The notes below the pieces were generated by a model that did not search any database, was not told where the DNA came from, and saw only the letters and a program-made list of their open reading frames with translations. A stretch of 36,080 nt of DNA from assembly GCA_021158105.1 (NCBI GenBank), contig JAGGVH010000035.1, forward strand, positions 1-36,080. Direction: 5' to 3'. Positions within the stretch are counted from its first letter, which is position 1; each line of letters starts with the position of its first letter. This stretch comes from Microcaldota archaeon (GTDB taxonomy: Archaea > Micrarchaeota > Micrarchaeia > Anstonellales > JAGGVH01). Made by a program: the position numbers and the translations under genes. Below, piece after piece: positions 1 to 36,080 of the stretch.

Positions 1-126
1 TGCAACCGTTTTAGCGTTTTCAGATATAATTAGTTTTATATTATGACCCAACCTTTTTATTTTCTCATACAACCTTTTACCATAGATTACTCCTGATGCT
101 CCGGTGATCGCTAAAAGTATTTTCAT
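1..126 (-). CDS. ubiX: UbiX-type flavin prenyltransferase (N-terminal part, cut by window edge)
   Basis: The 42 readable codons start at ATG 126 (complement) and run off the window. The N-terminus has the Rossmann-like phosphate-binding stretch ITGASGVIYG typical of UbiX/Pad1 flavin prenyltransferases. These attach a dimethylallyl group to FMN, giving the prenyl-FMN cofactor of UbiD-family decarboxylases. The gene diverges from isopentenyl phosphate kinase across 52 bases. A TATA element at 149-156 is centred 26.5 nt from this ATG, so the mRNA is probably leaderless. In many archaea the prenylated flavin serves the UbiD-like decarboxylase of the modified mevalonate pathway; that link is inferred from the neighbour. 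The N-terminal motif is clear, but most of the protein is not visible. Confidence 0.85.
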   Translation of the reverse strand, partial: MKILLAITGASGVIYGKRLYEKIKRLGHNIKLIISENAKTVA

Positions 127-148
127 ATACTTTAACTTTCAAGGAAAG

Positions 149-156
149 TATATAAA
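149..156. promoter_or_regulatory. Shared bidirectional TATA box for ubiX and ipk
   Basis: TATATAAA, near-palindromic, is centred at 152.5. The distance to the A of both divergent start codons (126 on minus, 179 on plus) is exactly 26.5 nt, the usual archaeal TATA-to-TSS distance. One TBP site could therefore drive two leaderless transcripts. A purine-rich GGAAAG just upstream on the plus side could be a BRE. Confidence 0.7.
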
Positions 157-178
157 CATAACTTTTTTTATTGTATAT

Positions 179-931
179 ATGGTAATCTTGATTAAATTTG
201 GCGGAAGTGTCATCACATATAAAAACAAATACAAGTCAGCACGGAAAAAAATGGTAGATAAGTTAACATTAGAATTAGCAAAAGTCTGGAAGAAAGACTA
301 TAAACTGATACTCGTTCACGGTGCAGGATCTTTTGGCCATGCCCCTGTTGTCAAATATAAAATAAATAATGGGGTTCATACAAAAGGGCAAAAGATTGGG
401 TTTGCTGATACGCATCTTGCAGTTTCAGAGTTGTCTAATTTGATTGTAAAATCTTTAATAAAATATAATGTCCCTGCAGTTTCATTGCCCCCTGCGTTCT
501 TGTTTGAGCAGAATAATAAGAAAGTTGTAAGGTTTTATTCCCAACCCATATTTGATTATTTTAATGAAGGTTATTTGCCTGTGTTGTACGGTGATATGGT
601 ATTGGATTATTCTTTGGGCGGTTCAGTGCTTTCTGGGGATCAGATTATGACTGTGCTGTCAAAAGCGATGCCTGTTGACAAAATGATATTTATAACCGAT
701 GTTGAAGGTGTTTTAGATAACAATGGCAATGTTATTCCTATCATTAATAAGGACAACTTATCTGAAGTGCAACACCATTTAACAGGTTCAAAAAATGTTG
801 ATGTTACAGGGGGCATGCATGGCAAAATAATGGAGATAATCCATAGTGGCGTGCCAACAGTAATAACCAATTCAAAGAGCATGAAAGATGCAATATTAGG
901 TAAAAAGGTTGGGACGTTTATTTTACCATAA
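179..931 (+). CDS. ipk: Isopentenyl phosphate kinase
   Basis: This 250-aa amino acid kinase family enzyme phosphorylates isopentenyl phosphate to isopentenyl diphosphate with ATP, the last step of the archaeal mevalonate pathway. Visible signatures are the N-terminal KFGGS (residues 6-10), HGAGSFGH at 47-54 with the His that distinguishes IPK from other family members, a YGDMVLD segment, the ITDVEGVLD nucleotide-site region and VTGGMHGKI near the C-terminus. Length is typical of the family. ATG 179 is preferred over the longer frame start at 104 because it aligns with the conserved N-terminus and lies 26.5 nt from the TATA box. It is divergent from ubiX, which suggests co-expression for isoprenoid lipid synthesis. 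Confidence 0.93.
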   Translation: MVILIKFGGSVITYKNKYKSARKKMVDKLTLELAKVWKKDYKLILVHGAGSFGHAPVVKYKINNGVHTKGQKIGFADTHLAVSELSNLIVKSLIKYNVPAVSLPPAFLFEQNNKKVVRFYSQPIFDYFNEGYLPVLYGDMVLDYSLGGSVLSGDQIMTVLSKAMPVDKMIFITDVEGVLDNNGNVIPIINKDNLSEVQHHLTGSKNVDVTGGMHGKIMEIIHSGVPTVITNSKSMKDAILGKKVGTFILP

Positions 932-941
932 TTTTATTTTG

Positions 942-1418
942 TTACATAACCTCAGGTTGTGGTTTATACTTTGATATTTCTCTTGTAAATGATGTGTTGG
1001 ATTTGGATAAATTTGTTTTAATTAGTTTATCAACATATTGGTTTATGTTTTGTTGTGTCCTAATTTCCATGGCTATTTTTAAGATGGTGTTTTTGATCAT
1101 TTCTAAGCGTTTGTTAGTGGCATTTAAGTTATCATCTATCATCTGTCCTTTGTTATCGCCCGTGTTTAAATGTAGTATCATTAAAATGAAGTTTTCATCA
1201 ACATCTTTAACTTTCTCTTTTAATAAACGAAGTATTGTAGTAAACACAATTTGTTTGACTTTATCTTTTGGATACTCTTTTCTGTTTGGAAAATGCTGAA
1301 TAATACATTTTGATAATACATTATACTCATTTGTTATTCCGATAACGAGTTTTCTTAATTTTTCTTGTTGTGAAATGTTTGATTTGTTTATGTTTTTCTT
1401 ATTTAATTTTCCCATCAT
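942..1418 (-). CDS. Hypothetical protein, 158 aa
   Basis: I do not recognise a family. The protein is basic, predicted mostly helical, and has no signal peptide or membrane segment. The N-terminal ~20 residues are rich in Lys/Asn/Ser and probably disordered. It lies 14 nt downstream of the 285-aa protein on the same strand and is preceded by a GAGGTGG Shine-Dalgarno just before two adjacent ATGs (1418 and 1415), so the two genes look like an operon. It ends tail-to-tail with ipk. Context gives no function. Confidence 0.6.
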   Translation of the reverse strand: MMGKLNKKNINKSNISQQEKLRKLVIGITNEYNVLSKCIIQHFPNRKEYPKDKVKQIVFTTILRLLKEKVKDVDENFILMILHLNTGDNKGQMIDDNLNATNKRLEMIKNTILKIAMEIRTQQNINQYVDKLIKTNLSKSNTSFTREISKYKPQPEVM

Positions 1419-1432
1419 CCTCCACCTCTCTT

Positions 1433-2290
1433 TTAAATATATTTATCCCCATACATCTCTTTTCTCACAATACTATAAAACTTGTTTGGTACGAACATGT
1501 CAGTATGTTTATTCACCCATGAATGAAGATTTGATACTGACGGGTTATGTTTTCTGTCTTTTAGATACATCTTAGAAAGGTTATACCATATATTCCATAC
1601 TAAGTGTGGATTTTTTTCAATTATATTATTTGTTTTTACAAGTGCATGTTTGATTATGTCTGTCCACCAAACCATTTTGGTCTGTTTCATTAATTCGTAT
1701 GAAGAAGGGAGGTTGTATTTTTTTGCAAAAATGTCCCACCTCCTAACTGATGGGATAAATCCTTCCATGTCTACATGAAAAAGTAACATTTCAATTACAT
1801 CATTTAATGATGTGATGTTATGTATTTTTTCTAATTTCCTGTCAAAATAGAGATACTTTTCTGTCATTTTTGAAAAATATTTACGGATGAGTTTAGGTGC
1901 AGTTTTCTGTTCATTTCTATTTGAGTTTTTATCTTCTATATTATTATTTTGTTTTCTGATTTTTTTAGAATTGATTGTTTTATCAACTTGTTCTTGTGCT
2001 CTTTCAAAATATACCCCAAACATATAAAACTGGTTTGGGTATGGGTATAAATATAGATTATGATCAATCCATTTTTTGTATTCCTCAGCTGTTGGAGCCC
2101 TTTTTAATTTTAAACTTACACTACAAGATATCACTAAATGGATTAGATCATCTCTTGTCCATCCTGCTAACCTTATTCTTTCCCTAATTCTTTTTTGTTT
2201 AGGAGTTAAATCTTCAAGAGGATCAACATTTTCAAATCTTTGTTTTTGATTATCACTATTATTTTTCTTTGTTTGTTTTTTCATTTTCAT
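1433..2290 (-). CDS. Protein with three helix-rich repeats resembling homing-endonuclease-associated repeats
   Basis: A 285-aa basic, soluble protein with no membrane segment. After a Lys/Asn-rich N-terminus it holds about three units of ~55-60 residues. Each begins with a hydrophobic helix, followed by a P-[ST] turn, an aromatic-rich helix, a second Pro and a final helix. Examples are the units around RAPTAEEYKKW ... YPNQFYMFG, FIPSVRRWDIF ... WWTDIIKHA, and HNPSVSNLHSW. The pattern resembles HNH-associated DNA-binding repeats, but no nuclease domain is visible. ATG 2290 follows GGTGCGGTGA and lies ~40 nt from a TATA (2326-2333), giving a ~13-nt leader. A GTG at 2299 is less likely. It is probably co-transcribed with the next gene. 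The repeat assignment is tentative. Confidence 0.55.
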   Translation of the reverse strand: MKMKKQTKKNNSDNQKQRFENVDPLEDLTPKQKRIRERIRLAGWTRDDLIHLVISCSVSLKLKRAPTAEEYKKWIDHNLYLYPYPNQFYMFGVYFERAQEQVDKTINSKKIRKQNNNIEDKNSNRNEQKTAPKLIRKYFSKMTEKYLYFDRKLEKIHNITSLNDVIEMLLFHVDMEGFIPSVRRWDIFAKKYNLPSSYELMKQTKMVWWTDIIKHALVKTNNIIEKNPHLVWNIWYNLSKMYLKDRKHNPSVSNLHSWVNKHTDMFVPNKFYSIVRKEMYGDKYI

Positions 2291-2325
2291 GGGTGTCACC
2301 GCACCTATAAAAATGTTATGAAAGG

Positions 2326-2333
2326 TTTAAATA
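2326..2333 (-). promoter_or_regulatory. TATA box for the 1433-2290 gene
   Basis: TATTTAAA on the minus strand is centred at 2329.5. A start 26.5 nt away falls at about 2303, next to GGTGCGGTGA, so the leader would begin almost at the ribosome-binding site. Confidence 0.45.
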
Positions 2334-2450
2334 TGTTATCATGCTTTACTATCAACCCCTATTATTTATACAGATTATTTTTTAAACATATTGTCCCATA
2401 ATTTAACATATAATGTATATGTCTATAAGTGATTAAGGGAGTATGATATT

Positions 2451-3140
2451 ATGAAAATTATTGGTGAAGGGAAGAATATCGAAATTAAGATAAGAGATCG
2501 GTTTAATGTTGCTTTTTACAAAGGGACGTCTAAATTTAAAATGACTTCTATCATTGAAAAAGCCATTGGTTCAAGACGTTTTGTGTCATCTTTGCTCGGT
2601 CCACGAACTCCCATAATTGAATTTTTAAAATATAAGAACATTAGTGTGGCTCCATTATCGATAATACTCACAGATGATTCAACTTTCAGGTATCTGTTAG
2701 ACACTGATGATTACTATTTTTTCATATCCAATTATAAAGAACAAGACAATAAGATTGTTGTAGATAATACTGTTATAGTTCATAAGGACTTTGATGACAC
2801 TACACTACAATTCATGTTCACGATTGGGTTTACTGAGGACTATGGAAGGTTGATTGCAACATTTTTTGATAAGAATGAAATAAATGATGGTGTTATAAAT
2901 TATCCTTCTGATGTCATAAGTTCGATTTATGGATTTTGTCATTATTCAGTATTTTTACATGCACTGGAATTGAAAGAGACGTTCCCAATTGATGTGAACA
3001 TTGTAGATTATGTTGGAAACATTGCACATACGCTTAACCCGCAAACTGCATTCTATGAAATGATAGCCCACCCACCCAAGGATGAAAATCCTGAAGAATA
3101 TATAGAAAGGATTTCTTCTTTTAAACCGTTCAGAATTTAA
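2451..3140 (+). CDS. Hypothetical protein, 229 aa
   Basis: I do not recognise this soluble protein. It is rich in aromatic and acidic residues, with alternating strands and helices, no signal peptide, no membrane segment and no Cys cluster. A repeated phrase such as [21 protein letters not shown] suggests a compact alpha/beta fold. The start has a GGGAG (2437-2441) ten bases upstream and an ACATATAATG element around 2405-2414 at promoter distance. The last 11 bases overlap the 3' end of lemA on the other strand. It stands alone between divergent and convergent neighbours, so there is no operon clue to function. Confidence 0.65.
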
Positions 3141-3708
3141 CTTTAACATTTTCTTTTTCTTCACCTTCGATTTCAAACAATTCTTTTTCTTTGAACCCCA
3201 ATACTGATGCAAAGAAAACATAAGGTATTCTTTGTATAGTTGTGTTGAATTCTGTCACGATGTCATTATAAAACTGTCTTGCATAAGCAATCTTATTTTC
3301 TGTTTCTTCTAATTGTTTTTGTAGGTCTGCAAAATTTTCATTTGCTTTAAGTTGTGGATAATTCTCTGCGACTGCAAACAATGATTTAAGTGCACCAACA
3401 AGCATGTTCTCAGCTTTAGCTTTTTCAGCAGGTGTTTTAGCTTTCTGCCAAGCACTTCTGGCCTTTGTAACATTCTCAAAAATTCCTTTTTCGTGTTTGG
3501 CATAACCTTTAACAGTTTCAACCAAGTTGGGTATCAAGTCAAACCTTCTCTTTAATTGGACATCAATTTGTGCCCATGCATTATCACATCTTTTACTAAG
3601 CACAACTAGTTTGTTATACATGTATGCAATACCGCCAACCAAAACCAGAATTAATGCTCCTATCCCACAAATTCCTATTCCTATCGCACCTTCTAAAAGT
3701 CCAACCAT
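3130..3708 (-). CDS. lemA: LemA family membrane-anchored protein
   Basis: 192 aa. One N-terminal membrane segment (about residues 5-30, Gly/Ile-rich) is followed by the helical-bundle LemA domain. The family signature is clear: [24 protein letters not shown] just after the membrane helix, then VKGYAKHEK, the [14 protein letters not shown] segment and a C-terminal half containing [13 protein letters not shown]. LemA proteins are widespread in bacteria and archaea; their biochemical role is poorly defined. The start follows GGTGAT with a 3-nt spacer. The shared TATA near 3743-3751 predicts a ~12-nt leader starting right at the Shine-Dalgarno. It overlaps the convergent 2451-3140 gene by 11 bases. 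Confidence 0.92.
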
Positions 3709-3742
3709 CTAATCACCTTTATTTATGTTTCCTTTACAAATA

Positions 3743-3751
3743 TTTTTAAAT
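3743..3751. promoter_or_regulatory. Shared bidirectional TATA box for lemA and the 3774 gene
   Basis: TTTTTAAAT is centred near 3747.5. It is 26.5 nt from plus ATG 3774 (leaderless) and the same distance from about 3721 on minus, immediately before the AAAGGTGAT leader of lemA. Confidence 0.6.
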
Positions 3752-3773
3752 GATTCTGTATATATATTTGTCC

Positions 3774-4073
3774 ATGACACCCAAACTAAGACGACTTAAA
3801 ACTGATAATGACGGTAATAAACACCGTGTGAATAACAATGGTTTTCCGTATGAGAAGGCAGTTTTAAAGAGTACTAGGCAGAGAAGGGTTTATCCTGAGG
3901 ATGAATTTTCAGATATCCAGATTGAAATGTTGAAAGAGATTGTTGAGAAACAAAGGATGTGCCATAGTGGGCAAGTAAAAGTTCCTGAGTATGAAGAGAT
4001 TGACAACCCGGGTTGGCATAATGGGATAAGAGCAATGGAAGACCCAAGGAATGACAAAGATTACAATAAATGA
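3774..4073 (+). CDS. Hypothetical protein, 99 aa
   Basis: An unrecognised small, highly charged soluble protein starting MTPKLRRLK. The N-terminal 40 residues are basic; the middle is a predicted helix (SDIQIEMLKEIVEKQ); the C-terminal part is acidic with an EEIDNPGWHNGIRAMEDP stretch. ATG 3774 is chosen over the upstream frame start at 3750 because the shared TATA box lies 26.5 nt away, giving a leaderless mRNA. The stop overlaps an ATG at 4070 that could start a longer Pth2, but Pth2 appears to have its own promoter inside this gene's end. Confidence 0.6.
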   Translation: MTPKLRRLKTDNDGNKHRVNNNGFPYEKAVLKSTRQRRVYPEDEFSDIQIEMLKEIVEKQRMCHSGQVKVPEYEEIDNPGWHNGIRAMEDPRNDKDYNK

Positions 4074-4078
4074 GTAAA

Positions 4079-4086
4079 TTTATAAA
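4079..4086 (+). promoter_or_regulatory. TATA box for pth2
   Basis: TTTATAAA sits in a 12-base palindrome (4077-4088). Its centre at 4082.5 is 26.5 nt from ATG 4109, which fits a leaderless pth2 mRNA. Confidence 0.55.
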
Positions 4087-4108
4087 TTGGTTTGTTTTAT
4101 TTCTCATC

Positions 4109-4453
4109 ATGCGACAAGTTATCATTGTCAGGACTGACCTTAATATGAAAAGGGGCAAGATTGCAGCACAGGCCAGTCATGCTGCAGTAACCGCTATGCT
4201 CAAAACAGAAAAGATTGCTCCAGAAGTTGTTAAGCAGTGGTTAAAAGAAGGACAAAAGAAAGTTGTTTTGAAAGTTTCATCTGAAAAAGAACTTATAAAT
4301 ATATATAAGATTGTGTCAAAGAGCGTGCCAGCCGTGGTGATAAGGGATGCGGGTCGCACTCAAATTGCTCCTGATACAGTAACATGTATTGGCATAGGAC
4401 CATGGTATGATGATATTCTAGATAAATTAACTAGTCATCTGAAGTTGTTATAA
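4109..4453 (+). CDS. pth2: Peptidyl-tRNA hydrolase, archaeal/eukaryotic type (Pth2)
   Basis: 114 aa, the usual Pth2 length. It hydrolyses the ester bond of peptidyl-tRNAs that drop off ribosomes, recycling tRNA. Family signatures include VRTDLNMKRGKIAAQASHAA at the N-terminus with the catalytic Lys/His area, the central VVLKVSSEKEL, and the C-terminal RDAGRTQIAPDTVTCIGIGP block with catalytic Asp. ATG 4109 begins exactly where the family does and is 26.5 nt from a TATA box. A longer in-frame start at 4070 would add a hydrophobic 13-residue leader. It ends 3 nt from the convergent 4457 gene. Confidence 0.95.
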   Translation: MRQVIIVRTDLNMKRGKIAAQASHAAVTAMLKTEKIAPEVVKQWLKEGQKKVVLKVSSEKELINIYKIVSKSVPAVVIRDAGRTQIAPDTVTCIGIGPWYDDILDKLTSHLKLL

Positions 4454-4456
4454 ATA

Positions 4457-4900
4457 CTATAATTTGTTTACTTTTACTACCCAACATAAATCGTCTGCGG
4501 TCTTAGCAATCTTTTTAATTTCCGGTGGCAGGTTATTTTTTGCCACTCTATCCATAACTTTCACTCGTAATTTTTCATCAGTTATAAACACTTTATAAAA
4601 TGCATCAATCATAAATTCCTTATCTTCTGAGATTGTTTTTAAGATTTCAAAAGTTTCTTTTACTCCAATAACATTGATCGCTATCCTTATGGTTTTTGAT
4701 AATCCTAATGATACTGCTGCAGCATCAAACACAGACTTTTTATCATATTCCTTTATAAGTTCTGTGAAATTTTTGGTGTTTGGGTGAAATAATCCAAAAT
4801 AATGGGTCAAAGGTCTATTTTTAGACCTGACAAATATGTTTTTTCTTTGTGTTATTTGATTATATGGCACACCTTTGACAACCACCGACATTTTAATCAC
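4457..4900 (-). CDS. Hypothetical protein, about 147 aa
   Basis: An unrecognised soluble, basic, mostly helical protein. The N-terminal third is beta-like (VVVKGVPYNQ, then a HYFGLFHP segment); the rest is helices with hydrophobic periodicity, ending KTADDLCWVVKV. No catalytic motif is evident. Two starts are possible: GTG 4900, about 24.5 nt from the TATA at 4921-4928 (nearly leaderless), or ATG 4891. Codon content resembles neighbours. It is convergent with pth2 and downstream of the debranching enzyme, but it has its own promoter, so no operon inference is possible. Confidence 0.6.
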   Translation of the reverse strand: MIKMSVVVKGVPYNQITQRKNIFVRSKNRPLTHYFGLFHPNTKNFTELIKEYDKKSVFDAAAVSLGLSKTIRIAINVIGVKETFEILKTISEDKEFMIDAFYKVFITDEKLRVKVMDRVAKNNLPPEIKKIAKTADDLCWVVKVNKL

Positions 4901-4920
4901 AATAGATATGTTATTTTATT

Positions 4921-4928
4921 ATTTATAA
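4921..4928 (-). promoter_or_regulatory. TATA box for the 4457-4900 gene
   Basis: TTATAAAT on minus is centred at 4924.5, placing transcription start at about 4898, essentially at the GTG start codon. Confidence 0.45.
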
Positions 4929-4973
4929 TCTTTAAGCACATTTTTTTATAAAATTAAGGACAATCAGTATATT

Positions 4974-6575
4974 TTATATATTTTTTATAAATTCAAATGT
5001 TGCATCAGACCATAGCTGTGCAGGACAACCACATTGTCTCATTGTTGAAGGTTCAACAAGTTCTGAGATATGATTTATACATCTTTCATTTTTCATTGTC
5101 TCAAACTCTTTTTTGACCTTTTTAGAATTTTGTTTATCAAATACTTTGAACCTTTTCATAACTTTAATATAAGGCATTAATAACCATGGCCAAATCGCGC
5201 CTCTATGGTACGCCTCATCTCTCTTTGATTGGTCTCCTTGGTAATATTTGTGAAATCTTTTGCTATTTGGATGAAGTGAATAAATGCCTCTTGGTGTAAA
5301 GAATTCCTGCATTCTTTTAACTATATATTTATCCATTGCTTTTAGGGGAGTAACATATTGTAAAGCAATGATAAAGTTTGGACGGTTTTCGTTTTCTTCT
5401 TTGTCTTCATCATTCATAGGCTCAAGCACGTCTTTTATTCCATTCCTCCCAAAAAATTTAGTTAATGACTTTTCTATCTTGTTAAGAAATGGGAACGGTT
5501 CGCCACCATTTCCCTCAGCAAAGAGATTAAACAGTCTTATTGCTTCATACCAATATGCATTTATTTCAATAGGTTTTCCTCTCCTGTCTATTGTGTCCAT
5601 CCAGGTAAGTTTAGGCTGCAACACTTTAATTAAATAATCATTATCCATCTTGTATCTTTCTGTCCCGTTTATGTATGATAACAACATTTTTTTGGCAGTG
5701 TCCAACCCCTTTTCTTTTTCAAACTTTAGAAGATTTATTACAAACAATAATCCCGTGTCTGCTGCATTGCTCCCTTTTCCTATTATGTTAGGAACTCCTC
5801 CTTTATTTGTGTTCATATAACTTTTTAATTTTTCAATATACATCTTTTTTGTTTTGTTATCAAAAAGACCAAATGAAACCATTACATCCCTGACATAATC
5901 ATCAAACCATGGTAATCCTGCCAAAATCTCATCATTCAACCTATAATAATCATACCATTTTTTTACTGATGTGCTTTCCCACGGGAACAATATTTTTGCG
6001 TTATTTCTAAATACCAATTCAGTAAAAGAAGTCATCAATTCCTTATCCCCATACCCCCTAACTTTTTCTGTTGGGTAACGTATCACAGTGACAGTTTTTT
6101 TGTTTATTTTATTTTTAGCTTCTTCTGATTTAAAATAAACTGGTTCATCCAATGCATTTTTTCTTAAAGAATGAATATTTCGCATGACAAAAAACGGTTT
6201 TATTTTTAGTATAACATTCTTTGGTAGTTTATATGTCACATAAACTTTGTTAGTGACGTGTATACTTCTTTCTATAACTTTTTTATCCAAAAAGAACTTA
6301 TGTGTTATATAATCTTTTCCAAGGATAATTTTATGCGGCAATATACATTCAGAATGATACTTATCATCATACCAACTACTAAGAGGCATTCTTTTTTTAT
6401 TGTATGTGACTGAATCTCCAAGTGACATTAACGTTATTTTTCCACCTATTCTCAAGCCATGATATTTTCTTCTTGGGATTAATGATAATGTATTAAACAA
6501 TTTCACATCTTTACCTATGACAAACTCCCTATCATCCCTGACAACTTTATTTTCAGATTCCCAAATCACATTCAT
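4974..6575 (-). CDS. Glycogen debranching enzyme, archaeal type (amylo-alpha-1,6-glucosidase)
   Basis: 533 aa. Such enzymes hydrolyse alpha-1,6 branch residues of glycogen-like polymers in the cytosol. The N-terminal domain carries the family motif RRKYHGL. The C-terminal (alpha/alpha)6 barrel has GLPWFDDYVRDVM (family: G-PWF-D-GRD), a conserved KLTWMD, DEAYHRGAIWPWL (family: RGTVWPWL) and AQLWSDATFEF near the end. It is somewhat shorter than the usual ~570-650 aa. ATG 6575 is chosen because GGTGA at 6583-6587 lies 7 nt before it and the TATA (6611-6618) puts the transcript start just at that site, downstream of the alternative ATG 6593. With GAPDH and Por it suggests stored polyglucan use. 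Confidence 0.85.
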   Translation of the reverse strand: MNVIWESENKVVRDDREFVIGKDVKLFNTLSLIPRRKYHGLRIGGKITLMSLGDSVTYNKKRMPLSSWYDDKYHSECILPHKIILGKDYITHKFFLDKKVIERSIHVTNKVYVTYKLPKNVILKIKPFFVMRNIHSLRKNALDEPVYFKSEEAKNKINKKTVTVIRYPTEKVRGYGDKELMTSFTELVFRNNAKILFPWESTSVKKWYDYYRLNDEILAGLPWFDDYVRDVMVSFGLFDNKTKKMYIEKLKSYMNTNKGGVPNIIGKGSNAADTGLLFVINLLKFEKEKGLDTAKKMLLSYINGTERYKMDNDYLIKVLQPKLTWMDTIDRRGKPIEINAYWYEAIRLFNLFAEGNGGEPFPFLNKIEKSLTKFFGRNGIKDVLEPMNDEDKEENENRPNFIIALQYVTPLKAMDKYIVKRMQEFFTPRGIYSLHPNSKRFHKYYQGDQSKRDEAYHRGAIWPWLLMPYIKVMKRFKVFDKQNSKKVKKEFETMKNERCINHISELVEPSTMRQCGCPAQLWSDATFEFIKNI

Positions 6576-6610
6576 ATTTTTGTCACCATTCATGTTTACA
6601 TCCCGATGCT

Positions 6611-6618
6611 TATAAAAA
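6611..6618 (-). promoter_or_regulatory. TATA box for the debranching enzyme gene
   Basis: TTTTTATA on minus is centred at 6614.5. The predicted start near 6588 is adjacent to GGTGA (6583-6587), giving a leader of about 12 nt. Confidence 0.5.
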
Positions 6619-6627
6619 TTGGTTTTG

Positions 6628-6635
6628 TTTATAAG
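6628..6635 (+). promoter_or_regulatory. TATA box for hjc
   Basis: TTTATAAG is centred at 6631.5; 26.5 nt downstream is 6658, inside the GGTGAT (6657-6662) that precedes the TTG start of hjc. Confidence 0.5.
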
Positions 6636-6665
6636 TCTTACTAACGATATTAAACTGGTGATTGT

Positions 6666-7037
6666 TTGTATAATAAAGGTGCGAATGCAGAAAGAGAACT
6701 TATCAGAATGTTTTCCAATAAAGGATACAGAGTAATCCGCGCCGCAGGTTCTGGTGTCAATTCCCTGTCGCCAGACATATTAGTTTTTAGTCATGGTGCA
6801 TACTATGGTTTTGAATGTAAGGCATGGAAAAAGAAAAATCTTAGTATTTCAAAGGAGCAGTTTGAGAGATTAAAGAAATGGAATGATGATACAGGAATAA
6901 TTGTAATGGTTGCATGGAAAATCCCAAGAAAAGGATGGAGGTTCATTCCTTTAAACATGTTTAAAGAAACCGGGAAGGCATACAGCATCAACCTTGAAAC
7001 TGCAATGAAAATGTTGGATTTTGAAGCAATAGTTTAG
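6666..7037 (+). CDS. hjc: Holliday junction resolvase Hjc (TTG start)
   Basis: 123 aa, normal for archaeal Hjc, a dimeric endonuclease that cuts four-way junctions during recombination and replication restart. The restriction-endonuclease-like active site is complete: Glu9 in GANAERELI, Asp37 in SPDILV, Glu50 and Lys52 in YGFECKAWKK, with the RAAGSG loop before Asp37. The start is TTG 6666: GGTGAT is followed by a 3-nt spacer and TTG, the same geometry used at ATG starts elsewhere in the window, and the frame lacks an earlier ATG. Two small genes follow on the same strand, but they look unrelated in function. Confidence 0.93.
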   Translation: MYNKGANAERELIRMFSNKGYRVIRAAGSGVNSLSPDILVFSHGAYYGFECKAWKKKNLSISKEQFERLKKWNDDTGIIVMVAWKIPRKGWRFIPLNMFKETGKAYSINLETAMKMLDFEAIV

Positions 7038-7056
7038 GTCTAAAGGGTGTTAACAT

Positions 7057-7329
7057 ATGAAGAAGTATGTTTACCTTTTATTTTTCACAATTTTTCTTGT
7101 TATTTTATACTCTTATTCAGAAACGTACGCCCCCTCTTCCTTATGCAACCTGTCAAAAAACTTTAGAGTTTCAGGACAGGTTGTTTCAATAATCAAAATG
7201 GAGGATGGTTATAAGATAAAAGTTTGTGATTTGGATTGTTGTAAGGCATTATACATTGATGAATTCATCATGCCGGGCGAACATGTTGTATTGTGTGGCC
7301 ATGAAAATAGAAAAGTTAAAAGGTGTTGA
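7057..7329 (+). CDS. Small secreted or membrane-anchored OB-fold-like protein
   Basis: 90 aa. An N-terminal hydrophobic helix (residues ~4-19) acts as signal peptide or anchor. The rest resembles a short beta-barrel: FRVSGQVVSIIKMEDGY, IKVCDLDCC, then PGEHVVLCGHE, the strand-turn order of nucleic-acid/ligand-binding OB folds. Four to six cysteines outside the membrane helix (CDLDCC, C near the end) could form disulfides or bind metal. The start follows a GGGTGTTAAC Shine-Dalgarno, 19 nt after hjc. The fold is an inference from pattern only; the partner or ligand is unknown. Confidence 0.6.
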   Translation: MKKYVYLLFFTIFLVILYSYSETYAPSSLCNLSKNFRVSGQVVSIIKMEDGYKIKVCDLDCCKALYIDEFIMPGEHVVLCGHENRKVKRC

Positions 7330-7363
7330 TATAGACATGTAAATTATTTTTAATGGTGTAATC

Positions 7364-8467
7364 ATGATTGACATCATCATTGGTATTATTTTAGGAATTA
7401 TTTCTTCTATTCTTCCGGGTGTACACATAAATACAGTCGCGCAAATTTTCTCAGAGGCAGTGTCATCTGAAGCAATGTTGATTGGCATTGGAATATTTTC
7501 AGTTTTAGGAGTTTTACCATCAGTCTTTTTAGGCGTGCCCGATAGCAGCACAATCGGCTCATACTTTCCTATCCAAAAGATGATGCAAAACGGCGAGCTC
7601 AAAAAGGGAATAATTTTGATAGTCCTGTCTGCATTGTTCTCATCACTCTTGGCAGTCACCATAATAAACATTTATCCAACACTGGTTACTGGTTCTTATG
7701 CAATGGTTAAAGGAACGATTCCTTATGTTTTAGGTTTATTCATTGTGTATAGTCTAATATTTAATGGCTGGTGGGACAGGGTTATAATCATATTATCAGG
7801 AATATTGGGAATGGTATTGTTCAATCTGCCCATTTCAAATGTCCTTTTACCGACGTTTGCAGGAATGTACGCAGTACCTTTCCTGTTATCATCCTTTTCA
7901 CAAGGACAGTCATATCCCAAACAGTATGATAAACCTGTTAAATTTCCATACTTTTTTATGTTGCTCGGGACAATTTTGGGGTTTGTTGCCGCGCTACTCC
8001 CCGCAATATCATCACCCGCCCAGTTGGCAATACTTGTAACTCCATTCTTAAACTCATCATCATCTTTTCTTGTGTTAAGCACGTCCATACTTGTATCAAA
8101 ATATATTTTTGCCGTCCCCATGGCTGTGGAGCTTGGGAAACCCAGGATTGGTGCATACAGTTTTATAACTTTTCCAGATTATGGGTGGTTGTTTGTATTG
8201 TTTGGGGTTTCGATAGGTGCCACCGTAATCTATTTTGTGTCTGATAAGTTGTCCAAGTTAAGATTGGACCAACAAACTGTCAAATATATAACGATAATTC
8301 TCATATTTTACCTAATGTTGCTAACATTCTTACTCCAGAATTGGATAGGGTTGGTAGTATTTTTGGCATCATCATGCCTTGGTATGTTTGCACAATCAGT
8401 AAACACTAAAAAAACAAATCTTATGAATGTGATAATCATTCCAACATTTCTCAGATTTATCATATGA
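7364..8467 (+). CDS. TctA-like (COG1784/DUF112) archaeal multi-pass membrane protein
   Basis: 367 aa, almost entirely hydrophobic, with about 9-10 membrane segments. The N-terminus GIILGIISSILPGVHINTVA carries the Gly-rich helix and PG-[VI]-H-x-N signature of the archaeal TctA-like family, related to the large permease subunit of tripartite tricarboxylate transporters. A second internal PAISSPAQLAIL segment may be the symmetrical half. No TctB or solute-binding TctC partner is nearby, so the substrate is unknown. The start is supported by GGTGTAATC before ATG. The stop abuts the convergent KaiC-like gene with no spacer. Confidence 0.75.
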   Translation: MIDIIIGIILGIISSILPGVHINTVAQIFSEAVSSEAMLIGIGIFSVLGVLPSVFLGVPDSSTIGSYFPIQKMMQNGELKKGIILIVLSALFSSLLAVTIINIYPTLVTGSYAMVKGTIPYVLGLFIVYSLIFNGWWDRVIIILSGILGMVLFNLPISNVLLPTFAGMYAVPFLLSSFSQGQSYPKQYDKPVKFPYFFMLLGTILGFVAALLPAISSPAQLAILVTPFLNSSSSFLVLSTSILVSKYIFAVPMAVELGKPRIGAYSFITFPDYGWLFVLFGVSIGATVIYFVSDKLSKLRLDQQTVKYITIILIFYLMLLTFLLQNWIGLVVFLASSCLGMFAQSVNTKKTNLMNVIIIPTFLRFII

Positions 8468-9187
8468 CTATTTTATCACAATGCCTTTGTTTGTGATATC
8501 CATTTTGTGTGGGACAAGGTCATGTTTACTAGTCCTCATTTTAATGATTGTCACAAACCTCTTCCCGGTCGATTCAATGCGTGACAATTTTATTACATCA
8601 TCACACAAGAATTCTGAGAAGGTGTCACGGGTCAAATAATGATGGCCTTCTGGCATTTCAGCGATCAATAAAGCAGTAACATTTGTTCTTCTAAACATAT
8701 TGATCAGTCCGACGATTGCGCCCCGTCTAAGCACCTCTGGAGACACATGAAGGTTGGTTGGTGACATGTCAAGTGTCCTGACGATTTCCATTCCCGCAGT
8801 TATCTCTGAATACATGCTTAAGATTGACAACGAATCAATAACAATCCTTTCAGGATTCTCAGTTTCAACAAGTTGCTTGATATCTTTATATATCTCTACA
8901 ACATCAGTTTTTGTCATGTCATATTCCCTTAATATTAATAGATTATTGTCTATGTATTTGTTAAGGTCCATCTTAAATCCTTCTGCCTGTTTTAATAGGA
9001 TTTTTTTGTTTAATTCAAAAGTCAGATATATTGCTTTTTTGCCGTTCTTGACTGCCTGGTAAACATAATGAAGACCAAATATAGACTTTCCTGCACCCGG
9101 AGCTCCGATAACTAAGACAATATCTCCTTTTGGGATCCCACCTCCAATAATTTTGTCAAGACTATTAACACCACTTTTTACTTTCAT
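8468..9187 (-). CDS. KaiC/RadA-like ATPase, paralog A
   Basis: A 239-aa single-domain RecA-fold ATPase of the KaiC-like family. Walker A is GAPGAGKS at 28-35, the catalytic Glu is at 58 (YLTFEL; only one of the usual two), and Walker B is RIVIDSLS with Asp118. The C-terminus ends with the family's ITNKGIVIK strand. The residue range 150-180 (MSPTNLHVSPEVLRR) is longer than usual. ATG 9187 follows GGTGAT with a 4-nt spacer. The TATA at 9221-9228 puts the transcript start at that site. It is divergent from the pseudo-KaiC operon and likely shares its promoter region. KaiC-like singletons act as nucleotide switches, but the target here is unknown. Confidence 0.85.
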   Translation of the reverse strand: MKVKSGVNSLDKIIGGGIPKGDIVLVIGAPGAGKSIFGLHYVYQAVKNGKKAIYLTFELNKKILLKQAEGFKMDLNKYIDNNLLILREYDMTKTDVVEIYKDIKQLVETENPERIVIDSLSILSMYSEITAGMEIVRTLDMSPTNLHVSPEVLRRGAIVGLINMFRRTNVTALLIAEMPEGHHYLTRDTFSEFLCDDVIKLSRIESTGKRFVTIIKMRTSKHDLVPHKMDITNKGIVIK

Positions 9188-9219
9188 GCTTATCACCAAT
9201 ATTATCAATATCAAAAACC

Positions 9220-9228
9220 TTATAAAAT
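9220..9228. promoter_or_regulatory. Shared TATA box between two divergent KaiC-like genes
   Basis: TTATAAAAT. On minus, 26.5 nt from its centre is 9198, abutting GGTGAT (9192-9197) of paralog A. On plus, ATG 9248 is ~24 nt away, so the operon's first gene would be leaderless. Confidence 0.55.
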
Positions 9229-9247
9229 TACTTATTATTTATTTATC

Positions 9248-10006
9248 ATGCAATCTTTATTGGGTGTGCCTGAAAAGGGAAAAATGTTAGGACTTTATGG
9301 TGAACCTTATACTACGTTTTTGTCAATGGGCAATGACAGGTTAGATGTTGCATTAAATGGAGGTATACCTTCAAATAGTAATGTTCTTTTTATTGCACCA
9401 TCATCTAATGAAAGAGACATTTTCTTGACACAGTTTATCGAGGCGGGTATTGAGGCGGGCGATTTTATAGTTTATGTCGCCACAGACAAATCACCTGAAC
9501 AAATCTTAAAATTGTCTGATAAATTCAAATGGCAGTTCAGGAGTGCCCATAAAAAAGGCGATTTACAATTTATAGATTGTTATTCTTGGACGTTGGGCAA
9601 AGAGGTTACAGAAGATGTTATGCACACTATAACCGTACCAGGTCCCAATGCGTTGAACGACATTTCCATTTCATTATCAAAAATAATGGAAGAGGTGTTT
9701 TCCCCAGGAAGAAATATTAGGGTGGTTTTTAATTCAGTATCAACACTTTTATTATATAATAATCATGATGTTGTGTTTAAGTTTTTACAGATAACTGGTG
9801 CACGGTTGAGCAGTTTGAATGCTACAACTATGTTTACGATAGAAGATAAGATGCATGATAACAAGGTTTTGTCCACACTTCAACATCTAACCGATGCGTC
9901 GTTACATTTAGAAAAGAAGAAGGGTTGGTTTATGTCCTCTTCATGGTCCGGTCATCCTGTATCCATCCCGATAGAATTCACAGATATAGGGGTAGTCGTT
10001 CCTTGA
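9248..10006 (+). CDS. KaiC-like pseudo-ATPase (Walker A and B lost)
   Basis: 252 aa. The whole KaiC-like fold can be followed: MGNDRLDVALNGGIPSNSNVLFIA (compare the usual G-x-L-D-x-LL-GGI-P-G-S), helix FLTQFIEAGIEAGDFIVYVATDKSPEQIL, and a terminal IEFTDIGVVV strand. The nucleotide site is destroyed. The P-loop position reads APSSNERD (50-57) with no Gly-Lys-Ser/Thr; the catalytic Glu pair is Asp-Lys (80-81); the Walker B Asp is Asn162 (VVFNSVS). It is first in an operon with Roadblock-like and intact KaiC-like proteins, so it may be a non-catalytic partner or scaffold. No frameshift is present and the gene looks maintained. Confidence 0.75.
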   Translation: MQSLLGVPEKGKMLGLYGEPYTTFLSMGNDRLDVALNGGIPSNSNVLFIAPSSNERDIFLTQFIEAGIEAGDFIVYVATDKSPEQILKLSDKFKWQFRSAHKKGDLQFIDCYSWTLGKEVTEDVMHTITVPGPNALNDISISLSKIMEEVFSPGRNIRVVFNSVSTLLLYNNHDVVFKFLQITGARLSSLNATTMFTIEDKMHDNKVLSTLQHLTDASLHLEKKKGWFMSSSWSGHPVSIPIEFTDIGVVVP

Positions 10007-10019
10007 TTTTGGTGGTTGT

Positions 10020-10409
10020 ATGCAAGATGTTAGAGAATCTTTGAAAAATGGTTTGCAGACATTGTTAGATGATAATGTTTCTGCAGTAGGGATTGCACGT
10101 GATGATGGCATACCTTTCGTCTTTGTGTCAAACGATGTTTTGATTACACAACAGACTGTGCAACCGTTGTCAGCAGTTAATAATATTAGTAAATATATCC
10201 ACAACGAGCTTGGCAGTCAGAATCAGCAGACAACATTTGAAAAGTTGTATGTATACATATCCGGTGACAAACATGATTATTTAATATATCCCGTTACTCA
10301 CTCAATATTTTTGATTCTTTTTGTGCATGATATGAATGACCAGACATTAAACAACCTATTGCTTAAACTTGCAAACACTACATCAGAATTAAATAAAACA
10401 TTGAGGTGA
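10020..10409 (+). CDS. Roadblock/LC7 (MglB-like) domain protein
   Basis: 129 aa, one domain. The order is an N-terminal amphipathic helix (VRESLKNGLQTLLDD), strands VSAVGIARDDGIPFVFVSN, a long middle helix (LSAVNNISKYIHNEL), strands YVYISGDKHDYLIYPVTHSIFLILFV and a C-terminal helix. This is the Roadblock/LC7 layout, with the typical 'A-V-x-R-D-G' and 'x-I-x-P-V' phrases. Such dimers regulate small GTPases (MglA) or bridge complexes. Here the partner is more likely one of the flanking KaiC-like proteins (inference). It is 13 nt after the pseudo-ATPase and 4 nt before the intact ATPase, with GGTGGTTGT before ATG. The fold call rests on pattern only. Confidence 0.6.
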   Translation: MQDVRESLKNGLQTLLDDNVSAVGIARDDGIPFVFVSNDVLITQQTVQPLSAVNNISKYIHNELGSQNQQTTFEKLYVYISGDKHDYLIYPVTHSIFLILFVHDMNDQTLNNLLLKLANTTSELNKTLR

Positions 10410-10413
10410 TAAA

Positions 10414-11109
10414 ATGATTGAACGTATTCCTACAGGCATTCCTGGGTTTGATGATTTGATAGAAGGAGGGTTTGAGAAAAATAGTGTTGACGTAATTGTA
10501 GGGGGTGCGGGTGCTGGCAAAACCATATTCGCTCTCCAGTTTTTGTACAATGGCATAACCAAGTTTAATGAGAACGGGTTATACATTTCCCTTGAAGAAA
10601 AAAAGGATAAAATCTATAATCACATGGAGCGTTTTGGTTGGGGGTTTGCTCAATTAGAAAAGGAAGGCAAATTTGTTTTTGTACATTATCCCGCAGAACA
10701 GATTGAGAAATTTATAGAGGATGCCCCATACTTAAAAGATGTGATCACAGAACATAATATAAAACGTGTTGTTATAGATTCTGCAACTTCCTTGTTATTA
10801 TTACAAGAGAACGCATACCATAGAAGACAGATGTTCCTTAAGTTGATGGGCATCATAAATGGTTGGGGGTGCACTGTATTATTAACTTCAGAGGGTAAAC
10901 AGATTGAGAATGAAATAATTGCCAGGTTTGGCATAGAATTTCTTGTTGATGGTGTTGTAACTATTCATGTCATCCAGAAGGGGGATATAAAGGATAAAGC
11001 CATAGAAATAGCTAAGATGAGGGGGACTAATAATAGCACACGAATCATTCCTATGAAGATAACAAAAGAAGGCATACGATTATATCCAACTCAAAGGGTG
11101 TTTGGATAA
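10414..11109 (+). CDS. KaiC-like ATPase, paralog B (intact)
   Basis: 231 aa. It has an intact nucleotide site: N-terminal RIPTGIPGFDDLIEGGF, Walker A GGAGAGKT (30-37), catalytic Glu pair in LYISLEEKKDKI (61-62), Walker B RVVIDSAT (Asp122) and the terminal ITKEGIRLYP strand. It is the only copy in the window with both glutamates. It resembles ArlH/FlaH in size and in lying beside pilin-like genes, but ArlI/ArlJ are absent here. ATG follows GGTGAT with a 3-nt spacer. Its stop overlaps by one base with the start of the first pilin-like gene (TAATG), implying translational coupling. Confidence 0.88.
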   Translation: MIERIPTGIPGFDDLIEGGFEKNSVDVIVGGAGAGKTIFALQFLYNGITKFNENGLYISLEEKKDKIYNHMERFGWGFAQLEKEGKFVFVHYPAEQIEKFIEDAPYLKDVITEHNIKRVVIDSATSLLLLQENAYHRRQMFLKLMGIINGWGCTVLLTSEGKQIENEIIARFGIEFLVDGVVTIHVIQKGDIKDKAIEIAKMRGTNNSTRIIPMKITKEGIRLYPTQRVFG

Positions 11110-11510
11110 TGAAACATTTAAAAGGACAATCTTCAGTTGAATATACTTTGTTGTTAGGAATACTTTTTGTTATTCTTGTGTCTGTGCTTGTTTTTGTTTA
11201 TTCATATTATAAGAATTTTGAGAAAGAGACAGGCATTATCGAGGGAAAAATGGCAGTAGAAAAGATTTGTTCATCCGTTGACTACCTTGCAGAGTTTGAT
11301 GATGGTAGTATTAATCATGTTAATGTTTTTCTGCCACCAGGGTATGATCCGTCTAATTCATATGTGAAAACTAACCTGATAAATGTCCGGATAGGTAACA
11401 GTGATATAAATTGTGTTACACATGTTCCAGTGCAAGGTTCTCTGCCGGACAGTTCAGGGAAAGCAAGGATTAAGATTAAAAGAACAAAAAAAGGTGTGAC
11501 TATTGGGTGA
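11109..11510 (+). CDS. Class III signal peptide pilin-like protein 1
   Basis: 133 aa. The N-terminus MKHLKG|QSSVEYTLLLG has the archaeal class III prepilin motif: cleavage before Gln by an EppA-type peptidase, Glu at +5, then a hydrophobic helix that packs in the filament core. The rest is a beta-rich head with two cysteines (EKICSS and DINCVTHV), probably a disulfide. Protein 2 shares the helix-C-x-S/N, VNVF[LV]P and late Cys pattern, so the two are paralogs. It overlaps the KaiC-like gene by one base. The peptidase and assembly ATPase are not in this window. Confidence 0.85.
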   Translation: MKHLKGQSSVEYTLLLGILFVILVSVLVFVYSYYKNFEKETGIIEGKMAVEKICSSVDYLAEFDDGSINHVNVFLPPGYDPSNSYVKTNLINVRIGNSDINCVTHVPVQGSLPDSSGKARIKIKRTKKGVTIG

Positions 11511-11514
11511 TTCT

Positions 11515-11853
11515 TTGAGAGCGCAGATCACTATTGAATTTACAGTTGTTTTAATTATTTTATTGCTTTTGTTTATTACAGTAGTGACAGCTATCAGGTC
11601 GGCTGAGAATGTTTGGTTGTCTGAAAAAAGGAATATTGAACTTAAAACATTATGCAATGTTCTTGCAGATTCGATAGTTAAAAAAAATGTTGATGGCAAT
11701 AGTGTAAAAGTTTTTGTGCCTTCACAGGTATCTATCACATATAGAGAGGGATACTTAGTATGCCAGAGGGGACAATTTGTAGCAGTATCACCCATTCCTG
11801 GTGGATTCAGGTCTGATATACAAGGTAATGTTTACGGTTGGGTGGAAGTATGA
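11515..11853 (+). CDS. Class III signal peptide pilin-like protein 2 (TTG start)
   Basis: 112 aa. TTG 11515 gives MRA|QITIEFTVVLIILL, a textbook class III signal with Gln at +1 and Glu at +5. The TTG is preceded by GGTGAT plus a 3-nt spacer; a TTG at 11503 in the same frame would sit before that site and is less likely. The head domain carries TLCNVLADSIV and GYLVCQRGQ cysteines and KVFVPSQV, parallel to protein 1. The stop overlaps the next ATG (ATGA). It is probably a second major or minor pilin of the same structure. Confidence 0.8.
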   Translation: MRAQITIEFTVVLIILLLLFITVVTAIRSAENVWLSEKRNIELKTLCNVLADSIVKKNVDGNSVKVFVPSQVSITYREGYLVCQRGQFVAVSPIPGGFRSDIQGNVYGWVEV

Positions 11854-12284
11854 GCAGGGGCCAGATAGAAGTTATTGACGCATCATTTTCAATATTAATC
11901 TTCTTTATGTTATTATTTACATTAATGAGGTTTATGACTACCACTGTTGATTATCCAAAATATAATATGTTATCAAACGAGCGAGCAGTATTGTCAGCAT
12001 TATTATCTGAAAAATCAAAATGTTCTATATTAAAAAATGGGAAGATAAACACTAACCTTTCGTTAAGTAATGAATGTTTGGGGGTATACAGGGAAGGCCT
12101 TTCTGAAGGGTCAGTAAACGGTTATGTATTATCTGTTAAGGATCAGGACGGCGTAGTTGTAAAGGAATGGAGTGAGGTCATGTCACCGTATGATGAACAA
12201 TATAATGTGTTTATAAGTTCAAGATATTTCCCATACAATGGTACAGTTTATAAGATTAGTTTAGAAGTTTATACAAGGGGATAG
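11850..12284 (+). CDS. Pilin-like protein 3
   Basis: 144 aa. ATG 11850 overlaps the previous stop by 4 bases. MSRG|QIEVIDASFSILIFFMLLF looks like a diverged class III signal: Gln at +1, but the usual Glu5 is replaced and an Asp sits at +6. One N-terminal membrane helix is followed by an extracellular head with two cysteines (KSKCSI, NECLGV). Protein 4 has the same Asp placement, so these two form a second pilin subtype. Likely a minor pilin or tip/anchor subunit; this is an inference from gene order. Confidence 0.7.
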   Translation: MSRGQIEVIDASFSILIFFMLLFTLMRFMTTTVDYPKYNMLSNERAVLSALLSEKSKCSILKNGKINTNLSLSNECLGVYREGLSEGSVNGYVLSVKDQDGVVVKEWSEVMSPYDEQYNVFISSRYFPYNGTVYKISLEVYTRG

Positions 12285-12285
12285 A

Positions 12286-12588
12286 ATGAAGGGGATAATA
12301 TTTTTGATAGATGTGTTGTTTGCGATAATGATAGCATTTTCTTTTATTTATATTATCTTATCCTCATCACACAACCTCTACACAACAAAAGTGTTCGGTA
12401 ACCCGTTCCCAGAAGACGTTGCTATGGTTTATTCTCAAACGCATGACTTTGGTCTGATTAAGAAGATGTATATTGAAAAGGGGTATTCTGGACGGTTTGA
12501 TAACATGTCAATAGGTTTTGAGTGTGACTCTAGTCGTGATGTGTATATAAAAAGGATTAAAGGTCACACTATTATATTCTGTAGGTGA
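12286..12588 (+). CDS. Pilin-like protein 4
   Basis: 100 aa, one N-terminal hydrophobic helix starting MKG|IIFLIDVLFAIMIAF, with Asp six residues after a possible prepilin cleavage, as in protein 3. The head has two late cysteines (GFECDSS, IIFCR) and a short mixed alpha/beta content. It starts 1 nt after protein 3 and ends 4 nt before the next gene, firmly inside the operon. The lack of Gln +1 and Glu +5 makes processing uncertain; it may be a simple bitopic membrane protein. Confidence 0.6.
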   Translation: MKGIIFLIDVLFAIMIAFSFIYIILSSSHNLYTTKVFGNPFPEDVAMVYSQTHDFGLIKKMYIEKGYSGRFDNMSIGFECDSSRDVYIKRIKGHTIIFCR

Positions 12589-12592
12589 AACT

Positions 12593-12790
12593 ATGAAAGG
12601 GTTTATAATGGCATTATCAATTCTTTTGCTTTGTATGATTTTCATTTCTATTATTTGTATTGAAACGCCAAAGGTCACTGTTGAACAGAACATTGTTAAA
12701 GAGAAACCTTTAAATACAACAGATTTAGTTAATTCATCAAACGCAACAAATCTGTCAAATATATCTGAAAATTATGAGGTGGGGAAATGA
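12593..12790 (+). CDS. Small membrane protein with glycosylation-rich tail
   Basis: 65 aa. An N-terminal membrane helix (MKGFIMALSILLLCMIFISIICIE) leads into a short extracellular tail holding five N-x-S/T sequons in about 25 residues (NTT, NSS, NAT, NLS, NIS). That suggests dense N-glycosylation on the cell surface. It is the last membrane gene of the pilin group and overlaps GAPDH by 4 bases (ATGA). It may be a linker or stalk; there is no family match I recognise. Confidence 0.6.
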   Translation: MKGFIMALSILLLCMIFISIICIETPKVTVEQNIVKEKPLNTTDLVNSSNATNLSNISENYEVGK

Positions 12791-13785
12791 AAAGTATCGT
12801 AATAAATGGGTTTGGAAGGATAGGACGGAACGTTTTAAAATCATTGTATATTCATGATATGTTAGGGACAAAGGTTGACGTTGTTGCATTAAACCTTCAT
12901 GATCCTGAGCAATATGCATACTTGTTTAAACATGATAGCACCTATGGAACGCTTGATGCAAAAGTTACTGCAAATTCTAAATGGTTTAACCTTGACGGCT
13001 ATAAAATTAAGGTTGTCAACAATTTTGACCCTGAGAAATTGCCATGGGATGATATAGGTGTTGACACAGTTGTCGAGTCCACGGGTGTGTTTAGAGACAG
13101 GAAAGGCGCGTCAAAACATTTGACTGCCGGAGCTAAAAAGGTTTTAATAACTGCGCCCGCCACTGACCCGGACATTACAATCGTTCCAGGGGTTAATGAT
13201 AAAATGTATAACAAAGCAAAGCATAACATTGTTTCTTTAGCATCATGCACAACGAACAGCATTGCACCGCCATTAAAAGTAATTGATGAAAGGTTTGGGA
13301 TTGTTAATGGTTTTCTTACAACTGTGCATGCCTATACCAATGACCAAGTTCTGCTTGACAAAGGGCATAGGAAGGATTGGCGGCGTGCACGTTCAGCAGC
13401 GATCAACACTATCCCCACATCAACAGGTGCAGCAAAGGCAATAGGAGAAGTTCTTCCTAAACTTAAAGGCAAACTTGATGGCATGGCAATACGTGTGCCT
13501 GTCCCGACAGGTTCTATCAGTGATTTAACATTAAACCTGAAAACCCGAGTTTCTGTAAGTTCATTTAATGATACATTAAAAACTGCTGCTAAAAAGCAAT
13601 TGAAGGGTATAATGGAATATACTGAAGACCCTATCGTGTCGTCAGACATAATAGGTAATGACCATTCATCGATCATTGATGGTATGAGCACTAAAATCAT
13701 TGGGAAGACAGTCAAATTTTTAGCGTGGTATGACAATGAATGGGGGTATAGTTGCAGAGTAGCAGAATTTATAGCGAGGATGTAA
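12787..13785 (+). CDS. gap: Glyceraldehyde-3-phosphate dehydrogenase, bacterial type (class I)
   Basis: 332 aa, phosphorylating GAPDH converting glyceraldehyde-3-phosphate plus phosphate to 1,3-bisphosphoglycerate. It is the bacterial/eukaryotic class: INGFGRIGR (6-14), SLASCTTNS with catalytic Cys154, TTVHAYTNDQ with His181, RRARSAA and NEWGYS near the end. Most archaea instead use class II GAPDH or GAPN/GOR. The residue that fixes NAD use (the Asp after the VVA-x-N strand) is Leu37 here (ALNLHD), so NADP or dual use is likely. The loop before RRAR reads DKGHRKD instead of DGPH-KD. It overlaps the preceding small membrane gene by 4 bases and precedes nurA by 1 nt. Confidence 0.93.
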   Translation: MKSIVINGFGRIGRNVLKSLYIHDMLGTKVDVVALNLHDPEQYAYLFKHDSTYGTLDAKVTANSKWFNLDGYKIKVVNNFDPEKLPWDDIGVDTVVESTGVFRDRKGASKHLTAGAKKVLITAPATDPDITIVPGVNDKMYNKAKHNIVSLASCTTNSIAPPLKVIDERFGIVNGFLTTVHAYTNDQVLLDKGHRKDWRRARSAAINTIPTSTGAAKAIGEVLPKLKGKLDGMAIRVPVPTGSISDLTLNLKTRVSVSSFNDTLKTAAKKQLKGIMEYTEDPIVSSDIIGNDHSSIIDGMSTKIIGKTVKFLAWYDNEWGYSCRVAEFIARM

Positions 13786-13786
13786 C

Positions 13787-14737
13787 ATGAACCAGTTTAT
13801 GCAACATATCTTTTCCCTTAGGGAAAAATGTTTAAGATCTTGTGACAACTTTGAGAAGATTACTCTGGAACGGTCTCAAGTGAACTTAGTGATAGGTGCA
13901 GTTGACAGTGGAATGATTGCAAAAGAATTTATGGGGTTTGACATAATATCTTTGCGTGCAATAGGTGGCCTATATTCTTACAATAATGATAATCTTACTA
14001 ATGTTTCATATTACCCTTCTAAATACCCAAATCCAGAAATGATTTTTGTTCATGGCAGTGAAAAAGATTATAGTTTTAAGAAGCGTTCAATCATAAGATT
14101 AACGAGTGAACTTAAGATTGCTAACATTCTTGCTGAAGAACACCATCCAGACATTATACTGCTCGATGGTTCTGTTGCTCCATTGCCCTGCGACAAACCG
14201 TCTGAAAGTGATGATGAAGCATTTGATTCATACAATCGTTTGATAGAATTGTATAAATCTTTGTATAAAACATGTTATGAAAAAGGAATAAATCTTGCGG
14301 GCATTGTTAAGGATACACGTGGCAGAGTGTTTCTGAACAACATGAAACACTTAAATCTTCCTGAAAATATTAATGACATCTTTTTTCTTAATGTATGTTT
14401 ATCAAAAGGCGAGATGGTTAAACCTATTTTATACGGTGCAGGAACCCACCCCACAATTGAAGATATTTCTCTACCGTGGCCAATAAAAGTTACATACATG
14501 TCACCTTCAGAATATGATTCAGTGTTGCGTGTAGAGATCGTTGAGTTTAATGATGATTCTGTTAAGACGTTTAATGATGTTTATAACTTATCTTCTATGA
14601 GTAACAAGTTTGCGTATCCTCCTCCCCTGATTGATATTGATTTGCATGCGCGTTTGAGAAGTGAGGATCTTCTATTTTTAGATAACCAGTCAAAACTTAT
14701 GGGGCTGATCAAGCGTAGAAACAGGAGGCCTTTTTAA
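13787..14737 (+). CDS. nurA: NurA domain nuclease
   Basis: 316 aa. NurA is a Mn-dependent 5'-3' nuclease that works with the HerA translocase in DNA end resection. Three metal-site blocks are visible in order: AVDSGMIAKEF (~residues 38-48), ILLDGSVAPLP (~125-135) and GIVKDTRG (~172-179). The C-terminal region ends in a basic tail. HerA, Mre11 and Rad50 are not adjacent; instead nurA is the last gene of the pilin/GAPDH operon, 1 nt after gap. The stop lies only 4 nt from the 3' end of the convergent tRNA-Glu. Sequence identity to known NurA is moderate judging by eye. Confidence 0.78.
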   Translation: MNQFMQHIFSLREKCLRSCDNFEKITLERSQVNLVIGAVDSGMIAKEFMGFDIISLRAIGGLYSYNNDNLTNVSYYPSKYPNPEMIFVHGSEKDYSFKKRSIIRLTSELKIANILAEEHHPDIILLDGSVAPLPCDKPSESDDEAFDSYNRLIELYKSLYKTCYEKGINLAGIVKDTRGRVFLNNMKHLNLPENINDIFFLNVCLSKGEMVKPILYGAGTHPTIEDISLPWPIKVTYMSPSEYDSVLRVEIVEFNDDSVKTFNDVYNLSSMSNKFAYPPPLIDIDLHARLRSEDLLFLDNQSKLMGLIKRRNRRPF

Positions 14738-14741
14738 GATG

Positions 14742-14855
14742 TGCTCCGGTCGGGATTCTTAGGCAACCTATTTTCTCCTTTGAAAGAAAAAAGGTCGGAA
14801 CCCGAGTCCCCAGGGTGAAAGCCTGATATCCTTGACCGGACTAGACGACCGGAGC
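14742..14855 (-). tRNA. tRNA-Glu (anticodon UUC) with 39-nt T-loop intron
   Basis: Read on minus from 14855. Acceptor GCTCCGG pairs with CCGGAGC at 14743-14749. The D-arm contains AGTCCGGTCAA; the anticodon arm TCAGG-CTTTCAC-CCTGG gives anticodon TTC; the T-stem is TCGGG/CCCGA. The T-loop is split: exon 1 (14798-14855) ends TTC, a 39-nt intron (14759-14797) follows, and exon 2 (14742-14758) begins GAAT, restoring TTCGAAT with the insertion between positions 56 and 57. The mature tRNA is 75 nt with discriminator A; CCA is not encoded. Splice sites fit bulge-helix-bulge geometry: exon GGGT pairs with intron GCCT (two G-C plus two G-U), with 3-nt bulges TC^C and AA^G, and an intron helix GACCT/AGGTT. 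Confidence 0.93.
14759..14797 (-). other. Noncanonical archaeal tRNA intron (position 56/57)
   Basis: 39 nt starting CGACCT and ending GCCTAA. It folds as a hairpin (GACCT/AGGTT extended by TTTTCT/AGAAAA). The junction is unique: no shift of the boundaries restores TTCGAAT. T-loop introns need a splicing endonuclease with broad substrate range. Confidence 0.85.
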
Positions 14856-14884
14856 GAGATGTAAACAATTAGTGTCCCAAAAAC

Positions 14885-14892
14885 TTTTAAAA
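14885..14892. promoter_or_regulatory. Palindromic TATA box between tRNA-Glu and TPR gene
   Basis: TTTTAAAA, a perfect palindrome centred at 14888.5. On minus, 26.5 nt reaches ~14862, 7 nt before the tRNA 5' end. On plus, ATG 14913 is ~24.5 nt away, so the TPR mRNA is likely leaderless. Confidence 0.6.
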
Positions 14893-14912
14893 TTGATTGT
14901 TGAGATATTTAC

Positions 14913-15437
14913 ATGGCTGGATTAAAAGAAGCAATATCATTAATAGATAATAAAGAATATGATAAGGCAAAAAGGATATTGAATAAGTTAATTTCAAAGA
15001 AAACTCCGCTTACAACTCGCCTCATAGCAATGGTGTTGTTAGCTAACGTGTTGAAGGTTGAAGGCAAATATAGCAAACTTTCAAACCTTTATGATAAAAT
15101 ATTAGAATACCTCCCATCATATCAAATATACATGAATGCTGGTGCAAACAGGTTTTTGATGGGTGATTATAAAAAAGCAATAAAGATGTATATTAAATCT
15201 GCAAAGTTGGCAAAGAATGACACTGACAAAATCACTGCATTGATTTATGGTGTTATAGGATATTTATTGATTGACGACATAAAGAATGGAAAGAAATTGT
15301 ATTCACAAGCTGAAAAAATCAGTAAACTGAAATCTAAGAAGATTTTGACTGCAATAATAAAAGACATTTTTTCAAAGAATAAGAATGTCCCCCCCACGCA
15401 CAAGGATAAAATATTAAGTCTGCTTTCTAAATTATGA
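14913..15437 (+). CDS. TPR-like repeat protein
   Basis: 174 aa, all helical. Helix pairs resemble tetratricopeptide repeats: KEYDKAKRILNKLI (15-28), a TRLIAMVLLANVLKVEGKYSKL pair, ILEYLPSYQIYMNAGANRFLMGDYKKAIKMYIKSAKLA (the best TPR match, with the A/G and Y/A positions) and KITALIYGVIGYLLIDDIKNGKKLYSQAEK. Such repeats mediate protein-protein contacts. It has no signal peptide, so it is cytosolic. It precedes the tandem Lrp-like regulator by only a few bases, so the two are probably co-transcribed from the palindromic TATA box. The target is unknown. Confidence 0.7.
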   Translation: MAGLKEAISLIDNKEYDKAKRILNKLISKKTPLTTRLIAMVLLANVLKVEGKYSKLSNLYDKILEYLPSYQIYMNAGANRFLMGDYKKAIKMYIKSAKLAKNDTDKITALIYGVIGYLLIDDIKNGKKLYSQAEKISKLKSKKILTAIIKDIFSKNKNVPPTHKDKILSLLSKL

Positions 15438-15446
15438 GTGATTAGG

Positions 15447-16433
15447 ATGAGTACTTCTCGTTTGGATGAGAAAGGGAAAAAGATTTTAAAAGGATTAAGG
15501 TTTAACGCCCGTATCTCACTGACTCAGCTTGCAAAGAATGCAGGCATTAGCAAGGAAACATTGAATTATAGGTTAAGAAGTATGGAAGAGAAAGGATTAA
15601 TTTCGCGATACTTCCCGGAACTTAATGTGTATAAAATGGGATTGACAATATTTAGAGTGGCATTAAAGTTAAAGAATATTGATGAAGAATTAGAAAATAG
15701 GTTTGAGGAATATTTGAGTACAATTCCAACTATTTGGGTTGGCTATCTTTATGGCGAATGGGATATATTGTTCGGTGTAATGGTTCATAATCCTTTAGAA
15801 TTTGATAAATATATAAATGAAATCATGCAGAAATTTGGGCAACATATATCTGAGAAGGCGATAGGGATACAGATTAATGATTTCTTTTTGGATTATGATT
15901 ATATATATGGTAAAAGTTTAAGAAGAAATAGTTTACAATTGTATGATAACGAGGCATGTTCAGTCATCACATTAGACAGTAAAGATAAAAAAATCATTGC
16001 ATTGTTGTACAACAATGCTCGTCAGTCATACTTTGAAATTTCTAAGCAGTTGTCAATGTCTCCAGAAACTGTTAAAAGAAGAATAAAGGCTTTAGAAAAC
16101 AGTGGAATAATAAAGAGATATCTCACATCAATAAACCGTATGCCGCTTGGTTATAAAAAGTATAAAGTGTTGTTATATGTCAACAACTTTTCATTAAAAA
16201 ACAAAAAGGATTTATTGAATTATTGTTTTAATACTCCCAACATCACACATGTCACTACCACAACAGGGTCATGGGACCTTGAGATTGATTATGATGCAAC
16301 TACGTTGACAGAGTTCCATACATTGTTTAGGCAATTGCGAAACAGATTTTCTTCACAGATAACTGACTATTCAGTCTTGGCAAACTATAAGTATCAGTAT
16401 ATTAATCCTTTTGAGTCGCGGTTCAGATTATAG
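15447..16433 (+). CDS. Tandem Lrp/AsnC-like transcription regulator
   Basis: 328 aa built from two copies of an Lrp-like unit. Copy 1 has a helix-turn-helix (LDEKGKKILKGLRFNARISLTQLAKNAGIS... up to ~60) and an effector-type beta-alpha region with VGYLYGEWDILFGVMV. Copy 2 has LDSKDKKIIALLYNNARQSYFEISKQLSMSPETVKRRIKALENSGII and VTTTTGSWDLEIDYDA. Each HTH ends with the R[IL]-x-x-[ML]E-x-x-G-[IL]I recognition helix. Single-unit Lrp proteins dimerise; the fusion may be a built-in dimer. Lrp-like fold proteins also include siroheme decarboxylases, but no heme genes are near. ATG 15447 is preferred over GTG 15438. It overlaps the small convergent membrane gene by 11 bases. Confidence 0.8.
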   Translation: MSTSRLDEKGKKILKGLRFNARISLTQLAKNAGISKETLNYRLRSMEEKGLISRYFPELNVYKMGLTIFRVALKLKNIDEELENRFEEYLSTIPTIWVGYLYGEWDILFGVMVHNPLEFDKYINEIMQKFGQHISEKAIGIQINDFFLDYDYIYGKSLRRNSLQLYDNEACSVITLDSKDKKIIALLYNNARQSYFEISKQLSMSPETVKRRIKALENSGIIKRYLTSINRMPLGYKKYKVLLYVNNFSLKNKKDLLNYCFNTPNITHVTTTTGSWDLEIDYDATTLTEFHTLFRQLRNRFSSQITDYSVLANYKYQYINPFESRFRL

Positions 16434-16641
16434 AACTATAATTTTCAAATATTTGTATGCCTCCATATATAAATAGCAACCATCCCAATAGCATGAGAAG
16501 AGCAACAACAATTATCCTGTTTCCTTTAAGTTTAAATTTAAATATGTCAAAAAAGTAAAGTGCGGCGGATAACACTAAGAAGAAAAAACCGAACAATAAC
16601 TCTAAAAGCCCTATTAATAAATATGTTGTGCCTTCATTCAT
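16423..16641 (-). CDS. Small two-helix membrane protein
   Basis: 72 aa: a hydrophobic helix at ~7-33 (GLLELLFGFFFLVLSAALYFF), a short basic loop (KFKLKGNR) and a second helix at ~43-63. No recognised family. ATG 16641 lies 26.5 nt from the palindromic TTTTAAAA, so the mRNA would be leaderless, supporting a real gene despite its size. Its 3' end overlaps the Lrp-like gene by 11 bases on the opposite strand. Confidence 0.6.
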   Translation of the reverse strand: MNEGTTYLLIGLLELLFGFFFLVLSAALYFFDIFKFKLKGNRIIVVALLMLLGWLLFIYGGIQIFENYSSII

Positions 16642-16663
16642 ATTTTTTGTTTAAATAAAAACA

Positions 16664-16671
16664 TTTTAAAA
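16664..16671. promoter_or_regulatory. Palindromic TATA box between the small membrane gene and the nucleotidyltransferase
   Basis: TTTTAAAA is centred at 16667.5: 26.5 nt to the minus ATG 16641. On plus it predicts a start near 16694, which is downstream of ATG 16687 and upstream of GGTGGT-ATG-ATG at 16717-16728, deciding the start of the next gene. Confidence 0.55.
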
Positions 16672-16722
16672 CCAATTCGTTGTTATATGAACATTAGTGG
16701 CCATTCTTTTTATGATGGTGGT

Positions 16723-17700
16723 ATGATGGATGTGATAATACCTTTAGGGGGCAAGGGGACAAGAATGCGACCGTTGACTCATTCTAAACCAAAAGCATTG
16801 ATTGAGGTTGCAGGTAAAACAGTTTTAGGGCATATACTTACACCAATCTTAAATCTGCATCCAAATAAAGTAATTTTTGTATTGGGTGACAAAGGCGGGA
16901 TGATTCAAAAATATATTTTAGATGAATACCCATTCCTTAATAGTATTTTTGTTTGGCAGAATGTGCCGTTGGGACAGGCTCATGCAGTTAACCTTGCAAA
17001 AAGGCATGTTCAGAATGATGTTTTGATAGTTTTTGGTGATACAATAACTGACATTGACTTTGAAAAAGTTTTGCTTTATAATTCATTAATTTTTGTAAAA
17101 AAGGTTGATAATCCTAAACGATTTGGTGTAGTTGAAACTGATAATGGTAATGTTACTAAGATAATTGAAAAACCAGAACATCCAAAGAGTAATCTTGTAA
17201 ATATAGGTGTATATTACTTTAGGAATTCAAAACTACTTTTTGATTCTATTGATTATATTATGAAAAAAGGAAGAAAGATAAAGGGCGAATATTACATCTC
17301 AGAAGTTATTAATCAGATGATAAAAAAAGGTGAAACTTTTAAGACGTATGAAGCAAACCTATGGCTTGATTGCGGCACACCAAATGCACTTTTAGAAACA
17401 AATCAGATTCTTTTGACACAAAATAATACAATAAACGGAACAGTTAATAATAGTGTCATAAATCCACCCGTTTACGTTGGTGAGAATGTAAAGATTGAAG
17501 ATTCAGTCATTGGTCCAAATGTTTCAATAGGAAACAATTCCACAATCCAGTCTTCAATAATAAAGAATTCCATAATTGACAAAAATGCAGGTATAGAAAA
17601 CCTTCGTTTGATTGATTCAGTGATAGGTGAAAGTGCAATATTAAAAGGTAAAAAGAGAAAATTAATAATAGGTGATAATTCAGTTATTGAGGGGGCATAA
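16723..17700 (+). CDS. Sugar-1-phosphate nucleotidylyltransferase with left-handed beta-helix
   Basis: About 325 aa. The N-terminal NTP-transferase domain has VIIPLGGKGTRMRPLTHSKP with the G-x-G-T-R-x-x-P signature and the PKAL Lys, VFGDT for metal binding and EKPEHP. The C-terminal part (from ~235) contains hexapeptide repeats: PPVYVGENVKIEDSVIGPNVSIGN and similar, as in GlmU-like and RmlA-like fusion enzymes of archaea. It makes an NDP-sugar for glycan or N-glycan synthesis; the exact sugar cannot be told. The start is ATG 16723 or the adjacent 16726, after GGTGGT; the in-frame 16687 lies before the predicted transcript start. The many surface sequons nearby make glycosylation a plausible use. 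Confidence 0.85.
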   Translation: MMDVIIPLGGKGTRMRPLTHSKPKALIEVAGKTVLGHILTPILNLHPNKVIFVLGDKGGMIQKYILDEYPFLNSIFVWQNVPLGQAHAVNLAKRHVQNDVLIVFGDTITDIDFEKVLLYNSLIFVKKVDNPKRFGVVETDNGNVTKIIEKPEHPKSNLVNIGVYYFRNSKLLFDSIDYIMKKGRKIKGEYYISEVINQMIKKGETFKTYEANLWLDCGTPNALLETNQILLTQNNTINGTVNNSVINPPVYVGENVKIEDSVIGPNVSIGNNSTIQSSIIKNSIIDKNAGIENLRLIDSVIGESAILKGKKRKLIIGDNSVIEGA

Positions 17701-19386
17701 TCATTGTTCCAGCCCAGTGCATCTCCAGTTTATCTCTGCGCTTTTGTTTTCAATGTCAATCACACATGCAGGATTGCACCCTTCCTTTTCTTCTGTCATG
17801 TTAAGATCAATCCACCATGTTCCGGTTATGTTGTTGCAGATGTGGTTGTTAGTTAATGTTGCATTCATTATACATTCGCTGTTCAGGGCGATATTCTTTG
17901 CTTCATCATAACTCATATTATATCCAGTTCCGTTTTTAATGCAATATTCAGCTGATGAAGTTTCATTAGAATTGTTTTGTTCTTTGCTCTTGTTTTTTAT
18001 AATTTCTTCAATGTATTCTTTTGTATCAAGTTCATCCATTTCATTAAAGCATTTTTCATATTCTGGCGTCCAGTCCCATTGACACTTATAATCTACACAT
18101 TTGCACGTGGTTATGTTTTTGTGCGGTGGCAGACATTCAAACACGTGATAATATTTGGTATCATTTCTTATGATGTTTATAGGTTTACAGTATTGGTTTA
18201 ATCCTCCTGTGATGTGGCAGTCCGCATCTGTAAAACATTCTGCGTTTGCTAATTTTTCTTCTTCAATGTTTGTTATTGTTTCATTAACATAATTTGTGCA
18301 GTTTTCTTTTTTTGTTTCATTCTGAATAAGTTGGCAAATGTCACTTCTTAAGTTTTCTCTTGCCATTCTATCCAAACAATCATCCTTATTTTTATTGGTA
18401 AATTCGTCACATATTCTCGGGTCGGCAACATATGACGTTAGATAGTATAAACAACCTTTTCTGTGCATGTCATCCAATACATATCTACAGTATAATGGGT
18501 TATTGTTTTGGTATGCTTCATTCTTCAAACAATCATCTCTTTCATCACTGAATGTGCACACGAACAACCTTGCAATTTCTTTTTTGAATGATGCGACATC
18601 ATCTAATGTCCCGTTGGCAGTTGGTGGTGTTATCTTGTTTGATGACAATTTCATGTCCATGACTGTGTTTTCATACATTTGTTTTTTTCCGTTCAATTCA
18701 TATGAAATATACGAATACATTGGGTAACCAGTTTTAGAGTCATAACATATTTTTAGTGTATAATTTTTAGAGTATAAAACGAATTGGTCTGATGGTGACA
18801 GTCCCATAGCCACCAAATCAGCAGGAGCAATTGATTTGAAATCTATGGAAAGATTAACACATTCAGTATTATAATTCCCAACCGTTTCATTTTCAATGTT
18901 TAAAACTTTATATGCAGTGGTATTAAATAATATGTCAAAATATTTTTTTGATGACTGCAAGTTTGCAGATGATGGTATCTGTTCAAATTCATTTTTTATG
19001 TCTGAAGTTAATGACGGGCTTATTGTAACATCAACACACGTCCTGTTTTCTTTACCAATCCGATCATAACACATATAGTATGTTCCATTTTCGGTCAAAT
19101 AATATTCTATCGCAGCACCATCCAATGAATAATTAGAATAGTATGCATTGCCGTTCCTTATCAAAAGTTCATTAGCAGTCAACTCATTAGTTCCAACACT
19201 ATGGATTTTTTTAATAGTGATAGTTAAGTCGTGAATATTATACTCTTTACTTATTGCATTATCTATGATTTCCTTTGCCGGGTTAGTTTCACGGGTTTTT
19301 TGTTCATTTGGTGACATGATAAAATACCCAGCAACCAATAAAATTATAATAATTCCTGCTGCGATTAAGATGTTATTATTTTTCAT
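17701..19386 (-). CDS. Secreted, membrane-anchored Cys-rich protein
   Basis: 561 aa. A short Lys/Asn start and one membrane helix (~6-24) anchor a large extracytosolic part with many N-x-S/T sequons. Residues ~50-270 form a beta-rich domain with EYYLTENGTYYMCYD and the paired KNYTLKICYD strands. Residues ~290-375 hold about three and a half Cys repeats: RDDCL ... PLYC, RKGCL ... PRIC, KDDCL ... SDIC, KENC. The C-terminal ~190 residues carry further cysteine clusters (CFTDADC, CKCVDYKC) and the tail WWIDLNMTEEKEG. I do not recognise the family. GGTGAG with a 3-nt spacer precedes ATG 19386. It abuts the convergent nucleotidyltransferase gene exactly. Confidence 0.7.
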   Translation of the reverse strand: MKNNNILIAAGIIIILLVAGYFIMSPNEQKTRETNPAKEIIDNAISKEYNIHDLTITIKKIHSVGTNELTANELLIRNGNAYYSNYSLDGAAIEYYLTENGTYYMCYDRIGKENRTCVDVTISPSLTSDIKNEFEQIPSSANLQSSKKYFDILFNTTAYKVLNIENETVGNYNTECVNLSIDFKSIAPADLVAMGLSPSDQFVLYSKNYTLKICYDSKTGYPMYSYISYELNGKKQMYENTVMDMKLSSNKITPPTANGTLDDVASFKKEIARLFVCTFSDERDDCLKNEAYQNNNPLYCRYVLDDMHRKGCLYYLTSYVADPRICDEFTNKNKDDCLDRMARENLRSDICQLIQNETKKENCTNYVNETITNIEEEKLANAECFTDADCHITGGLNQYCKPINIIRNDTKYYHVFECLPPHKNITTCKCVDYKCQWDWTPEYEKCFNEMDELDTKEYIEEIIKNKSKEQNNSNETSSAEYCIKNGTGYNMSYDEAKNIALNSECIMNATLTNNHICNNITGTWWIDLNMTEEKEGCNPACVIDIENKSAEINWRCTGLEQ

Positions 19387-19508
19387 CTACTCACCCCTGT
19401 TATAGCATATTTTCATGATAAAACTTTTCATAACATTTAAAAAGATAAAACATTTAAACCTTCCTTTATAGTAAGGTCATTTTCGTTAGGTAATATTTTG
19501 GTGGTGTT

Positions 19509-20033
19509 ATGGATAAAGAAGAATTTGCAAAGCTTGTTGACGACACAATCAAAGATGGTGGCGTTCTGGCTATGATGTATTTTGACATTCATGGTAAAGA
19601 CCCAGAAGGATTGAAAGGAAGTATGACAACGTTCATATCAAAAATTAGTGTTGAAGAAGGTGTGGTTTACGCGTTTGGGAACATCCAGCCACCCATCAAA
19701 GCAGAAGATGTTCCAAACCTATATTCCACAATGGCTGAGGTTTATGTGTTGGCAGAGGATTTTTACACATTATCTTATCTTTCTTTAAACTATGCCCCCG
19801 TGAGTGTTGACATTTTAAAGCCAGAGGATAAGATTGTATTGACTTTACCTGAAGCACAAAAAATCTGTGCTAGGTTGTCGCATTTTAGCCAGGTTTTCAC
19901 CAATACTTATCTTAATAAGGTTCTTTCTCCAAAGGAAAAGGAAGTACTGTTAAAGAAACTCAAATTTAGGGAGCAGAAAGGAAAAGAAATTATTGAGAGA
20001 GAATTAAAAGGAAAAGAGGGGGAAGGTGGTTAA
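19509..20033 (+). CDS. Hypothetical protein encoded with a KaiC-like ATPase, 174 aa
   Basis: A soluble acidic alpha/beta protein with no recognised family. The N-terminal half alternates strands and helices (GGVLAMMYFDIHGKDP, GVVYAFGNIQPPI), the middle has YVLAEDFYTLSYLSLNYAPVSVDIL, and the C-terminus is a long charged helix rich in Lys/Glu. ATG follows GGTGGTGTT, with a TTTATAGT element near 19465-19472. Its end overlaps the ribosome-binding region of the next KaiC-like gene, so the two proteins are likely made together and may interact. It does not resemble the Roadblock-like protein of the other KaiC locus. Confidence 0.6.
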   Translation: MDKEEFAKLVDDTIKDGGVLAMMYFDIHGKDPEGLKGSMTTFISKISVEEGVVYAFGNIQPPIKAEDVPNLYSTMAEVYVLAEDFYTLSYLSLNYAPVSVDILKPEDKIVLTLPEAQKICARLSHFSQVFTNTYLNKVLSPKEKEVLLKKLKFREQKGKEIIERELKGKEGEGG

Positions 20034-20037
20034 GTTG

Positions 20038-20766
20038 ATGTTTAAAGATGAACGCATTACAACTGGAATGCCCGGCCTTGACAAGTTGATTAACCATGGT
20101 TTTATTAAAAATTCTGTCATAACTGTCTCGGGTGGGCCTGGTGCAGGCAAGACGGTGTTTGCATTGCAGTATCTTATTGAGGGTATAAAGAATGATGAAA
20201 ACGTAATGTATATATCATTCAATCTTAAAAAGAAGGAAGTTTTTCAGCATATTATGCAGTTTGATTATGGTGTAGATTTGGACGTTATCAAGCAAAGAAT
20301 GGTTATAATAGAATATCCACCTAGCGAGATCGAGGAGCTTCTTAAGAGGCACGGTGCCATACGTGAAATGCTTGACACCACCAACACTACCAGGGTAGCG
20401 ATTGACCCGATCACTTCATTTGTTTATATTGAACCCGATTCTAATCGTAGGAGGGAGCAGTTGTATTCAATCGTTGATAATCTCAAGCATTGGCACGTTA
20501 CATCAGTTATAATAGATAATGATGAAAGGTTTGACATACTAGAAATCCCAAGGACAATCACCGGTATTGAGGGGTTTTCAGATGGGTATATTCATTTATC
20601 ATACCTCCTCAATCTTGATAAGATGGAAAGAAGAAGAGGGTTAGAGATTATTAAGATGCGCGGTGCACCTGATGATGTTAAAATCCATGACATAAAAATA
20701 ACTAAGAAAGGGATTGTGCTGGCAGATAACAAACGTCAACCCGTGAAATCAAAGTCCTCAAAATAA
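20038..20766 (+). CDS. KaiC-like ATPase, paralog C (catalytic Glu pair lost)
   Basis: 242 aa. RITTGMPGLDKLINHGF is followed by an intact Walker A, GGPGAGKT (32-39), and Walker B RVAIDPIT (Asp123). The position of the catalytic glutamates after strand 2 reads SFNLKKKEV (Asn62-Leu63 for the usual E-E). It should bind nucleotide but may hydrolyse it very slowly. The C-terminal ITKKGIVLAD strand matches paralogs A and B. ATG 20038 is preferred; GTG 20026 and TTG 20035 are in frame. It sits in an operon between the 174-aa protein and TrpRS. Confidence 0.82.
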   Translation: MFKDERITTGMPGLDKLINHGFIKNSVITVSGGPGAGKTVFALQYLIEGIKNDENVMYISFNLKKKEVFQHIMQFDYGVDLDVIKQRMVIIEYPPSEIEELLKRHGAIREMLDTTNTTRVAIDPITSFVYIEPDSNRRREQLYSIVDNLKHWHVTSVIIDNDERFDILEIPRTITGIEGFSDGYIHLSYLLNLDKMERRRGLEIIKMRGAPDDVKIHDIKITKKGIVLADNKRQPVKSKSSK

Positions 20767-20794
20767 AACTGGATTCAGTGGTCGGTGGTAATAC

Positions 20795-21952
20795 ATGATA
20801 ATGGACCCATGGTCTTCGCAAACTGTTGATTATAAAAAGATTATAAAAGAGTTTGGAGTTTCAGAAATATCAGATGATATTAGACAATTTGTCGTTGAAA
20901 CTGCAAAAAGTAAAAATGTAAATTCCAAATGGTTTACACACAATATCATTTTTTCTCATAGGGATTTTGATAAGTTTATCGATGCACACAAACGTGGCGA
21001 ATCAATAGCAATATTAACAGGTGTCAAGCCAAGTGGCGAGTTCCATTTTGGAACTAAACAGGTTATCCAGGAGCTTATCATGTTCCAGAAGCTGTTTAAT
21101 GCAAAGACGTATTATTGTGTTGCAGATTTTGAAGCCTATGCTGACAACGGCAAATGGATTGATGAAACGTCTGAGACTGCAGTTTCAAATGTGGCAGACG
21201 TGTTGGCGCTTGGTTTGGATCCTAATAATGCATACATATACCGACAATCTATGGAACCGATTGTCCAGAAGTTTGCATATTATTTTTCAAGGAAAATAAC
21301 CAATGCAACATTCCGTGCGTTGTATGGTGACAAGTCTTTTTCGCTTTATCTGTCTGCACTTACTCAGATAGGCGACATTCTCTTGCCACAATCTGATGAG
21401 CATAGCGGTCCTAAACATGTTCTTGTTCCTGTGGGGATTGACCAAGATCCGCACCTTCGTCTGACAAGGGACGTAGCAGAAAAGAACGGGTTTATAACCC
21501 CGTCATCTACATATCATTATTTTATGAAGTCATTAGATGGCAGTCAAAAAATGAGCAAACGTAATCCTGATTCAATGCTCACATTATCAGATTCTGATGA
21601 TGACATAAAACGTAAGATTTCAAAAGCGTTAACAGGTGGCAGGGATACTGTCCAGGAGCAGAAGGAAAAGGGTGGCCAACCTGAAAAATGTATGGTCTAT
21701 GAATTATCATATTACCATGTTGAAAATATTGATGAACTTGAATCAAGGAGACAAAAATGCAAGTCGGGCGAACTAACATGTGGCGAATGTAAAAAAGAGA
21801 TTATTAGTAAACTTATAACGTTTATGAATAAACACAGGGAGAAGAAGAAATTATATCTTCCTCTGGCCCGTGCGATAGTCGAGAAGGGCAGGTTTGATGG
21901 TCAGAGTAAAGAAGGTCAGGAAATGATTAAGAGGTATTTGGTGAAAATATGA
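20795..21952 (+). CDS. trpS: Tryptophanyl-tRNA synthetase
   Basis: 385 aa, archaeal TrpRS, charging tRNA-Trp. Family blocks: GVKPSGEFHFGTKQV (class I 'HIGH' region), ADFEAYADNGKW, ALGLDPNNAYIY, LYGDKSFSLYLSALTQIGDILLPQ, VPVGIDQDPHLRLTRDVA, STYHYFMKSLDGSQKMSKR (KMSKS loop), ALTGGRDTVQEQKEKGGQPEKCMVYEL, then CKSGELTCGECK. The second His of the usual H-[FI]-G-H is Thr (HFGT). GGTGGTAAT precedes ATG 20795; an alternative ATG is at 20801. The last base triplet overlaps the next ATG (ATGA). Confident by sequence. Confidence 0.96.
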   Translation: MIMDPWSSQTVDYKKIIKEFGVSEISDDIRQFVVETAKSKNVNSKWFTHNIIFSHRDFDKFIDAHKRGESIAILTGVKPSGEFHFGTKQVIQELIMFQKLFNAKTYYCVADFEAYADNGKWIDETSETAVSNVADVLALGLDPNNAYIYRQSMEPIVQKFAYYFSRKITNATFRALYGDKSFSLYLSALTQIGDILLPQSDEHSGPKHVLVPVGIDQDPHLRLTRDVAEKNGFITPSSTYHYFMKSLDGSQKMSKRNPDSMLTLSDSDDDIKRKISKALTGGRDTVQEQKEKGGQPEKCMVYELSYYHVENIDELESRRQKCKSGELTCGECKKEIISKLITFMNKHREKKKLYLPLARAIVEKGRFDGQSKEGQEMIKRYLVKI

Positions 21953-22545
21953 AAAAAATATTATTGTTTTTGATGATTTTTGTTTTGGTTTCACATCCTA
22001 CACTTCTCCCTCAACAGGATAAAAAATGTGCAATCATCGTGGTGCAGCCGGTATATTTATCAAATAATGCTAATATTACTTTTGTGTCAAACATCACATC
22101 ATTCGAGTCTGGAGATAATGTTTCATGCAATACAGAGTATTGTGAATTATGCGTGTTCGGCAAGAACAGTTCAAAAGGCGTTCTACAAATAATCAACAAC
22201 AACACTAAGACTGAAAAGTCATATCCTTTCCATATTAATTTCACTGGGAGCATGTTTGATTATTACATCTTTTTCTTTGAATATTCCTCATCAAACCGAT
22301 CTAATAACATTACTGAGACGTTTGGAAAAGGTAATTTGGTGTATTCTTATAGTTATTCAATGCTTAATAATGTAGAATGTTTTATCTTTATAGTATTTTT
22401 GATAATCTTAGTCTATCTTATAATACATTTCGTTAAAAACATGCAAAATAAACATCCAAACAAAGTTGATAGTAGTGCAATTAAGAAACTAAGTAAGAGC
22501 GATAAAAAATTAAAATATAACAAAAGACAAAAGAAAGATAAATAA
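21949..22545 (+). CDS. Membrane protein with glycosylated extracellular domain
   Basis: 198 aa. An N-terminal signal peptide (LLFLMIFVLVSHP) leads into a ~120-residue external domain with about ten N-x-S/T sequons and four cysteines (KKCAII, NVSCNTEYCELC). A membrane helix follows at ~142-162 (CFIFIVFLIILVYLIIHFV), then a very basic cytoplasmic tail of Lys repeats. Type I topology is likely. It overlaps trpS by 4 bases, so it is co-transcribed with it. I recognise no family; the external part is beta-like (PVYLSNNANITFVSNITS). Confidence 0.65.
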   Translation: MKKILLFLMIFVLVSHPTLLPQQDKKCAIIVVQPVYLSNNANITFVSNITSFESGDNVSCNTEYCELCVFGKNSSKGVLQIINNNTKTEKSYPFHINFTGSMFDYYIFFFEYSSSNRSNNITETFGKGNLVYSYSYSMLNNVECFIFIVFLIILVYLIIHFVKNMQNKHPNKVDSSAIKKLSKSDKKLKYNKRQKKDK

Positions 22546-22554
22546 TAAATGTTC

Positions 22555-23049
22555 CTACTCACTTGTTTTTTGTACCTTTTTAATTTGTTGTTGTATAATC
22601 TCTTCAGGTTTGTTTGGGTTTAATAATCCTATAAATGTTATTTCAGATTTTTTATATCCCGTACCTGCAGTTTGAATTGAAAAGGTATAAATGCCTAATA
22701 ATTGATCAATGGGACCTTGTTTAATATTTGTGTCAGTTATTTTATGATATGGCACGCGACGTTTAAACTTGAAAAATACTCCTCCTTCAGAAATAACATC
22801 GTCAGTTGTGATCTTATATTTATAACTTTTAACAAGTAGGTAATTGTAGATTATTCCTAATATTATAGGTATTATAAAGAACCCTATAGACAATACCCAT
22901 ACCATTGTATTGTTGCTGCTTCTATTTGTAAACATTCCAATCCACATGGGCACATAAATCAAACCAAATAATACTATCAATCCAATAGTTTTGCCCAATA
23001 TAGTTTTCATACTGGGTTTTCCTTCCCATAATATTTTTTCATCATCCAT
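22555..23049 (-). CDS. Bacterial-PH-like (bPH2/DUF304) membrane protein
   Basis: 164 aa. MDDEKILWEGKPSMKTI is the typical opening of YdbS/bPH2 proteins ('E-x-x-x-G-x-P'). It is followed by two membrane helices (about 21-41 and 49-72) and a PH-like domain: YKITTDDVISEGGVFFKFKRRVPYHKITDTNIKQGPIDQLLGIYTFSIQTAG matches the family's 'R-V-P-Y-x-K-I-x-D-x-x-x-x-Q-x-x-x-x-x-x-x-G' pattern well. The role is unknown. ATG 23049 has GGTGAG plus a 3-nt spacer, and that GGTGAG includes the porB stop codon, implying coupling. The same frame extends upstream to 23322, but that part overlaps porB out of frame and is not real. Confidence 0.85.
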   Translation of the reverse strand: MDDEKILWEGKPSMKTILGKTIGLIVLFGLIYVPMWIGMFTNRSSNNTMVWVLSIGFFIIPIILGIIYNYLLVKSYKYKITTDDVISEGGVFFKFKRRVPYHKITDTNIKQGPIDQLLGIYTFSIQTAGTGYKKSEITFIGLLNPNKPEEIIQQQIKKVQKTSE

Positions 23050-23053
23050 TTTC

Positions 23054-23932
23054 TCACCCATAAATTTCTCCTTTTCCGTTTTTCCAGTAATCATTAACCT
23101 TGTTTTGTATGTCTTCAATGTCTTCCTTTGTAAGATGTTTAAACCTCTTTTGCGGTTTAAAATATTCTTCAACAGGCGTAAACTTTGGTTGCATGTTAAT
23201 TGTTTCTTTGCCATTCTCCACTTCATACATCTTCCACAATCCAGTGTCAACTGCCAATTGCGCCAATTTAACAGTGAGGTTTGGTGGATATTTCCATCCT
23301 GCCACACATGGCGATAATACATTTATTAACCTAAACCCTTTAATCTTTTTAGCTTTTTCAACTTTCTTTGTTAAGTCTATCAAGTGCCCTGCTGTCGATG
23401 TTGCAATGTAAGGTATATTATGAGCACGTGCGATCTCTGTCAGGTTTTTCTTCCATTCTTGTTTGCCTTGTCTCACTGTTCCAACCTGTGACGTTGTTGT
23501 CCATGCTTTGTAAGGTGTAGCACCACTCCTCTGGATACCAGTGTTCATGTAAGCTTCATTGTCATAACAAATATACAAAACGTTTTCGTTTCTTTCCATT
23601 ACACCGCTCATTATCCCAAATCCTATGTCATATGTTGCACCGTCACCAGCAATCACCACAACTGTTGTGTGGTCATTGCCTTTTGCTTCCAATGCCTTTG
23701 CAATTCCTGTCGCAACTGCCGCGGCATTTTCAAAGGTTACATGAATATATGGAACTTTCCATGCACTTGTTGGATAACATGATGAAAATATCTCAGAGCA
23801 ACTCGTTGCGTTTACTATTATTGTATCTTTGCCCAACGCCCTCATTACAGTTCTTATTATTATTGCAGCACCACAACCAGCACATGCAGTATGTCCAGAA
23901 ACAAACAAATCATCCTCTCTTTTAAATTCCAT
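23054..23932 (-). CDS. porB: Pyruvate:ferredoxin oxidoreductase, beta subunit
   Basis: 292 aa. It binds thiamine diphosphate and a [4Fe-4S] cluster. Signatures: GHTACAGCGAA (CxxC of the cluster), NATSCSE with the third cysteine, the TPP motif VVIAGDGATYDIGFG followed by NENVLYICYDNEAYMNTGIQRS, and a late SPCVAGW cysteine. The enzyme decarboxylates pyruvate with CoA and reduces ferredoxin to give acetyl-CoA. ATG 23932 follows GAGGTGAAG; GTG 23941 is an alternative. Last catalytic subunit of the porC-D-A-B cluster, 10 nt after porA. Confidence 0.93.
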   Translation of the reverse strand: MEFKREDDLFVSGHTACAGCGAAIIIRTVMRALGKDTIIVNATSCSEIFSSCYPTSAWKVPYIHVTFENAAAVATGIAKALEAKGNDHTTVVVIAGDGATYDIGFGIMSGVMERNENVLYICYDNEAYMNTGIQRSGATPYKAWTTTSQVGTVRQGKQEWKKNLTEIARAHNIPYIATSTAGHLIDLTKKVEKAKKIKGFRLINVLSPCVAGWKYPPNLTVKLAQLAVDTGLWKMYEVENGKETINMQPKFTPVEEYFKPQKRFKHLTKEDIEDIQNKVNDYWKNGKGEIYG

Positions 23933-23942
23933 AATCTTCACC

Positions 23943-25091
23943 TCATTTTAATGGCAATTCTCTTTTTAATATCCATTCCCTAACAGGTTCGTTTTCAAGC
24001 TTTTTGAATAGTTCTTTTATATCGTTGACAGTAATATCTCTCCCCCCAAGCCCTCCTATGAATGAACTTAATGGCACTGTTTCACTGTACAATGCTGATG
24101 CGACATCAACATACAATGGTGGGAACGCCCCTGCACTCATATCCTTTTCAACAACACCAACATGTTTCTTGCCTGTTAATGCCTTCTTAACTTCATCATA
24201 CGGGAACGGGCGGAACGATTTAATCCTTAATAACCCTACTTTTTCACCGTTTGCCCTCAACTCATCAACAGCTTCTTTTATGTTGCCACAAACAGAACTC
24301 ATTGCAACGAGTACACGTTCAGCGTCATCAGTGTTATACTTTTCAATCAGTCCATCACCATATCCCCTTCCTATTATGTTTGCCCATTCTTTGCTTCTTT
24401 CTTTAATTTTTTCCCTTGCTGCATGAACATCATCGTCTAAATCATTCCTAAAATCTTGGTAATGTTCGGGTTTTGCATAGACACCAAGAGTAATAGGATT
24501 TTCTGGATCAAGTTTAATCTTTGGATTGTATGGTGGCAAGAATTTTCTGATAACTTCCTTTGTTGGTATGTCAAGCTGTTCAACAGCATGTGTAAGATAA
24601 AAACCGTCCATGCAAACCATCACTGGCAACATTAATTCTTCTGCTATTCTGAAAGCAAGAGGTACAGTATCAATAACTTCTTGGTTGGTTTCACAGTACA
24701 GCTGCAACCATCCAGAATCCCTCTCAGATATTGTATCCTGATGATCGTTCCATATTGATAACGGTGCACTTAATGACCTGTTTGCAACCACCATGACCAA
24801 CGGCAGCCGTATGCCCGCAGCAGCAAATATTACTTCATGCATGAGCGCCAATCCTTGTGAGCTAGTGGTTGAGAATGACCGTGCACCGGCCGCACTGCCC
24901 CCTACAATTGTTGATATTGCCCCAAATTCTGATTCGACAGTGACATATGTTTTAAGTTTACCGTCCATGTACGCCTTGTTCAGATCTTCTGCGATATGTG
25001 TTGATGGAGTAATAGGGAAACATGCAACCACATCTGGTTCGCAGTTAACAACAACGTCAGCGACACCTTTGCTACCTTCCATAGTTTCCAT
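23943..25091 (-). CDS. porA: Pyruvate:ferredoxin oxidoreductase, alpha subunit
   Basis: 382 aa. METMEGSKGVADVVVNCEPDVVACFPITPSTHIAEDL is the classic PorA opening, with the YPITP-type motif here as FPITPST. TVESEFGAISTIVGGSAAGARSFSTTSSQGLALMHE and NRSLSAPLSIWNDHQD are conserved binding segments; the C-terminal AMSSVCGNIKEAVDEL and RPFPYDEV regions form domain II. Two in-frame ATGs and a GTG precede; ATG 25091 has GGTGAT with a 4-nt spacer. The substrate could be another 2-oxoacid, but the overall match favours pyruvate. 12 nt after porD. Confidence 0.92.
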   Translation of the reverse strand: METMEGSKGVADVVVNCEPDVVACFPITPSTHIAEDLNKAYMDGKLKTYVTVESEFGAISTIVGGSAAGARSFSTTSSQGLALMHEVIFAAAGIRLPLVMVVANRSLSAPLSIWNDHQDTISERDSGWLQLYCETNQEVIDTVPLAFRIAEELMLPVMVCMDGFYLTHAVEQLDIPTKEVIRKFLPPYNPKIKLDPENPITLGVYAKPEHYQDFRNDLDDDVHAAREKIKERSKEWANIIGRGYGDGLIEKYNTDDAERVLVAMSSVCGNIKEAVDELRANGEKVGLLRIKSFRPFPYDEVKKALTGKKHVGVVEKDMSAGAFPPLYVDVASALYSETVPLSSFIGGLGGRDITVNDIKELFKKLENEPVREWILKRELPLK

Positions 25092-25103
25092 AATCATCAC
25101 CTT

Positions 25104-25352
25104 TTACTTTTTTATTTTGCGCATAGTAATTGCCTTTACAGGGCATACTTCTGCGCATATCCCACATCCTTTACAATAATCATAATTAACTTCTGCACCG
25201 TCTTTGGTTATTTCTATTGCACCCTCTGGACAATGCGTTGCACACATTCCACATTTGATACATTTATTTTTATTAATATCGGGCTCTTGGTCTCTCCACG
25301 AGCCCGTTTTGTTTTTTGATGCTGTGCCGGGTTTAGCGTGCGGTATGATCAT
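25104..25352 (-). CDS. porD: Pyruvate:ferredoxin oxidoreductase, delta (2[4Fe-4S] ferredoxin) subunit
   Basis: 82 aa. MIIPHAKPGTASKNKTGSWR is the typical PorD/VorD N-terminus, followed by two ferredoxin motifs: CIKCGMCATHCPEGAI and CKGCGICAEVCPVKAI, eight cysteines for two [4Fe-4S] clusters. It carries electrons from the alpha/beta core to external ferredoxin. ATG 25352 is chosen over the frame's upstream start at 25394 because of GGAGGTGG just before it and the conserved N-terminus. It lies 17 nt after porC. Confidence 0.95.
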   Translation of the reverse strand: MIIPHAKPGTASKNKTGSWRDQEPDINKNKCIKCGMCATHCPEGAIEITKDGAEVNYDYCKGCGICAEVCPVKAITMRKIKK

Positions 25353-25369
25353 ATTTCCACCTCCTATTT

Positions 25370-25906
25370 TTATACATGTGTTTCGTCTGCGCATGCGCGC
25401 ATCGCATTTATATTCTTATCAGCAAGCTGCTGTTCAAACCTGCCTTTTATTGCTTTTTCTAATGATTCCAAGTCGACCCATTCAACGAGTTTAGCAAACG
25501 TTCCAAGTATTGCAGTGTTTACAATGGGTACACCCAATTCTTTTCTTGCAATGTCTGTAGCGTTAACAGTTATTATCTTATAATCGCCAAGGTTAAACTC
25601 GTCCGTTTTTTTGACAGTGTTTATGATTATTAACCCTCCTTTCTTAAGTCCGGAAGTTATGTCAATGTCTTTCATTAATGTAGGATCAAGGACCACTACT
25701 ATGTCTGGCGTTTCAACATTCTGGTGAATCCTGACGGGTTTATCATCAATCCTGCAAAACGCTTGGACGGGTGCGCCTCTCCGTTCAACCCCGAACATTG
25801 GAAAGCTTTGAGAATGCCATCCTTTATACCCGACAGCAACGGCCAATAGTTCAGCAGCGGTCACTGCACCCTGCCCGCCTCTACCGTGAAACCTAACTTC
25901 AATCAT
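25370..25906 (-). CDS. porC: Pyruvate:ferredoxin oxidoreductase, gamma subunit
   Basis: 178 aa. MIEVRFHGRGGQGAVTAAELLA is the signature N-terminus of 2-oxoacid:ferredoxin oxidoreductase gamma chains, followed by SFPMFGVERRGAPVQAFCRID and the Rossmann-like ENPDIVVVLDPTL-type segment (here TPDIVVVLDPTLM). NTAILGTFAK and LEKAIKGRF in the C-terminal part are also conserved. It is first in the operon; GAGGTGAATGT precedes ATG. I see no strong TATA box upstream, so the promoter is not assigned. Confidence 0.94.
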   Translation of the reverse strand: MIEVRFHGRGGQGAVTAAELLAVAVGYKGWHSQSFPMFGVERRGAPVQAFCRIDDKPVRIHQNVETPDIVVVLDPTLMKDIDITSGLKKGGLIIINTVKKTDEFNLGDYKIITVNATDIARKELGVPIVNTAILGTFAKLVEWVDLESLEKAIKGRFEQQLADKNINAMRACADETHV

Positions 25907-26071
25907 ACATTCACCTCTCTATTAATCTCATATCAAACGCATGTCACTTTAGTTTAACATCTTCTTCTTTGATGTCTTAGGGATTTACCAAGAAGTATTC
26001 AGTACAAAACTTTTTATATGTTAAAGTTTGGGTGATGACGAAATAAATGTATATTCTGGCACATAGCAACA

Positions 26072-26079
26072 TATAAAAA
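26072..26079 (+). promoter_or_regulatory. TATA box for the 26102 gene
   Basis: TATAAAAA is centred at 26075.5, 26.5 nt from ATG 26102, predicting a leaderless mRNA. The 195-base gap 25907-26101 otherwise holds only the por leader and no gene I can support. Confidence 0.55.
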
Positions 26080-26101
26080 CTTTATCAGCATATTTCTAAG
26101 T

Positions 26102-26683
26102 ATGAAAAGAATTATTTATATCCTAACAAAGCCAGAAGTATTAGTATTATTCTTATTAGTTTTTGGTGTAGTGCTGGTTGTGTTCTTGTATCCTAATGAA
26201 AAGACATATACTAAGGAGGACGTTCGTGCAATGATCCTTGACGACTTAGCAAATAAATACCCTGCATCACAGTATAATAACTCAGTGGAATATGGAATTT
26301 TAGAGGTTAACAAAACAGAAAACGGGTGGTATGTCAAAGCAAAAGTTTCATTATACAATAATACTCCTTGCCCGGAATTGGTCCATCTTGTTTACAATTA
26401 TCCTAAAACCAATTTTGTTCCCGAACCCCCCAAACGTATTGTGTATGATTGTGTTCCTTGTTATGATTATACAAAGTGCACACTGCTCTTTAAAGAACAG
26501 GCAATCATCGCATCACATACACTGCCCGGTACTGAAAAAGTGAAATCATTTTTGGTTTCTAACCCTCATGCTGTGCCGTCAGTCTTACATCCGAGCGGTT
26601 ATTGGATAGTTACTTGGCATGGGGAGAATGAGACAGTGGTTGTAAACATGTCTGAAAATGGTACAGTATTAAACGTAAGATAA
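26102..26683 (+). CDS. Membrane-anchored extracellular protein, 193 aa
   Basis: One N-terminal membrane helix (~13-30, LVLFLLVFGVVLVVFLYP) is followed by an extracytosolic alpha/beta domain. An early helix-strand-strand order (DVRAMILDDLANKYP, then YGILEVNKTENGWYVKAKVSLY) resembles a PepSY-like or cystatin-like unit, and a Cys cluster follows (TPCPEL, DCVPCYDYTKC). It ends in YWIVTWHGENETVVVNMSENG with three sequons. Leaderless from a TATA 26.5 nt upstream. Convergent with the Lhr helicase and unlinked to por. The fold suggestion is weak; no family is claimed. Confidence 0.6.
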   Translation: MKRIIYILTKPEVLVLFLLVFGVVLVVFLYPNEKTYTKEDVRAMILDDLANKYPASQYNNSVEYGILEVNKTENGWYVKAKVSLYNNTPCPELVHLVYNYPKTNFVPEPPKRIVYDCVPCYDYTKCTLLFKEQAIIASHTLPGTEKVKSFLVSNPHAVPSVLHPSGYWIVTWHGENETVVVNMSENGTVLNVR

Positions 26684-26723
26684 AGTTGTTAAATGGGTTT
26701 GTTATACCCATTGTCACTGTAAT

Positions 26724-29462
26724 TTATACTTTCCAGAACCTTTTATTTTTTATGAATGATTTTTGTGCTTCTATAAGATCAATAAAGAATTGTTTATCAT
26801 CTTTTCTCATATTTTTTAATATTCTTGCAGCAGTCCTGGTTCCTACCCTGTATATACTAAGAGCAATGACTGCACGTTTCCCATAACCATTTATCAATGG
26901 TGCGGACTTTATTATCTCATCTTCATTTTTGTTATAAAAATTGCCTTCTCTGAAGACTCCCCCAAACCCAATCATTGGGCTTTTACATTTTGGGCATTTT
27001 GGGTGTTCTTCCACATCAGACAACCTTTCAAACCATACATTGCCGCAATATGTGCATTTTAGTTTGACTCTTCTTTCCATGACTGTCTTCATGAATATCT
27101 CAACAACTTCTTTTTGGGGTTCGATGTTGCCGAGTATGTCACTTGAAGTATATTCATCCATTCCTATTTTTGCCCATAAGCTCAATTCAACATTATCAAA
27201 AAAGATAAGTTTTTTATGTTGGTCATGTATCTTTTGTAGGAACTGTTCAGTATGTTCTACGTCATAATACTTAAATTTGATTGATCGTATTGTTTCATCA
27301 TAAACTGGGCTGTTTTTTAAATATTTGATAAACTTGCGCCCAACCTTATCATTATCTTTTATAACTCCAAAAAGTTTGGCTACATGGTTGAATTCATAAA
27401 CAAATCTGTTTGTGTTGGGAATGATTCTGGTTAATTTATTGTCAACATTGCCAACAACTCTTCTCAGGATTTTTGTTATTTCATTGCCCGGAATTTTTGA
27501 TGACGTTTCAATGAATATCCTGTATGCTTCTGATGACGTTTTAACAGGTCCAAACTTTTTTGATATCTCATAAGATAATATTTTTGAGAGTGTTTCATTA
27601 ATTTTGTTTCCTGCACATGTATGGATTACTATCATGTCAGGGATTGATTCGATTACAACATTTTCATCAGTTGGGGTGGGTATTATGTCTTTTGATAATC
27701 TGTTAACCATATTACCGAATAATTTTTTGAATTTATATCCTGTTATTTCTTTTCTAAGTCTCCCGGCAAGTTGTGCGATTTCATAAGGTACTGGAAGTTC
27801 TTCGCCCACCCAGTCAGGTATTGATAAAGAGTAATCTGAACTGTTTTCAACTAATACTTCATTGTTTACTATGTCAACCACTTTCCATGACATACCTTTT
27901 GTTATGAATCTGTCGCCTATTGATAACAACATCACAAACTTCTCGTCCAACCTTCCGATTTTTGTGTTGAGTTCAATGTCCCTTACGATGAACGTAGTGT
28001 TTGAAGGTATTGTTGAAAGGTGACTGTAATAATACAGTCGTGCGGCAAGCGTTCGCGGTATTAGGACATTATTGGTTGTCTTATCATTGTTATCATTATC
28101 CTTCTTAATAAAAAGTAGTCCTGCATTTTGCAATTGTTTAACAATCTTATGAAGTGTTTCAAGATTAATGTTATATGTGTACGAATTTTTTAGTATGCTA
28201 TGTATCAACCCAAGAGTAATGTCATTTTTATGAAACTGATTGACTTTTTCTAACAAAATCCCGATAATCTGTTGACCAATAACATCATATGCATCTGTTT
28301 GTACATGTTCGGTTTCCAACCATCCTTGGCCAAAGAGTTGTTGGATTGCTAATGATTCTATGTAATCTTCTATGTTTGAAGCAATTATTATCCCTTTTGA
28401 TATCTTTTTGTGATAATGTCCTGCTCTGCCTATCCTTTGAACTAATCTCTGGACCTGTTTTGGTGATAAGTATTGGATTACTAAATCAATGTCGCCTATG
28501 TCAATCCCTAACTCCATGCTTGATGTGCAGATTAATGTTTTGATTTTGGACGTCTTAAAATCATCTTCTGCTTTTAATCTGACCTTACGGGATAATGAAC
28601 CGTGATGGACACCTGATTTTATGCCTAACAAACGAAGTCTTGACGCTAAAATTTCAGCAGTTGCACGTGTGTTAACAAATATTAGTGTCTTGTGTTTTAA
28701 CAATTCTTTTATTTTAAGCAGTCTGGCAGTTGAGTTTATGTCCAAACCCAATCGTTTGAGCGTGTTTTCATTAATCTTCTCATTAATATCTTTCTTGGTT
28801 GGATAGATTACATTAATTTCATACATCTTATTGCTTTTATCTTCAATTATCATTATTTCTTCTCTTGGTGATAAGTATTCTGCAATCTTTTCAGGTGAAC
28901 CGATCGTTGCACTTAGGCCGATCCTTTGTATCTTGTGAATACTGCGAACGTTCAACCGTTCTAAAACCATTGACAATTGAACGCCGCGTTTTGAATTTAC
29001 TAGTTCATGAACTTCGTCAACTATAACATATCTTACATTTTTTAATGCCTTGCCCAAATATTTGTTGACCATTATTGCATTAAGTGTTTCAGGAGTGGTT
29101 ATCAGTAATTGTGGAGGTTGTTTTGATTGTTTTGTCCTTTCATATTGTGTTGTGTCGCCATGACGCAAAGATTTTGTGATACCTAACCTATCACACCACC
29201 ATTCTATCCTTTTTAGCATGTCTCTGTTTAATGCTTTTAATGGTGTGATGTACAGAAGTTGAATACCTTGTTTTTCATGATTTTCTAATATTTTGCTTAA
29301 CAATGGGAGAAGTGCAGATTCGGTTTTGCCAAACCCTGTCGGTGCCATGACTAAACAATTCTTACCTTCATAGATCAATGGGATGACTTTTTTTTGAATA
29401 CTGGTCAATTCTCCATTAAACCTTTCTTGGATTAGCCTTTCTATCCTCATATCTAAGAGCAT
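26724..29462 (-). CDS. lhr: Lhr-type superfamily 2 DNA/RNA helicase
   Basis: 912 aa. Core motifs: Q/ELTSIQK, Walker A APTGFGKT, TPLKALNRD (Ia), TTPETL (Ib), DEVHE (II, DEVH box), LSATIG (III), FVNTRATAE (IV), TSSMELGIDIGDIDLVIQY (V) and QRIGRAGH (VI). Then come a winged-helix and Lhr-core domain (WLETEHVQTDAYDVIGQQIIGILLE) and beta-strand domain IV, ending with a zinc ribbon, CTYCGNVW ... CPKC, near residues 825-850. This order matches archaeal aLhr enzymes, which unwind or anneal forks and RNA:DNA hybrids. GGTGG precedes ATG 29462. It is second in a minus-strand run after the coiled-coil protein. Confidence 0.9.
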   Translation of the reverse strand: MLLDMRIERLIQERFNGELTSIQKKVIPLIYEGKNCLVMAPTGFGKTESALLPLLSKILENHEKQGIQLLYITPLKALNRDMLKRIEWWCDRLGITKSLRHGDTTQYERTKQSKQPPQLLITTPETLNAIMVNKYLGKALKNVRYVIVDEVHELVNSKRGVQLSMVLERLNVRSIHKIQRIGLSATIGSPEKIAEYLSPREEIMIIEDKSNKMYEINVIYPTKKDINEKINENTLKRLGLDINSTARLLKIKELLKHKTLIFVNTRATAEILASRLRLLGIKSGVHHGSLSRKVRLKAEDDFKTSKIKTLICTSSMELGIDIGDIDLVIQYLSPKQVQRLVQRIGRAGHYHKKISKGIIIASNIEDYIESLAIQQLFGQGWLETEHVQTDAYDVIGQQIIGILLEKVNQFHKNDITLGLIHSILKNSYTYNINLETLHKIVKQLQNAGLLFIKKDNDNNDKTTNNVLIPRTLAARLYYYSHLSTIPSNTTFIVRDIELNTKIGRLDEKFVMLLSIGDRFITKGMSWKVVDIVNNEVLVENSSDYSLSIPDWVGEELPVPYEIAQLAGRLRKEITGYKFKKLFGNMVNRLSKDIIPTPTDENVVIESIPDMIVIHTCAGNKINETLSKILSYEISKKFGPVKTSSEAYRIFIETSSKIPGNEITKILRRVVGNVDNKLTRIIPNTNRFVYEFNHVAKLFGVIKDNDKVGRKFIKYLKNSPVYDETIRSIKFKYYDVEHTEQFLQKIHDQHKKLIFFDNVELSLWAKIGMDEYTSSDILGNIEPQKEVVEIFMKTVMERRVKLKCTYCGNVWFERLSDVEEHPKCPKCKSPMIGFGGVFREGNFYNKNEDEIIKSAPLINGYGKRAVIALSIYRVGTRTAARILKNMRKDDKQFFIDLIEAQKSFIKNKRFWKV

Positions 29463-29495
29463 CTACCCACCAAATTAAAAACCAAATAAAAAAAG

Positions 29496-31184
29496 TTATT
29501 TCTGTTTGCCCGTCTTCTTATTCTTGGATTTTTTACTGGTCTTTTTTGTTCTGGTTTTTTCAATGCTTTCGGCAATCATTTCTCTTTCAGTAATAAGTTG
29601 TTTTATTTCATCAGTTTTCTTTTTCTGTTTCAAATCAAGTTCTTTTTTAATCTTCTTGTAATCTTCAGCAGAAATCTTGCCTTTCTCAAATGCCTCAACA
29701 AGTTCTCTGCTTTGCCGTACTAGGTCCGAAATCTTCTTTTTTGCCAATGCCATTTTCTCGTCAATACTTTTTTCTTTCTCTTTAGCTGATGCAAGCGCGC
29801 CTTCATATTCCTTGCTAAGGTCTGCTAAATCTTTCATATACATCTTAAGATAGTTTGCCTCAATAGCTTCTCTAAGTGTGTTATAATCTTCCTTATTTTT
29901 TTCTATGTAGTTGTCAAACTCTTTAATCTTTTCATCGTACGCTTCTTGGCTCATCTTAATCCATTCTTTTAATTCTTCTATGTTTGTGAGTTGTTGTTCT
30001 ATTATCTTAAGTTTATTCCTTTCCTCTTCTATCATCTCAGATGATTTCTTTATCTTATCAACTATTTCATTTTTTGTTTCCTGTATATTTTTCCACGCTT
30101 CTGCTAAAGTTTCAAGTTTTTCTTGCTCCTCTTTAACTCTTTCTTCAATGTCCATCATTTTAGTGGAAATTTCATCTTCAACACTTTCTATCCTTTTAAG
30201 CAAAGTTTGTGCTTCACTTAGGTTATGTATACTGTTATTTATTGCTTGTTTTGCAACGTTTACTTCTTTTGATGTGTTGTTCGATAATTCTTCAAGTTCA
30301 GTCAATGAGCTGTTGATTATATTGGTTGATTCGTTGGCAATATGCTTTACTTTTTCTCCTATCTCGTGCAGTTTGATTTGCTGTCTGTCAACCTCCTCTA
30401 ATTTCTCAGGAAGGTTTAATGCTTTTTCCTGGAGTTCTAATATCATTTTTTGTTTTTCTGCAATCCGTTCGGCGATAGTTGTATAGCCTGCCCGGAATTC
30501 TTTTTCCATTGGCTCATAAACTTCAGAATATAATTTACTTTTTTCCTTTTTTAATTCTTCGAGTTCCTTTTTTGCAGCATCGATTTCTGCCAGATATTTT
30601 TTTAATTTTTGTGCATACGGGCTTAATACTTTGGACTGTTTTTCTGCTAACAATTCTTCAACAGATTGTTTGATTTCTTCAGTCTGGATAGGAACAGTTT
30701 TAAACGGTTTTTTGCTTACAGGTTTCAACTTTATTTTTTCTACATTAGTTTCAGTTTCAGGCATGATTTCAGGTTCAATCTTCTTTTTGGGTTTAATTGT
30801 TTCTTCCTTTTTCCCAACCTTTTTTTCAGTTTTCTCCTTTGGCGGTTCGACAGGGACTGCTTCTTCTGGTTTTATTTCAACAACCTTTCTATGTTTCATC
30901 AATTCTTCTTCTGGTATGAGATTTTGATTAATTTCAGTTTCACTTATTACTTCTTCATTCCCGGGTTGTTTAACTTCCTCAGTCTCTTCACCTACCCATT
31001 CAACATAAACCTTTGTGAATTGATAGACTATCTTAATATAACCACTGTCTTCAAGCACTGGGAGCCACTGTTCAATAACATCTGTTTTAACCCCAGAATA
31101 TTTTGAAATTTCATCTAATGATAAATATTTATATTTTTTAAGCGTTGCAATAATCTTATCAACATCAGAACGTATCACCACCAT
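29496..31184 (-). CDS. Winged-helix N-terminus fused to long coiled coil
   Basis: 562 aa. Residues 1-66 form a winged helix: VDKIIATLKKYKYLSLDEISKYSGVKTDVIEQWLPVLEDSGYIKIVY, then a strand with VYVEWVGEE. Residues ~70-180 are Lys/Glu/Pro-rich and disordered. Residues ~185-545 are a nearly continuous coiled coil with Lys/Glu/Leu heptads, broken near 400, ending in a basic tail. No ATPase head is present, so it is not an SMC. Possibly a chromosome-binding or cell-structure protein; this is speculative. ATG 31184 follows GGGGTGTTAAT. It lies between lhr and rpl10e, all on minus. Confidence 0.65.
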   Translation of the reverse strand: MVVIRSDVDKIIATLKKYKYLSLDEISKYSGVKTDVIEQWLPVLEDSGYIKIVYQFTKVYVEWVGEETEEVKQPGNEEVISETEINQNLIPEEELMKHRKVVEIKPEEAVPVEPPKEKTEKKVGKKEETIKPKKKIEPEIMPETETNVEKIKLKPVSKKPFKTVPIQTEEIKQSVEELLAEKQSKVLSPYAQKLKKYLAEIDAAKKELEELKKEKSKLYSEVYEPMEKEFRAGYTTIAERIAEKQKMILELQEKALNLPEKLEEVDRQQIKLHEIGEKVKHIANESTNIINSSLTELEELSNNTSKEVNVAKQAINNSIHNLSEAQTLLKRIESVEDEISTKMMDIEERVKEEQEKLETLAEAWKNIQETKNEIVDKIKKSSEMIEEERNKLKIIEQQLTNIEELKEWIKMSQEAYDEKIKEFDNYIEKNKEDYNTLREAIEANYLKMYMKDLADLSKEYEGALASAKEKEKSIDEKMALAKKKISDLVRQSRELVEAFEKGKISAEDYKKIKKELDLKQKKKTDEIKQLITEREMIAESIEKTRTKKTSKKSKNKKTGKQK

Positions 31185-31282
31185 TTATTAACACCCCAAC
31201 ACACCTTTTAACACATAATGGTATTATTTGGAAGTCTGAGTTTAAAAACCTTTCTGTTCTTGGATTTTTTATATTTTTATAT

Positions 31283-31810
31283 TTATGATGAGATTTTCTC
31301 AATGATAACTCTGTAACTTTTTGATAATTTACTCTGCGCCTTTCGCAATGCTTCTTTCATTTGGGGAATATTCTTCTCATAACTTTTTATACTGAACAAT
31401 GTTTGGTTTTTTCTTAACCTCATAGCACGGTATGTTGGTCTGCCGAATGCCTTTTTCATACCAGAAGACAACCTGTCCGCCCCAGCACCGGTTTGCCTCT
31501 TTGTTTCCCTTATAACCTCAAAAGGATATGTGTGGATTTTAAAGAAATAGTTCTGTTGAACGTTCGCTTGCAGGTATTTGCTTATTGTCATTCTTGCGGC
31601 TTCTATCGCGTTTGCCCTCAATTGTACAGGTTCTTTTGTTATAAGTTTAACTATTGTATCATAATCATCTTTTTTTATGCCCATATCAAAATGTTTTAAA
31701 GGATTATGTGGTAACGCTTTTACATAAGACTTTTTAGGTTTCCTTCTGGAATACCTAGTCCATGAAGGCTTATCAGTATCCCTACATGTTCTTCCAGGTC
31801 TATATCCCAT
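31283..31810 (-). CDS. rpl10e: 50S ribosomal protein L10e (uL16)
   Basis: 175 aa, normal length. The protein sits near the peptidyl-transferase centre and binds 23S rRNA. MGYRPGRTCRDTDKPSWTR is the usual archaeal opening (family: RPARCYR... P-YTR). Further blocks: NPLKHFDMG, ANAIEAARMTISKYL, YFFKIHTYPFEVIRE, GAGADRLSSGMKKAFGRP (core L16 loop) and AMRLRKNQTLFSI. GAGGTG precedes ATG 31810. The TATA at 31844-31851 puts the start at 31821, exactly the first G of GAGGTG. Confidence 0.95.
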   Translation of the reverse strand: MGYRPGRTCRDTDKPSWTRYSRRKPKKSYVKALPHNPLKHFDMGIKKDDYDTIVKLITKEPVQLRANAIEAARMTISKYLQANVQQNYFFKIHTYPFEVIRETKRQTGAGADRLSSGMKKAFGRPTYRAMRLRKNQTLFSIKSYEKNIPQMKEALRKAQSKLSKSYRVIIEKISS

Positions 31811-31843
31811 ATTAACACCTCATAATGTTATTGTAATTGTTGG

Positions 31844-31851
31844 ATTTTATA
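31844..31851 (-). promoter_or_regulatory. TATA box for rpl10e
   Basis: TATAAAAT on minus is centred at 31847.5. 26.5 nt away is 31821, the first base of the GAGGTG Shine-Dalgarno, giving an 11-nt leader. Confidence 0.55.
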
Positions 31852-31954
31852 CATAAAGATTTATAAAGAGTTATCCTTAAAAAGATAATGAATTGTGCTT
31901 AGTGTTAAATGGGTTGTGTTAAGCTAAGACATAAATAATGTACATAAAGGTGAT

Positions 31955-33121
31955 ATGATGGTGGAAAAGGTTCCTATACATGGAAATGATTATTTGTTAT
32001 TGTTTAATCAGCAAGGCATGAAAGCTAAAGAACCGCAACCTGCTCGGGCGCCTGTCCAACCCGAGAATAAGATCTCAAAAGATGATGCAGAATTATTAAA
32101 ATTTCTTTCACAGGCGAGGCCCAACATTGCAGTGATAGGGACTGGCGGGTCAGGATGTAATACGCTTAATAGATTGTTTGAGTTAGGTATTGAGGGTGCG
32201 ACGTTGATTTCAGTTAATACTGATGTCCAGCATTTATTACGAACCAAGGCTGACAGGAAGGTTTTGATTGGCAAGGAACTTACCAAAGGTATGGGTGCTG
32301 GAAGCAATCCGTCAATAGGAGAAAATGCTGCAAAGGAATCAATTAATGACCTTGAGAATGTAATCAATGGTCATCAACTGGTTTTCATAACTTGTGGCCT
32401 TGGGGGCGGGACAGGCACTGGCAGTGCGCCCATCATTGCAGAGATTGCAAAGAAGAAGGTTAATGCGCTTACTATTGCAGTTGTCACGTTACCGTTTGTG
32501 TCAGAAGGCAGGACGCGAATGAAGAATGCATTAGAAGGTCTTGAAAGATTAAGGAAATCGGTTGATACGGTTATAATCATACCAAATGACAAACTCTTAA
32601 CGTTAGCTCCTGACTTGCCGTTAAATACTGCGTTTAAGGTATGTGATGAGGTATTGGCAGGGTCAGTCAAAGGGATAACTGAACTGATAACCAAGGTTGG
32701 AATGGTAAACCTAGACTTTGCAGACCTGAAAACCATTTTAACAGATGCGGGGTGTGCAGTAATAGGTGTTGGTGAGTCGTCAGTTGATGTTAAGCCTGAC
32801 CAGAGGGCGATAGTAGCAACCGAGGCGGCATTGAGTTCACCGTTGTTAGATGTTGACATATCATCTGCTGACCGTGCACTGATCAATGTTGTAGGTGGTG
32901 AAGACATGACTTTGCATGAGGCAGAACTGATAGTTAACGAGGTGTCCAAGCGGATTTCGCCGTCATCGCACATAATATGGGGTGCGCGGGTTGAAAAGAA
33001 CCTTGACAAGAATGCACTGCGTGTGTTGCTTGTGATTGCAGGGACAAAATGTCCAAAGTATGAATTGGAAGATATCATGGGCGGCAGAGAAAGCGAGATT
33101 GATTTGGATTTGGTTGGATGA
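31955..33121 (+). CDS. ftsZ: Cell division GTPase FtsZ
   Basis: 388 aa. The tubulin-like GTPase polymerises at midcell. After a ~55-residue archaeal N-terminal extension, the order is: NIAVIGTGGSGCNTLNRL, ISVNTD, GMGAGSNPSIGENAA, the GGGTGTGSAP tubulin signature, RTRMKNALEGLERLR, and NTAFKVCDEVLA with the Asp of the T7-type catalytic loop region. The C-terminal domain ends DIMGGRESEIDLDLVG. GGTGAT stands directly before two ATGs (31955 and 31958); a 3-nt spacer favours 31958. secE and spt5 follow in order, an arrangement conserved in many archaea. Confidence 0.96.
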   Translation: MMVEKVPIHGNDYLLLFNQQGMKAKEPQPARAPVQPENKISKDDAELLKFLSQARPNIAVIGTGGSGCNTLNRLFELGIEGATLISVNTDVQHLLRTKADRKVLIGKELTKGMGAGSNPSIGENAAKESINDLENVINGHQLVFITCGLGGGTGTGSAPIIAEIAKKKVNALTIAVVTLPFVSEGRTRMKNALEGLERLRKSVDTVIIIPNDKLLTLAPDLPLNTAFKVCDEVLAGSVKGITELITKVGMVNLDFADLKTILTDAGCAVIGVGESSVDVKPDQRAIVATEAALSSPLLDVDISSADRALINVVGGEDMTLHEAELIVNEVSKRISPSSHIIWGARVEKNLDKNALRVLLVIAGTKCPKYELEDIMGGRESEIDLDLVG

Positions 33122-33139
33122 ATGAGTAAAGGTGAGAAG

Positions 33140-33328
33140 ATGGACATATTAAAATTTATATCACGTGTCAGGATGATAATTCATAAGACTACCAAGCCAA
33201 AAGATGCAGTTTTTTGGAGGACTGCCAAGGTTACGTTTATAGGAATGGTACTGATCGGTACGCTCGGTTTGCTGATTTATGGTTTATTTTTAGGGATAAA
33301 CATTTTACTTAAATTTATCACAGGGTGA
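33140..33328 (+). CDS. secE: Protein translocase subunit SecE/Sec61-gamma
   Basis: 62 aa. It has an amphipathic helix (DILKFISRVRMIIHKTTKP), a short link with WRTAKVTFIGM, and one C-terminal membrane helix (VLIGTLGLLIYGLFLGINILL). This is the single-helix SecE that clamps SecY. The start is ATG 33140: GGTGAG plus 3 nt precedes it, whereas the in-frame ATG 33122 right after the ftsZ stop would add six extra residues and has no upstream signal. 4 nt before spt5. Confidence 0.9.
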   Translation: MDILKFISRVRMIIHKTTKPKDAVFWRTAKVTFIGMVLIGTLGLLIYGLFLGINILLKFITG

Positions 33329-33332
33329 TGTT

Positions 33333-33794
33333 ATGTTGTTTGCCACAGTTGTAACTACCGGCCAAGAAAATATTGTTGCAAAAATGTTAACCAGAAAAGT
33401 TGAGAAGGACAAGTTACCAGTTTATTCATTATTGGTTTTTGAGGACCTTAAAGGGTATATTATTATAGAAGCAGATAGTGAAAACACTGTAAGAAAACTG
33501 ATTCATCAGGTCCCACATGTACGTCGGGTGTTATCCAAACCATTGTCCTTAGATGAAATCTCTCATTTGATTGAATCCGCAAAGCCGCCAGTCATGTCAT
33601 TGAACAAAGGTGACATTGTAGAGGTTACAGGCGGTGCGTTCAAAGGCGACCCTGCACGAATCATACGGATTGATACTAACAAGGAAGAGGTTACAGTTGA
33701 GTTCTTAGAGGCAGTAGTGCCAATCCCTGTAACACTCAAAGCTGACATGATTAAGTTAGTAAAAAAGAAGAGTGATGTTGAAGCTGAAAAATAA
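33333..33794 (+). CDS. spt5: Transcription elongation factor Spt5 (NusG-like)
   Basis: 153 aa: NGN domain (MLFATVVTTGQENIVAKML ... KGYIIIEADSENTVRKLIHQVPHVRRVL, ~1-85) followed by a single KOW domain (KGDIVEVTGGAFKGDPARIIRID, ~100-122). It binds RNA polymerase clamp with Spt4 to promote elongation. GGTGAT with a 3-nt spacer precedes ATG. It is the third gene of ftsZ-secE-spt5. In many archaea ribosomal L11/L1/L10 genes follow, but here a convergent surface-protein gene begins 9 nt further on. Confidence 0.95.
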   Translation: MLFATVVTTGQENIVAKMLTRKVEKDKLPVYSLLVFEDLKGYIIIEADSENTVRKLIHQVPHVRRVLSKPLSLDEISHLIESAKPPVMSLNKGDIVEVTGGAFKGDPARIIRIDTNKEEVTVEFLEAVVPIPVTLKADMIKLVKKKSDVEAEK

Positions 33795-33803
33795 AAAATC
33801 CTT

Positions 33804-36080
33804 TTACTTATTTTTGTTGACCATCTTTGCATAGTATCGTGAGAATGCAAACATTTCAAACCCTGCGGTTACTATCCCTAAGTACGGGTATGTGAAAAAT
33901 CCTATCATGATCGGAATTATAAACATGACAGCAGGCATGGGCTTAAACTTATGCATCCGCGAATACCATCCCGCCAGTCCGCTCATCAGTATTATCCATA
34001 ACCACATCATGTCACAGATTACAAATCCTAATATCCCTGTCGGTGAGATGTTTAACCCCGCACATCCTGGCTTTGCAAAATAACCAAACATATATTCTGG
34101 CTTTGGCGGGAATGTGCATACATTGTCCTTACAATATCCAAAGCAACAGTCTGCGGTGCGGTTGCACACCGACATTGAACATTCTACTGCTGTCAAAGGT
34201 CCAGGTGATTCCATATATTTGATGTTCCCCTTATTAATCTTTGATATATTGCCTCCACCTTCGGTTTTTTCTGGCTCTTCCTTTGGTGGTTGGCAGATGC
34301 CATGACTGCACACGTCACCCGGATCGCAACAACAATCTCCTGGACTACACGGGTTGTTATGTTTTATACAACATTCGCCGTTTACACATTCCCCTTCACC
34401 AGAACAGCAATCGTTTTCTTCAATACTGTCAGATTCGTTGCATGAACTGCATGAGTGTCTGCATTCACCTTCACAGTTCACAATGTTAAACATTCCTTCT
34501 ACACTGCAACCATAATCACAAAAAATCTTTGCTCTAATATAATAACTGCCAATACCAATACTATTTATATCCGTAATGTTTTCTCCAATAGTGCCAGCCC
34601 CACTAAGCATTAATGGGAAAAACTCATCTTCATCACCCAAAATGGGATATATAGCTACGCCCACATCACCTATGTCACAATTATCACCATCACATGAACA
34701 ATTATTAACATCTGTTATGTTGACAACGAATCGTATATGAGTCGAATTTGAACATATGTTTGGTCCTGAACCGCCTTCCAAATACGGTGCTATGATTGAA
34801 AGTTCCATGTTGCAAGGTTCTGGGTTATTGCAATCTTCTTGCGTGTTAAATGAAACTGTTGAATTGCATACCCTGTTTGACACGTTGACAACACAATGAC
34901 CGTTAGCAGTGAAATTTATAGTGACATAAGTGTGAACACTATCATTTTTAACACTGAGTTGATAATCATCCGGTACTGCACTGCCACATGTTACATTCGT
35001 ATAACCCTCATAACTTCTTATATCAGAGAAGAATGGGTTTGAATCATTAACCACAAAGGTTAGTGAGACATGCTCATCATTTTCAATACAACTTTGCAAT
35101 GTTGGCGGTGTAATTGAACAGTTTGGACATGGCATATCATTAATGCATGCTGCCGCCGCTACCAGGTTATGTTTGTCAGCATTGTTATTATTACAGATTA
35201 TGTTTGGTGTTGTAAACTGAATGTCATTGATATTGTTATAACATATAATATTGTTATTTAAATACCAGTTTGATGCGCTCCCACTACTTGGTGCATCTGA
35301 ACCAATGTTGTTAAATACAATAATGTTATTCTGATTGTTAAGGGATCTCTTATTGATTATGTCAAGTCCTTTTGAGTCAACATTTGCTATATAATTTTTA
35401 TTTACAATGACAGAACTGCCGTCATATAATTCAATTCCTTTACCTTCAATCGTTCTTGAACCTGATGAACTTCCTGTGCGTGGATCGTATGTTGGGATAG
35501 TTAAGTTAACAATGCTGTGGAGATAATTGTTAATTATATTTACATGCCTACTGTTTAGTCCTATTCTTATTCCTGTTCCGTATGTTTGTTTAATTGTATT
35601 ATTTACTATATCAACATTAGAACTGTTGACAGTGTCTACTGCCCCACCGCCATGGTTAAATGTGTTGTTGATTATTTTTCCATTATTACCTTCAAAATAA
35701 ATATGTGAAGCAAAAAGTTTATTGTTAATTGACTCAAATGAGTTGTTTATTATTGTTATGTTATTATTTCTAATTGTGAAAGGATATTGTTGAAGCCATA
35801 TAGAATAAGGTTGAGAAAGGATAAATTTACTGTTTTTAATTGTTAGATTGTCCACCCCAATTCCCACAATTCCTATGTATGATGTATGATACGTCGTTAA
35901 GTTGTCAATCAAGATGTTTGATGATTTTCTTGGCAGTCGTCCTGAATACGGTGGTGCACCGGGTGGGGTGTATGCAGAATATTTGGATATTTTAATACCT
36001 CCTTTCCACCCTTCTTTTTCCTGTCGAATGTTTTTTATAGTGGCATTTTTAACAGAGAGTAAAAATATTGAATGGTCCCA
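33804..36080 (-). CDS. Large surface protein: beta-helix, Cys-rich modules, C-terminal membrane region (5' end outside window)
   Basis: 758 codons are visible; the frame stays open to the window edge, so the N-terminus is missing, and the Leu codon TTG at 35912 is not a real start. From the N-terminal side, ~280 residues of right-handed parallel beta-helix (PbH1/NosD-like) show rungs such as NLTIKNSKF, NNITIINNSF, GKIINNTFNHGG and VDIVNNTIKQTYGTGI. Next come beta-sandwich-like repeats with paired cysteines, then dense knots (DCCCDPGDVC, CNRTADCCFGYCKDNVC). Last are about three membrane helices and a basic end. Beta-helix proteins often bind or cut glycans. Convergent with spt5. Confidence 0.75.
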   Translation of the reverse strand, partial: WDHSIFLLSVKNATIKNIRQEKEGWKGGIKISKYSAYTPPGAPPYSGRLPRKSSNILIDNLTTYHTSYIGIVGIGVDNLTIKNSKFILSQPYSIWLQQYPFTIRNNNITIINNSFESINNKLFASHIYFEGNNGKIINNTFNHGGGAVDTVNSSNVDIVNNTIKQTYGTGIRIGLNSRHVNIINNYLHSIVNLTIPTYDPRTGSSSGSRTIEGKGIELYDGSSVIVNKNYIANVDSKGLDIINKRSLNNQNNIIVFNNIGSDAPSSGSASNWYLNNNIICYNNINDIQFTTPNIICNNNNADKHNLVAAAACINDMPCPNCSITPPTLQSCIENDEHVSLTFVVNDSNPFFSDIRSYEGYTNVTCGSAVPDDYQLSVKNDSVHTYVTINFTANGHCVVNVSNRVCNSTVSFNTQEDCNNPEPCNMELSIIAPYLEGGSGPNICSNSTHIRFVVNITDVNNCSCDGDNCDIGDVGVAIYPILGDEDEFFPLMLSGAGTIGENITDINSIGIGSYYIRAKIFCDYGCSVEGMFNIVNCEGECRHSCSSCNESDSIEENDCCSGEGECVNGECCIKHNNPCSPGDCCCDPGDVCSHGICQPPKEEPEKTEGGGNISKINKGNIKYMESPGPLTAVECSMSVCNRTADCCFGYCKDNVCTFPPKPEYMFGYFAKPGCAGLNISPTGILGFVICDMMWLWIILMSGLAGWYSRMHKFKPMPAVMFIIPIMIGFFTYPYLGIVTAGFEMFAFSRYYAKMVNKNK

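Follow-up and report, generated by a model that had tools for sequence, protein, structure and literature searches.

The 36-kb stretch of DNA that was analysed (36,080 nt, hereafter the window) very probably carries a functional tRNA-Glu(UUC) gene whose T-loop is interrupted at position 56/57 by a cis-spliced intron of the bulge-helix-bulge (BHB) type, one copy of a recently spread family. The genome (G000) was a metagenome assembly of 0.96 Mb in 50 contigs and was 88.8% complete. tRNA-Glu(UUC) is the reader of glutamate GAA codons. The precursor gene was located on the minus strand at 14742..14855, with G1 at 14855 and A73 at 14742. Direct reading, and ARAGORN after splicing, divided its 114 nt into a 75-nt mature tRNA and a 39-nt intron. 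The 5' exon, G1 to C56 (14798..14855, minus), began with GCTCCGG and ended with GGGTTC directly before the intron. The intron (CGACCTTTTTTCTTTCAAAGGAGAAAATAGGTTGCCTAA; 14759..14797, minus) lay at the C56/G57 junction and was followed by the 3' exon, G57 to A73 (14742..14758, minus), with the minus-strand reading GAATCCCGACCGGAGCA. When the sequence was read with the junction slid by one base, the GTTCGAATC T-loop consensus was spoiled. The anticodon UUC was placed at 14817..14819 (minus) by ARAGORN on the spliced sequence. A TATA-like box, TTTTAAAAG, was found at 14884..14892 (minus), 29-37 nt upstream of G1, and judged by its letters only it may be the promoter element. The initial annotation had proposed a tRNA-Glu(UUC) interrupted in the T-loop at 56/57, and its coordinates for the gene (14855..14742) were exact.

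Tool-based detection was consistent with this anatomy. No tRNA was reported in the 36-kb window by ARAGORN, or by Rfam at gathering threshold, and ARAGORN made no call on the unspliced precursor alone. Once the 39 nt were removed, ARAGORN called tRNA-Glu(ttc), and all stems were paired. These results bore out the earlier claims that the cloverleaf was readable only without the 39 nt and that the gene was hidden from simple scanners. The spliced tRNA was identical at 68/75 positions to the intron-free tRNA-Glu(UUC) of the same-genus genome G001. A search of the genome with the spliced sequence matched only the gene at 14742..14855 and tRNA-Glu(CUC). A second tRNA-Glu(UUC) was therefore not found in the 88.8%-complete genome, and an intact copy may lie on the missing part.

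The splice sites were examined in the folded precursor. An archaeal BHB intron has a 4-bp central helix and 3-nt bulges, with cleavage after the second bulge base. Here, the 5' strand of the central helix was G51 G52 G53 U54 (14800..14803, minus) and the 3' strand was the intron GCCU (14761..14764, minus), with a probability of 0.45-0.83 per pair. Across the intron family, the GCCU strand varied between G and A and between U and C, and pairing was kept. Sequence and fold placed the 5' bulge, U55 C56^C, at 14797..14799 (minus) and the 3' bulge, AA^G57, at 14758..14760 (minus), each with its splice site after the second base. The BHB was the minimum-energy fold of the precursor (z = -4.9 vs 200 shuffles). 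This best fold contained a long intron stem besides the GGGU/GCCU helix with its UC^C and AA^G bulges. Its energy was -49.7 kcal/mol, compared with -45.2 kcal/mol when the T-stem was enforced, which was a cost of 4.5 kcal/mol. The T-stem probability in the unspliced precursor was <=0.005. The BHB and the T-arm were mutually exclusive, and therefore the T-arm should form after splicing only. The outer helix consisted of C50-G57 and U49-A58 only and was followed by a mismatch. The pairing of G57 with C50 in the best fold left a 2-nt 3' bulge, and in sibling introns with A57 this pair was impossible. Because the outer helix was weak and the A57 siblings lacked the C50-G57 pair, the motif common to the family (helix, bulges and intron stem) would be better described as relaxed (HBh'-like) than as strict hBHBh'. 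In the initial annotation, the splice sites had been said to show canonical BHB spacing. The paired splice sites held, but the BHB would be better termed relaxed than canonical.

The splicing enzymes of the genome were typed. Only one match to the splicing endonuclease EndA was found in the genome, and it was a single polypeptide of 379 aa with three units. Its residues 2-379 aligned to residues 5-387 of the ARMAN-2 epsilon2 EndA 4fz2 (E 1.5e-98), and its nearest relatives were proteins of Candidatus Micrarchaeota organisms, from which the lineage was judged to be Micrarchaeota. All seven residues inspected for catalysis or RNA contact were kept: the catalytic Y226, H241 and K272, Y151 and K152 of the ARMAN-specific loop (ASL), and R265 and W376, with roles taken from PMC12397907 and PMC6379350. 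The ARMAN-specific loop is required for EndA activity (PMC12397907). By its end-to-end sequence match, the endonuclease of this genome is assigned to the epsilon2 type of ARMAN-2, which belongs to the broad-specificity class. Acceptance of relaxed BHB motifs has been demonstrated for this class (PMC6379350, PMC12397907), and according to a review, relaxed-motif introns are removed efficiently only by (alpha beta)2 and epsilon2 enzymes (PMC6379350). The initial annotation had stated that T-loop introns need a broad-specificity enzyme and had asked for the endonuclease to be typed. A gene for the RtcB ligase was also present. Within this gene (contig C30, 13900-16900; L172:149-2962, minus), a 937-aa ORF, an intein with a LAGLIDADG-like domain was present in frame.

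We infer that the tRNA-Glu(UUC) precursor is actually cut and joined. In the precursor, GCCU at the 3' end of the intron would pair with G51-U54 of the T-stem, which would create the endonuclease substrate and block folding of the T-arm. The epsilon2 endonuclease would cut after C56 and before G57. RtcB would then join the exons, and the T-stem-loop would be able to form.

Homologous introns were searched for in the same genome. A covariance model, R1, was built from four T-loop introns of G000 (Glu-UUC, Glu-CUC, Arg-UCG and Met). Among these first four introns, three pairs were changed on both sides, and 95.6% of cells were paired vs 47-68% when the alignment was slid. R1 matched at 14752-14803 with E 1.9e-13, with the tRNA-Glu(UUC) intron itself being part of the model. 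Homologous 56/57 introns were present in at least 11 of the 37 tRNA genes located, in a census from Rfam and model searches that may be incomplete. The carriers were Glu-UUC, Glu-CUC, Arg-UCG, Arg-CCU, Arg-UCU, Lys-UUU, Lys-CUU, Met-CAU, Trp-CCA, Ala-UGC and Ala-GGC. Their isotypes were read by hand from the anticodon, and the seven carriers outside the training set were found via R1 or by eye. The intron occurred in 11/20 tRNA genes with a GGGUUC T-arm vs 0/17 others (Fisher p 2e-4). R1 itself begins with GGGUUC, but the general tRNA model served to locate the 17 other genes, which were then inspected by eye. This restriction would be expected if the CC(U/C)AA end of the intron must pair with GGGU. 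By our own reading, in which some isotypes were uncertain, 34/37 located tRNA genes had at least one intron. The Rfam tRNA model was above cut-off at 15 places, vs 37 readable tRNA genes.

Introns of other kinds were observed in these genes. Both tRNA-Lys genes had three introns each (D-arm, anticodon and T-loop), and D-arm introns were seen in tRNA-Tyr and tRNA-Asp as well as in both tRNA-Lys (L027, L025, L091/L097, L099). The tRNA-Ser-CGA of this genome (L021) had a very short T-loop insertion of ~15 nt near 58/59. Two introns in one T-arm (~53/54 and ~58/59), separated by a ~5-nt mini-exon TTCAA, were found in tRNA-Arg-CCG of this genome (L088) and in tRNA-Glu-CUC of G009 (L013). In a longer class of T-loop introns, a 5' pyrimidine arm was followed by a purine arm and, after a spacer, by a second purine arm, which gave two alternative partners for one strand. 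This class was seen on contigs C16, C20 and C2 of G000 (L088, L170 and L169) and at L119, L140, L148, L149, L152 and L157. A twintron reading of the composite introns of 60-91 nt was rejected, as a BHB scan of the G000 copies gave the outer GGGU/GCCU only and no inner BHB.

The similarity of the introns was compared with that of their surroundings. The 86-nt introns of Trp, Lys-UUU and Arg-UCU were 95-97% identical. The exon ends of the same genes were 52-70% identical, and the 3' flanks were at background level (mean 0.58). This pattern is consistent with a homologous family that would have spread recently among tRNA genes with the T-arm GGGUUC. The introns may have been moved by ordinary gene conversion or recombination via the conserved T-arm, instead of an intron-specific route of reverse splicing or transposition, and we consider this a plausible if somewhat doubtful account. 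GGGTTC and AAATCCC, or close variants, were present at the junctions of all carriers, and Ala-UGC and Ala-GGC had exons as well as the intron in common, as this account would have it. In contrast, the similarity among Trp, Lys-UUU and Arg-UCU dropped at the junctions, with ~13 nt of exon in common. The two routes were hardly separated by these data.

The distribution of the family was surveyed in the phylum. R1 matches were obtained in 22/84 genomes of the order at E<=0.01 and in 22/301 genomes of the phylum at E<=0.001. Some of the reverse-strand and weak R1 matches were hairpins outside tRNAs and were left uncounted. When the matched places were read, true tRNA introns at 56/57 were recognised in several families across the order and class. 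Examples were Ser-GGA in G016, G030, G045 and G046, Leu in G021, G024 and G039, and Glu-UUC in G073, and the 56/57 intron of Ser-CGA in G089 was 19 nt. Nearly all of the collected 56/57 introns ended with CC(T/C)AA^. A filter that demanded pairing of H and h' as well as terminal AA yielded 34 distinct introns; the AA at the 3' end of every collected intron was thus filter-required, and pairing percentages on this set are partly circular because the filter required pairing.

The locus was then compared with that of G001. In the window, the tRNA gene had as syntenic markers the convergent NurA nuclease gene (13787..14737, plus; Pfam NurA, E 1.4e-17), the divergent TPR-like gene (14913..15437, plus) and a winged-helix regulator gene (15438..16433, plus). 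G001 kept the order regulator, TPR gene, tRNA-Glu(UUC) and NurA, and NurA was also near tRNA-Glu there, with one extra gene between them. The G001 assembly had 6% contamination; the tRNA-Glu locus was nonetheless syntenic. The syntenic tRNA-Glu(UUC) of G001 was without the intron. T-loop introns were absent from six G001 orthologues (Glu-UUC, Glu-CUC, two Lys, Arg-CCU and Arg-UCU), and different T-loop introns were present at ~58/59 in Ala-UGC, Ser-GCU and a Leu gene of G001. From one unrooted same-genus comparison and the similarity of the introns, gain in G000 would be the simpler reading than loss in G001.

An alternative history was considered in which the ancestor of the genus already had the T-loop introns and G001 lost them precisely. 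The finding of 56/57 introns in further families across the order and class, among them that in tRNA-Glu(UUC) of G073, pointed to an early origin of the position within the phylum. However, the body of the G073 intron was different, and the 95-97% identity between different isoacceptors of G000 exceeded the expectation from separate descent. The six intron-free orthologues of G001 also argued against ancestral presence, and we regard this history as rather unlikely. We infer that the introns of G000 were probably gained by transposition rather than lost in the relative.

A disabled tRNA pseudogene with a random insertion was judged very improbable. The insertion is in the most conserved loop, and the gene was missed by ARAGORN and Rfam, as might be seen for such a relic. 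However, this is the sole Glu-UUC gene that was found, all of its stems were intact once spliced, and the insert belonged to a family of structured introns that occupies this site in 11 tRNA genes, those for Trp, Lys and Met among them. The source is a metagenome assembly, but an assembly or binning artefact can be practically dismissed, since the intron family was on many contigs of the bin and in other genomes and the neighbouring genes were syntenic with G001. Two further candidates were rejected. For a group I intron, Rfam at gathering threshold gave no match anywhere in the window, and 39 nt is far too short. A split or permuted tRNA gene was rejected because both exons were collinear and adjacent.

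A broader origin was considered, in which a larger family of mobile hairpins (CTTTTCTTT...AAAGAAAAG) moves by an RNA route into BHB-capable RNAs and the T-loop introns form its tRNA-targeted branch. We regard this idea as speculative and on balance improbable. Such a family would also occur in anticodon-loop introns, in 23S rRNA inserts and between genes. Its copies would move via reverse splicing with EndA/RtcB chemistry, and the target in the present case would be GGGUUC T-arms. Hairpins of related appearance were observed elsewhere in the genome. The 23S rRNA match (contig C46, ~5360-8035; L111:241-2913) covered 2673 nt for 1551 model positions, which corresponded to ~1.1 kb inserted. These inserts included CTTTCTTT/AAAGAAAG-type hairpins resembling those of the tRNA introns. 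The same pyrimidine/purine hairpins were intergenic at G000:C46:41605-41627 and downstream of tRNA-Leu in L034. No further copy of the hairpin was detected when the rest of the 36-kb window was searched.

The family was compared with known systems. Thermoproteales are known for 56/57 introns, for tRNAs with more than one intron and for intron transposition on a large scale (PMC4090602, PMC4033280); tRNA-Pro(UGG) of Pyrobaculum islandicum, for example, has introns at 25/26, 37/38 and 56/57 (PMC4090602). The present T-loop introns were similar in their 56/57 position and BHB-type splice logic, and Lys-UUU and Lys-CUU likewise had D-arm, anticodon and T-loop introns in one gene. As with the transposed introns of Thermoproteales, near-identical introns occupied one and the same position in tRNAs that differ in identity, here in 11 genes with up to 97% identity. 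In contrast, the present host belongs to Micrarchaeota (DPANN) and has an epsilon2 endonuclease instead of (alpha beta)2, and the intron bodies were pyrimidine/purine hairpins of the Micrarchaeota lineage. The present case also differed in that a single T-loop family was seen within one Micrarchaeota genome, together with an intron-free syntenic counterpart in the genus and the GGGUUC restriction. ARMAN-1 and ARMAN-2, which have been listed with multiple-intron tRNAs (PMC4033280), are of the same phylum and have the same epsilon2 EndA type and multiple introns per tRNA (PMC4033280, PMC6379350, PMC12397907). In the Asgard Atabeyarchaeia and Freyarchaeia, introns were reported in 2024 in 92-95% of tRNA genes, many of them non-canonical (PMC11291895). 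The intron load here (34/37) was comparable, in an unrelated phylum.

A literature search found no report of a T-loop intron family in Micrarchaeota, which is not proof of absence. The present case is a known intron type that has probably spread recently in a DPANN lineage where we found no report of it. Because scanners miss intron-bearing tRNAs (15 by Rfam vs 37 read here), many Micrarchaeota tRNAs go undetected, and claims on completeness and on tRNA absence in DPANN archaea are biased. The lineage is useful for the study of intron mobility, as it combines young near-identical copies, an empty syntenic site, a GGGUUC target rule and an endonuclease type with a solved structure.
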